In this document: positions 1 to 43,561 of the stretch, piece after piece
Layout: the number at the start of each line of letters is the position of its first letter
Numbering within the stretch: position 1 is the stretch's first letter
Virus record (IMG/VR): IMGVR_UViG_3300048839_000448
Coordinates: 1-43,561 of that record
From: a virus
Direction: 5' to 3' (one strand)
DNA: 43,561 bases
Program-made: the position numbers and the translations under genes
The notes under the pieces: model-generated
Databases searched by the model: none
Seen by the model: only the letters and a program-made list of their open reading frames with translations
What the model was told of the DNA's origin: nothing

Positions 1-89
1 CCATCGTCGCCGAAGAAATACTCGAAGTCGCCTAAAAAGGCGGCGTGGCCCTTGCTGCTGCTGCTGTCGTTCGCCGGGGTACTGCTCAT
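1..89 (-). CDS. 5' end of a leftward gene, probably the N-terminus of the pentapeptide-repeat protein
   Basis: The gene starts at ATG 89-87 and runs off the left edge after 29 codons (MSSTPANDSSSSKGHAAFLG...). An AGGAG ribosome site lies about 7 nt upstream of the start, and a near-consensus promoter lies at 127-156. The visible part has a Ser run and an aromatic, acidic stretch (FEYFFGDDG) with no known motif. If the contig is circular, this gene reads directly into the pentapeptide-repeat gene entering at 43561 on the same strand. The two frames differ by one base at the junction, as expected if repeat units were lost or miscounted in assembly. It could instead be a separate small gene. Confidence 0.6.
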   Translation of the reverse strand, partial: MSSTPANDSSSSKGHAAFLGDFEYFFGDD

Positions 90-126
90 ATCGTCGCTCC
101 TGCTGTGCTTCCGTATCATGTATACC

Positions 127-156
127 AGTATAACATGAGTGTGCATACTCTGTCAA
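127..156 (-). promoter_or_regulatory. sigma70-type promoter for the gene starting at 89, with an operator-like palindrome
   Basis: On the minus strand, TTGACA (156-151) and TATACT (132-127) are separated by 18 bp. The spacer holds GAGTGTGCATACTC (137-150), which is palindromic at 12 of 14 positions and could be an operator. A CCCCCTA/TAGGGGG hairpin (166-184) lies between this promoter and the stop of the preceding leftward gene. Its T-run is in the loop rather than after the stem, so it is not a standard terminator. Confidence 0.7.
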
Positions 157-191
157 TAGGTTGTACCCCCTAAAAAATAGGGGGCACATGG

Positions 192-728
192 TTAGGACGC
201 TTTCCGATATGCGTAGGCTCTTGTCGAGAGAGCCTTGAGTTGTTTCGCGGCGTCGGCCTCGATTGGGCAAAGCGTGGTCATGGCTTCCAATGGAAAGTAG
301 ATGATACCACCTTGCCGTAGGGGGTAGTTGAGTTGTCTTCCCTTGTGGGCAACAGTGCGAGAACATGAGAGCCACCCTATCTCTCCCCCATATACGCGCA
401 TCAGCATTTCATCTACGAAGTAGATGAAGACAGGAATGGCATAGGTGGCCTTGATGTGCATATAATCTTCATAGTGGCGAACGTCGACGCCCGTATCCGG
501 GTAATAGTTCCGGCGGGCCTTGCTCTTTACCTCAACGATGAAAAGGTTCTTCTTATCCTGGCTGGCGCACAGTCGGTCAAACGGATGCGCTTTGCCAAGC
601 AGTGGCCCATAAGGGACAATTCCGCCACTAAAGAGATGGGCGTCGACCAAGCCCTCCCCTATCTTGCCCTTCTGCGTCGTTGGCTTACTCTCGAAACTAC
701 GCGACGAACTTGAGTGTTTCGTTTCCAA
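192..728 (-). CDS. PD-(D/E)XK nuclease-like protein
   Basis: 178 aa. The start is TTG at 728-726, with GGGA six bases upstream and no good ATG near. The order of acidic residues fits a restriction-endonuclease-like fold: Glu25 in an N-terminal helix (KIGEG), Asp51 in HPFDRL, and the E-x-K pair at 66-68 in FIVEVKSKAR. This arrangement is typical of Holliday-resolvase or VRR-like nucleases that cut DNA. Its first 32 bases overlap the end of the ParB/MT-A70 gene, so the two are probably translated together, perhaps as a modification and nuclease pair. The substrate cannot be told. The fold assignment is inferred from motif order only. Confidence 0.6.
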   Translation of the reverse strand: METKHSSSSRSFESKPTTQKGKIGEGLVDAHLFSGGIVPYGPLLGKAHPFDRLCASQDKKNLFIVEVKSKARRNYYPDTGVDVRHYEDYMHIKATYAIPVFIYFVDEMLMRVYGGEIGWLSCSRTVAHKGRQLNYPLRQGGIIYFPLEAMTTLCPIEADAAKQLKALSTRAYAYRKAS

Positions 729-1905
729 CTTGGTCCCAGCCTTCCCGCTTTTCGCGGCTGAAATAGTCGAGCTTGCGCCCTATGCAGAGTGCATTAACCA
801 TTGAGTAGAACTCATCAGGCTTTCGGCTATGCTCTCTCATTGGGCCTTGAATAATCGTTGTCTGGTTCGTAAGGTGGATAACCGGATTCCCTTTCACCGC
901 CATAATGCAAAACTCAGATTGAGAGCGAAGCCATTGACCCAAACCCATTCTGTCCTTTACCCATGTGAGAATCGCCACGTCCCGAAATCCCCACTTGTCC
1001 AGAAGGGTGAAACTATGCCGCATGAACTTGTGCGTAGTCCAGAGCCACAGGACGCAACTTTCGGCGGCAGGTAGTTCAATCGATCCAATTTCATCCAGGC
1101 TCATTTCTGGGTATGGGTTCGCCGCGCGCCGTCCCTCTGCGTTATAGTTGGTTCCGTACGGCCAGGGTGGGTCAACGACAAGCACCTCATATACACCGCT
1201 CGGAAGGATTATTTCCCCGGCGTCTATGGCCTGCTGCTGCTGTTGCACGCGCTCAGCGAATAGTTGTCCCTTCGCTTCGGTAACAGTGGTCGCGCGACCT
1301 TCTGAAATCCGGTGGACAATAGCTTGGCGCTCCCCTTCATTTTTCATGCGGGCGATAGCCATTAAGTCTTTCTGGCTATCCGCCACAGGGGTCTCGCGCA
1401 ACTGATCGCGCAAGTCTTCGGGAATGCTCTCTGCCACCTGGACGGCTCGTTGAATCGTGCGTGGTGATTGGCCCGTTTGCTGGGCGGTGTTGACTGAAAA
1501 CGACATTGTGTCGTCTTCAGTTCGTACTCGTGTTCCTATTCCGCTCTTCCCGCCACCCAGCGCGCCATGCTTCGTCTCAGGATGCAGCGCCTCGTAAATC
1601 CCCTTGCGCCGTGCCAGTTGTTCGCTCCGCTCCAATGCGTTCAACTCATTGCGTGCTAGGTTCTCGTCAATCTCGGCCAGTTCTGCGCGTAGCCCGTCCA
1701 GTTCGCAAATCGTCGCCTCAATCTCGCTCCACCCCAGCGACTTGCACGCTTCGAGCCGGTGGTATCCGGCAATCAACGTATAGTCCGGCGTAACGGTAAT
1801 GGCGTTAAGTAGTCCAATCTCGGCTATGGACTGCGCCAGCGTTGCAACGTCACGCAGCGCGCGGCGCTTGCTTGGTACAGTTATGCTTTCAATGGTGATT
1901 TTCAT
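697..1905 (-). CDS. ParB-domain / MT-A70 adenine methyltransferase fusion
   Basis: 402 aa with an ATG start and AGGAG five bases upstream. Residues 1-70 look like a ParB/Sulfiredoxin domain (AGYHRLEAC at 46-54). A helical middle, including an HTH-like stretch around 136-160, links it to a C-terminal MT-A70 domain with the DPPW motif at 245-248 and the family's later conserved blocks (VLWLWTTHKF, REHSRKPDE). MT-A70 enzymes methylate adenine N6 using S-adenosylmethionine. In phages this domain arrangement is usually a DNA methylase that may protect the genome from host restriction. It is the first gene of the leftward arm, driven by the promoter at 1939-1968. Confidence 0.85.
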   Translation of the reverse strand: MKITIESITVPSKRRALRDVATLAQSIAEIGLLNAITVTPDYTLIAGYHRLEACKSLGWSEIEATICELDGLRAELAEIDENLARNELNALERSEQLARRKGIYEALHPETKHGALGGGKSGIGTRVRTEDDTMSFSVNTAQQTGQSPRTIQRAVQVAESIPEDLRDQLRETPVADSQKDLMAIARMKNEGERQAIVHRISEGRATTVTEAKGQLFAERVQQQQQAIDAGEIILPSGVYEVLVVDPPWPYGTNYNAEGRRAANPYPEMSLDEIGSIELPAAESCVLWLWTTHKFMRHSFTLLDKWGFRDVAILTWVKDRMGLGQWLRSQSEFCIMAVKGNPVIHLTNQTTIIQGPMREHSRKPDEFYSMVNALCIGRKLDYFSREKREGWDQVGNETLKFVA

Positions 1906-1938
1906 AGCTACTCCTGATTGTGTTGGTCCACACGTTCT

Positions 1939-1968
1939 ATTTTACCAGAGTTTTGCGCACTCAGTCAA
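1939..1968 (-). promoter_or_regulatory. leftward promoter for the ParB/MT-A70 operon
   Basis: On the minus strand, TTGACT (1968-1963) and TAAAAT (1944-1939) are 18 bp apart, with a TGG extended -10. The -35 box is only 4 bp from the -35 box of the rightward promoter. Together they form the inverted repeat GTCAA-CAAC-TTGAC (1964-1977). Two polymerases could not bind at once, so the pair can act as a two-way switch. A partial palindrome (GTGTTGGTCCACAC, 1919-1932) lies downstream of the -10 and may be an operator. Confidence 0.75.
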
Positions 1969-1972
1969 CAAC

Positions 1973-2001
1973 TTGACAGTAGAAACACTGTGGTGTACAA
2001 T
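1973..2001 (+). promoter_or_regulatory. rightward promoter for the ribbon-helix-helix gene
   Basis: TTGACA (1973-1978) and TACAAT (1996-2001) are separated by 17 bp, a near-perfect sigma70 promoter. Transcription should start near 2008, about 30 bases before the ATG at 2037. It shares an overlapping control region with the leftward promoter. Confidence 0.8.
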
Positions 2002-2036
2002 GTTATCAATTCGCGGCGAAGAAAGGACGTTAATCT

Positions 2037-2270
2037 ATGAAGCGCATTGTATTTCACGCGCCAGACGACATGTATGAGGCTATCGAGCGCATGGCACAGA
2101 AACGCCGCGCGCCGCTCTCCGCAATCTTGCGTGAGGCGTGCGAAGAGTATCTGTCCGCGCGTGGTGTTGATGTTGATGGCCGTGTGACGTGGGGGAAACC
2201 TGCGGATGGCAGCGACGATAAGGCATCCGTGCCGGGGCAGACAATGGCTGGTGCTACGGTGATCGCGTAG
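2037..2270 (+). CDS. ribbon-helix-helix (CopG/Arc-type) DNA-binding protein
   Basis: 77 aa; GAAAGGACG lies upstream of the ATG. The N-terminus (MKRIVFHAPDDMYEAIERMAQKR...) has the beta-strand, helix, helix pattern of ribbon-helix-helix repressors: a short strand, then DDMYEAIERMAQ, then SAILREACEEYL. The C-terminal 30 residues are polar and probably disordered. As the first gene of the rightward arm beside two divergent promoters, it is the best candidate for the transcription switch regulator, possibly binding the CAACAACTTG palindromes at 1964 and 2351. That role is an inference. Confidence 0.75.
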   Translation: MKRIVFHAPDDMYEAIERMAQKRRAPLSAILREACEEYLSARGVDVDGRVTWGKPADGSDDKASVPGQTMAGATVIA

Positions 2271-2614
2271 CACCAGCCCGCCGCGTGCTGAGAGGCCAGC
2301 ACCGGCCACGCTATCATGACTCGACTCGCCCGCGTGCGCGAATCGCACGCTGTGCAACAACTTGCACAACGCTAGTGACTCGCTATGGTTTATGTTCGGT
2401 ATGCGCGCGCTAACTGGAAGCATACTTTCCTCAAAGTGTAAATGTGCGCGCGTTGATGCACATGACAAGTAGCGCGCTAGTGGGAGCATATGATCATGGT
2501 TGCGCGCAGGCGTTAAAGAGACTATACTGGTTAAACTTACATGCTTCATTATAGCACGATTTTTAACAGGACAGAATACACTCAACGCTGAGAATCGGGA
2601 AAGGAGCGATAGGC
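2271..2614. other. 344-bp non-coding region with palindromes and imperfect direct repeats
   Basis: I see no credible gene here. It holds the perfect inverted repeat TGTGCAA-CAAC-TTGCACA (2351-2368), whose core matches the palindrome between the divergent promoters. It also holds an ATGTGC/GCACAT hairpin (2442-2463), the palindrome ATGATCAT (2490-2497), and two copies of a roughly 20-bp motif (GCGCGCTA...GGAAGCATA near 2405 and GCGCGCTA...GGGAGCATA near 2472). It is probably a regulatory region. No clear promoter was found for the small gene at 2615. Confidence 0.5.
2351..2368. promoter_or_regulatory. candidate operator palindrome
   Basis: TGTGCAA-CAAC-TTGCACA is a perfect 7-bp-arm inverted repeat. 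Its core CAACAACTTG is identical to that of the palindrome at 1964-1977 covering both -35 boxes. A related sequence (GCAACAAG on the minus strand, 2921-2928) touches the -35 of the first structured-RNA promoter. Repeated occurrence suggests one regulator's binding site. Confidence 0.45.
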
Positions 2615-2758
2615 ATGGATCGTGCAATGGAGCGGGCCTTCTGGTTCGCGCTGGTAGTCTATCTCCTGATGCGTGGGAGCGCACCGCGCATTCGGGTAGC
2701 AGGGCCAGGGGCAGCTATTCCTGGCGGGCGGGCGATAGAAGTGCCCGTAAGCGCATAG
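2615..2758 (+). CDS. small single-span membrane protein
   Basis: 47 aa. It has an excellent ribosome site (AAGGAG at 2601-2606, 8 bases before the ATG) and an open frame to TAG at 2756. The N-terminal MDRAMERAFWFALVVYLL is a hydrophobic helix long enough to span the membrane; the rest is Gly/Pro/Ala-rich and short. I do not recognise it. It lies in the early region between the ribbon-helix-helix regulator and the tRNA-like element. Superinfection exclusion is one possible role for such proteins, but nothing here shows it. Confidence 0.6.
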   Translation: MDRAMERAFWFALVVYLLMRGSAPRIRVAGPGAAIPGGRAIEVPVSA

Positions 2759-2797
2759 AGCACGAGGCGCGCACGTGGGGTTCGGGGCGCGCAACAT

Positions 2798-2874
2798 GGG
2801 GATGGTTGGCGTCGAGCGCGCTTGACACCGCTCGCGGCAGGCGCGCCACCAGGGTTCGAGTCCCTGCATCTCCA
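2798..2874 (+). ncRNA. tRNA-like / tmRNA-like element with G3-U70
   Basis: GGGGATG (2798-2804) pairs with CATCTCC (2867-2873), followed by discriminator A. A perfect 5-bp T arm with loop TTCGAGT spans 2850-2866. Between acceptor and T arm there is no normal D or anticodon arm. Instead, an 11-nt stretch (UUGG..UCGA) is followed by a 9-bp helix, 2816-2824 with 2838-2846, capped by an inner CCG/CGG stem. The acceptor has a G3-U70 wobble and A73, the identity elements for alanyl-tRNA synthetase in tRNA-Ala and tmRNA. The stemless D region and extended helix recall tmRNA's tRNA-like domain. CCA is not encoded. It could also be a decayed tRNA or a host-derived integration remnant. Confidence 0.4.
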
Positions 2875-2924
2875 CTGGACGTTTCCCCCTGCCCTGGCGC
2901 AAGGAGGCACGTGAATATAACTTG

Positions 2925-2953
2925 TTGCGCGACGGGGCGAGACGCGGTATACT
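2925..2953 (+). promoter_or_regulatory. promoter of structured RNA I
   Basis: TTGCGC (2925-2930), a 17-bp spacer and TATACT (2948-2953) place the start of transcription at about 2960, exactly at block A of the RNA. The -10 context GGTATACT is close to GGTATAAT before the second such RNA. Confidence 0.6.
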
Positions 2954-2960
2954 TGACCTC

Positions 2961-3059
2961 GTCTAAGTCACATCAATATGGTATCATGAGCACGAACGCC
3001 CAGTCGGGTACCATGTGACTTAGACACTCTCATGGCACCATTCCCGACTGGGCGTTTTT
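2961..3059 (+). ncRNA. structured RNA I: interlocked A-B-C-A'-B'-C' element
   Basis: Six blocks occur in order. A (2961-2973) pairs with A' (3013-3025), 13 bp perfect. B (2978-2990) pairs with B' (3029-3041), 13 positions with one G-U and one mismatch. C (2995-3008) pairs with C' (3043-3056), 14 bp perfect. Linkers are 4, 4, 4, 3 and 1 nt, and T5 follows C'. All three helices cross one another. Helices longer than one turn with 4-nt linkers are unlikely to form together fully, so alternative folds are probable. C/C' with the T-run is an intrinsic terminator upstream of the replication operon. I know no described family with this layout. Confidence 0.7.
2995..3059 (+). terminator. intrinsic terminator formed by C/C' of RNA I
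   Basis: A 14-bp perfect stem (2995-3008 with 3043-3056) runs into TTTTT (3055-3059). The loop of 34 nt is unusually long and itself contains A' and B', so pairing of A/A' or B/B' could compete with terminator formation. No strong promoter was seen between it and the primase start at 3201, so read-through may feed the replication genes. Confidence 0.6.
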
Positions 3060-3140
3060 GATTCTGCACGACTAACCTCATCCCGTCCGACCACCCTACG
3101 CGGGCGCGGGGTGGCGAGTATCGTATATGCCTGCGAACAA

Positions 3141-3167
3141 ATAAAAAGCCGCGATGGGAGTCGCGGC
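3141..3167 (-). terminator. leftward intrinsic terminator-like hairpin
   Basis: GCCGCGA/TCGCGGC stem (3148-3154 with 3161-3167), loop TGGGAG, followed on the minus strand by TTTTTAT. No leftward gene lies before it, so it may block antisense transcription into the RNA region. On the plus strand it lies 34 bases before the primase start and could shape that mRNA. Confidence 0.45.
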
Positions 3168-3200
3168 GGCGCGGGCGCTAATTCACAGTGGAGGAACACC

Positions 3201-4259
3201 GTGAATCAAGAGAATCTTACCAAACCACCGGACGCGTGTCAAGTATTCATTGAAAATCCAGACGCGATTGAAACAATGGCGGAGTGTTACGCCACTACTC
3301 AGGATTTTCTGAACCACCTGTTTTACGGCATCCCCGGCCCAGTCTATTTTGAACTAACATTCATCGCGCCGCCTGGGGTGAACGTAGACGGGCCGCACAT
3401 TGTTACAAAGTCATACCAGATCGGCGCAGAGCTGCCGGACTGGGAATGGGTTGAGTCCATGAATAACGCGGGTTATGGGGTGTACTATGGGTTAACGCCC
3501 AAGAAAACGCGGATGCCCGAACACCGACGCAGCAATGAGTCCAACACCGCATTCTGCCAGGCGCTTTGGGTTGATATTGATTTGCAAGACAAAACGTATG
3601 CCGACAAGGACGAAGCGTATAACGCGCTGTGTGAGCACGTACCGACTGCCATCATTGACAGCGGCGGCGGGTGGCATGGCGTCTGGCGCATTCAGCCTAT
3701 CCCGGTGAACAAGACCACCCTGCCCCACCTCAAACGCACGTTGCGCGGCTTGTCGATTGCGCTCAAGTCCGATCCGAAGGTGGCAGAGCTGGCGCGAGTG
3801 TTCCGGTTGCCAGGGTACGTCAACACCAAACCGGAGCGCGCCGGGGCATGGTGCAGCGTCGTGTCGTTCGTGCCGGGCGAAATGGAATATGACTATTTTG
3901 AATACTACCGCGAGTTAGTTCCCAAACAGAAACCACGCCTCCGCATCAAGCGCGAGTTGCCGCGCGATGTCCGGCTCTCCCTGCCCCGCTGGGTGTTGGA
4001 CTACATTGAGAAAGGCGCACCAGAGGGCACGCGAAATAACAAGCTGTTCGGGGCAACGGTGGAATACCGCGTCAACGGCTACGGGTTCTCGGATGCTGTA
4101 CGCGACCTGGAACCGCGCGCCATTGCGGACGGACTGGAACCGCGCGAAATCGAGCGCACGATGGAAAGCGCGTGGCGCTCCACTGTGGGCAGCATAAACG
4201 TACCGGGGCATCTCGGCGCAATCATGGCCGCAGACGATGCGGGGGTGCGTGATGAGTAG
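3201..4259 (+). CDS. archaeo-eukaryotic-type primase / primase-polymerase
   Basis: 352 aa. The start is GTG at 3201, with GGAGG seven bases upstream; an open frame extends further 5' but without a ribosome site. The catalytic pattern of AEP primases is visible: the metal-binding D-x-D in LWVDIDLQD (124-127), the glycine-rich SGGGWHGVW (154-162) with its conserved His, and RVFRLPGYVNTK (199-210) typical of RepB-like and prim-pol members. The C-terminal part (GTRNNKLFG..., about 275-340) resembles a PriCT helical domain. It should make primers, possibly extending them, at the origin at 4602-4680. It is followed directly by the initiator and helicase, with overlapping stop and start codons. Confidence 0.85.
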   Translation: MNQENLTKPPDACQVFIENPDAIETMAECYATTQDFLNHLFYGIPGPVYFELTFIAPPGVNVDGPHIVTKSYQIGAELPDWEWVESMNNAGYGVYYGLTPKKTRMPEHRRSNESNTAFCQALWVDIDLQDKTYADKDEAYNALCEHVPTAIIDSGGGWHGVWRIQPIPVNKTTLPHLKRTLRGLSIALKSDPKVAELARVFRLPGYVNTKPERAGAWCSVVSFVPGEMEYDYFEYYRELVPKQKPRLRIKRELPRDVRLSLPRWVLDYIEKGAPEGTRNNKLFGATVEYRVNGYGFSDAVRDLEPRAIADGLEPREIERTMESAWRSTVGSINVPGHLGAIMAADDAGVRDE

Positions 4260-5238
4260 CCTCCTGCTGAAAGAACAGCCCATTGTTGTGTTGCCAGCGC
4301 TAGCTAAGGCTGTGGGGTTAAATGAAGCCATCTTCCTACAACAGCTTCATTACTGGCTCAACAAGGTTCCCAGCAGTCAAAATCTTGGACGTGTTACCGA
4401 GGGGATAGCCTGGATATACAACGATTACAAGACGTGGCAAGAAGACAACTTCCCGTTCTGGTCCATACCGACGATTCGCCGCACCGTGTCATCACTCGAA
4501 AAACAGGGGCTTATTACCACCGAAATCGAGTCAGACGCAATGGTGAACGGTGGAAAACGTAAGTGGTATACCATCAACCGTGAAGCCGTTGAATCAATAG
4601 GGTCTGATCATTTTGATCAGACGGTCGGATCAAAACGATCAGACGGGTCTGATCAAAATGATCAGACTATATATATAGAATCAGAGACTACAGCAGAGAC
4701 TACAAAACCTGAAACGGTTGCCACGCCACTTCCTGAATACTCGGATATGGCGGCTAACGCCGATGCTGGCGCATTGGAGAGCAGCGAAACTACCGAAGAC
4801 GTGGAAGCGCGTGCTGTGGATGCAGAAGCGCCGAGCGAGTTTCGCGCCATCCAGGGGCAAGCTGTGGAAGTCGTCTACAAGGGTAACGCCAAGCAATATG
4901 GCAATGCTGGCCTATTGGCACGCTGGGCATTGTGCGACGTGGAGAAGTTGAACACGCCGCGCGGCAAGCAATGGCTGGGCTGGTTGCCAGACGCACCGTT
5001 TACGCTTGTGGAGTTTGATGCCTTCCTGATGCAGTATAGCGAGCGCAATATCGAGTGGCCATCCAGTCCTGAGAAGTGGAACAAGCAGGCGTATGCCTTC
5101 CGGCACGATTCGCGCCGCGCGCAGTATATGCGCCGCGCAATGGAAAAGCACACCCCTCAGACGGAAATCAAGCCGTCCGCGTATGAGGTGGCAATGGAAG
5201 CTGCGAACAGCGTAGTGTCTGGCGAGGCGGCAGCATGA
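4252..5238 (+). CDS. phage replication initiator (winged-helix replisome organiser)
   Basis: 328 aa; ATG at 4252 overlaps the end of the primase gene, after GGGGGTG. Residues 1-110 form a winged-helix domain of the phage replication-protein type (LNEAIFLQQLHYWL, then WSIPTIRRTVSSLEKQGLI, then a strand KWYTIN). A polar, acidic linker (about 120-195) is encoded by the iteron-bearing DNA. The C-terminal part (LLARWALCDVEKL...FLMQYSERN) is a second helical domain that may contact the helicase. Such proteins bind origin iterons and load the helicase, which here is the next gene with an ATGA overlap. Placing the origin inside the initiator gene mirrors the lambda O arrangement. Confidence 0.7.
   Translation: MSSLLLKEQPIVVLPALAKAVGLNEAIFLQQLHYWLNKVPSSQNLGRVTEGIAWIYNDYKTWQEDNFPFWSIPTIRRTVSSLEKQGLITTEIESDAMVNGGKRKWYTINREAVESIGSDHFDQTVGSKRSDGSDQNDQTIYIESETTAETTKPETVATPLPEYSDMAANADAGALESSETTEDVEARAVDAEAPSEFRAIQGQAVEVVYKGNAKQYGNAGLLARWALCDVEKLNTPRGKQWLGWLPDAPFTLVEFDAFLMQYSERNIEWPSSPEKWNKQAYAFRHDSRRAQYMRRAMEKHTPQTEIKPSAYEVAMEAANSVVSGEAAA
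4602..4680 (+). repeat. replication origin candidate: three palindromic iterons plus AT-rich tract
   Basis: Three 21-bp near-palindromes start at 4602, 4624 and 4647. Each begins GTC(T/G)GATCA and ends (T/C)GATCAGAC around an A- or T-rich centre. Spacing is 22-23 bp, about two helical turns, which puts them on one face of the DNA. They are followed at once by TATATATATAG (4669-4679), a likely unwinding element. The iterons are in frame within the initiator gene and contain many GATC sites, a possible adenine-methylation target. Confidence 0.75.
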
Positions 5239-6650
5239 GCGAACAGAACCCCACCCCGTGGGAAATCAGCGCTGACGAAGTGCTGGCCGTGCTGCTGCGC
5301 AACGATAAGGCATACCAGCAGGCGTGTTATGAGTGGTCGCTCAAGGCGTTTCATATGCCGCCAGGACCGCGCCGGTTCACTATGCACGCGATCAACGCCT
5401 TACGGCGCGCCAATGAGCCGGTACATATTGCGGCGCTGGTAGATCGCAGTGACGGACAGGTTACGCCGGGATGGTTGGCGGAGCGCGTTGCGGCTTACTC
5501 GGAGGCTATGTTAGGTGAGCGGTTTAAGTCAAACGTGGAGATTTGCCGGTCACGCGCTAAGGCATACCAGGACGTGACGAATATGCAATATGCCATTGAC
5601 GAGTTAAAAAAGGCGGGTGACGAAGACGAACGGCGGCGTATCGTGGGCGAAGTGATCTCGAACCTGGGCACTGAGGCTGACACCAGCATCGAAGATTCCA
5701 CTGCTACCGCTACCGCCGCGCGCTTCCTGGACATGCTCGACGCCCCTCCCCTGCCCACGCTGACTACTGGGGTAACGTGGTTGGATAACAACACGGGCGG
5801 ACTGATGCGCAAGCAGATATGGTGGATCGCGGCGGCATACAAGAAACGCAAGTCAACACTGATGCGCAACATGGCGATTGGCCTACTGCGCAAGGGCGCG
5901 AGTGTGACGATTGCGGCGCGTGAAGGATCACAGGAACTGGTGACAGCGCAGATTATCGCCATGCTTGCGGTTGAGCAGTTACACCGCGAGGGCGTGCATG
6001 ATGCGCGGGATTCGCGCGGTGTGCCACTGGACATGATTAGTGCTACGTTGCTGATGAAGCTACGCAATACATACAAGCGAGTCATGGACAAGCGCCAGGT
6101 GCAAGCGATCAGCATTGCCGTCAGGGAGTATATGTCGTGGGGCAACCGACTGCGCATCTACGACACCACCGAAGAACACGGCGGACTGAGCGACTTTCAG
6201 AGCCTCGAAACGGTGATTGAACGTGACATTCAGATGTACGGGGTGGATGTTGTGTTCGTCGATTACTTCCAACTGTTTACGGCGGGACACTCGACGATGT
6301 ACGACAACGCCTCGCACATGGCCCGGCAAGCGCAGCAGATCGCAGCGGAGAAGAACATTGCAATGGTGATGTTGGCTCAACTGAATGAGGAAAGCGTCAA
6401 GGGCAGCAACGACAACTATAGTCCTGGCGTCAAGGGCGGAGGTGATCCGGCAGCTACAGCCGACTTCCTGCTGACGACGGACTACCCGAAGAATAGCGAC
6501 GGTGACTCGGTGTTTACGCGACTGCGCATCATGATCAAGCTGGCACGGCACGGGGAAGCGCAGAAGTTTACCGAAGTGCCCATTCATCCCGCGAGCGGCC
6601 TCATTCTGCCCACTGTCGAGATCGAGTCGTTGTCAGGCGGTGCGCAATGA
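5235..6650 (+). CDS. DnaB-like replicative helicase with degenerate P-loop
   Basis: 471 aa, ATGA overlap with the initiator. Residues 10-110 resemble the DnaB N-terminal helical domain. The RecA-like core begins about 175 (TTGVTWLDNNTGGL). The expected AxxxxGK(S/T) P-loop reads AAYKKRKS (200-207), with Arg in place of the last Gly, while Lys and Ser are kept. Walker B is VVFVDY (339-344), followed by MVMLAQLNE (377-385), matching the DnaB SQLNR motif. It should unwind DNA at the fork, loaded by the preceding protein. The P-loop change may weaken or alter ATP use, or be a tolerated phage variant. Confidence 0.85.
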   Translation: MSEQNPTPWEISADEVLAVLLRNDKAYQQACYEWSLKAFHMPPGPRRFTMHAINALRRANEPVHIAALVDRSDGQVTPGWLAERVAAYSEAMLGERFKSNVEICRSRAKAYQDVTNMQYAIDELKKAGDEDERRRIVGEVISNLGTEADTSIEDSTATATAARFLDMLDAPPLPTLTTGVTWLDNNTGGLMRKQIWWIAAAYKKRKSTLMRNMAIGLLRKGASVTIAAREGSQELVTAQIIAMLAVEQLHREGVHDARDSRGVPLDMISATLLMKLRNTYKRVMDKRQVQAISIAVREYMSWGNRLRIYDTTEEHGGLSDFQSLETVIERDIQMYGVDVVFVDYFQLFTAGHSTMYDNASHMARQAQQIAAEKNIAMVMLAQLNEESVKGSNDNYSPGVKGGGDPAATADFLLTTDYPKNSDGDSVFTRLRIMIKLARHGEAQKFTEVPIHPASGLILPTVEIESLSGGAQ

Positions 6651-7216
6651 CCTGCGCCACGCTTGAAGACGTGCTCTCGGACCTGACGACCGCTGCCGAG
6701 TCCGAGTCGCTGGCGCAGTTCGCGCAGGGCGACGTGCTGGCGCTGGCCTGCGAGCCGCAGACGCTTGCGGACATGGGCTACAGGACGCAGGGCGCGTTCC
6801 TGGCCGACGCGGGTTCGGCGGTGGGCCTCGGCCAACGGGCGCTGCTGATGCGGCTCAAGGTGGCGCGGACGTTCGCCGCGGAGCAGCGCGATCCCACGCT
6901 CAAGTGGATGACGCACTACCATGCAGCGCGCACCGAAAACCCGATCGGATGGCTGGAACTGGCGGGCGTGAACCAGTGGAGTCCCACCGACATTCAGGCC
7001 GCCATACGCGCAGACAAGGCGCACGACGACGACAGCGAGACGCTTGTGGTAGCGCGGGCACGGGTGGCGCACGTGGTGAGCGTCAGCGGGGGCAACGTAG
7101 CGCTGGCCTTTGAGGGCAAGGTGCCTGATGTGCGCGTGGGCGAGGATGTAGTGGTGACGATAGCAGTGGACCGCATACCGGTGCAAGTGGCTGCACCGAC
7201 ACAGGAGGCGAAGTGA
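6647..7216 (+). CDS. unknown protein of the replication operon
   Basis: 189 aa, ATGA overlap with the helicase and TGATG overlap with ssb. The N-terminal two thirds are helical, with an HTH-like stretch (TLADMGYRTQGAFLADAGSAVGLGQRALLMRLKVARTF split by turns, about 38-75). The last 60 residues (ARARVAHVVSVSGGNVALAFE...VTIAVDRIPV) look like a small beta domain. I do not recognise the family. Its place between helicase and SSB suggests an accessory replication or DNA-binding role. Confidence 0.7.
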   Translation: MTCATLEDVLSDLTTAAESESLAQFAQGDVLALACEPQTLADMGYRTQGAFLADAGSAVGLGQRALLMRLKVARTFAAEQRDPTLKWMTHYHAARTENPIGWLELAGVNQWSPTDIQAAIRADKAHDDDSETLVVARARVAHVVSVSGGNVALAFEGKVPDVRVGEDVVVTIAVDRIPVQVAAPTQEAK

Positions 7217-7599
7217 TGGCAGGATACCAGTACACCGTGATCATTGGTAACGTGGGGCGCGATCCTGAGATGCGCTATACCCAGAGCGGCATCGCCGTGT
7301 GCGATTTCAGCGTGGCCGTCTCGCGGCGCTGGACCGACCGGACCTCGAACGAAAGCAAGGAAGAAACGACCTGGTTCCGCATCAGCGCCTGGCGCGCGCT
7401 GGCCGAGACCTGCAACCAGTACGTTCACAAAGGCATGCAGATCATGGTGGCGGGACGCGTGAGCGCCAATGCATACAGCGCGCAAGACGGCACGCCGCGT
7501 GCATCGCTCGACTTGCTGGCGCTCGATGTGCAGTTCCTGGGCCAGCGCGGGGATGCCTCCGACAGCGCGCCGCGAGAAGCGGAGAACATGCCGTTTTGA
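7216..7599 (+). CDS. ssb: single-stranded DNA-binding protein
   Basis: 127 aa with an OB fold typical of SSB. It opens with MAGYQYTVIIGNVGRDPEMR, carries WFRISAWRALAETC and the dimer-type strand IMVAGRVSANAY, and ends ENMPF, close to the D-D-I-P-F tail that recruits partner enzymes. The ATG at 7216 is preferred over GTG 7213: AGGAGG lies seven bases before it and it matches family starts. It coats single-stranded DNA at the fork and in recombination, the latter fitting the Rad52-like protein at 40254-41108. It is shorter than E. coli SSB, with a very short linker. Confidence 0.95.
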   Translation: MAGYQYTVIIGNVGRDPEMRYTQSGIAVCDFSVAVSRRWTDRTSNESKEETTWFRISAWRALAETCNQYVHKGMQIMVAGRVSANAYSAQDGTPRASLDLLALDVQFLGQRGDASDSAPREAENMPF

Positions 7600-8831
7600 A
7601 CGTAGACGCGAATGAGCTACTGGCCGTGATTGGAACACTGCCACCGGACATGGAACGCGCTGAGGCGGTGTATATGCTGGCGACGGTGGGGCGTATGTCA
7701 CAGATGGACATTGCCCGCCAGAGCACACTCACCGAGGGCATGGTGAAGAGCGACGTGAGGCGCTGGGTGCGGAGCATGGGCGCACCCTGGCCCAGCGAGA
7801 GCGTCTCGGACGCGGGAACGTCACAGGGCGCAATGGAACACGGAGAGTCGCCATTGTCGCAGGAATCGCGCGTGGACGTCAGCGCCAACGGCGAACGGGT
7901 ATTCGTTGGAGCGGACCAGCAGCGCCAGCTACTGCGGGCGTGGTTCGGCACATCGTATCGCCCTGCCCCATTCGCGTTTCACCCACAGCGCACCGAGCGC
8001 GCGGTGGTGGGCGTGGGCGATTTGCATGGGAAGCCAGACCCCATGATTTTAGCGGAGTTGGTGAGCCGTGCGCCTGATGTGATTGTCGTGGGCGGTGACA
8101 CAACCGACGCACAATACGCCAGTCAGCACCCATCTGACACGCGCCAGGACGCGCAGCGCGACAACCGCCAGGCGGCCCGGCAAGAGTTTGCTATCTTGCG
8201 CGCGTGGTTCGAGACATTGATTGATGAGACGGATGCTAGCCTGTACGTGATGCGCGGCAACCATGACTTGTGGGCGTGGAAGCAGATTAGCGCGTTGCTG
8301 CCCGAATGGGCAGTGGAACAGTACCGCGATCCGCTCGAAATGCTGGTAGGCGACTTAGGTCCGCGCGTGGAGATGGTACGCACTGACAGCACCTATACCT
8401 TTCCCGATGGTAGCGTTGACCAGGACATCCCCGGCAACGAGTTTGTATACATTGCGGGTGACGTGCTGTTTAGCCACATCAACAAGGCGTCATCCAAGAC
8501 GCAGCCTGGCGTTGTCAAGGTGTACCGCGATTGGTTCATCCCCTGGGCGCGCGTGTTGGGTATGGGGCACGTTCGGGCGATTGTCCATTTTCATGTGCAT
8601 CAGCGGACGCTCCTGAATGAGGAAGGCGGGCACATTACACTGATTGAGCCGGGCATGGCGGGAATGCCAAGCGCAGAGCACTATAAGTTCGGGTACCAGT
8701 CCAAGTGGCGCCCCAGCGTGCAGGGGTTTGTGCAGATGACACAGTATCTCGACAGGCAGCAATGGCGAACTGACCTGGATAGCGTCGAGTTGGTAGCGCC
8801 GCGTCAGGCGCGAAAGGCGAGTGCAGCATGA
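7596..8831 (+). CDS. HTH plus calcineurin-like metallophosphoesterase
   Basis: 411 aa from TTG at 7596, overlapping the ssb stop, with GGAG 11 bases upstream. ATG at 7653 is the next choice. Residues 15-65 carry a helix-turn-helix (RMSQMDIARQSTLTEGMVKSD...). After a linker, residues 135-345 carry the metallophosphoesterase set: GDLHG (141-145), GGDTTD (166-171), GNHD (221-224) and HFHVH (331-335). These bind two metals and hydrolyse phosphoesters. Targets in phages include nucleotides and DNA ends. The N-terminal HTH fusion suggests a DNA-associated role. The wrong-frame extension upstream, within ssb, is not used. Confidence 0.85.
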   Translation: MNVDANELLAVIGTLPPDMERAEAVYMLATVGRMSQMDIARQSTLTEGMVKSDVRRWVRSMGAPWPSESVSDAGTSQGAMEHGESPLSQESRVDVSANGERVFVGADQQRQLLRAWFGTSYRPAPFAFHPQRTERAVVGVGDLHGKPDPMILAELVSRAPDVIVVGGDTTDAQYASQHPSDTRQDAQRDNRQAARQEFAILRAWFETLIDETDASLYVMRGNHDLWAWKQISALLPEWAVEQYRDPLEMLVGDLGPRVEMVRTDSTYTFPDGSVDQDIPGNEFVYIAGDVLFSHINKASSKTQPGVVKVYRDWFIPWARVLGMGHVRAIVHFHVHQRTLLNEEGGHITLIEPGMAGMPSAEHYKFGYQSKWRPSVQGFVQMTQYLDRQQWRTDLDSVELVAPRQARKASAA

Positions 8832-9055
8832 GCAAGCAGCAGTCAACGATATCCGCCAACATCGGCCCCGGCGTAGCGGTTGAGCTGGTCAAGGACATCA
8901 TCACCAGCAATATCAGCATCCCGCGCGGAACGCTGGGCATCGTGCAGTGGAGTTATCCGCGCGTGGCGCGCGTGCAGTTCGTGGGCTATTTGTCGCTGTA
9001 TGGCGTAGAGGTCGAGAAGCTCAAGGTCGTCATATTGCAGGCGGTGGCATCATGA
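8828..9055 (+). CDS. small beta-rich protein, unknown
   Basis: 75 aa, ATGA overlaps at both ends, so it is translated with its neighbours. The sequence GPGVAVELVKDIITSNISIPRGTLGIVQWSYPRVARVQFVGY alternates short strands and turns, as in small SH3-like barrels. No catalytic motif is visible and I do not recognise the family. Confidence 0.7.
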   Translation: MSKQQSTISANIGPGVAVELVKDIITSNISIPRGTLGIVQWSYPRVARVQFVGYLSLYGVEVEKLKVVILQAVAS

Positions 9056-9354
9056 ACTGGGCCATCCAAGAGGTATCGGCGGCGGCTGTCCCAAATCCGA
9101 ATGAGCGAGGAAGCGCATACTACGACCTCACGCGCGAGCTTGTGCTACGCATTGAGCAGACGCCGGACAACAAGGCGCTGGCGTTGGCATTTGCGGATGT
9201 ACACGCGGCCCGGCTCACGCGCGATAATGTGTCTCGACTGCTGCGCCAGAACGGGCTGGCGCGGCTGGCCGACTTTCGCGTCATCGAGACGGATGACGGG
9301 GCTACGCTGTACGTGAAGCGCGGCCCGCAGTGGCGCAAGGGTGCGAGTATATGA
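9052..9354 (+). CDS. unknown protein of the replication operon
   Basis: 100 aa; ATG at 9052 overlaps the preceding TGA, while longer frames upstream lie inside the previous gene. The middle is helical (TRELVLRIEQTPDNKALALAFAD split at a turn, then NVSRLLRQNGLARLADF) and may bind DNA. It ends with strands carrying TLYVKRGPQWRKG. Family not recognised. Confidence 0.65.
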   Translation: MNWAIQEVSAAAVPNPNERGSAYYDLTRELVLRIEQTPDNKALALAFADVHAARLTRDNVSRLLRQNGLARLADFRVIETDDGATLYVKRGPQWRKGASI

Positions 9355-9761
9355 CCGAGACGATGACTAGCGCGGAATACCACGCACTCACCAGCAAGCG
9401 CAACAAGTACAACGCCAGGCGTGTGTGCATCGACGGCTACAGTTTCGATAGCCAGGCCGAAGCGCGGCGCTATGTTTGGCTGCGCGATGAGCAGCAGGAG
9501 AAGCGCATTAGCGGGCTGCGCGTGCATCCGACGTTCGAGTTGCAGCCTAAATTTACGGATGGATCGGGAAAGAAGCATCGTGCCATCTACTACAAGGCTG
9601 ATTTCTCATACGTAAATACAAAAACAGGACGCCAAACAGTAGAGGACGTAAAGGGGGGCAAAAACGGAGCAGGAACCCGGACGCAATCTTTTAATATGAA
9701 GATGAAAATGTTCCTATACCGCTATCGGGAGGTAAGTTTTTTTATTGTGGATGACGCCTAA
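9351..9761 (+). CDS. DUF1064-type phage nuclease-like protein
   Basis: 136 aa, starting with an ATGA overlap. It matches the DUF1064 pattern: SKRNKYNARRV, then DGYSFDSQAEARRYVWL with the conserved Glu, then LRVHPTFELQPKF, YYKADFSYV with a conserved Asp, and VEDVKG, the D-x-K end of a PD-(D/E)XK site. Members are widespread in phages and are thought to be recombination or resolvase-type endonucleases, a fitting role for the last gene of this replication operon. The next promoter begins before its stop codon. Confidence 0.8.
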   Translation: MTETMTSAEYHALTSKRNKYNARRVCIDGYSFDSQAEARRYVWLRDEQQEKRISGLRVHPTFELQPKFTDGSGKKHRAIYYKADFSYVNTKTGRQTVEDVKGGKNGAGTRTQSFNMKMKMFLYRYREVSFFIVDDA

Positions 9762-9773
9762 ATGCGGTATAAT
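9745..9773 (+). promoter_or_regulatory. promoter of structured RNA II
   Basis: TTGTGG (9745-9750), a 17-bp spacer and a perfect TATAAT (9768-9773). It overlaps the end of the DUF1064 gene. Transcription should start near 9780, at the first bases of block A. The layout is the same as at 2925-2953. Confidence 0.65.
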
Positions 9774-9777
9774 TGAT

Positions 9778-9900
9778 GCGTCCGCCAAGACACAACACAG
9801 GGGTGATGCCTGCTTCGTAATATCATTGCGCATAAATCCCCCGTGTTAGAAAACCCTGTTGTCTTGGCGGACGCAGGCAGCCTAACATGGGGGATTTGTG
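9778..9900 (+). ncRNA. structured RNA II: interlocked leader RNA of the HNH gene
   Basis: Same topology as RNA I with unrelated sequence. A (9778-9792) pairs with A' (9860-9874), 15 bp perfect; ACAGGG (9797-9802) with CCCTGT (9854-9859) extends the helix past a 4-nt bulge. B (9807-9811) pairs with B' (9875-9879), only 5 bp. C (9831-9849) pairs with C' (9882-9900), 19 bp with two G-U pairs. A and C cross as a long H-type pseudoknot. C' contains GGGGGA, the only ribosome-binding sequence for the HNH gene, and ends two bases before its ATG, so the C helix would block translation. There is no T-run after it. Confidence 0.7.
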
Positions 9901-9902
9901 TT

Positions 9903-10715
9903 ATGCCAACAGGACATTATGAACGAAAGCCGCGTGTAAAGCGGGTGGTGATATACTGTGAAATTTGCGGAGCGCCGATAGAATTGTTCCCCTCTGTACT
10001 TAAGCAGCGGGGGCATGTGCGCTATTGTTCTAGAGAATGTTGTGCAATAGGCCAAAGAAAACCAGGAAGATACGTTGAGTTAGAATGTGATTATTGCGGA
10101 AAAACGTTTGTAAAACGAGCAGATCACGTTAAGGCGCGTAATTTTTGCAGCCAGGATTGCAGCGCAAACGGACGCCGCAAAAAGTATTCCAAGTGGCGCG
10201 ACCCGCTATATATTAAAAAATATAACAGAGAATATAACGCTAAAAACAGGGAAACCGTAGCGAGGGTCAAGAGAGAGTATGCGATTAAAAACCCAGATGT
10301 CGTTAAGTCCGCAAAAAGGAAATGGCGCAAAAACAATGGGAGTATTTCGACGTTTAAACATCGCGGCAGGAAAAAATCATTGCCAGTTTCCTATTCTGAA
10401 GCCGACTGGTTACAAGCGGTTGAGTATTTTCATGGATGTTGTGCGGTTTGTGGACGGCAAGGAAGTGACTTATTTGGAGAACACTATTTGGCGCGTGACC
10501 ATTGGATTCCATTGAGTTATATGGGCGATGATAATCCTGGGACCGTGCCGACTAACATTGTCCCGCTATGTCAAGGTATTGGCGGATGTAATAACTCTAA
10601 GGGAAAAGAAATGCCCAAAGCATGGCTAGCAAAGCGATTCGGGACGCGCAGGGCAGCTCAGATTGAAAAAAGAATTGAGGGGTATTTCGCATGGATAGAC
10701 GCAAAGGCGGCGTAG
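9903..10715 (+). CDS. HNH endonuclease with two N-terminal zinc fingers
   Basis: 270 aa. It starts at ATG 9903 (MPTGHYERKP), the usual opening of this phage family; an in-frame GTG at 9843 lacks a ribosome site. Two Cys4 fingers are visible (C19, C22, C42, C46 and C62, C65, C82, C86). They are followed by a basic helical linker and an HNH domain: C180/C183, DH at 199-200, N218, C223 and N230/N231. It should nick or cut DNA, probably as a homing endonuclease. Base composition is clearly more AT-rich than its neighbours, indicating recent insertion. Translation is probably governed by RNA II. Confidence 0.85.
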   Translation: MPTGHYERKPRVKRVVIYCEICGAPIELFPSVLKQRGHVRYCSRECCAIGQRKPGRYVELECDYCGKTFVKRADHVKARNFCSQDCSANGRRKKYSKWRDPLYIKKYNREYNAKNRETVARVKREYAIKNPDVVKSAKRKWRKNNGSISTFKHRGRKKSLPVSYSEADWLQAVEYFHGCCAVCGRQGSDLFGEHYLARDHWIPLSYMGDDNPGTVPTNIVPLCQGIGGCNNSKGKEMPKAWLAKRFGTRRAAQIEKRIEGYFAWIDAKAA

Positions 10716-10787
10716 GAACACAAAACGCGCCGGGTTGGGCGCGCTGTGGTAAGAAAACTATATCTGGCGCGCGGGGCGCTACGGGTG

Positions 10788-10793
10788 TATAAT
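10788..10793 (+). promoter_or_regulatory. -10 box for the ParM/ParR-like operon
   Basis: TATAAT at 10788-10793, 33 bases before the ParM-like ATG. The -35 is poor (CTGGCG, 10764-10769). The 110-bp gap after the HNH gene also holds a CGCGCC/GGCGCG hairpin (10726-10743) and several GCGCGC words. These could include the partition protein's binding site, though no regular iterons were seen. Confidence 0.5.
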
Positions 10794-10826
10794 ACGGCTG
10801 TATTCGGTCATATTTGGAGGTCCAAA

Positions 10827-11915
10827 ATGAGACGAAAGGCAGGTCGGTTTGCACCCATGAATGACATTCCGGTTATTCTCGACTTGGGCCATTATGCGCT
10901 CAAGGGCATTGTTGGAGACGACGAACGCCGCCGCGAAAGTCTGCGGCATGGGCTGATGGAAGTCAGCCGCGATGACTGGCAAAACGTGGTTGATGCGGGC
11001 AGTCAGTCGCATCCCGATTATATCCGTGTCGCCAACCGCTATTATGAGGTTGGGCAAACGGCGCTCAACCATTCGAGCGCGCCAACGGTGGAAGGGGTAG
11101 ACCGCTACCATCGGAATTATTATGGCGTGTTGATGTGCGCCATGATTGCACGATTATTCGATCCGCGCGAAATTGACAGCGCGGTAGTGTTCGCATCATA
11201 CCCGCCCGGCGACAGACGACACAAAGACGAGTTAGAGCGTGCGCTTCTGGGGTTATGGGACTTCGAGCACATGGGGCGCGCCTTCCATGTTACAGTTCGT
11301 CGTGTAGTCACTTACGCGGAGCCGATGGGCGGGTTCTGGAACTTTGTTATCCAGGGTGATGCCAACGGGCAATATGATAACGCGGACTATAACCCGCGCC
11401 GCCAAACGTTGGTGATTGATCTGGGTGGTGGCACAATGTCCATGTTGCCAATTGGCAATGACCAACTGCCCGATTTTCGCCGGGCGTACTCGTTCGCCGT
11501 TGGGTTTAACAACGTGGCGGAGTGGTTCGAGCGTGAAATGCGCGCATCCTACCGTGATCTATTTCGCGGTTCCCGCAACCTGCCAGATGACCTCGTGCAT
11601 GAGGCGCTTGCTACTGGCCGGTGGTTCGGGGGCGGTGACGACGAAGGGCTTGATGTATCGCGTGAAGTTGAGAGCGCAATGGCCGAATTGGTCGAGCAGT
11701 TCCGTACAGGGTTCCACCGGGCAGGGGGCGCGCAACCTTACGGCCAAATCATCCTTACGGGCGGCGGCAGTGCTATCCTGGGGGAGCGGCTCAAGTTGAT
11801 GTCGGGGCACAAGCGAGTATTCTATGCGCTCGATGACATGGCAACTTTGCACTTTGCGAACGTTACAGGCGGACTCAAGGCGTACCGCGAAATCTTCGGG
11901 GAGGTCATGTCATGA
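10827..11915 (+). CDS. ParM-like actin family ATPase
   Basis: 362 aa; ATG at 10827 with TTGGAGG six bases upstream. The actin/Hsp70 nucleotide-binding blocks are in order: phosphate-1 VILDLGHYALKGIVG (about 16-30), connecting region (about 125-135), phosphate-2 TLVIDLGGGTMSM (about 195-207), and adenosine motif IILTGGGSAILGERL (about 308-322). ParM-type proteins polymerise into filaments that push apart DNA molecules held by ParR. Phage relatives also move DNA or anchor replication. The next gene, overlapping by ATGA, has the size and position of the ParR partner. This suggests stable extrachromosomal maintenance or positioning. Confidence 0.8.
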   Translation: MRRKAGRFAPMNDIPVILDLGHYALKGIVGDDERRRESLRHGLMEVSRDDWQNVVDAGSQSHPDYIRVANRYYEVGQTALNHSSAPTVEGVDRYHRNYYGVLMCAMIARLFDPREIDSAVVFASYPPGDRRHKDELERALLGLWDFEHMGRAFHVTVRRVVTYAEPMGGFWNFVIQGDANGQYDNADYNPRRQTLVIDLGGGTMSMLPIGNDQLPDFRRAYSFAVGFNNVAEWFEREMRASYRDLFRGSRNLPDDLVHEALATGRWFGGGDDEGLDVSREVESAMAELVEQFRTGFHRAGGAQPYGQIILTGGGSAILGERLKLMSGHKRVFYALDDMATLHFANVTGGLKAYREIFGEVMS

Positions 11916-12286
11916 AGGGCCTTAGCCGAGTGGTCCAGGGGCGGTTGCACCCTGACAACGACGAAGAACGGGAAGCGCTCGAAGTATTGGAGCAGTGGGA
12001 GAACGCTGGGCATTCAACGCGCCAGGTTATTACTCAGGCGTTGCGCGTATTGGGCAAATATGATGTGGTGGAGCCGGACGCAGTGACCGCTATTCGCCAC
12101 ATGATGAGCGACATGCAGGAGTCAATGGTGGATGCGGTGGTTAAGCTGCTGGAAGACCGGATCGAAGACTTGGCATCAATGGCCCCGGCAGAACGCCGCG
12201 CACAGGTCCAGAGCGCCGCACGCAGCACGTTCGGACGCAGCATCATGAATGCGGTGGACGTGACGGACTACGAGGGGGGTGAGTAA
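11912..12286 (+). CDS. probable ParR-like partition adaptor
   Basis: 124 aa, ATGA overlap with the ParM-like gene. A predicted helical, RHH-like region (EEREALEVLEQWENAGHS, then TRQVITQALRVLG, 18-48) is followed by acidic helices (MQESMVDAVVKLLEDRIEDL). Size, order and operon fit a ParR/StbB-type centromere-binding protein that links DNA to the actin filament. The call rests on context more than motif. Confidence 0.55.
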   Translation: MKGLSRVVQGRLHPDNDEEREALEVLEQWENAGHSTRQVITQALRVLGKYDVVEPDAVTAIRHMMSDMQESMVDAVVKLLEDRIEDLASMAPAERRAQVQSAARSTFGRSIMNAVDVTDYEGGE

Positions 12287-12927
12287 TGGCGGAATATGTA
12301 TACCTGATTGAGCAGGCCAATAGCCCATATTGCAAGATTGGGGTGTCAAATAATCCATCTGGGCGATTATGGCAACTACAGCATAAAAATCCGGATCGGT
12401 TGTATGTCAGGTTTTTGCTTGAAGTAAAAACGCGCGCAGATGCGCATAAACTCGAAAGCCTCTTGCACCAGCAGTACTCCGGTGTAAGAAGGTATGGCGA
12501 GTGGTTCATTTTAAAGGCTGAGCAAGTTGTGACGATGCCAGCCCTAAGCGACGAGATGTTAGAATTAATAGTCAAAATCAAAGAGTATCCACAATGGGTA
12601 ATCGAGACAAAGCCAAGAAAAACAAGAGTTAAGGTGAACAATGCGCCACCTAAAGCTTATGATCCCAAGAGTGAAATAAGCTTTAAGTTGTTCTTGTTTT
12701 TCTTGGCTTGTTTATGGCTATCAACGCCATTATTCATGGCCAGCATTCTGCAAAAGACTGATATGCACATCGTTGAGATTGTATGTTGCGGGGTAATGTC
12801 GATAGTGTCTCTTATCGGCATGATTGTCGTTCCCATCGAGCAATATCGATACACCCTGAGTGATGAATATTTCGAGATACATAAAGACGAGATACGATAT
12901 GCGCTTAAGCAAAAACGGCTGGCATAA
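12286..12927 (+). CDS. membrane-anchored GIY-YIG-like (T5orf172/MUG113) protein
   Basis: 213 aa with a TAATG overlap and GGGGGGTGAG upstream. Residues 4-80 resemble a T5orf172-type GIY-YIG nuclease domain: VYLIEQANSPYCKIG, Arg27 in SGRLWQL, a Glu in KLESLLHQQYS and GEWFIL. A Pro/Lys linker leads to two clear membrane spans (about 132-152 and 162-183), then a charged tail. A nuclease-like domain tied to the membrane suggests action on incoming DNA, but this is inference. It is much more AT-rich than the genes around it, which indicates horizontal gain. Confidence 0.65.
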   Translation: MAEYVYLIEQANSPYCKIGVSNNPSGRLWQLQHKNPDRLYVRFLLEVKTRADAHKLESLLHQQYSGVRRYGEWFILKAEQVVTMPALSDEMLELIVKIKEYPQWVIETKPRKTRVKVNNAPPKAYDPKSEISFKLFLFFLACLWLSTPLFMASILQKTDMHIVEIVCCGVMSIVSLIGMIVVPIEQYRYTLSDEYFEIHKDEIRYALKQKRLA

Positions 12928-12948
12928 CGACAATGGAACGGAGGCGGA

Positions 12949-13287
12949 ATGAGCGAGACGCTTGAATTTGTGTGCTCTCAATGTGGGGCAGTACACACCA
13001 TTATTATCCCCATTCGTGCGCCAGAATTGAGCACGGTAGCTTATGCCGTGCTCACTGCGTCCGGCGTTTCGCGCACTGAGCAGGATGCGCTCAAGGCGTG
13101 GCGCAACGGCAAGCCCATTAGCACCTCGACGCTGGCGCGCGTGTGCGGTTATTCGAGACGACAGACGCGGCGCGGCTTACAGGAATTGCAACGCGCCGGG
13201 TATGTGTCTCCCGTTCCCCATCCGCGCGGCGTGCAGTTCGCTGGCGTGCCTACCACGATGCGCATGGTATCCTCACTAGTGGCTTAA
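12949..13287 (+). CDS. winged-helix DNA-binding protein with half zinc ribbon
   Basis: 112 aa; GGAGG seven bases before the ATG. It opens with FVCSQCGAVHT, a single CxxC knuckle that may form half of a zinc site. The C-terminal half holds a winged-helix pattern, STSTLARVCGYSRRQTRRGLQ and then ELQRAGYVSPVPH. Likely a transcription regulator. It sits just before the large structured leader and may control the late genes that follow, which is inference. Confidence 0.65.
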   Translation: MSETLEFVCSQCGAVHTIIIPIRAPELSTVAYAVLTASGVSRTEQDALKAWRNGKPISTSTLARVCGYSRRQTRRGLQELQRAGYVSPVPHPRGVQFAGVPTTMRMVSSLVA

Positions 13288-13334
13288 TCTCACTATGGGC
13301 GCGTATATGCCCACCCACCATACAAACCTATAGG

Positions 13335-13755
13335 TATACTGGTATGCAGGCGAGTGCCAGACGGTACCCGCCTGTCGTGTTATCTATTCTCGACTCGCAG
13401 AGGCACACACGGCTGCCGGGCGCGCTCCCCCACACGCAGCCCGGATATGCGCTAGGCAGGGCTGGTAGCGACCAGTGACCGAGGCCGAAGGCGGTGCAAG
13501 TCCGTCATAGCGCACTTGGCCCGGATGCGTCCGGGCGCTAACGTTCGCTCCGTGATATGCGTCCCGTTGGCAGGGGTGGTCCACGAACGGGCCACCCATA
13601 CGCATTGTGGGGAATCCGCACACGCTGCGCGCAACACAGGCGCACGAAGACGCACGCGCCGCAGGTCGCCGGAGCACGCGAGTCCGGGCAAGGTGGCGCA
13701 CACAGGCACGCGAGCGGGTGAGGGTGGTGAGTGCAAGTCGTTGCACCGGGGGAAC
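13335..13755 (+). ncRNA. large structured leader with H-type pseudoknot
   Basis: The 468 bases between 13288 and 13755 hold no credible gene. A TATACT -10 lies at 13335-13340 without a good -35. Helices: CAGGCG 13347-13352 with 13369-13374; GGCTGC 13411-13416 with 13436-13441; TGCGCTA 13448-13454 with 13508-13514, enclosing CTGGT-AGCG-ACCAG; CCCGGA-TGCG-TCCGGG at 13520-13535. ATGCGT 13557-13562 with 13600-13605 encloses a pseudoknot (CCCGTT 13563-13568 with 13586-13591; GGGTGG 13574-13579 with 13592-13597). Then come CCGGA/TCCGG and a final GTGCAA-GTCG-TTGCAC beside the ATG at 13756. The family is not recognised. Confidence 0.5.
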
Positions 13756-14916
13756 ATGGCGAAAGACCGCTGGGCGAATCGGATTATTGGCGAGGATGTG
13801 GTGGAAGCTGACCAGCTTCTTGCCCATCCATTTAATTGGCGCGTCCATTCAACAGCCCAACAGCGCGCGCTCGAATCGGCGCTCGATGGCATTGGCTGGA
13901 TTCAGCGCGTCATTGTTAATCAGCGAACCGGGTATGTACTGGACGGACATTTGCGCGTAGCAATGGCAATATCACGCGGCGAACAGGTGCCAGTTCAGTA
14001 TGTAGACCTGGACGAAGATGAGGAACGGCTCGCACTGGCGACGATTGACCCGCTCAGCGCGATGGCCGCAGCCGACCGCGATATGCTGGCGGACCTACTG
14101 GGCGACCTGCGCGAGACGGAGTTGGTGCAGGACGATGCGGCGCTGCGGGAGCTGCTGAATCAGGTGGCGGGCGAGAACGCCATTGCATTCGGTGACGACC
14201 CGACGCCCGACCCAGGCGCACAGATGGACCGTGCCGAGGAACTGCGCGAGGTGTGGCAGACGGAGCGCGGGCAGGTGTGGGACGCGCCAAGCGCGAGTGT
14301 GCCGGGGCGTAGCCATCGGGTGATGTGCGGGGATAGCACGAGCGCAGACGACGTGGCGCGACTGATGGGCGGGGAGAAGGCGCAAGCAGTAGTGACAGAC
14401 CCGCCGTATGGAATAAACGCGGCCCAAATGACAATGGGTAGCGGCAAGAACAAATTGTTTTCAAAGGGTGAATGGGATTTGTCACGCCCTGATTTATTAA
14501 AGGCAATTGACATAAACAAGGTTTGTATTATTTGGGGCGGTAACTATTTTGCAGATGCGCTGCCCATTTCCGGGGACTGGCTTTGTTGGCACAAGAAAAA
14601 CGACGGGCTGTCATTTGCCGAGTTTGAACTGGCGTGGACTAACATTGGGTGCAACGCCCGTTTAATTCAACATCATTGGGGCGCTGAAACTAAAGAGCAC
14701 ATCACCCAAAAACCAACAGAAGTTATCCGTTGGTGTTTGTCTTTTTTGCAGGGTGATATTTACGACCCATTCCTCGGTTCCGGCACAACCGCAGTCGCCG
14801 CCGAGCAAACCGGACGCATCTGCTATGGCATGGAACTCGAACCCAAGTATGTCGCGGTCACGCTGCAACGCCTCGCTGACATGGGGCTTGAGCCGCGATT
14901 AGTTGACGCGAATTAA
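13756..14916 (+). CDS. ParB-domain / N6-adenine methyltransferase fusion (beta class)
   Basis: 386 aa. ATG at 13756 (MAKDRWANRI) is preferred; the frame is open further upstream but with RNA-like composition. Residues 10-90 are ParB-like (GYVLDGHLRV at 59-68). Residues 185-380 are a DNA methyltransferase with DPPYG (215-219) preceding DPFLGSGTT (337-345), the beta-class order. DPPY marks adenine-N6 or cytosine-N4 transfer from S-adenosylmethionine. Around 14430-14760 the DNA is more AT-rich than its flanks, so the catalytic core may have been exchanged. In this position such genes often modify DNA before packaging. Confidence 0.85.
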   Translation: MAKDRWANRIIGEDVVEADQLLAHPFNWRVHSTAQQRALESALDGIGWIQRVIVNQRTGYVLDGHLRVAMAISRGEQVPVQYVDLDEDEERLALATIDPLSAMAAADRDMLADLLGDLRETELVQDDAALRELLNQVAGENAIAFGDDPTPDPGAQMDRAEELREVWQTERGQVWDAPSASVPGRSHRVMCGDSTSADDVARLMGGEKAQAVVTDPPYGINAAQMTMGSGKNKLFSKGEWDLSRPDLLKAIDINKVCIIWGGNYFADALPISGDWLCWHKKNDGLSFAEFELAWTNIGCNARLIQHHWGAETKEHITQKPTEVIRWCLSFLQGDIYDPFLGSGTTAVAAEQTGRICYGMELEPKYVAVTLQRLADMGLEPRLVDAN

Positions 14917-14936
14917 CTTGTAACAGGGGAACTTGT

Positions 14937-15473
14937 ATGGCACGCCGCACAACTGCGCAGCGCACAAAGGACTTGGAACGTACCGCCGAACTGTATCTGC
15001 GCGGTGTGCGACAGTCCGAGATTGCCGAGCAGATGGGCGTATCTCAGCAGACGGTGAGCAACGACTTACAGGCGCTCTATGCGGAGTGGCGCGAGTCGGC
15101 GTTGGTCGATATGGACGCGGCGAAGTCGCGCGAACTGGCGCGCATTGACGAGTTGGAGCGCACCTACTGGGCCGAGTGGGAAAAGTCCCAAACGCGGCGC
15201 GAAGTTACGCAGACCAAGAAGTCTGAGGGCAAAGAGGCGCGCAGCGAGGCTAGTGTGCGCAGAGAAGATCGGCTAGGCGACCCGCGTTATTTAGCGGGCG
15301 TGCAGTGGTGCATCGAGCGGCGGTGCGCCATCCTGGGCATTAACGCGCCAACGAAGATGGCGCACACAGGCGCAGACGGCGGCGCGATTGAGACGAAGGG
15401 GAGCGTGACGCTTGACCTCAGCGGCCTTAGCGCCGAGCAGCTTGCAGGCTTGGTGCAGTCTCTCACGGACTGA
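14937..15473 (+). CDS. terS: terminase small subunit
   Basis: 178 aa. The N-terminal HTH (LYLRGVRQSEIAEQMGVSQQ, then TVSNDLQALYAEW) should recognise the packaging site. A long charged helical centre drives oligomerisation, and the C-terminus (GVQWCIERRCAILGINAPTKM...) resembles the part that meets the large subunit. It directly precedes and overlaps the large subunit gene. The weak ribosome site AGGGGAAC lies before the ATG. Confidence 0.75.
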   Translation: MARRTTAQRTKDLERTAELYLRGVRQSEIAEQMGVSQQTVSNDLQALYAEWRESALVDMDAAKSRELARIDELERTYWAEWEKSQTRREVTQTKKSEGKEARSEASVRREDRLGDPRYLAGVQWCIERRCAILGINAPTKMAHTGADGGAIETKGSVTLDLSGLSAEQLAGLVQSLTD

Positions 15474-16899
15474 CGCACGCGCTCAGATTCACGCGGAACT
15501 CTGGCAACGGTGCCTCTACGACGAGCGCCTGTTCCCGCTGTTCTGCGAGTCGTTTCTAGTCGTACAAAACAAGCGCGGTGAGATTGTGCCCTTCGTGCCC
15601 AACCGCGCGCAACTCACGCTCATTGACAACTTGACCGGCTGGGATATTGTGCTCAAGGCGCGGCAGTTGGGTATGTCTACTGCGATTCAAGCGTGGCTGT
15701 TTTACCAGCACATGCGCGGCAATGCCCGCACCAACACGCTTTGTCACGATGATGAGCTTACGAGCGTGCTGCGGCGCATGGTAGACCGCTATTACGACAA
15801 CCTGCCCGACACCGTGCGGCCCCCGCGCAAATATGCCAATGCCAAGCTGACCACCTATGACGCGCTCGACAGCGAGGGCAGCATCGCTACAGTGGGTGGG
15901 CAGGCAGGCAAGAAGAAGGGGCGTGGCGGCAGCGTAACGCACATACACGGCTCTGAGGTCGCCTTCTGGCCCGACGCCGAAAGCGTCATGGCCGCAGCGA
16001 TGCAAGCAGGCAACCCGGCCATCGTGCTTGAGAGCACGCCCAACGGCATGACGGGCTGGTTTTACGAACGGTGTATGGAAGCGCTTGCGGGTGATAGCAT
16101 CTGGACGCTGCACTTCTTCCCCTGGTGGGATGACGACGAATACCGCATCCCACTGGGTCAGGGGGAGACGTTTGACTACACCGAGGACGAGGCGGCGCTC
16201 GTGGACGCGCACGGACTCGACGCTGAACAGATTGCATGGCGACGGCTTAAGTTGCGCGAATTGCCGCACACATTCGCGCAGGAGTACCCGGAAGACCCGT
16301 ATTCGTGCTTTTTGTCGAGCGGCAATTCGTTCTTCGGGGATGTTGAGGGCGTGTTTACCGCGCCGATGGATGTAGAGCCTGACCCGTTGCATCGCTATGT
16401 GGCGGGGTTGGACTTTGGGCAGACGAACGATTACACGGTGTTGATTGTGCTCGATACGTCCACGAATGAAATGGTAGACATGCTGCGCATCAACCGTATG
16501 GCGTGGGCCGACATTCGCGCCCACATTGAGGGACGCGCGGCACAGTGGGGCGCAGTGGTGTGGGCCGAGGAAAACAGCATCGGCGGGCCAAACATTGAGG
16601 CCATGACGGGGCGCGTGAAATTGCGCAAGTTCCGCACAGACGCCAGCAGTAAGCCAGCCCTGATGCAGGGGCTATACGTCGCACTGCACGAATCGGGGCT
16701 ACGGCTTCAACCGCACCCGGAATTAAAACACGAGTTGCGCGCGTTTATTAGTGAGCAGTTACCTAGCGGTCATTGGCGCTATGAAGGCGGCAACGGAGCG
16801 CACGACGACACGGTAATCGCGCTGGCGCTGGCATGGCATGGGGCACATAACGCAGGTGGGCGAGGGGGGTCATTCTCCCCGGCAGGACGGAAACTCTAA
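15412..16899 (+). CDS. terL: terminase large subunit
   Basis: 495 aa. The start is TTG at 15412, with AAGGGGAG eight bases upstream, overlapping the small subunit gene by 62 bases. The ATPase domain has KARQLGMST (82-90), a terminase-type P-loop variant, and a Walker B strand THIHGSEVAF (176-185). The RNase H-like nuclease has GLDFGQTND (332-340), the acidic WAEEN (384-388) and GAHDD (462-466). It cuts concatemeric DNA and pumps it into the prohead through the portal, which is the next gene. All expected domains are present at normal length. Confidence 0.92.
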   Translation: MTSAALAPSSLQAWCSLSRTDARAQIHAELWQRCLYDERLFPLFCESFLVVQNKRGEIVPFVPNRAQLTLIDNLTGWDIVLKARQLGMSTAIQAWLFYQHMRGNARTNTLCHDDELTSVLRRMVDRYYDNLPDTVRPPRKYANAKLTTYDALDSEGSIATVGGQAGKKKGRGGSVTHIHGSEVAFWPDAESVMAAAMQAGNPAIVLESTPNGMTGWFYERCMEALAGDSIWTLHFFPWWDDDEYRIPLGQGETFDYTEDEAALVDAHGLDAEQIAWRRLKLRELPHTFAQEYPEDPYSCFLSSGNSFFGDVEGVFTAPMDVEPDPLHRYVAGLDFGQTNDYTVLIVLDTSTNEMVDMLRINRMAWADIRAHIEGRAAQWGAVVWAEENSIGGPNIEAMTGRVKLRKFRTDASSKPALMQGLYVALHESGLRLQPHPELKHELRAFISEQLPSGHWRYEGGNGAHDDTVIALALAWHGAHNAGGRGGSFSPAGRKL

Positions 16900-18578
16900 T
16901 GGCATTCGGGACCGACCCGGTAATTAAGAGCTACCTTGACTTTCTGGCCGCGCAGCGTGAAGAACGCTGGGAGGCGTTGGGGCAATACCGCGACTACGAG
17001 GCAGGTGACGCCACCGCGCAGATGACCGACGACCAGAAGATCATGCTGGTTGGCGCAGACACCGCCGGGCGACCGAATAGCAACCCGGAGTTTAACATCA
17101 ACGTGTGTCGGCCTATTTGTGCCGCACCGTCCGACCGCCTGCACGTCAAGGGTATTCGCGTCAGCATCCCTGACCAGCAAGAGTTGTCAGACGCCATTAG
17201 CGCGGAGGTGTGGCGCTGGTGGGAAGCGTGCGGCATGAACGAGGGGCAGCAGCATGTCCACTATAGCGCCGTTCGGGATGGCGACTCGTACCCGATTGTA
17301 GACCACGACGGCAAACAGCCGAGTGTGACGCTCAACATGGCGTATGACGGCGAGAGCGGCACAGAGATGGCGTACCAGGATGCGCACCCCGGCAAACCGC
17401 TCTATGCGGCAAAGCGATGGGACATGCAGCGGCCCACAGTGGGCAACACGACCACCAACCGCGTGCGGCGCATGAACCTTTATTTTGAAGATCGGATTGA
17501 ATACTACATTACCAAAGGCATGACGGCAGGCAGCAGCGAGAGCGGGTGGCGTCGGCTGGATGAAACCGACAGCGACTATAAGCCTGATGATATGCAGGAA
17601 GCAGTCTTGACCGACCCCTACGGGCGGCAGTATACCGCTACGGTGCGATGGCTGACCTCAGATGGCGCACCAACCGGCGCGCCAGTGGGCAACCCAGTCC
17701 GACACATGCGCCACGATGCACGTGGGAACGCCTATGGGCGCTCGCGGTTGGCTGATGTAGTGCCAGGACTGAATGACGCGATTAACCGCGCGGGCGTGTC
17801 GCTACAGGCGGCGGCGCTGTTGAGCGGGTTCAAGGAAGTCATCATCACAGGCTTCTACCCGGATGTGGACCGCGAAACCGGCGTGAATACCGCCATTCGC
17901 CGCTCGCCGTCCGCCATGCACTACATCGAGGAAAAGGATGTGGGCGTCAATACCACACCAGAGACGGACCTTAACCAACTGATTTCGGTGTTGGACAAGT
18001 GGATCGTTATTGCGGCCACGTTGACCAGCACGCCGCTTAGCCTATTTAACCTGACTGCACACACGCCCGCCGAGGGCACGCAGAAACAGCTTGAGTCAGC
18101 ATTGGTGCAGTCGGTGAAGCGGTTGCAGCGCGGATTCGGGCAGGTGTGGCAAGATGTGGTGCGTATGATGCTCAAGTTTGACGCGCTGTATTCGCCGGAT
18201 GAGTCCGCTGTTGTGCCGATTGAGGCGTTCGACCAGATAGACGACTGGGACATCAACATCGAGTGGGAACCCGCCGAAACGCGCAATAACCTGGAAGAAC
18301 GCGAGATTGCGGCGACGGATATTGCGCAGTTGGGGATGCCCAAAGAGTTCGTGTGGGAGCGCTTCTTCGGGGCTGAGGAAATCGCCCGGATGAACGACAT
18401 GCTCAGTACGCGCACCAACAAGGCAATCGGCGCGCTGGCCGAATCCATTGCGGAAGCTGAACGCGCGGCACAACAGGCGGCAGCGCAAACCACCGTGACC
18501 GGCACGGGGCCAGCAGTCGCAACGCTGCCCATAGCAGCCACGACAACGACAGATGAGGCGGTGCCCAATGCCGCTTAG
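16899..18578 (+). CDS. portal protein
   Basis: 559 aa, TAATG overlap with terL. Size, position and sequence features fit the SPP1/HK97-type portal: an N-terminal helical start, a central beta region with VRHMRHDARGNAYGRSRLADVVPGLNDAINRAG (portal core, split by turns), a long helical stem (PAEGTQKQLESALVQSVKRLQRGFGQVW), and an Ala/Thr-rich tail. It forms the ring at the capsid vertex for DNA entry and tail joining. Confidence 0.85.
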   Translation: MAFGTDPVIKSYLDFLAAQREERWEALGQYRDYEAGDATAQMTDDQKIMLVGADTAGRPNSNPEFNINVCRPICAAPSDRLHVKGIRVSIPDQQELSDAISAEVWRWWEACGMNEGQQHVHYSAVRDGDSYPIVDHDGKQPSVTLNMAYDGESGTEMAYQDAHPGKPLYAAKRWDMQRPTVGNTTTNRVRRMNLYFEDRIEYYITKGMTAGSSESGWRRLDETDSDYKPDDMQEAVLTDPYGRQYTATVRWLTSDGAPTGAPVGNPVRHMRHDARGNAYGRSRLADVVPGLNDAINRAGVSLQAAALLSGFKEVIITGFYPDVDRETGVNTAIRRSPSAMHYIEEKDVGVNTTPETDLNQLISVLDKWIVIAATLTSTPLSLFNLTAHTPAEGTQKQLESALVQSVKRLQRGFGQVWQDVVRMMLKFDALYSPDESAVVPIEAFDQIDDWDINIEWEPAETRNNLEEREIAATDIAQLGMPKEFVWERFFGAEEIARMNDMLSTRTNKAIGALAESIAEAERAAQQAAAQTTVTGTGPAVATLPIAATTTTDEAVPNAA

Positions 18579-18870
18579 TCTCGCGCAGATTGACGCACTT
18601 GTGGCGCAGGCAGTGGCGGCAGGGATGGACACCGCCGAGGTTGAAGGCATACGCCAGGCACTCTTGATGCGCGCGGCAGACCTTGATGGTGCGCAAAAGC
18701 TGGCGTTAGGGCAGGCGCTCACAGACGCAGAGCGCGCCAAGAACCTGCAATCGTTTATTGACGAGATGGCGGCACAGCACAAGAGCCGGATGCAGCGCGC
18801 GGCGGATGACATTATGGGCATGAGCGACGAGGAATGGAACGCCATCATGGGCGAGGGTGACAATGAGTGA
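18568..18870 (+). CDS. small helical protein, unknown
   Basis: 100 aa; start ATG 18568 with GAGGCGG upstream, overlapping the portal stop. The sequence is almost all helix (LSLAQIDALVAQAVAAGMD..., AERAKNLQSFIDEMAAQHKSR) and ends in an acidic GMSDEEWNAIMGEGDNE. Lying between portal and head-morphogenesis genes, it may be a head assembly factor. Not recognised. Confidence 0.65.
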   Translation: MPLSLAQIDALVAQAVAAGMDTAEVEGIRQALLMRAADLDGAQKLALGQALTDAERAKNLQSFIDEMAAQHKSRMQRAADDIMGMSDEEWNAIMGEGDNE

Positions 18871-19162
18871 TGTTGCGGTATTGCGCTCGCGCGACGGGTC
18901 CGAGGTGTACCTAATCTCAAGCGGGGCCAAATACATACCGCGCGGATGGCAGGGAGACGCCAACACATTTGGATATGTGTTTTCTGGCTCGCGCGATTTT
19001 TTTGACAGGCTTGGCTACGACGAGCAAATGGACAAGCGGGGCGGGTGTATTATCCACGATCAGTATGTCATGCTGGGATTAAAGACTCATCTGCGCGGCA
19101 TGACTGGAAGTTGGATGCGCGATCATCGGGGGCATAAACATGCCGGACCCAACACGCCTTGA
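18863..19162 (+). CDS. unknown protein
   Basis: 99 aa; ATG 18863 with GAGG upstream is preferred over GTG 18857. It carries RSRDGSEVYLISSGAKYIPRG and a His-rich end (DHRGHKHAGPNTP). It overlaps the next gene by 23 bases. No domain is recognised. Context is head assembly. Confidence 0.6.
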   Translation: MSDVAVLRSRDGSEVYLISSGAKYIPRGWQGDANTFGYVFSGSRDFFDRLGYDEQMDKRGGCIIHDQYVMLGLKTHLRGMTGSWMRDHRGHKHAGPNTP

Positions 19163-19784
19163 GCGGTTACAGCGGCGTTTGGCGGTGGCGTTTGAGATTG
19201 CGCCCCCTGACGAGCAGACGTTGACCGAGAGCATCTACCGCCAACGCGCGCTCGCGTGGCAAGACGCCATGACGGGATACGCGCGACAGGCGGGCAGTAA
19301 GGCAACGGGGCAGGGGCCATTCGAGGGCGACCGCCAATACCTGCTGGACGTGAGCCGGGATGATGCGGCCAGTATTCGGTCAACGTTTAATCGGGAGTTG
19401 AGCAACGAGATTGCGCGGCTGTATGCCGCTAACCCGGACGGCGACCGGCAGTATTACATCACAAACCTGACGACCTGGGCCGACAGGCGCGCGGATTACA
19501 AAGACCGGCAGATCGCGCTGATGAACCAGAAGACCGCGCGCCACTATGCGCAGCAGCGGTTTAAGGACATGAATAAGGTTCAGGCCCAATACCGTTTTAG
19601 TGGCCCTGCGCCCGTGTGTGACGATTGCGCCGCGCAGTTTGCGGCGGGCGTCGTGGGGCAAAAACACGTTGACGATAACTCGGCCCCCCTGCATCCCAAT
19701 TGCCCGCACGAGTGGGCAATGGTGGAACCAAAGCTAGGGGTGTCGGAAGGCAAGATATGGGTAGGAGCGGCACAGGCCGCATGA
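19140..19784 (+). CDS. MuF/SPP1 gp7-like minor head protein
   Basis: 214 aa, GGGGG about 8 bases before the ATG. The helical middle (RSTFNRELSNEIARLYAANPDGDRQYY in parts) and the C-terminal C-x2-C...HPNCPHEW signature (CDDCAAQF, then PLHPNCPHEW) mark the phage head morphogenesis family. It binds the portal and enters the capsid in small numbers, and may be ejected with the DNA. Confidence 0.8.
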   Translation: MPDPTRLERLQRRLAVAFEIAPPDEQTLTESIYRQRALAWQDAMTGYARQAGSKATGQGPFEGDRQYLLDVSRDDAASIRSTFNRELSNEIARLYAANPDGDRQYYITNLTTWADRRADYKDRQIALMNQKTARHYAQQRFKDMNKVQAQYRFSGPAPVCDDCAAQFAAGVVGQKHVDDNSAPLHPNCPHEWAMVEPKLGVSEGKIWVGAAQAA

Positions 19785-19826
19785 GCGCGCCGCGTTGGGC
19801 GTTAAACACGAATCAGGAGTAAGAGC

Positions 19827-20453
19827 ATGACCAGTCAGCAACAGCAGAATCCTAGCGTGTCATTGCGCAAGCGGCGTCGTTGGTATGCACCCGAAGACCC
19901 AGCCACGCCCGCGCCCGATGCGCCCCAGCAGGACCAGGCCCAACCCGCCGCGTCTGCGGAGACGGAAAACACCGTAACGGCACCGGTTGAGCACATGATC
20001 CCGAAGTCTCGGTTTGATGAGATCAACGACCGCGCAAAGGCGGCTGAGGCCGAACTCGCCAAATTCAAGGCGGACCAGGACAAGGCCGAAACTGAGCGCA
20101 AGAAAAAGCAGGGTGAGTTCGAGGAGCTCTATACCTCCGAACAGACCAAGACGGCGGACTTGACGAGCAAGCTCACGGCGGCAACTGAACGTTTAGAGAA
20201 GCTCGAAGCCGTGTTCAAGACGCAGCTTGATAAGCGCGTTGAAGCCCTGCCGGATCACATCAAACCCCTGATTGCGCACATGGATGCACTTGAGGCGCTG
20301 ACCTACTTGGACGCGAATGCCGACAAGTTCGTTACGCCGCAAGATGGCAGCGCGCGCAAGCAAGCGGCTCCGTCGATTAACGCGACGGATGGCGCACGGA
20401 GTAATGGCACCGGCAAGGGTGACGTGGTGCTAAACCGACCAATTCGAGCGTAA
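19827..20453 (+). CDS. scaffolding protein
   Basis: 208 aa, AGGAG upstream. It has a basic N-terminus, a Pro/Gln/Ala-rich disordered stretch, then a long coiled coil (about 60-130: RFDEINDRAKAAEAELAKFK, KKKQGEFEELYTSEQTKTADL) and a C-terminal helix. This pattern and its place before the decoration and capsid genes fit DUF4355-type scaffolds, which guide capsid assembly and then leave. Confidence 0.75.
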   Translation: MTSQQQQNPSVSLRKRRRWYAPEDPATPAPDAPQQDQAQPAASAETENTVTAPVEHMIPKSRFDEINDRAKAAEAELAKFKADQDKAETERKKKQGEFEELYTSEQTKTADLTSKLTAATERLEKLEAVFKTQLDKRVEALPDHIKPLIAHMDALEALTYLDANADKFVTPQDGSARKQAAPSINATDGARSNGTGKGDVVLNRPIRA

Positions 20454-20465
20454 GGAGTTAGGCAA

Positions 20466-20888
20466 ATGGCAGATTTGTCGTTGACGGCTGCTCAGATTTC
20501 GCCGGTCTTCCCTGACAAGGCGGAAATCTATACCTTCATCGCTGTTGAGGCGATTACGAAGGGGCAGGCTGTATATCTGGTGGCTGCGTCCGGCAAAGTG
20601 GGCGTGGCAGATGCGAACGCATCGGGCAAGCAGCAGTTGCGCGGTATTGCCCTGAATGCGGCGGCGGCGGGTGAACCCGTAGCCGTGATGAAGACTGGTC
20701 ACATCTATGGGTTTACCCTGACCAGCCAGGATTATGATGATGCGGTTTACCTGTCGGATACGGCGGGCGCGCTGGGTGATGCGGCGGGCACGATGACGGT
20801 AAACGCGGGTCGCGTGGTTTCGCTGTCCGATCACAGCCTGACGAAGGTTGTGTATCTGGACGTTAATTGGGCGACCGTCTGGTCGTAA
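20466..20888 (+). CDS. capsid decoration / head stabilisation protein
   Basis: 140 aa, AAGGAG upstream. Beta-rich and Ala/Gly-rich sequence (AVEAITKGQAVYLVAASGKVGVADANASG..., GIALNAAAAGEPVAVMKTGHIYGF) is like DUF2190-type decoration proteins that bind the capsid surface and stiffen it. Located directly before the major capsid gene. Confidence 0.7.
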   Translation: MADLSLTAAQISPVFPDKAEIYTFIAVEAITKGQAVYLVAASGKVGVADANASGKQQLRGIALNAAAAGEPVAVMKTGHIYGFTLTSQDYDDAVYLSDTAGALGDAAGTMTVNAGRVVSLSDHSLTKVVYLDVNWATVWS

Positions 20889-20898
20889 GGAGCGCTAA

Positions 20899-21972
20899 AT
20901 GTCTGGTATCTTGGGATTGATTGGGCGTAGCGCGACTGACGATACGTTTATCAACACCGTTGGTCAGAGCCTTGTGTTTGATGCCTCGCAGAAGTACATC
21001 GAGCGCATCAACGCCGAACTGAACCAAGCCTATTCGCTGTTCGTGGCAGGTACGACCAGCGACTACAAGAAACGCTACAAGCTGCCCGGAGGCGGGTACA
21101 TGCAGCGGCGCGCGGCGAATGCGGGCGGCGGTGCGGTGCGCGCTTATGGTGAGTGGGATGTGGCGTTCCCGATTGAGGACTTCGATGAGCAGGTGGCCGG
21201 CGATTGGGTGGACCTGCGCTATATGACGATGGCGGAATACCAGCGCCACCTGGATACCATCCAGGCACGCTACGTGAACACGTTTCGTTTCGAGATGCTG
21301 CTCAAACTGGTCAAGAACACGAACACCACGTTCAACGACCCACGCAAGGGCGCGTTGACCATCGTCCCGCTGGCGAATGGCGACACCGTGACGTATCCGC
21401 CCGTGCTGGGTTCGGATACCGAAGCGACCGACACGCATTACCTCGAATCGGGGTATGCGGCCACTGCCATTGATGACACCAACGACCCGTATGCCACGAT
21501 CTACGAGGAACTGGTGCAGCACTTTGGCGACCGGACTGGTGGCGAGTCGGTGGTGGTGTTCATCAACCCGGCAGAGACGCCCGAAACCAAAGCCATGACT
21601 GATTTTGACGCGGTATTGGATAAGGATATTCGCGCGGGTGCGAACGTGAGCATTCCCGAACGTCTGCCCAACGTGCCCGGCAAGATCATCGGCAAGGTGT
21701 CGGGGTGCTGGGTGAGCGAATGGCGCTATATGCCCGCGAACTATATGTTCGGCATCCACCTGGAAGAAGAAGCGCCGCTCATGATGCGTATCGACCCGCC
21801 CGAAACCGGCATTCCGGCAGGGCTGTCGTTGCGCTCGAATGACACGGCCTACCCGTTCGAGACGGCTCGCTGGGGCGCTCGCTTCGGTTTCGGTGTGGCG
21901 AATCGGCTGAATGGTGTTGTGATGGAACTCGGCACGGGTGGCACCTATACCATCCCGACCGCGTACCAATAG
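20899..21972 (+). CDS. major capsid protein
   Basis: 357 aa with a strong AAGGAG site seven bases before the ATG. Length, position after scaffold and decoration genes, and the alternating helix/strand sequence with a C-terminal beta segment (RWGARFGFGVANRLNGVVMELG) fit an HK97-fold capsid subunit. No separate protease is seen in the head block, so maturation may not need cleavage. Confidence 0.8.
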   Translation: MSGILGLIGRSATDDTFINTVGQSLVFDASQKYIERINAELNQAYSLFVAGTTSDYKKRYKLPGGGYMQRRAANAGGGAVRAYGEWDVAFPIEDFDEQVAGDWVDLRYMTMAEYQRHLDTIQARYVNTFRFEMLLKLVKNTNTTFNDPRKGALTIVPLANGDTVTYPPVLGSDTEATDTHYLESGYAATAIDDTNDPYATIYEELVQHFGDRTGGESVVVFINPAETPETKAMTDFDAVLDKDIRAGANVSIPERLPNVPGKIIGKVSGCWVSEWRYMPANYMFGIHLEEEAPLMMRIDPPETGIPAGLSLRSNDTAYPFETARWGARFGFGVANRLNGVVMELGTGGTYTIPTAYQ

Positions 21973-21982
21973 GCGGTAACTA

Positions 21983-22156
21983 ATGGCTGACAAACGCTCG
22001 ATTGAAATTCGCCGCCAGCGTGAACACGAAGCGCTGATTGCGAAGATTGACGAACTGGCGCAGGAAATCAAGGCGCTGTCAGCACTTGTGCGCGGTGAGG
22101 CGGAGCAATCCGCCCCCGCGCCTCGCTCGCGTAGCAAAAAAGGCGGTGAAGTATGA
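21983..22156 (+). CDS. small charged coiled-coil protein
   Basis: 57 aa from ATG 21983 to TGA 22156, ATGA overlap with the next gene and GGCGG upstream. KRSIEIRRQREHEALIAKID and ELAQEIKALSALVRGEA form a helix with heptad leucines; the basic end RSRSKKGGEV may contact DNA. Not recognised; probably a virion or assembly component. Confidence 0.6.
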   Translation: MADKRSIEIRRQREHEALIAKIDELAQEIKALSALVRGEAEQSAPAPRSRSKKGGEV

Positions 22157-22830
22157 CCGGAAAAACGCGCGAACAGCAGTTACTTGCCGATGCGCTCGTA
22201 GTGTTTAACAACGTGCGGTTGGGCGACAAGCCGAACAACGCACTGCTGCTGGGCGCGGGCACGGCGACCTATCCGGTCACGACCGCTACAGCAGACAGCA
22301 ATCACCTGGAATTTCGTTTGCAGAATAGCGCCACCAGTGGCGACAACCGCGCGCTCTATCTTCGGTTCTACCTGACCGGGGCAGGTGGCGGCGGTGAGGC
22401 TGCGCGCATCTTCACGACTGTGGATGATGTGGCGGCTGGTACGGCGCACGGTGCGCATATCTCGCTGAACTTCGACGCGACCGGCTCGGTAACTGGGCTG
22501 GGCGTGGCGGCACGTGCGACATTGCACGTTCCTGACGATGCAAGCTGGGCACCTGGCACGATTGCTGCAATGCAGGCGGAAATCTACAGCGATGGCGCGG
22601 CCAGTGACACAGACGGGGCGACCGAAGTGTCGTTCCTGCGCTTTGTCAACGGTGGGCACGCCAACGGTATCGCGGATGTGGACGACGATGCCAACTTGCT
22701 CAAGCTGGACGGTTTTACCGTTGGTGCGGGTAATGTGGTGGCGGCGAAGACGGCGGCGGCAGTATCGCACACGATTCGCTGTGACATCGGCGGGACCACG
22801 TACTACCTGATGGTTTCGGACACGCAGTAA
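22153..22830 (+). CDS. virion structural protein, beta-rich
   Basis: 225 aa. Mostly short strands and Gly/Ala/Thr-rich turns (LYLRFYLTGAGGGGEAARIF, AARATLHVPDDASWAPGTIA), as in phage surface or fibre-like structural proteins. It overlaps both neighbours by 1-4 bases. It lies between capsid and connector genes, which suggests a capsid-associated or head-fibre protein. Family not named with confidence. Confidence 0.6.
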   Translation: MTGKTREQQLLADALVVFNNVRLGDKPNNALLLGAGTATYPVTTATADSNHLEFRLQNSATSGDNRALYLRFYLTGAGGGGEAARIFTTVDDVAAGTAHGAHISLNFDATGSVTGLGVAARATLHVPDDASWAPGTIAAMQAEIYSDGAASDTDGATEVSFLRFVNGGHANGIADVDDDANLLKLDGFTVGAGNVVAAKTAAAVSHTIRCDIGGTTYYLMVSDTQ

Positions 22831-23006
22831 TGGACGCTGTAAACGCGTTATTGGACCAGATGCGCCAGCAAGAACAGACGCTTGAGCAAGAGCAGTCGCG
22901 CATCAATGAGCAGTTGATTGCCACGCGCGGCGCAGTTCAGGTGCTCGAACATCTGCTGGCGCAAATGGACCAAGCGAGAGACGAGGGCGAACATGCCAGG
23001 GACTAA
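22830..23006 (+). CDS. small coiled-coil protein
   Basis: 58 aa, TAATG overlap at the start and 14-base overlap at the end. LLDQMRQQEQTLEQEQSRIN and EQLIATRGAVQVLEHLLAQM form one long amphipathic helix. It is Gln/Glu-rich. Probably a small assembly or linker protein; function unknown. Confidence 0.6.
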   Translation: MDAVNALLDQMRQQEQTLEQEQSRINEQLIATRGAVQVLEHLLAQMDQARDEGEHARD

Positions 23007-23466
23007 ACGATACTACAGCGTGGATCAGGTCGCGGTCACGCCAACCATCACGGCAGGGGCGTATTCTGCCAACGACGTAATCGGCGGACTGATGACGTTC
23101 CAGTTTAAAAACATGAATTCGGGTGGAATGGTAGGCTCCATTCGCATTCGTGACAATGGCGCGGTTGGTCCGGCAATGGTGCTGTATGTGTTCCGCGAAG
23201 CGCCCACGACCACCGCAGATAACGCGGCGTTTTCGTTGCTGGACGCAGACAGCGACAAGCTGATGGGTATCATTACGGTTCCGACGTGGATAGACTTCAC
23301 GGCGTTTAAGTGGGTGGCGTGCAGCGGGCACGACGACACGACGTCACGTGAAATCGACTTTCGGACACCGAACGGCGCGGTCTACATCTATGCCAAAGTC
23401 ACCGGTACGCCCACGATGACCGCGACGACTGACCTGCGCTTTGATGTCACGATGTGGGGTGACTAA
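22993..23466 (+). CDS. virion structural protein, beta-sandwich type
   Basis: 157 aa; ATG 22993 with GAGGG upstream. Strand-rich sequence (VDQVAVTPTITAGAYSANDV, GSIRIRDNGAVGPAMVLYVF, DLRFDVTMWGD) resembles phage proteins deposited as structural or decoration components. No catalytic motif. It may pair with the protein at 22153-22830. Confidence 0.6.
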   Translation: MPGTKRYYSVDQVAVTPTITAGAYSANDVIGGLMTFQFKNMNSGGMVGSIRIRDNGAVGPAMVLYVFREAPTTTADNAAFSLLDADSDKLMGIITVPTWIDFTAFKWVACSGHDDTTSREIDFRTPNGAVYIYAKVTGTPTMTATTDLRFDVTMWGD

Positions 23467-23861
23467 TGGCATACGCGACCACATCAGATGTGCAGGCGTT
23501 TCTGGACGCCTATCCGTTGACGCTCGGCTCAGCGACGAAGCCCTCGACAACGACCGTCAGCGGGTGGCTTGATGGTGTCTCCGCCCGTGTGGACGTTGTG
23601 TTAGCGCGCAGGTATGACACGATTCCCGCGACTGGCACATCTGATGTGGCGCTGATCAAGCAGTATGTGGCTATGCGCGTCGCGTTTGATGCGTACACAG
23701 TAGCGTTTGGGGCAGACAAAATCCCCGACACTGTAAATGCGTGGCGCGACGACTTCGCCCAGTTTCTCAAGGACTTGGCTGACAAATCCATCAGCCTAGT
23801 GGACCAATCGCCGCGCGTGCGTATGGGCACGATTAAAGCGATGCGGTACATCGAGGACTAA
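23466..23861 (+). CDS. head-tail connector (adaptor) protein
   Basis: 131 aa, TAATG overlap. YATTSDVQAFLDAYPLTLG, then a helix with DVVLARRYDTIPA and further helices fits the gp6/gp15-like adaptor family that sits below the portal. It is located first in the connector-to-tail block, as expected. Confidence 0.7.
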   Translation: MAYATTSDVQAFLDAYPLTLGSATKPSTTTVSGWLDGVSARVDVVLARRYDTIPATGTSDVALIKQYVAMRVAFDAYTVAFGADKIPDTVNAWRDDFAQFLKDLADKSISLVDQSPRVRMGTIKAMRYIED

Positions 23862-23863
23862 CA

Positions 23864-24358
23864 ATGGCACGACAACGGCGCGGCAAGAACACGGTTATCA
23901 AGCTAGTGGATGGCGACATTACGTTCTCGATGCAAGACCCGCAGATGATTGCGGTTACGCGTCCGCTTGAGCACTATCAAACCGCGAGCCGTAACTTTAC
24001 GCCTGTGTACTCGCGTTTTTGGGCATACCACGAGCAGTCCATCATGCGCAACTTCGCCGCCGAGGGGCGTCCGCGTAAGTGGGCACCCTTGCAGCCTGAC
24101 ACCATTGCGGATCGCATCCGTCGCGGGTTTGGGGCAGGGCCAATCTTGCAGCGGTCGGGGCGAATGATGCGCGGGTTTAGGGCTAGTTGGGGACCGCGCG
24201 CCTATCGCGTGTGGAACAACACCGACTACTGGGTACATCACCAGTATGGCGCACCGGAGGCCGATATTCCTGCGCGTCCTATGCTCGTCCTGTTGCCGCA
24301 AGACCAAGCCCAGTTTACGCGATTAGCGCGTGAGCATCTGGCACCGGAGGCAAAATAA
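23864..24358 (+). CDS. tail completion / virion morphogenesis protein (gpG-like)
   Basis: 164 aa. The pattern WAPLQPDTIADRIRRG, ILQRSGRMMRGFRASW, VHHQYGAPEADIPARPM matches the Mu gpG / phage virion morphogenesis family, with its conserved HQ-G and PARP ends. It joins the neck to the tail. It is basic at the N-terminus. Confidence 0.75.
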   Translation: MARQRRGKNTVIKLVDGDITFSMQDPQMIAVTRPLEHYQTASRNFTPVYSRFWAYHEQSIMRNFAAEGRPRKWAPLQPDTIADRIRRGFGAGPILQRSGRMMRGFRASWGPRAYRVWNNTDYWVHHQYGAPEADIPARPMLVLLPQDQAQFTRLAREHLAPEAK

Positions 24359-24861
24359 TGGCGGTCCCAACTGAGATTGCCGAGGGCATTGCCGCGATTA
24401 TAGTGGCGACATCAAGCCTCAACGGACTCGATATGGTCTTCGTGGGCATCCCGTATGCCGTACAGAACCAGTATGACCAATACGCGGTGGTGGTTGTAGA
24501 TAGTGAAATCACCGAGGAGCGATTGACCGGGAATAAGGTATTCCGCACCTACACGGGCGGCATCGTGATCAATGTACGACTGCAAGACACGCTGACCGCT
24601 GTGGGTGTAACCGGCCGCATTAATCGAATGGGTGGTTATGCGACAGTAAATACGCTGGTTGATGCCGCCGTGAAGTTGTTCAAGACTACTGCCAATCGTC
24701 GCTTGGGCGGGTTGTCCGTGACTGGTGGCGCGGTAGATAATTTCGAGGTGGGCGAACCGGGCATTGAGTACGGTGTATCTGCCACAGACGAGCGTGAAAC
24801 GAGCTACTTGCACTTTGGTGCAATTCCGTTCAGTTGCAGGACGTTGGAGACAATATCATGA
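24358..24861 (+). CDS. tail terminator-like protein
   Basis: 167 aa, TAATG overlap. A mix of helices and strands (EIAEGIAAIIVATSSLNGLD, IVINVRLQDTL, ATVNTLVDAAVKLF) in the position after gpG and before the tube protein fits a tail terminator that caps the tube. Motif support is weak; the call is mainly by position. Confidence 0.55.
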   Translation: MAVPTEIAEGIAAIIVATSSLNGLDMVFVGIPYAVQNQYDQYAVVVVDSEITEERLTGNKVFRTYTGGIVINVRLQDTLTAVGVTGRINRMGGYATVNTLVDAAVKLFKTTANRRLGGLSVTGGAVDNFEVGEPGIEYGVSATDERETSYLHFGAIPFSCRTLETIS

Positions 24862-25073
24862 CGATAAAATACGAAGTCACGCATCGCCTCGGCGTGTCGA
24901 TTCCCGGTCTGGGAACCCGCGCAAAAGGCGGCGTGTTTGAGGTCACAGAAGACAAAGCGGCGCGGCTGCATCTGGACGAAAACTTGGCACTCAAGCGCAT
25001 TGATGTTCCCGTGCGTATCAGTAAACCGAAGGCTGAGGTAAACCCCGAAGCCGAATCGAACGAGGAGGGCTAA
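24858..25073 (+). CDS. small unknown tail-region protein
   Basis: 71 aa; ATG 24858 gives an ATGA overlap with GGAGA upstream. Strands at the start (IKYEVTHRLGVSIPGLG), then FEVTEDKAARLHLDENLALK and an acidic tail. Resembles small phage proteins of the neck region, but the function is unknown. Confidence 0.6.
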   Translation: MTIKYEVTHRLGVSIPGLGTRAKGGVFEVTEDKAARLHLDENLALKRIDVPVRISKPKAEVNPEAESNEEG

Positions 25074-25076
25074 CCA

Positions 25077-26120
25077 ATGCCTGCGGAGCATATCATTTTT
25101 GAACAGCAATCGGCGTGGGCAACGTGGGTTACGCCCACCAAAGCCTGTCCGGTGACTAGCTGGAGCCTTGACCCTGGCGTGTCGCGTGTGCGGCGTCGTG
25201 AAACCGGGACCGGGCGCGAGCAGAAATATTCTTGGCTAGGCGCAAAGACCCCGACTGGCTCATTTGAGGCGATGGCGTTTTACGAGTATGTCGGCTATTT
25301 CCTCAAGGCGGCAGGGCTGAATGACATTGCCAGCACGCAGCAGGGGGCTACAAGCGCCTATGAACACGGATTTCTGCCCGGCGCTACGGCTGATCCTGGG
25401 TTGAGCGTGCAGCTCAAGCGCGATGCTGACGACGCCGACAACATCCTCGGCGTTGTCATTACGCGGTTGGGGCTGGCGTGTCAGGCGGGTGAACCGCTGA
25501 TCTTGTCCTGCGACTATATCGCACGTGACGAAGCGCCAACGGGCGGCACTTGGGATTATGACGGGTCCACTGGCGCGCCTGCCGTGATTGCATCTCCGAC
25601 CTATTTTGCCGACACCATTCTGCCGTTCCGGTTCCAACACGCCGCGCTGTCGTATGGCGGCACGGTGTCTTTCAACAACACAACCAATATCTTCACGGTG
25701 AGCGGAGATACCGCCGCGACCGTTAAGATGGCCGAGATAACAATCGAGAACGGGTGCGACCCGCGCGTCATGCTGGGCAATCGCGTGGCCGCAAATAACG
25801 TGGCGACTGAGTTTGCAGTGACGGGACGGTTCGATCTAGACCAGAGCACGGTCACTAAGACGTTTCGTGACTACTACCGCGCCGGAACCAAGCCCGCGCT
25901 CATTCTGACGTTCGACAGCGGTGTTGAGGCCGCGACGGGTTACAACTACACGCTTGAGGTATTCATCCCCAGCGTGGACTTCGACAACGCCGCGCTGCCA
26001 GACATCCAGGGCTCACAAGACCGGCGTATGCAGTCCGTTGATTTTACCGGGCTGGTGGGCGCAGATGGTTACAGTGTTGGCGTGCGCGTGATTGACACCG
26101 CCACCGATTACACCCCATAG
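25077..26120 (+). CDS. tail tube protein
   Basis: 347 aa, GAGGAGGG six bases before the ATG. It is beta-rich throughout and of the long tube-protein type, including the strands typical of its C-terminal half (GTVSFNNTTNIFTVSGDTA; KPALILTFDSGVEAATGYNYT; VDFTGLVG). Its place immediately before the tail chaperone pair and tape measure supports the call. It stacks in rings to form the tail shaft. Confidence 0.75.
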   Translation: MPAEHIIFEQQSAWATWVTPTKACPVTSWSLDPGVSRVRRRETGTGREQKYSWLGAKTPTGSFEAMAFYEYVGYFLKAAGLNDIASTQQGATSAYEHGFLPGATADPGLSVQLKRDADDADNILGVVITRLGLACQAGEPLILSCDYIARDEAPTGGTWDYDGSTGAPAVIASPTYFADTILPFRFQHAALSYGGTVSFNNTTNIFTVSGDTAATVKMAEITIENGCDPRVMLGNRVAANNVATEFAVTGRFDLDQSTVTKTFRDYYRAGTKPALILTFDSGVEAATGYNYTLEVFIPSVDFDNAALPDIQGSQDRRMQSVDFTGLVGADGYSVGVRVIDTATDYTP

Positions 26121-26131
26121 GAGCATAGACT

Positions 26132-26533
26132 ATGCCATTGATTCCGCGCGATAACGGCGGCGAGATTGAAATCAGCATTGACGGGGATAGCTACTGGCTC
26201 AAGCGTTACCTGGGTTGGTACGACCGTCGCAAGGCGAGCGAGATGAAGGGCGTCTCGATTCACGTGCGCTGGGGACAGGTGCAGGATGGTGTTGTGCGCA
26301 TCGGCAAGTCTGACCTTGTGCCGATCACAATGGACGCAATGGAAGATGTGCAGCTCGCCAAGTTGCAACTGTGGCTCTCGCGGTGGTCGCACAGCGAACC
26401 GATGAATCAGAACACCATTCGGCGCATCCCGGAGCACGTAGCCGACAAGCTGTTGCAGGAAATCGCAAAGTTGGAGGGGGATCAGGACGGCCCCGCCGAA
26501 GACAGCCCTTTAGCAATCGAGTCCGCGAGCTAG
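26132..26533 (+). CDS. tail assembly chaperone, short form (G-like)
   Basis: 133 aa, helical and acidic at the end (KLLQEIAKLEGDQDGPAEDS). It lies between tube and tape measure, the usual place of the chaperone that coats the tape measure during tail assembly. Near its 3' end, CCCTTTA at 26506-26512 is in the right phase for -1 slippage, giving the long form. Confidence 0.7.
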   Translation: MPLIPRDNGGEIEISIDGDSYWLKRYLGWYDRRKASEMKGVSIHVRWGQVQDGVVRIGKSDLVPITMDAMEDVQLAKLQLWLSRWSHSEPMNQNTIRRIPEHVADKLLQEIAKLEGDQDGPAEDSPLAIESAS

Positions 26534-26781
26534 TACGCGGCCAAATTCTACAAAACAGGATGCGCGCCACTGTGCCCACTGACCCAACGGCGCGCATCTT
26601 AACACTTGATGCCCTTCGCATCATTGAAGAATTCTCACTCAATGAGCAGGGCATCAGTTATAAAGACCTGGGATACGTGACAGCAGACGGACAGCTGCCC
26701 GCGTTCAAAGCGGATGAGCACATGATTGCCAAGATGCACATTGACCAAGCCAATCGGGACAAGCGACCGAAACGGACATAA
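26132..26781 (+). CDS. tail assembly chaperone, long form by -1 frameshift (G-T-like)
   Basis: Slippage by one base back at C-CCT-TTA (26506-26512, zero-frame codons CCT and TTA) moves ribosomes into the -1 frame, which is open to TAA at 26779-26781. The product would be about 216 aa: 127 zero-frame codons plus 89. The added part (ILTLDALRIIEEFSLNEQGIS, then VTADGQLPAFKADEHMIAKM) is coherent protein and lacks its own ribosome site. The expected lambda G/GT order before the tape measure supports it. Confidence 0.65.
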
Positions 26782-26784
26782 GCC

Positions 26785-28845
26785 ATGCCACGCAGCATTG
26801 TAACTGATTTTGTGTTTAACGCGGTGTCCAGAGGACGCGGCGTAAAAAACACACAAAACGACGTTGACGACCTCAACGACGCCTTAAACGACACCGCCGA
26901 TGCGGGCGAAAACGCCTCGAAGGGAACAGATAAGGCGTCGGGGAGCTTCAACGCGCTTGGTAAAGCAGCGGGCTTGGCGGGCAAGGTGATGGGCGGCGGA
27001 CTGGCTCTAGGGGCTGGCGCAGCGGTGGCGGCGGTAGGCACAGCGTTCCATGATTTTCAGAGCCTTGATAGCGCAATGAATCAATTCAGCGCGCAGACGG
27101 GCATCGCGGGCGAGGAACTGGACCAATACGCGGACATTGCCAAGAACGTGTTTAAGTCTAATTGGGGCGACAGTCTTGAGGACGTTGTGGCTACGATGAC
27201 GCAGGTGAAGAGCATCACCGGTGCTACAGGTGATGAGCTTCAAGCGCTAACTATTGATGCCGAAATCTTTACGGATACATTCGACACGGATGTAACCGAG
27301 ACGGTGCGCGCCGCCAATACCGTGATGGAGAACTTTGGCACACAGGGCGAAGAAACGTTTGACCTGCTAACCACCGCCATGCAAAAGACGGGCGATCCTG
27401 GTCAAGACTTGCTTGACACATTCAATGAGTACAGCGGCAATTTTTCTGAGATGAAATTCACGGCGGAAGAGATGTTCGCGGTACTCGAAAGCGGACTTCA
27501 AAACGGCGCGCGTAACACCGACGATATTGCCGATGGCGTGCGTGAATTTAGCATCCGCCTCAAAGAAGGCGCAAGCGACGCGGCGCTCTGGGAACTCGGG
27601 CTTGATGGCATGAATGCCGGATTTAAGAACGGGACCACCAGCGGCAAAGAAATGTTTGACGCGGTGCTAGAGGGATTGAACGGCATTGAAGACCCGATGG
27701 AGCGTAACCGGTTAGGCGTTGAACTGTTTGGAACCAAGTGGGAAGATATGGGTGAGGACGCTTGGCTTGCACTCAGCACAACGACAGATAGCCTCGATAA
27801 CATGGACGGCGCTACACAGCGCGCGGGCGATGCGCTTTCCAGCGGGCTTGGTCCGGCGTGGTCTGAGTTTACGCGCACAATTCGCGTGGGGTTAATGGAT
27901 GCGCTCGGACCGTTCATTGAACAGGGGCTATTGCTGGCAATTCAGGCGTTGAAAGACCTGGGGACATGGTTTTCTGATGTATCTGCAACAGTGAGTAACT
28001 TCTCAGACACGCTCATGGCGGCGTTCAATGATGGCGGTTATGAGGCGGTCGGTCAACTGCTACTTGACCAACTCGAATCTGGCTTTGGCGAGCTGCGCAC
28101 CTGGGTCAATGACGCCATTGTGACGCCGCTCATCGAGACGCTGACCACAACAAACTGGGATGAAGTGGGGCAAACGGCGCTCAACATCCTGGCGGGCATC
28201 GCGAAAGGGTTATGGGGCCTCGAATTGTGGTTCTTGTCAAATGTTACCGTGCCAATCATCAACGCGGCGGTGAATGCTGATTGGGGAGCCATTGCGCAGA
28301 CGGGGCTAAACATCCTCATCAAGTTTGCCGAGGGACTGGGTGATCTGAACAACTGGGCAGTCGAGAATATCGTCATGCCGGTTGCAAATGCCCTGGTAGA
28401 GCAGGCGGGGCAATTATTCGAGTCGGCAAAATCGCTGGGTGCGCAAATCCTAAATGGTATCGTTGATGCCTTGTCAGAATTACCCGGTACGGTCATTGAC
28501 CTCATTAATGCCGCGATCCCGAATGAGATAAATTTTGGCAAGGTGGACTTGGGCGGCATTCTTGGCAGTTACGATCTTGGCAGCATTGACATCCCCGATA
28601 ACCCTATTCCTCGCGCGGCGGGCGGCGCAGTATCAGCTAATACCGCTTATCTCGTCGGCGAGCGCGGTCCAGAGCTTTTTGTGCCGGGTGTGGGTGGGTC
28701 TATTGTATCTAATCGTCAGCTTGCAGGCGCGAGCGGTGTAACCATTACCGGCCCCATCAATATTTACGGCGTGCAAAATATCGCAGACTTGCGGCGCGAG
28801 CTGTTGCAGGAGTCGCGGCGGCACAACGCAAAGGCGACGCTATGA
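26785..28845 (+). CDS. tape measure protein
   Basis: 686 aa. The N-terminus has coiled-coil and Gly/Ala-rich hydrophobic parts (AAGLAGKVMGGGLALGAGAA), a TMP core with YADIAKNVFKSNWGDSLEDV and further helices, and a C-terminal GGAVSANTAYLVGERGPELF block typical of tape measures. Two tandem copies of about 42 residues (TNWDEVGQTALNILAGIAKG and DWGAIAQTGLNILIKFAEGL) lie around 480-555. Its length sets tail length; at roughly 0.15 nm per residue this gives a tail near 100 nm. It is the clearest sign of siphovirus morphology. Confidence 0.9.
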   Translation: MPRSIVTDFVFNAVSRGRGVKNTQNDVDDLNDALNDTADAGENASKGTDKASGSFNALGKAAGLAGKVMGGGLALGAGAAVAAVGTAFHDFQSLDSAMNQFSAQTGIAGEELDQYADIAKNVFKSNWGDSLEDVVATMTQVKSITGATGDELQALTIDAEIFTDTFDTDVTETVRAANTVMENFGTQGEETFDLLTTAMQKTGDPGQDLLDTFNEYSGNFSEMKFTAEEMFAVLESGLQNGARNTDDIADGVREFSIRLKEGASDAALWELGLDGMNAGFKNGTTSGKEMFDAVLEGLNGIEDPMERNRLGVELFGTKWEDMGEDAWLALSTTTDSLDNMDGATQRAGDALSSGLGPAWSEFTRTIRVGLMDALGPFIEQGLLLAIQALKDLGTWFSDVSATVSNFSDTLMAAFNDGGYEAVGQLLLDQLESGFGELRTWVNDAIVTPLIETLTTTNWDEVGQTALNILAGIAKGLWGLELWFLSNVTVPIINAAVNADWGAIAQTGLNILIKFAEGLGDLNNWAVENIVMPVANALVEQAGQLFESAKSLGAQILNGIVDALSELPGTVIDLINAAIPNEINFGKVDLGGILGSYDLGSIDIPDNPIPRAAGGAVSANTAYLVGERGPELFVPGVGGSIVSNRQLAGASGVTITGPINIYGVQNIADLRRELLQESRRHNAKATL

Positions 28846-30755
28846 CCATCGACATCGAGATTAAGGTGTACGTTGATTTCGACGCCGATGGCAGCTTTGC
28901 CACAGCAGGCGACGATATCACCGCCTATGTGCGCAATGGGTCAGTGACACAGGGCATCACTGAGGAAGATAGGCGCATTGCAAGCGTGGGTGAATTGACG
29001 CTGGTGCTTGACAACTCAAGCCGTATATTTTCGCCCAACTATTCCAGCGGGACGTATTACGGCAAGCTGCTACCCAAACTCCCGGTGGCGGTCGAAGCAA
29101 CCATCAGCGGCTCACCCGTTCGCCTGTGTACAATGAAAACCGTGTCGTGGGAGCCAGCATCCAACCGGTATGGTAGCCGATACTGCACGCTGATTTGTCA
29201 GGACTATATGCGCGAATTGGCCGATAACGTGCGCGTGAGTTTGCCATTGCGCACGAACATTCGCGCGGACGAACTCCTAAAGTTAGTGCTGGCTCAAACA
29301 TTCAAAACGGACGCCGCAACGGGAACGGCAACATTCACCGGGAATCCGAGCGCGGGTCACACCATCACCATTGATGGTGTGACCCTTACGTTCGCTTCTT
29401 CCGCGTCGAGCGCGGGTGACGTCAAGATTGGCACGACGAAAGAAGCGACCGCCGCAAACTTAGTAGCGTGTCTCAACGGGGATGCGGGTACAAGCATTTA
29501 TGTCAGTCCATCCACGCACCCACGCGTGACTGCAACCCTTAGCGGCGCGGTAGTGACGATTGCCGCCGATGCGCGGGGTGCGTGGGGCAATACCATTGCG
29601 CTCGCCAAAAGTAGCGCAGGCATTACCCTTAGCGGCGCTGCGCTCACGGGTGGTGCAGATTGGCCAACAGGAACGACACCCGATTTTGATACCGGAGTTC
29701 AGTCGTTTGGATACGCAGCGGACGATTGGGGTGACATTAACGCCATGTCTGCGGCAGAACAGATTGTCGATAGCGAGTTCGGATTCTTCGCGTTTGATCG
29801 CTCAGGTAATCCGGTGTTCAAAAACACAGATTGGCGCTTTGCGGTAGTGGCTGAGACGCCAATTACGATTGACAACACACACGCAGGGCTGAGCGCACAG
29901 CTCAGTCTTGATGATGTTGTGAATTACGTGCAGGTATCCTACACGCCCCGGCGCACACTGAGCGCGGGTACGATTGCGCAGGCTGAAAGCGCGATTAAGG
30001 TGCCAGGGCTGTATGGGAGCACTCCCGTAGAGCGATGGAACAGTTACGACGCGTTGCCATCGGCGGGGGTTAAGTTAATCTCGCTGCCTTTTGTTGACCC
30101 CGGCACGGGACAAGCAATGGGCGCTCTATCCGTAAGTCCAATTGTTCCCGGCGTGCACTACACGGTGAACGAACGCGCGGACGGCTCCGGCGTTGATTAT
30201 ACAAACTCGGCGTATTTCAACCTGACATGGGCCATTAATGGTCCGAACCTTGAATTGACAGCCACAAACACAGCGCTAGGTCCGCTGCAACTGATTGACC
30301 TGTATGTGGGAGGTGTGGGGCTGGTCGGATATGACGAGCAGCAAACCATCCAACAGAATGATACCAGTGTCACCGCCTACGGGCGCAAGTCGTTAGCATA
30401 CACACTGCCGCTAGGCAGCACGGCTACTTTTGCCGAATCGCTTGCGCACCACATGGCTAATCGCAATGCGACGCCAGCGCTCAAGGTCGTGACTGTTTCC
30501 TTTGACGGAAACCTGGACGCAGCCGCGTCCAGCCATCTGCTTAACGTCGAGATGTTCGATTTGCTCGCTCTTACTGATGCCCAGTTGGGACTATCTGCGG
30601 GGCGCTATGCGGTTATTGGCGTTGATTATGCCTTTGATGCCACCAATGCGACACAAGCCAATTTTTATTTGTTGGATGTGAGCACGCGCACCTATTGGAT
30701 ACTTGGCGATAACACGTATGGCGTGCTGGGCAGCACCACACGCCTGGGAATTTAG
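28842..30755 (+). CDS. tail tip / baseplate protein with inserted repeat domain
   Basis: 637 aa, ATGA overlap with the tape measure. The N-terminus (DIEIKVYVDFDADGSFATAG..., VTQGITEEDRRI) is like phage distal tail proteins. Residues about 160-280 (GTATFTGNPSAGHTITIDG..., LTFASSASSAGDV, ...LSGAALTGGAD) form a beta domain seen inserted in many tail and sheath proteins. The C-terminal half resembles hub/host-attachment proteins. DNA for the inserted domain holds a perfect 14-bp hairpin (29354-29385). The exact tail-tip role is unclear. Confidence 0.7.
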   Translation: MTIDIEIKVYVDFDADGSFATAGDDITAYVRNGSVTQGITEEDRRIASVGELTLVLDNSSRIFSPNYSSGTYYGKLLPKLPVAVEATISGSPVRLCTMKTVSWEPASNRYGSRYCTLICQDYMRELADNVRVSLPLRTNIRADELLKLVLAQTFKTDAATGTATFTGNPSAGHTITIDGVTLTFASSASSAGDVKIGTTKEATAANLVACLNGDAGTSIYVSPSTHPRVTATLSGAVVTIAADARGAWGNTIALAKSSAGITLSGAALTGGADWPTGTTPDFDTGVQSFGYAADDWGDINAMSAAEQIVDSEFGFFAFDRSGNPVFKNTDWRFAVVAETPITIDNTHAGLSAQLSLDDVVNYVQVSYTPRRTLSAGTIAQAESAIKVPGLYGSTPVERWNSYDALPSAGVKLISLPFVDPGTGQAMGALSVSPIVPGVHYTVNERADGSGVDYTNSAYFNLTWAINGPNLELTATNTALGPLQLIDLYVGGVGLVGYDEQQTIQQNDTSVTAYGRKSLAYTLPLGSTATFAESLAHHMANRNATPALKVVTVSFDGNLDAAASSHLLNVEMFDLLALTDAQLGLSAGRYAVIGVDYAFDATNATQANFYLLDVSTRTYWILGDNTYGVLGSTTRLGI

Positions 30756-30764
30756 GAGCACAAC

Positions 30765-31247
30765 ATGGCATGGACCACACCGCGCACGTGGACAGATGGC
30801 GAAGTTCCCGGCGCAACCATTTTTAACGCGCACGTGCGCGACAACCTGGCGTATCTGCTGGGCGGACGCGGGCATGTGCTGGCGACTTCGACGGAGGCGC
30901 CGAGCGAGACCACCAGCACGAACTTTGTGGATGCGGACGCGACTCACCTGGCGGTGACCGTGACACCGAGCGGCACGCGGGTGCTGCTGGTGGCGGGAGT
31001 GGCGGCCAAAGCCAGCAGCAATACGATGCAGCTGCGGCTGAACCGAACGGACGGCGTGCCGGGGGTGAGCGTGACGCTCAACTCGACTGCGGCGTATTAC
31101 GCGGTGTGGCCGGAACTGCTGACCGGGTTGACGCCGGGAACGACCTATACCTGGCGTTTGCAATTCCGGATTAACATCTCGGGCACGGCGAGAGTGAACA
31201 ACTATGATGGTATTCGCCTATCCTGGATTCTGGCGCTGGAGGTGTAG
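30765..31247 (+). CDS. short tail-fibre or tip-associated protein
   Basis: 160 aa. The opening MAWTTPRTWTDGEVPGATIFNAHVRDNL is a common start of phage fibre-like proteins; the rest is beta-rich (LRLNRTDGVPGVSVTLNSTA, GLTPGTTYTWRLQFRI). Probably part of the host-contact apparatus. Confidence 0.65.
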   Translation: MAWTTPRTWTDGEVPGATIFNAHVRDNLAYLLGGRGHVLATSTEAPSETTSTNFVDADATHLAVTVTPSGTRVLLVAGVAAKASSNTMQLRLNRTDGVPGVSVTLNSTAAYYAVWPELLTGLTPGTTYTWRLQFRINISGTARVNNYDGIRLSWILALEV

Positions 31248-31252
31248 ACACG

Positions 31253-31597
31253 ATGGCGGAGTTTGAGCTGAAGTATGAGCGCGAGCGGGTGAACGTGGAG
31301 AAGCTGCACGACGAGCTGCGGGGCCTGCTGGGCGAGAGCCTGGTGGGGGTGAGCGCGGGGCCGGGCGTGGTGCGCGTGCACACGGCGCAGGATGCGAGCA
31401 AACAGAGCGCGCTGATTGGGGAGGCGGTGGCGGCGCACCGGGCCGAGGACCTGACGGCGGCGCAGAAGGCGGAACAGGACCGGCGGGAGCTGATCCGGAC
31501 GCTGAAGGCAGTGCCGGTGGCGAAATGGAACGAGGAGCAGCGCCTGGCGGCGCTGCGCGTGTTGTGGGAGATGGTCACCAATCAAACGGGAGCGTGA
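31253..31597 (+). CDS. helical protein near the lysis region, unknown
   Basis: 114 aa. It starts with strands (MAEFELKYERERVNVEKLHD), then long charged helices (AEDLTAAQKAEQDRRELIRTL). No motif recognised. It follows the fibre gene and precedes small membrane proteins. Confidence 0.65.
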   Translation: MAEFELKYERERVNVEKLHDELRGLLGESLVGVSAGPGVVRVHTAQDASKQSALIGEAVAAHRAEDLTAAQKAEQDRRELIRTLKAVPVAKWNEEQRLAALRVLWEMVTNQTGA

Positions 31598-31600
31598 GTC

Positions 31601-31768
31601 ATGGAACAGCTGGTGTTGGCGGTTGTATCGGAAGAGCTGCTGCGCGTAGGGAGCGTGGTCGGCTCGGCCCTGGGGATGCTGCTGGTGGTGTTGACGCTTG
31701 CAGCGAAGAGCCACGAAGAGCGGCTACGGCAACTGGAAAAGCTGGCGGCGCGCATCGGGCGCGGATAG
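31601..31768 (+). CDS. small membrane protein, possible holin
   Basis: 55 aa from ATG 31601 to TAG 31768. One hydrophobic span (VGSVVGSALGMLLVVLTLA, about 17-35) is followed by a charged helix KSHEERLRQLEKLAARIG. Small size, one span and position before the glycosidase-lipoprotein fit a holin or holin partner, but this is unproven. Confidence 0.55.
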   Translation: MEQLVLAVVSEELLRVGSVVGSALGMLLVVLTLAAKSHEERLRQLEKLAARIGRG

Positions 31769-31779
31769 GACATGGATTC

Positions 31780-32349
31780 GTGGATGTTTTAGAGCTATTA
31801 CGAGCGCTGGACAGCGTCAGCACGGCGGCGCTGATCGCAGCGGTAGCGTTTTATGCCTGGCGCAGCCGGGACGGGGCAGACCAACGCAGTGACGATCTGG
31901 CGAAATCGCTGGTTGCATTGGTGGCCGACCTGTCATCTAACGTCAAAGCGAGCACGCAGGCCATTACGGCACTCAATGAGTGCGAAACGGACACACAAAG
32001 CGCGCTGCTAGGGATGCGTCGTGAGGTCCAGATCGCGCACGGAGGGCAAGCGGAAAAGCTTGACGCCATTTTCGCCAAAATCGAGCTGGTACCTGTCGAG
32101 GTCAAGAGCGTGTTGGCAGAAGATTTCGAACGCGTGGGTACAGCGTTGTCTAGTCTGCGCTTGCAAAATGACATGCAGAGTCGGCAACTCGACAGCGCAC
32201 TTGAAGATTGGGCTAAAACGGGAGCGAAGCTGGCTGGGATGATTCGTTCTGAGGATTCCAAATCGGAACAGGAAAAAGAGCCACGACCACCTGAAGCAGC
32301 TGAAAAAAACGAAGATGAAACAGCTACGCATGAAAAGGAAGTGAAATAG
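31780..32349 (+). CDS. membrane-anchored coiled-coil protein
   Basis: 189 aa from GTG 31780 (longer frames upstream run through other genes). An N-terminal span (ALIAAVAFYAW) leads into long helices with many Gln, Glu and Ser (TQAITALNECETDTQSALLG, RLQNDMQSRQLDSALEDW) and a highly charged tail. The build recalls spanin-like or lysis accessory proteins. Start and role are tentative. Confidence 0.55.
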   Translation: MDVLELLRALDSVSTAALIAAVAFYAWRSRDGADQRSDDLAKSLVALVADLSSNVKASTQAITALNECETDTQSALLGMRREVQIAHGGQAEKLDAIFAKIELVPVEVKSVLAEDFERVGTALSSLRLQNDMQSRQLDSALEDWAKTGAKLAGMIRSEDSKSEQEKEPRPPEAAEKNEDETATHEKEVK

Positions 32350-32696
32350 TGGACCTTAATCAGAGCACGATTGACATGATCAACCAGGTCATCCAGGTGG
32401 CCATTCCGGCGCTGGCGCTGCTGCTGGCGCTGGCGCTGGCCGCGGTGGTCGGGCGCCAGTGGGTAGGCGTCTGGCACACGGCGCGCGGCTATTGGCCGGA
32501 CATCATCGAAAGCATCAATGAAGAGGACGATCTGCTGATCGCCTGGCTGGCGCGCTACGCGCCGGCGCTGGCACCGATGATCGTCAAACATGGACCGGCC
32601 TTTTTCCGCGCGTTGGCTGAAGCGCTGGATAAGCTGGCGGAGCCGGATGCGCCGGCAGTTGAGGTCGAGGTCAAGGTTGGGGAAGGCGTCAAGTAG
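32349..32696 (+). CDS. single-span membrane protein, holin candidate
   Basis: 115 aa; GTG start at 32349 overlaps the preceding TAG. The span VAIPALALLLALALAAVV (17-34) is strong; after it come Trp-rich amphipathic helices (WVGVWHTARGYWPDIIESIN) and an acidic tail. Located just before the secreted glycosidase, it is one of two holin candidates here. Confidence 0.6.
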   Translation: MDLNQSTIDMINQVIQVAIPALALLLALALAAVVGRQWVGVWHTARGYWPDIIESINEEDDLLIAWLARYAPALAPMIVKHGPAFFRALAEALDKLAEPDAPAVEVEVKVGEGVK

Positions 32697-32697
32697 G

Positions 32698-34167
32698 ATG
32701 CGACGTGCACGGCTTTTAGCGTTGGTGATCATTCTGGCGGGCGTCGTGTTGGCGGCGTCCGCTTGTGTTGGTGGTGAGGTAGCCGGGGAGAGCGTACGTG
32801 CGCAGAGTGAAGTTGGCGCAGGGGCAGGTGATTGGCGAGCGGTCGGGGTGGTCTATCAGGACGCCGGCGGGGAGTTGCATGTTGTACTGGATAGCACGCC
32901 GGTACAGCCGCCGGCCACAGCGACCGCCACGACGCCAGCGACCAACACGCCGCGCCCGACCCTGACGCCGGAACCGTCCGCCACAGCCACCACGCGCCCC
33001 ACTGTGACGCCAAGCGCCACTAACACGCCTGTTTACACCTTAACGCCCACAGCGAGCGCCACAGCGCTCCCAGGCGACCCAACCCAGGAACGCACGCCAC
33101 AACCGACCCTGCCGCCGGCGACTCCGATGCCACCGCCTGATGAGGTCTGCTATGGCACTGTGGTGGCTGATACGCTGCGCTTGCGAAGTGACCCGACCAC
33201 CGGCGCCACCGTCATCGGCGGCCTGCGCGCCGGGCAGCGGGTGCGCATTCTGGAAGCGCGCCTGGTGGGCGAGAACGAATGGGCGCGCGTGATCACCTCG
33301 GATGACGTGGGCGGTTGGGCCGCGTCGTGGTACCAGGGTGCGGAGTTTATCCGTTACGACTATACGGATGAGTGTTTGGTCATCCAGTACGGGGATGGGC
33401 CGCAGGCGCTGCTGGTGGGACCGCACCTGTTATTCAATGCCAACGGGGGCGCGCTGGCGCCCCTGCTGGCCGCGTCCAGCGTGGTCAAGGAAGTGAGCGG
33501 AGACGGCAAGTTGCTGGCACACGCGCGGGCGCTTAACCCGAAGGTCGTGACGATCTACCGGCACACCAACGATTGTCCACCAGACTGGATGGATGGCCGG
33601 CAGTGGTTTAATACCGTGGCGCCAGGCTGGCCGGCTGGCGCCACCTGGTACGAACCGCAGAATGAGTGCGGAGAAACATCACGCGGCTACTCAAACGCCT
33701 TTCAGATTGAGCTGATGCAAGCCGCGAATGAGGCTGGCAAATGTCTGCTGCTGTACGCTTTCAGTGTTGGTACGCCTTCGGTGGAGTTTTTCGCGCAGAC
33801 GGGGCCAGTGTGGGACTGGGCGCTGAAACACCCGTGTCAGCCGGGACGCCACCACGCACTGGCGTGGCACAACTACACGCTGGGCCTCGACTGGCTGGAC
33901 CGGTGGGTGTTCCAGGGCTGGCGCTTGCGGTGCGATGCGCTGCCGGGCTACTGTGAGCGGGTGGGCGTGTGGTTTACCGAGTGGGGCGCGTATGACGCCG
34001 AAGACCAGCCGATAGACTGCGCGCGGGAAGTGCGCAACGTGGAGTTGGCGCAGTTGGAATATAAAAACACCGCTATTCGCGGTGTCTTGTTGTGGAACTT
34101 CGGGGCGCTCGCCCCCTGGCGAGATTTAACGCCGTGTGCTGGCGCGCTGGCGGGGGCGGTGGGCTAG
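32698..34167 (+). CDS. lipoprotein with Thr/Pro linker, SH3b and glycosidase-like domain
   Basis: 489 aa. N-terminal signal with a lipobox-like end (LAASAC, Cys23). Residues 70-147 are a Thr/Pro/Ala linker (TATATTPATNTPRPT style). Residues 150-220 are a bacterial SH3 domain (DTLRLRSDPTTGATVIGGL..., VGGWAASWYQG). Residues 235-489 resemble a TIM-barrel glycoside hydrolase, with WYEPQNE (318-323) as likely acid/base region and WFTEWG (425-430) as likely nucleophile. It could be the phage lysin or a lysogeny-expressed surface enzyme. No other endolysin was seen. The linker style suggests a Chloroflexota host. It meets the leftward arm tail to tail. Confidence 0.75.
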   Translation: MRRARLLALVIILAGVVLAASACVGGEVAGESVRAQSEVGAGAGDWRAVGVVYQDAGGELHVVLDSTPVQPPATATATTPATNTPRPTLTPEPSATATTRPTVTPSATNTPVYTLTPTASATALPGDPTQERTPQPTLPPATPMPPPDEVCYGTVVADTLRLRSDPTTGATVIGGLRAGQRVRILEARLVGENEWARVITSDDVGGWAASWYQGAEFIRYDYTDECLVIQYGDGPQALLVGPHLLFNANGGALAPLLAASSVVKEVSGDGKLLAHARALNPKVVTIYRHTNDCPPDWMDGRQWFNTVAPGWPAGATWYEPQNECGETSRGYSNAFQIELMQAANEAGKCLLLYAFSVGTPSVEFFAQTGPVWDWALKHPCQPGRHHALAWHNYTLGLDWLDRWVFQGWRLRCDALPGYCERVGVWFTEWGAYDAEDQPIDCAREVRNVELAQLEYKNTAIRGVLLWNFGALAPWRDLTPCAGALAGAVG

Positions 34168-34619
34168 TCGGGGGCCGCCCCCAGCAGCGCGCGCGCGATG
34201 GCAACGGGGCAGTCGGGCGCGTGGTGCACTTCGCCGTCAACCTTCCGCACCTCGCAGTATCGACACACAGATGCTCCATATTCGCCCAACACGTAATCGT
34301 CCTCCCAGCGCACCACCATCGCCCGCGTGACCGCTTCCAGCGCCTCGCACCGCGCCAGTAGGTCGCGCACCAGGGCGGGGGCGGCGGTGATGAACTCGGC
34401 GTTCGCAGACTGGCGACACTTCACCATTTCGAGTTGGTCGAGTTCCCAGGACTCGTCCCACTGAATGCCCGGAACGCTACACACATAAGGCGAAGCGTAG
34501 CTATAAACGGTGATATAGCCAGTCTCGTATCCAGGACGGGGCGCAACTTGTTGGGCACGCCACTCGCCCGGCGTGATGCCCGCCAGCAGTGCGCGAGCGC
34601 GTTCGGTTACGCCGGTCAT
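34164..34619 (-). CDS. Ea22-like phage protein with zinc-binding end
   Basis: 151 aa. RARALLAGITPGEWRA, then FITAAPALVRDLLARCEALE is the typical opening of Ead/Ea22-type phage proteins. The end CRYCEVRKVDGEVHHAPDCPV has Cys and His placed to bind zinc. It is the last gene of the leftward arm, its stop overlapping that of the rightward lipoprotein gene. Function unknown. Confidence 0.65.
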   Translation of the reverse strand: MTGVTERARALLAGITPGEWRAQQVAPRPGYETGYITVYSYASPYVCSVPGIQWDESWELDQLEMVKCRQSANAEFITAAPALVRDLLARCEALEAVTRAMVVRWEDDYVLGEYGASVCRYCEVRKVDGEVHHAPDCPVAIARALLGAAPD

Positions 34620-35023
34620 TCGGTGTCCTCCTCACTGTCCAGGCATCCGCACGAAATCAACGTCCATCCGCATCGGGGGCAGGGCTCGTTATCGCATCCC
34701 GGCAAATGGTACTCCCCCAGCGCCACCCCGCAATCGGGACAGGTGGCGGGCAGCGGCGTGTCATCCGCAGGCAGTACGCGCGGCCCCGGTTCGGCGGGTG
34801 TGAATGACTCGCCATAGAGCACGGCGGGGAGTTTCACGCCATCTGGATATTCGATGATGTTCATGGTCGCTAGCTTTTGCCCAGCGCCAGGGGCAAACAA
34901 CAACGTGTCCCCGGCGCGCAACGTCGCATCTATCCACTCCATAGTCGATGTTAACCTGCGCGTGGCCCAGGTCAGGCCGTCATTGCTATCGTCTCCACCG
35001 GGTCCAACGTAGTATGTCGTCAT
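34616..35023 (-). CDS. zinc-ribbon protein, unknown
   Basis: 135 aa; ATG 35023 with GGAGG upstream. The N-terminal part (TYYVGPGGDDSNDGLTWATR) resembles beta-helix starts. The C-terminal CPDCGVALGEYHLPGCDNEP, then CPRCG...SCGC holds paired CxxC units that should bind zinc. ATGA overlap with the next gene. Role unknown. Confidence 0.65.
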   Translation of the reverse strand: MTTYYVGPGGDDSNDGLTWATRRLTSTMEWIDATLRAGDTLLFAPGAGQKLATMNIIEYPDGVKLPAVLYGESFTPAEPGPRVLPADDTPLPATCPDCGVALGEYHLPGCDNEPCPRCGWTLISCGCLDSEEDTE

Positions 35024-35066
35024 CGTCTCAGCGCCTCCCAGCGCAGTCTTGTATGATGCTTCGCAT

Positions 35067-35417
35067 CTAGAAAACTGCAAACGACAGAAATAAGACGTGT
35101 CGCTCAACTATCTCAAGTCCCGCGCCTGATGGGTGCGGATCATGAACCATATCGCCATTGAGCGCGATGCAAACGTGCCGAACGCCACGCGGCGAAACAC
35201 CCGACAGAAGGTAATAGGCGCTGTACGGTGTTTTCGTTGCCGTCACTTCCATTGGGCGGATTCCGCGCCGCTCCATGAAGCGATCAAACCGTAGCCATTG
35301 CCCCGCTTGAGTGCCAAAATCTGGCACGTCATCAAGCGCAACCTCAAGCAGGCTAGCAATACACGCCTGCAAACAGTTCCCATCGCTTCCGTCTCGCGTT
35401 TGATATACTGGTCTCAT
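35067..35417 (-). CDS. papain-like cysteine peptidase-fold protein
   Basis: 116 aa, AGGAA before the ATG. GNCLQACIASLLEVALDDVP carries the likely nucleophile Cys15 at a helix start; GVRHVCIALNGDMVHDPHP carries the His and Asp. This is the C39/papain-like layout common in phage accessory proteins. It could be a peptidase or an inactive relative; the target is unknown. Confidence 0.6.
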   Translation of the reverse strand: MRPVYQTRDGSDGNCLQACIASLLEVALDDVPDFGTQAGQWLRFDRFMERRGIRPMEVTATKTPYSAYYLLSGVSPRGVRHVCIALNGDMVHDPHPSGAGLEIVERHVLFLSFAVF

Positions 35418-35762
35418 CTATTCCTCACGTTCGCGTGTAGTCGGCGGCTCGTACCACTCTGGGAGACGGATTGGTACGCCATCCTCAAACCATCCCGCGC
35501 CCTCGCAGGTGTTGCACGTCCAGCCTTCCAGCGTTGTGCCTCTGCCGTGACAGTCCAGGCAGCGAGTTGGACGTTCATCGCAGTCGTGTTTGTCGTTCAC
35601 GGCGCGTCTTTCCCGCATGATATCATCCAGCCGATCAATGATGTCTTGCGCGCTGATATGTTCCGCGTATTCGTCCTCGACTTGTACAAAGTCAAGAATC
35701 CGGTTGAAAGCGGTCAGCAGCACGCGCGCCTCGCTGCATTTGTCGCAGTAATTAGTGCTCAT
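35418..35762 (-). CDS. DnaJ-type zinc-finger small protein
   Basis: 114 aa; ATG 35762 is preferred over the longer frame. An N-terminal YCDKC knuckle, a helical middle and a C-terminal pair CLDCHGRG...CNTCEGAG form the CxxCxGxG zinc repeats of DnaJ. No J domain is present. Possibly a protein-binding adaptor. Confidence 0.65.
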   Translation of the reverse strand: MSTNYCDKCSEARVLLTAFNRILDFVQVEDEYAEHISAQDIIDRLDDIMRERRAVNDKHDCDERPTRCLDCHGRGTTLEGWTCNTCEGAGWFEDGVPIRLPEWYEPPTTREREE

Positions 35763-35803
35763 CTTTCCCCCTGATAGTTTCCCCGAACGGCCCTTCGCGT
35801 GCA

Positions 35804-36031
35804 TTATTCTTCAGTGTCCAGTTGGTAGTTAACTTCAACGGTTGGTCTGTAAATGCCATTGTGCTCAAGCAAAGACCATGAACGCTCAAGCAAAGCGACC
35901 TGTTCTAGCATCTGCTTCAGATACGCCCGAAATTCGCGGTATACATTGTCAGGATCAAACATATCCTCGCGTCTAGATTCCGTGATTGCAGCGCGGATTG
36001 CCATCTCGATATCAGCCAGGTGTTTTTCCAT
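35804..36031 (-). CDS. small helical protein, unknown
   Basis: 75 aa; ATG 36031 with AGAGGGG upstream is preferred over ATG 36049. Two or three helices (KHLADIEMAIRAAITESRRED; REFRAYLKQMLEQVALLERS). No motif recognised; an accessory gene of the leftward arm. Confidence 0.6.
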   Translation of the reverse strand: MEKHLADIEMAIRAAITESRREDMFDPDNVYREFRAYLKQMLEQVALLERSWSLLEHNGIYRPTVEVNYQLDTEE

Positions 36032-36092
36032 CGTTTTCGCCCCTCTCATTGATGTCGAGCATAAGATACCTGCGCATCTCCTCTTTCGTCAA

Positions 36093-36350
36093 TCACAGCG
36101 CACCATCCAGCGCGGCCCGAATTGTTTTCTCTAGGCTGTCGCGCGACTCAATGACAAAAACCTCAGGCGGCGCTTCGCCGTCAATCGAAATTTCATCAAC
36201 GGTCGGCAGTCCGCCGCGCTCTGGAAAATCGGTGATGGTATTCCAGAGCCATTGTGTTAACTCTCTTGCCAAACCGTCAAAGTCGTGCGCTTCAATTGCC
36301 GAGTCTAAATCGAGTTCGAGCGGTATGTATTGCAATTTGTTTTGATCCAT
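36093..36350 (-). CDS. small acidic protein, unknown
   Basis: 85 aa, AGGAG nine bases before ATG 36350. Strongly acidic (ELDLDSAIEAHDFDGLAREL; VDEISIDGEAPPEV). Such proteins can act as DNA mimics, but nothing specific is seen. ATGA overlap with the upstream gene. Confidence 0.6.
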   Translation of the reverse strand: MDQNKLQYIPLELDLDSAIEAHDFDGLARELTQWLWNTITDFPERGGLPTVDEISIDGEAPPEVFVIESRDSLEKTIRAALDGAL

Positions 36351-36592
36351 CAATCACACTCCTGAAGATACAAAACTTCCGCTGCAAGGCTGCGCAAGTC
36401 GTCCAGCGGTTGACATAAGATAAGATTGCGTCCGTGACATGTCAGGATCGAAAGATTGACCAGTTTGCTATCAATGATCGCGTTACATTCCTCGCGGGTC
36501 ATGTGTGCCGTGCGCGCTTCGTATTCGATCATCTTCGCGCGTTCCGCCTCAATCTGTGGTCCTGCGTTGCGCCAGTCGTTTTTGTCGCTCAT
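36350..36592 (-). CDS. small unknown protein downstream of integrase
   Basis: 80 aa from ATG 36592, AGGAG upstream, ATGA overlap with the integrase stop. Helical start (DWRNAGPQIEAERAKMIEYE), then MTREECNAIIDSKLVNLSIL. Translation is coupled to the integrase. It could be a directionality factor by position, without motif support. Confidence 0.55.
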   Translation of the reverse strand: MSDKNDWRNAGPQIEAERAKMIEYEARTAHMTREECNAIIDSKLVNLSILTCHGRNLILCQPLDDLRSLAAEVLYLQECD

Positions 36593-37542
36593 TCGCCTTT
36601 TCTCCTCACATACGGCAGCCGTCGCGTGTTGGCCGCCTGCTTCTTGATTTCCTCTTTGCGCCGGTCGTACTGCGCTGTCGTCTCCACGTTGCTGTGGCCC
36701 ATCATGCGCGCCACCGTCGATATATCGACACCCTCGGTCAGCAGGTCGCCTACCGCCGTGCGCCGGAAATTGTGCGGGCGTGCATCCATGATGCCTACCG
36801 CTTTCCCGCGCCGGTCGACCATGTAGTAGATCGCCTGAGCCGAGAGCCGTTTTTCCTTCAGTCCGCCGCCCTTGTTGACCGGCCAGAACAGCGCACCTTC
36901 CGCATGACCACGCAGCGCCAGCCAGTCGGCCAGCGCGTCGCACGTTCCGCCGTCCAAGAACGTATCGCGCGCCTTGTCGCCTTTGCCGTGACGCACGCGG
37001 ATTTTACCGGATTCGGCGTCATAGTCGCCCACGTCCAGCGCAGAGACTTCGGCGCGTCGCAAGCCTGACCACAGGATACCGATGATCGCCGCGTCACGCG
37101 GGCCGGACGGGGTTTCATCCTCCATGCAGACCGCAATCATGGAGCGCACTTCGCCAATGGTGTAATCGCGTCCGGTGGGCAAGTGGCGGTCGGAAAGGTT
37201 CTTGAAATCGACCGCGCGCTGATATTCCTCCGCCGTCATGTAGCCCAGCCGCCAGCATTCTTTCAGGACGCCACGCAGAGCCGACAGAATCTTGTTGGTC
37301 GTTCCTGGTGCGAAGCGCTGCGACAATGCCGCCCGAATCGCCATCGTGTGCTGGTAGCGCAGTTGCCCCCAGCCCGCGCCCAAACGCACCGCGCCCAAGT
37401 CCGGGGCAATGATGTCGGCAATCACGTCAAGCGCCTGGATCATCGTGTCACGCGAGCGCTGCGCTTGCAGGCTGCCCAGGTACACGAGGACCGGGTTCTG
37501 GTCGGCGGGCACCCTGGAGCCGTCGAGCGGGATTAGTGTCAT
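36589..37542 (-). CDS. int: tyrosine integrase
   Basis: 317 aa; ATG 37542 with GGAGAGGA upstream (the longer frame would read through the attachment site). An N-terminal SAM-like core-binding domain (about 15-115) is followed by the catalytic domain with Arg162 (SGLRRAEVSAL), Lys187 (HGKGDK), His257 and Arg260 (RPHNFRR), His283 (MMGHSN) and Tyr292 (AQYDRR). All key residues are present. It recombines attP with a host site. The tRNA-like sequence starting 17 bases upstream is the likely attP. Confidence 0.92.
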   Translation of the reverse strand: MTLIPLDGSRVPADQNPVLVYLGSLQAQRSRDTMIQALDVIADIIAPDLGAVRLGAGWGQLRYQHTMAIRAALSQRFAPGTTNKILSALRGVLKECWRLGYMTAEEYQRAVDFKNLSDRHLPTGRDYTIGEVRSMIAVCMEDETPSGPRDAAIIGILWSGLRRAEVSALDVGDYDAESGKIRVRHGKGDKARDTFLDGGTCDALADWLALRGHAEGALFWPVNKGGGLKEKRLSAQAIYYMVDRRGKAVGIMDARPHNFRRTAVGDLLTEGVDISTVARMMGHSNVETTAQYDRRKEEIKKQAANTRRLPYVRRKGE

Positions 37543-37558
37543 GATGCGTCCTCTCCAT

Positions 37559-37658
37559 TGGTGCCCCCCTGAACGGAATCGAACCGTTACTGGTTGGCGC
37601 GCTACGCATAGATGCAAACATCACAGTCCGGCGCGTCTCAGACCCACCAGGGCGGGGC
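37559..37658 (-). other. tRNA-like sequence, probable attP
   Basis: On the minus strand there is a perfect T arm (AACGG-TTCGATT-CCGTT, 37588-37572), then CAGGGGGGCA and CCA (37571-37559), just before the integrase gene. GCCCCGCCCTG (37658-37648) is largely complementary to the acceptor 3' strand, but the D and anticodon arms do not fold properly. It is best read as an attachment site carrying the 3' part of a host tRNA, possibly with remnants of more. A functional phage tRNA is less likely. Confidence 0.55.
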
Positions 37659-37666
37659 ATATTAAG

Positions 37667-38539
37667 CTACTTCGGGAACATAGGAATGGTATACGGGATA
37701 TTAATGCGCGCTCGTGCAACGGTACAATATTCTGAGCTGATATCTCCCCCAATAAATTGACGCAAGTTATGGCGTGCAACCTTTGCCGTCGTGCCACTAC
37801 CCAAAAACGGGTCAAGGATAAGATCGCCCGGATTAGTCCACGTCATGATGTGGCGTCGCGCAATTTCTTCTGGAAACGTTGCAGGATGTCTATATCCGAG
37901 TTCATCCGTATGTGAATGGCCTCTGCCAGTTACGATATACCATACGTTGCCATATGGACTCGTTTCGCTGGTGACATAACCGCCACCATATTCTTTTAGA
38001 AGTCCGCAGCGCTGGCGCTGGCGTGCGGGTTGAATACGGCGTTTTCCCGCATTGCGATTTGTTTCATGTTGCAAGTTACACACCAGCGGAACGCCACGCG
38101 ATAAAACGAACATATACTCGAATGAGCTAGAGTAGCGGATGGGGTTTTGTGAGACGTTCGGGCTTGAGTTCTTCTGTTTTTGCCAGATCATCGTGTCGTT
38201 CATCTTGAACCCGCACTCGTCTACGAAGTATAACGCCTGCCTCATGCTGGTGAGCGTTTCGCATCCATCAATGGTGGCGTCCCCCACCACCCACACCAGC
38301 ACGCCGCCCGACTTGAGCACGCGATACGACTCGTGCGCAATGCGCTCGAAGTCGAACGAATACCCGTTGTAGGTGCGTAGGTTGTCGTATGGCGGCGATG
38401 TGAGGATCATGTCCACGCACGCATCCGGCAGACTGCGCAGCAGGTCGAGCGCGTCGGCGTGCATGACGCGCCCAATCATCCGCCGCCATGAATGTTTCGC
38501 AATGGTTGCATACAGCGCATTATGTTCTGGTGTTGGCAT
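37667..38539 (-). CDS. DNA methyltransferase, beta class (TSPPY)
   Basis: 290 aa, AGGGG before the ATG. TSPPYDN (47-53) precedes DPFLGSGTT (243-251), the beta-class order. TSPPY is frequent in cytosine-N4 and some adenine-N6 enzymes. No restriction partner is adjacent. It is the third methyltransferase of the phage, probably guarding against host restriction. The second half is more AT-rich than its surroundings, which suggests separate origin. Confidence 0.85.
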   Translation of the reverse strand: MPTPEHNALYATIAKHSWRRMIGRVMHADALDLLRSLPDACVDMILTSPPYDNLRTYNGYSFDFERIAHESYRVLKSGGVLVWVVGDATIDGCETLTSMRQALYFVDECGFKMNDTMIWQKQKNSSPNVSQNPIRYSSSFEYMFVLSRGVPLVCNLQHETNRNAGKRRIQPARQRQRCGLLKEYGGGYVTSETSPYGNVWYIVTGRGHSHTDELGYRHPATFPEEIARRHIMTWTNPGDLILDPFLGSGTTAKVARHNLRQFIGGDISSEYCTVARARINIPYTIPMFPK

Positions 38540-38580
38540 GATTACCCCTGACGGTTACGTAGTCTAATTCGCATACACTA

Positions 38581-39093
38581 TCACGCGAGCGCCTCCAAGA
38601 TAATCAGTTTGTTGTACTTCGTGATTCCGCAGGCTTTCCAGCCCGCCTTCTTGAAGCAATAGCCAGGGGTTGAACTGCGCACCTTGCGCCCGTCCACATA
38701 GGTATACAATCGCGCGCCGGGCCAGCGCCCCCACGCTAGCCGCATCGCCTCATAGATGAGCGTGCTAGCCAGGAGCGGCGACTCATTCCGAAACACCGCA
38801 CAATTGACACCCTCCTGACCATCTGCGCTTTTGAACTTTCGCCAAATGAAAAGCGCATCGCAGTTGACCGTCATGAGTACCATCTTCTCACCAGGACCAA
38901 CAAACAGCTTCGGCTCACGACCATCGGCATACTTCCGGTATGAGTAGTGACGATGGAACAATGCCCGCGCGCGCGGATCGCCGTCGGTCACCGCTATCCA
39001 ATAGCCATTGACCAGTGGCGATTGATACCGCAATGAGTCCGCGTGCGCTGGCAACAATGCGCGCGGCTGTGGTCCTGGTCCAAGTAAGTACAT
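38581..39093 (-). CDS. GNAT-like protein, possibly of Mom type
   Basis: 170 aa; ATG 39093 with GAGGCG upstream. RALFHRHYSYRKYADGREPK, VNCAVFRNESPLLASTLIYE, ARLYTYVDGRKVRSSTPGYC and FKKAGWKACGITK belong to a phage family with a GNAT-like layout. The conserved FRNE and the position next to a methyltransferase recall Mom, which modifies adenine in phage Mu. I cannot confirm that relation from sequence alone. A generic acyltransferase is the fallback. Confidence 0.5.
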   Translation of the reverse strand: MYLLGPGPQPRALLPAHADSLRYQSPLVNGYWIAVTDGDPRARALFHRHYSYRKYADGREPKLFVGPGEKMVLMTVNCDALFIWRKFKSADGQEGVNCAVFRNESPLLASTLIYEAMRLAWGRWPGARLYTYVDGRKVRSSTPGYCFKKAGWKACGITKYNKLIILEALA

Positions 39094-39151
39094 AACGCCT
39101 CGCCTCTCTCCGGCGGCGCACGTTCCCCGCCGCCGTCTCGGTCGTCTCGGT

Positions 39152-39727
39152 CTATCGTCCGACTTCGTACACTTCGCGCTCATTCAGGAGCGCAATGCGC
39201 GGATGTGGCTTGTATACCGCAATTTTGCCATCTGCGATCATTTTACTGAGCACCTGTGCCGGCACTCCTGTCTCGCGCGAAATGTCTGCCTGACGCTTCC
39301 AGTCATCAAAGATCGTCATATCTACATCTAGCAGCCGCTTGTGTTCGCACCAATACGCGATCTGGCGAACATGCACCAGCGCCGACGCATACGGAAAATC
39401 AACGCGCGCTAGCTTGCCCGCTGTGATAACTTTTTCAACCTCATCTGGCTTCATGCCGAGTTCTTCTGCTGATCCCTCGACAGTTCGCCAGTCGCGCAGC
39501 GGTAATACATTCGCGCGCTTCGTTGACCGCGCAATAACTTCTTCATGCGCAATCACGCGATGATATGCTGGCTCCGGTTTATGTCCATTGCCATTGCCGT
39601 TCTTACCATATCCATTTTTCGAAAACACGGACTCAAACTCAGCGCGTGCTTGTTGCTCAATCATTGCAAGTTCTTCGGCGCTGAATCCACTTTCACGAGC
39701 TTTCTTAAACACTCCAAGCCACGACAT
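39152..39727 (-). CDS. DNA-binding protein with tandem excisionase-like HTH units
   Basis: 191 aa; ATG 39727 with GGAG upstream. After an Asn/Gly/Lys-rich stretch (about 43-52) come at least two helix-turn-helix/wing units: ELGMKPDEVEKVITAGKLAR with VDFPYASALVHV, and ISRETGVPAQVLSKMIADGK with IAVYKPHPRIALLNERE. These resemble MerR/excisionase folds. It may be a regulator or recombination directionality factor. Confidence 0.55.
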   Translation of the reverse strand: MSWLGVFKKARESGFSAEELAMIEQQARAEFESVFSKNGYGKNGNGNGHKPEPAYHRVIAHEEVIARSTKRANVLPLRDWRTVEGSAEELGMKPDEVEKVITAGKLARVDFPYASALVHVRQIAYWCEHKRLLDVDMTIFDDWKRQADISRETGVPAQVLSKMIADGKIAVYKPHPRIALLNEREVYEVGR

Positions 39728-39731
39728 TTTC

Positions 39732-39974
39732 CTACTCCCCATTCTTCCTGTACACGCACCACTCCGGGCGCGTCTCGTCCTTGACTTCGCACACCCAGCA
39801 GCGCTCGCCCGCGCCGCACAGCGCCACGAACGCGCGCCGGTTGGCATCCGCGTCCGACGTCGGGGGCTGCGCGTCGGGGTCCGGCTGCGCACCGCGCACG
39901 CTCACGGCCAGGACGCTCACGCTGGCGAGCACAACGACCATCCACGCGCCTGCACACAGCACCCAGGCATTCAC
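39732..39974 (-). CDS. small membrane protein with Cys-rich end
   Basis: 80 aa. N-terminal span (WVLCAGAWMVVVLASVSVLAV), then a Pro/Asp linker and a C-terminal FVALCGAGERCWVCEVKDE with three Cys, perhaps disulfide- or metal-bound outside the membrane. Its start overlaps the upstream stop. Unknown function. Confidence 0.6.
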   Translation of the reverse strand: MNAWVLCAGAWMVVVLASVSVLAVSVRGAQPDPDAQPPTSDADANRRAFVALCGAGERCWVCEVKDETRPEWCVYRKNGE

Positions 39975-40204
39975 GGCGCGTCCTCCATCTGCGGTGCTTG
40001 CACGCCGTCGAGCGCACGGCGCAGGGCCGCGAGGTCTTCGCGCTGCTCCTGCCAGCTATATTCCGCCATGCCCCGCTGCGCGCGTTCCATGCGGGCGTTC
40101 ATCTGGACCAGCAGGCGTTGGGCGTATTCGAGGCGACCGACCGCGCGCAGGGTTTCGGCGCGCAGGGCATCCGCGTATTCTTCCCAGGTCAATTCTGGCA
40201 TCAT
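39971..40204 (-). CDS. small coiled-coil protein
   Basis: 77 aa from ATG 40204 (GGAGTGAGG upstream; a second ATG follows at 40201). A single long helical protein (EEYADALRAETLRAVGRLEY, LLVQMNARMERAQRGMAEYS). No motif recognised. Confidence 0.6.
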   Translation of the reverse strand: MMPELTWEEYADALRAETLRAVGRLEYAQRLLVQMNARMERAQRGMAEYSWQEQREDLAALRRALDGVQAPQMEDAP

Positions 40205-40253
40205 CCTCACTCCATCGGGGCGAGTCTCCCCGCCCCTGCTCTCGTCTCGTGCG

Positions 40254-41108
40254 TTATGCTGCCGGGTCTACCTCGGCGGATTGGGCGTAATGCGCCATGA
40301 TCGCGGCGTGTACGTCGCATACCGGAATCTTGGCCGCATACAGGCGCTTGAAGTCGCGCTTTTCCGCCACGTCCAGCAGCGCTTTCTGCTTGGCCTCATC
40401 ATCAAAAAATGCGTCGGAGTTCCCGCGCAATACCAGCCACAGCGCATTGGACGCGTGATTGCCTACCGTCATGCCGTCAATGTTGGCGCACATCCACTTG
40501 CTCAGCCGCGTCCAGGCTGACGCGTCGAACTCGGACGGGTCAGCGGCGGGGTCATAGTCCGACTTCGGCCCGAAGTGCTTGTCCAGCTCGCTCCCGGCCA
40601 GTCCTGGTAGCTCTGCGCTGTGCGGCGCGTCCGTCTCGGTGGTGCTGCGCTCTGCGCGCGGTGTCGGACGCGACTCGGCGGGCGGTTCGGGCGTGGCGTC
40701 TTCGGACGCTTCCGGCTCCTGCTGTATATCCCCCTGCTCCTGCTTGCGCAGGTGCTCGTATACCGTGCCATCGTTGTACAGTTCGCGGGCAATACCCCAC
40801 TTAACAGCCGCGCGTTTGAAGGCGTCTGAGAACGCGCCCTTGTCTTCCTCGATGTTGGACTCAGTGCCAATATCCGACTTTCCAACCCAGCCATCACCCA
40901 CGCGAATATAGAGCGTGCAAACAACCGTACCATCCTCGCGCGTGGTGTATGTGTCATACCAGTTCGCAGGACCAACAACGCCATCCAGTCGGTTCATGAC
41001 TGTGCGTGCGGTTATGTAGTTCCCCGTGCCGCCGCCACCAACCTTGCGCGACTTAACCAGCTTCGCCGGGATGGGCGCTGCCAACTCTGACCACCGTATC
41101 TCGCTCAC
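40254..41108 (-). CDS. Rad52-like single-strand annealing protein
   Basis: 284 aa. Residues 1-120 match the Rad52/22 phage recombinase core: YITARTVMNRLDGVVGPANW, TVVCTLYIRVGDGWVGKSDI, and DKGAFSDAFKRAAVKWGIAR. A Pro/Glu/Thr-rich linker (about 125-165) leads to a C-terminal helical domain (about 195-275). It should anneal complementary single strands in phage recombination, working with SSB and possibly the nucleases at 192 and 9351. The C-terminal extension is longer than in minimal family members. Confidence 0.85.
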   Translation of the reverse strand: MSEIRWSELAAPIPAKLVKSRKVGGGGTGNYITARTVMNRLDGVVGPANWYDTYTTREDGTVVCTLYIRVGDGWVGKSDIGTESNIEEDKGAFSDAFKRAAVKWGIARELYNDGTVYEHLRKQEQGDIQQEPEASEDATPEPPAESRPTPRAERSTTETDAPHSAELPGLAGSELDKHFGPKSDYDPAADPSEFDASAWTRLSKWMCANIDGMTVGNHASNALWLVLRGNSDAFFDDEAKQKALLDVAEKRDFKRLYAAKIPVCDVHAAIMAHYAQSAEVDPAA

Positions 41109-41503
41109 TGTCCTGCTCCTACACTCTGCGCAGCGCTCACCGCCGCGCGCTCTACGAACTCGACCGTGCGCTTTTCCAGCGTCCGCCGTGCATCTTCACG
41201 CGCCAATACCGTCACCCGCTGCGCGCTGGTCAGCGGACGCCCCTCGCACCACGCAGCGCACACGTCGCTCGGCAGCGGTGGCTTGGCGTCATTTACGAGG
41301 CATTGCGAGACGCGGGTAATCGCCTGCTCAACGTCCATGACGCACGCTTCCACCAACCGTTCGCGCCATGGCCGCGCTGCCTGCCGCGCCGCCCACCGGT
41401 CCTCAAGCGCTGTGTCGCGCTCATCCATCTGGCGCGCGAGCGCTTCCACCCCGCGCCAGCCATAGCCTGCCATGACCAACTCTGTTACCATTTTGCCGCT
41501 CAT
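41105..41503 (-). CDS. unknown helical protein coupled to the Rad52-like gene
   Basis: 132 aa; ATG 41503 with AGGAG six bases upstream; ATGA overlap with the Rad52-like gene, so they are probably made together. All-helical, Arg/Ala-rich (EALARQMDERDTALEDRWAA; RVTVLAREDARRTLEKRTVE). It may be a recombination partner or regulator. Confidence 0.6.
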   Translation of the reverse strand: MSGKMVTELVMAGYGWRGVEALARQMDERDTALEDRWAARQAARPWRERLVEACVMDVEQAITRVSQCLVNDAKPPLPSDVCAAWCEGRPLTSAQRVTVLAREDARRTLEKRTVEFVERAAVSAAQSVGAGQ

Positions 41504-41579
41504 GCTATACTCCTGAGTCTGGCGCGGGGTGGCTCGCAACCGGTCCCCGCGCCGCTGCCTCGTGCGGGCGTGTCTGCTG

Positions 41580-41888
41580 CTAGCGGATGCGCCCGCGTCC
41601 GTCGTAGTCGGTGTGCAGCCGGACGGGGGCCATATACAGCACGTGCCCGTTCACGTCGAGCACTTCGGCGTCGAATGCCCGCGCGCAGTCCACATCAAAA
41701 GTGGCGACGCGATTCAACACGTCCTCGCGCGTTGCTTCGTCGTGCGGTGGGTCGCAAACTTCGCCCGTGTGGTTCAGCAGAACCAGCGTTTCAAAATGGT
41801 GTTGACACAGGTGGTATCCATTGCCGCCCTGGTTGCTGGTGCAGCCGGGGATAATGCACTGGCACGGGCGGGGGTTATTTACTGACAT
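41580..41888 (-). CDS. zinc-binding small protein
   Basis: 102 aa, GGAGAG upstream. N-terminal CQCIIPGCTSNQGGNGYHLC, then QHHFE has Cys and His spaced as in small zinc knuckles. The rest (EVLDVNGHVLYMAPVRLHTD) is beta-rich. Function unknown. Between its start and the upstream gene (41889-41971) lies a GTGAGTC/GACTCAC hairpin (41930-41951) without an adjacent T-run. Confidence 0.6.
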   Translation of the reverse strand: MSVNNPRPCQCIIPGCTSNQGGNGYHLCQHHFETLVLLNHTGEVCDPPHDEATREDVLNRVATFDVDCARAFDAEVLDVNGHVLYMAPVRLHTDYDGRGRIR

Positions 41889-41971
41889 TAGGTTCTCTCC
41901 ATTATGTAAATATGCTTCGTTTTAACTATGTGAGTCTCGTAACTGACTCACGGCGAACATTTTTTACTAGG

Positions 41972-42886
41972 CTACGCCGCCGGCTTGTCATCTGGCATTT
42001 TGCGCACTGGCGGGGGTGTCGTCGTCCGCTTGGTTGCGCGCGGGTTGAGAAGCGGTAATCCGCTCAGTTCCTCGCCAGGGTCGCTCGCCGCTTCGCTGGC
42101 TTTGCGCCGCGCCTCGTATTCGGGCAGCGTGTAATAGTTGCTGCCGCTGCGCTTGACCAGTCGCCCCGCCGTGACGCCCGCGCTCAGAGCGCGATTGGCC
42201 GTAGCGTTGTCGCAGCGCATCAGGTGCTTGATTTCGGCATAGTACATGCCCTGCCCGTAGGCTTTCAGCGCTGCCTCCGCCTCTGCGATCAGCGGTTCCA
42301 ACTGCGTGCTGTCCTGCGCCTTCTCGATGGCGTCCAGTTGCGCGCGCAGCTTGACGTTTTCCGACTTCGTGGCCGCGAGTTCTGCGCGTTGCATGTTGAT
42401 CGTCGTCTGCTTGTTGCGTCGGGCGTGGCGCTCACTGCGCACACTCTCGCTCGCCTGATGCCACCGCTTCCGGTAGTCCGCCGCACGCTTGACGCTGGCC
42501 GCGCGCTTGGCTTGCAGCGCCGCGACCTGCTGTAGCAGCGCCTTGATGACCTCGCCCTGGTCCTCGACCAGTTCCGCGCGCTCGGCAGTCGCCAGCGCCG
42601 GGTCGGGCGATTCGGACGCGTCCCAGGGGTCGGGCGTCACGTCTGCGTGCATCGTCTCTGTGGGCATGGGTTCCTCCGTCGCAAGGGCCAGCTTCGCCAG
42701 CCATCCGAACGTAAGTTTATTGCCGTTCATGTCTTCGCATTCGTACAAGTATTTCGCGTGTTTCTCCTGGCAGGTGCCGGGCTTCAACTCTGCGTCGTCG
42801 TCCCACTGGCCGCTGCACCGGTGGACTTCCACCACGCGCGCCGTTGTGGTTCCGTTCGTAATGAGGTCGCCAACCTTGTATTGCAT
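41972..42886 (-). CDS. coiled-coil, winged-helix DNA-binding protein
   Basis: 304 aa, GGAGTAGGG nine bases before the ATG. An N-terminal small beta domain (VGDLITNGTTTARVVEVHRC) is followed by an acidic linker, a long coiled coil (about 105-195: EVIKALLQQVAALQAKRAAS...) and a winged-helix-like unit (about 205-255: YAEIKHLMRCDNATANRALS, AGRLVKRSGSNYYTLPE). The end is basic and Pro-rich. Likely a DNA-binding or organising protein. It begins four bases after the pentapeptide gene. Confidence 0.6.
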   Translation of the reverse strand: MQYKVGDLITNGTTTARVVEVHRCSGQWDDDAELKPGTCQEKHAKYLYECEDMNGNKLTFGWLAKLALATEEPMPTETMHADVTPDPWDASESPDPALATAERAELVEDQGEVIKALLQQVAALQAKRAASVKRAADYRKRWHQASESVRSERHARRNKQTTINMQRAELAATKSENVKLRAQLDAIEKAQDSTQLEPLIAEAEAALKAYGQGMYYAEIKHLMRCDNATANRALSAGVTAGRLVKRSGSNYYTLPEYEARRKASEAASDPGEELSGLPLLNPRATKRTTTPPPVRKMPDDKPAA

Positions 42887-42890
42887 CGCC

Positions 42891-43561
42891 CTACTCCTTC
42901 ACGATCTCAATCAGGTCGAGTTCCCAACACCGCGCTTTCCCATCGGTATTGTACGGCACGACATAGGCCGCGCCTTCGGGGATGCGGCATTTCCACACGT
43001 GCCCGCTCAATCGTTCCCGCGCAATCCATTCGCGCGTGGCGAAATTGATACCGCTGGCGCAGTCTGAGGTCATGCAGGGGTTACACACCTCCGAAATGTG
43101 AGCACCTGGCTCAATCGCCCACTTGGATGGTGGGGCGTGATATGAATGAAACGTTTTATAAACGATCCATCCGTCGTCATACTCAAAATGCTCACGCATC
43201 CATGTGGTTGGAGACAACAATCCGTTCGCCCCGCTCAGGTTCGCCCCGCTCAGGTCCGCCCCGCTCAGGTTCGCCCCGCTCAGGTCCGCCCCGCTCAGGT
43301 CCGCCCCGCTCAGGGACGCCCCGCTCAGGTCCGCCCGGCTCAGGGACGCCCGGCTCAGGGACGCCCCGCGCAGGTTCGCCCCGCGCAGGTTCGCCCGGCT
43401 CAGGTCCGCCCGGCTCAGGGACGCCCGGCTCAGGGACGCCCCGATCAGGGACGCCCGGCTCAGGGACGCCCCGCTCAGGTTCGCCCGGCTCAGGGACGCC
43501 CGGCTCAGGGACGCCCCGCGCAGGTTCGCCCGGCTCAGGTTCGCATCGCTCAGGTTCGCAT
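42891..43561 (-). CDS. pentapeptide-repeat protein (5' part missing at window edge)
   Basis: 223 in-frame codons including stop. The N-terminal part seen here (43559 to 43225) is made of about 22 pentapeptides of the form A(N/D/S)LS(G/R), which would fold as a right-handed beta helix. From about 43220, a C-terminal domain follows ([60 protein letters not shown]), like domains attached to phage pentapeptide proteins (DUF5758-like). Some pentapeptide proteins mimic DNA and block gyrase, but no such role can be read here. The true start is probably ATG 89 across the circular junction. Confidence 0.8.
43225..43561 (-). repeat. 22 tandem 15-bp units encoding pentapeptides
   Basis: Twenty-two full units and a partial one, each on the plus strand of the form (TTC/TCC/GAC)GCC(C/G)(C/G)(G)CTCAGG with few changes. 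Variation is nearly confined to two codons. Such DNA-level uniformity implies recent expansion or gene conversion and explains why an assembly could break or collapse here. Confidence 0.9.

Follow-up and report, generated by a model that had tools for sequence, protein, structure and literature searches.

What does a phage gain from three sequence blocks that are followed, in unchanged order, by their complements, so that the helices they form cross? The question is raised by nucleotides 2961-3059 (hereinafter designated RNA1) of the 43,561-nt viral record IMGVR_UViG_3300048839_000448, which was analysed at full length and is called the window below. A sequence-only reading had described a free-standing small RNA with helix order A-B-C-A'-B'-C' and its own promoter and terminator. 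Checking the window sequence confirmed this order, with blocks of 13, 13 and 14 nt, linkers of 4, 4, 4, 3 and 1 nt between successive blocks and a T5 tail, as well as two perfect helices (13/13 and 14/14) and a third with 11 Watson-Crick pairs, one G-U pair and one A-C mismatch. The features of RNA1 and its surroundings are as follows.

2925-2953, + strand: putative promoter read from the sequence, TTGCGC - 17 - TATACT
2961-2973, + strand: block A, near the expected transcription start; pairs 13/13 with A' (3013-3025)
2978-2983, + strand: ext (ATGGTA), 6/6 Watson-Crick pairs with TACCAT at 3009-3014; lengthens hairpin A
2978-2990, + strand: block B in its full version, the imperfect partner of B' (3029-3041)
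2984-2990 with 3029-3035, + strand: B helix compatible with ext (TCATGAG/CTCATGG), 7 bp (6 Watson-Crick and 1 G-U)
2995-3008, + strand: block C, pairs 14/14 with 3043-3056; 5' arm of a terminator-like stem
3009-3014, + strand: ext', partner of ext
3013-3025, + strand: block A', partner of block A
3029-3041, + strand: block B', of which 3029-3035 can coexist with ext
3043-3059, + strand: block C' and T5 tail (T5 at 3055-3059), terminator-like; GGGCGTTTTTG is identical in element E1 of a relative
3201-7599, + strand: replication genes (primase-like, DnaD-like loader, DnaB-like helicase, an unknown gene and SSB)

Beyond its 14/14 Watson-Crick core, the C helix extends by a G-U pair to 2994-3008/3043-3057. 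ATGGTA is at once ext and the 5' half of the 13-nt block B; since it also pairs into hairpin A, only a 7-bp B helix is left. The claim of a dedicated promoter held in part. The -10 element TATACT (2948-2953) is present, matching at 5/6 positions 7 nt upstream of A, and GCGGTATACT is kept at the equivalent position in the relative's homologous element. The -35 element TTGCGC (2925-2930), at a 17-nt spacing, matches at just 3/6 positions, and for this reason the promoter is not listed by a generic promoter scan of the window. The case for this putative promoter rests on conservation in the relative. The location of RNA1 ahead of the replication genes stands as described, with the first gene starting 140 nt downstream.

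A scan of the window for crossing helices gave as its top pairs RNA1 (score 73) and a second element at 9777-9901 (85.5; hereinafter designated RNA2), compared with maxima of 58-64.5 in six block-shuffled copies. RNA2 lies in front of an HNH endonuclease gene and is laid out as follows.

9745-9773, + strand: putative promoter, TTGTGG - 17 - TATAAT, with GCGG ahead of the -10 as in RNA1
9777-9792, + strand: block A, pairs 16/16 with A' (9860-9875)
9797-9802, + strand: ext (ACAGGG), pairs with 9854-9859
9807-9813, + strand: block B (TGCCTGC), pairs 7/7 with 9873-9879, 3 nt of the latter common with A'
9830-9849, + strand: block C, pairs with 9882-9901 (17 Watson-Crick and 3 G-U, 20 bp)
9854-9879, + strand: ext', A' (9860-9875) and B' (9873-9879)
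9882-9901, + strand: block C', holding the Shine-Dalgarno sequence (SD) GGGGGA at 9889-9894, 8 nt ahead of the start codon
9903-10715, + strand: HNH endonuclease gene (PHROG HNH endonuclease, 7e-15 for the longer open reading frame 9843-10715)

RNA2 begins 3 nt past its -10, which has the same GCGGTATA core as that of RNA1; in their best local match the two elements have at most 6 nt in common. The SD of the endonuclease gene lies inside a stable helix, as in leaders that sequester the ribosome-binding site (RBS), and the gene is presumably controlled by RNA2.

Comparison with other phages required relatives of the window. DNA-pattern scans and single-protein scans (primase-like, DnaB-like, capsid) of viral contigs returned none, a DnaD-like alignment search gave 160 mostly Firmicutes-type loci that were used only as controls, and a DnaB search of 400 genomes from the phylum of a Thermomicrobiales contig, which we take to be Chloroflexota, found nothing. 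A capsid search in genomes of that phylum yielded three distant prophages, and alignment with two of these gave 55 viral loci, including the relatives. The putative host assignment draws on distant capsid relatives only. The closest relative is IMGVR_UViG_3300028920_000764 (G413; loci L182, L239 and L240; capsid 68%, portal 58%, SSB 61%, primase-like 43%), and a scan with the primase pair returned just this known relative. Strong elements come from the window and this relative and a weak one from a third genome, which adds four elements to RNA1 and RNA2.

L239, 10691 to 10592, - strand: E1, before the primase region of IMGVR_UViG_3300028920_000764; homologue of RNA1
L239, A starting at 8944 and C' ending at 8795: E2, before a homing/HNH-type gene
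L239, 4284 to 4180: E3, before a homologue of window gene 6647
L246 in IMGVR_UViG_3300033480_000004 (G416): E4, before an HNH homologue; weaker, without B

Scan matches in the other capsid relatives, which lie inside long open frames, were ruled out as GC-rich coding noise and iterons. In a distant relative, L219 8374-8466 carries CAAGGGG/CCCCTTG, CAAGC/GCTTG and AACGCCACAGATT/GGTTTGTGGCGTT, followed by TTTGTTTT; it is a possible further family member whose score is within noise.

In E1 to E4 the start codon follows C' by 14-17 nt (16-17 nt in E1, E2 and E4). This leaves no room for another promoter, so the elements are leaders, and the view of RNA1 as a free-standing small RNA is not supported. 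A similar putative promoter stands in front of each leader, with weak -35 boxes; these promoters and the transcription starts are read from the -10 boxes. Either C' is closed by a T-run or it overlaps or borders the ribosome site of the following gene: a T-run follows it in RNA1, E1, E2 and E4 (4/6), and RNA2 and E3 are without a clean one. A putative promoter, a terminator stem with T-run and a gene lacking space for a promoter of its own make up the layout of an attenuator leader, which favours the earlier suggestion that C/C' could act as a (predicted) attenuator.

RNA1 and E1 are the one pair of clearly homologous elements, the other four being alike in design and not in sequence. The two have the promoter core, ATGAGCANGAACGCCC and the terminator sequence GGGCGTTTTTG in common. 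Helix A of E1 differs from that of RNA1 at many positions yet is paired throughout and is lengthened to 17 bp, and helix B of E1 (AGCGTATGA/TCATACGCT, 9/9) occupies the same place with another sequence. Over the 27 pairs defined on RNA1, five are changed on both sides (four in A and one in C), two have turned into wobbles and one, in C, is broken; two pairs at the inner end of A could not be compared, as they lie beside a gap in the alignment. When the partners are slid, 0-1 paired changes are left; the corresponding shuffle control (22/500), drawn from two sequences, is a weak one. Blocks changing in related phages without their partners had been named as evidence against the pairing; in the related phage they change together with them. 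A leader peptide at 2986-3018 (MSTNAQSGTM, in E1 MSKNAPSGS) was considered and is disfavoured, having no SD; several of the changes alter the peptide, and most keep C paired.

The order [A][ext][B][C][ext'][A'][B'][C'] is found in five of the six elements (RNA1, RNA2, E1, E2 and E3) with no exception among these five, each of which has an equivalent ext helix. A and ext form one hairpin, B measures 6-9 bp and C 15-27 bp. Helix A consists of Watson-Crick pairs only in all six elements (68 pairs, no G-U), and helix C has G-U pairs in every one (17 in total), which point to pairing at the RNA level. A/A' and C/C' have no base in common in any element, and they cross. For the crossing pair of RNA1 and for its triple, 0/3000 shuffles reached either score; the triple score was likewise reached by 0/3000 for RNA2, E1 and E3, by 1/3000 for E2 and by 15/3000 for E4. 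In 1.94 Mb of unrelated phage loci there was no non-coding match at the thresholds passed by the relatives' elements, nor at a score of at least 70. Relaxing the triple score to 58-66 brought up matches in controls and shuffles too, and only the strong elements are therefore claimed. Rfam 15 gave no match above the gathering threshold for the window, L239, L246 or L182, and chance-level matches only at open thresholds.

We think it reasonably probable that RNA1 is a member of a small family of cis-acting phage 5' leaders that switch the gene just behind them. Judged from their sequences, the leaders probably work as self-folding on/off switches. The sequence-only reading had anticipated several alternative states, and the predicted folds agree. 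In minimum-energy folds of growing transcripts, hairpin A appears once A' has been made in five of the six elements (in E2 the ext and B helices form first), and the full-length minimum is C/C' in all but E1, where A stays. Energies with A and with C are -32.0 and -36.2 kcal/mol in RNA1, -52.5 and -53.0 in RNA2, and -46.5 and -43.6 in E1, placing the two states within about 4 kcal/mol of each other in these three; C/C' wins by more in E3, E4 and E2. Computation supplies this folding order; switching, its direction and the signal behind it are our inference.

As RNA polymerase advances, hairpin A, with ext, would close first and hold C in its loop. B' would then pair with B just outside A', clamping the hairpin-A state. 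C' is made last, and C/C' would be the OFF state, either a terminator or, in RNA2, a helix hiding the RBS. So long as hairpin A and helix B stay intact, with C enclosed in a loop and the 3' end not yet released by the polymerase, winding of the long C/C' helix should be difficult, and transcription and translation would go on. Should A fail or be opened, C/C' would form and either stop transcription (RNA1, E1, E2 and E4) or hide the ribosome site (RNA2). Antiterminator and terminator of an attenuator usually share a strand, whereas A and C have no bases in common; simple strand exchange cannot switch them, and their exclusion, if real, is topological. The sequences are compatible with either direction of the switch, A blocking or helping C. 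Several points count against the switch model: the C/C' loop of about 29-50 nt, unusually long for an intrinsic terminator, the broken pair in C of E1, the lack of a clean T-run in RNA2 and E3, the 140 nt between RNA1 and its first gene, and the weak -35 boxes.

Two options exist for A and C: a pseudoknot in which both are present, or a delay of C/C' by A and B. If A, B and C all formed together, the leader would be a stable and perhaps knotted pseudoknot, serving to position C/C' or to shield the mRNA against decay from its 5' end, with no switching. Stacking should favour both helices at once, as A and C compete for no base; helix A begins close to where the 5' end is expected; and the near-equal helices of RNA1 (13, 13 and 14) with linkers of 1-4 nt are compatible with an antiparallel three-helix bundle. 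In E1, however, the linkers of 3, 0, 2, 1 and 0 nt are too short for full helices of 17, 9 and 21 bp, a helix longer than one turn is difficult to wind within a closed loop when the 3' end is in RNA polymerase, and protection gives the T-runs after C' no role. We consider this static structure unlikely and, on account of the E1 linkers, prefer the co-transcriptional switch. A more far-reaching version of the switch, that the leaders are natural knot-forming RNAs serving as a topological switch, is a doubtful idea. The hairpin and the B clamp would ring C, the terminator helix could not wind while the 3' end is in the polymerase, and the RNA, once released, could tie into a knot, exclusion being due to topology and not to strand competition. 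A pseudoknot can be knotted once both of its helices measure at least about 11 bp (PMC5381007), and the crossing A and C helices reach this length in RNA1 (13 and 15 bp), RNA2 (16 and 20 bp), E1 (17 and 21 bp, one mismatch) and E3 (12 and 19 bp).

Another account is ordinary RNase III sites or simple RBS or terminator hairpins, with an incidental crossing order: long perfect helices are common near phage gene starts, and RBS-sequestering structures occur at homing endonuclease genes of T4-like phages (PMC2988022). Nested hairpins would serve equally well, however, and instead one three-helix crossing order recurs in five elements, with no non-coding match this strong in the unrelated loci, so that we give this account little chance. 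We rate no higher a trans-acting immunity or copy-control RNA, in which the terminated 100-nt RNA would pair with the leaders of other copies and enforce termination before the replication genes. In phage P4, CI RNA stops replication-gene transcription through base pairing with seqA, upstream of it, and seqC, downstream (PMC4825925); RNA1 precedes replication genes in a phage that also encodes integrase and ParM-like genes; and the sequences differ among elements, as expected of self-specific systems. Yet two molecules pairing A:A', B:B' and C:C' would face the same crossing problem, and elements before HNH genes do not suit an immunity role. Pairing with another molecule had also been put forward for RNA1 from its sequence; no second RNA partner or separate antisense copy was found, and neither RNA1 nor RNA2 showed notable complementarity to the other or elsewhere. 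Least probable is that the repeats act in DNA as repressor operators. A/A' and C/C' are indeed inverted repeats beside promoters, starting 2-3 nt past the -10 in RNA2 and E1, but their arms are wholly different between elements and would not be read by one protein, the many G-U pairs in C are meaningless in DNA, and T-run and RBS position are strand-specific.

Replication and HNH or homing endonuclease genes are often kept low or delayed by phages. RNA2, which hides the SD of an HNH gene 8 nt before the start codon, resembles the RBS-sequestering leaders of the phage homing endonucleases T4 I-TevI, segB and Aeh1 mobE, and E2 and E4 likewise precede HNH or homing endonuclease genes. Unlike those single hairpins, the RBS or terminator helix here is crossed both with a third helix and with a hairpin that forms earlier and does not overlap it, and replication genes, too, have leaders of this design. 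An earlier structure set against a downstream intrinsic terminator by co-transcriptional folding is shared with attenuators and pseudoknot riboswitch leaders such as the fluoride riboswitch, from which these leaders differ in having no conserved ligand-pocket sequence. As with P4 CI, seqA and seqC, complementary blocks lie in one leader before replication genes and the output would be premature termination; P4, however, uses one processed antisense block with two targets, up- and downstream, whereas here there are three distinct block pairs and several unlike copies per genome, and the only block with two partners, ATGGTA of RNA1, has both downstream. The put RNAs of HK022, antiterminators with which early transcripts begin, have a common sequence and two stem-loops (PMC9378689). 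The leaders resemble them in length (about 70-100 nt), in their early-transcript position, in occurring more than once per genome and in their relation to termination; put RNAs bind RNA polymerase through their stem-loops, whereas RNA1 and RNA2 share almost no sequence and their helices cross.

The crossing blueprint is absent from the homing-endonuclease leaders, P4 CI and HK022 put. Few natural RNAs are known in which two helices, each exceeding a turn, cross. Among RNA structures determined so far, only that of RydC, a 65-nt sRNA, is knotted (PMC11218946), and the existence of RNA knots in nature has been called an enigma (PMC5381007). In the leaders described here, the crossing design is kept by several unlike sequences: a small family with several copies per phage retains crossing helices of 12-27 bp and replaces their sequence. 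Such leaders would allow co-transcriptional control by topology to be tested in a compact system, and would be a new means by which phages restrain replication and homing endonuclease genes.

Several further features of the window were observed. Upstream of RNA1, 2798-2876 is tRNA-like, with a complete T-arm and acceptor end (CAGGGTTCGAGTCCCTGCATCTCCA), and is uncalled by ARAGORN; it is perhaps the att site for the tyrosine integrase at 36589-37617 (- strand). Also upstream, on the other strand, 697-1905 encodes a ParB-like N-terminal half fused to a DNA methyltransferase C-terminal half. Downstream of RNA1, 3242-3143 (- strand) carries a strong promoter (TTGACA-17-TGgTAAGAT) and a terminator (GCCGCGACTCCCATCGCGGCTTTTT) and is predicted to yield an antisense RNA of ~65 nt with two hairpins. 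The primase-like gene has the SD GGAGGAA, to which a loop of this RNA, TTCCTCC, is complementary; the RNA looks like a copy-control antisense RNA. Palindromic repeats of GTCTGATCATTTTGATCAGAC type at 4602-4668, within the DnaD-like replication gene, are likely iterons of a replication origin. Between 13333 and 13520, behind another GGTATACT box and before a methyltransferase gene, an intergenic stretch with no Rfam match contains several possible hairpins and GGTGCAAGTCCG. The viral record is linear and may lack part of the genome. A ParM-like actin (ALP_N, 10746-11915) adjoins the replication genes, with the integrase encoded elsewhere, and together they suggest a possible phage-plasmid life style.
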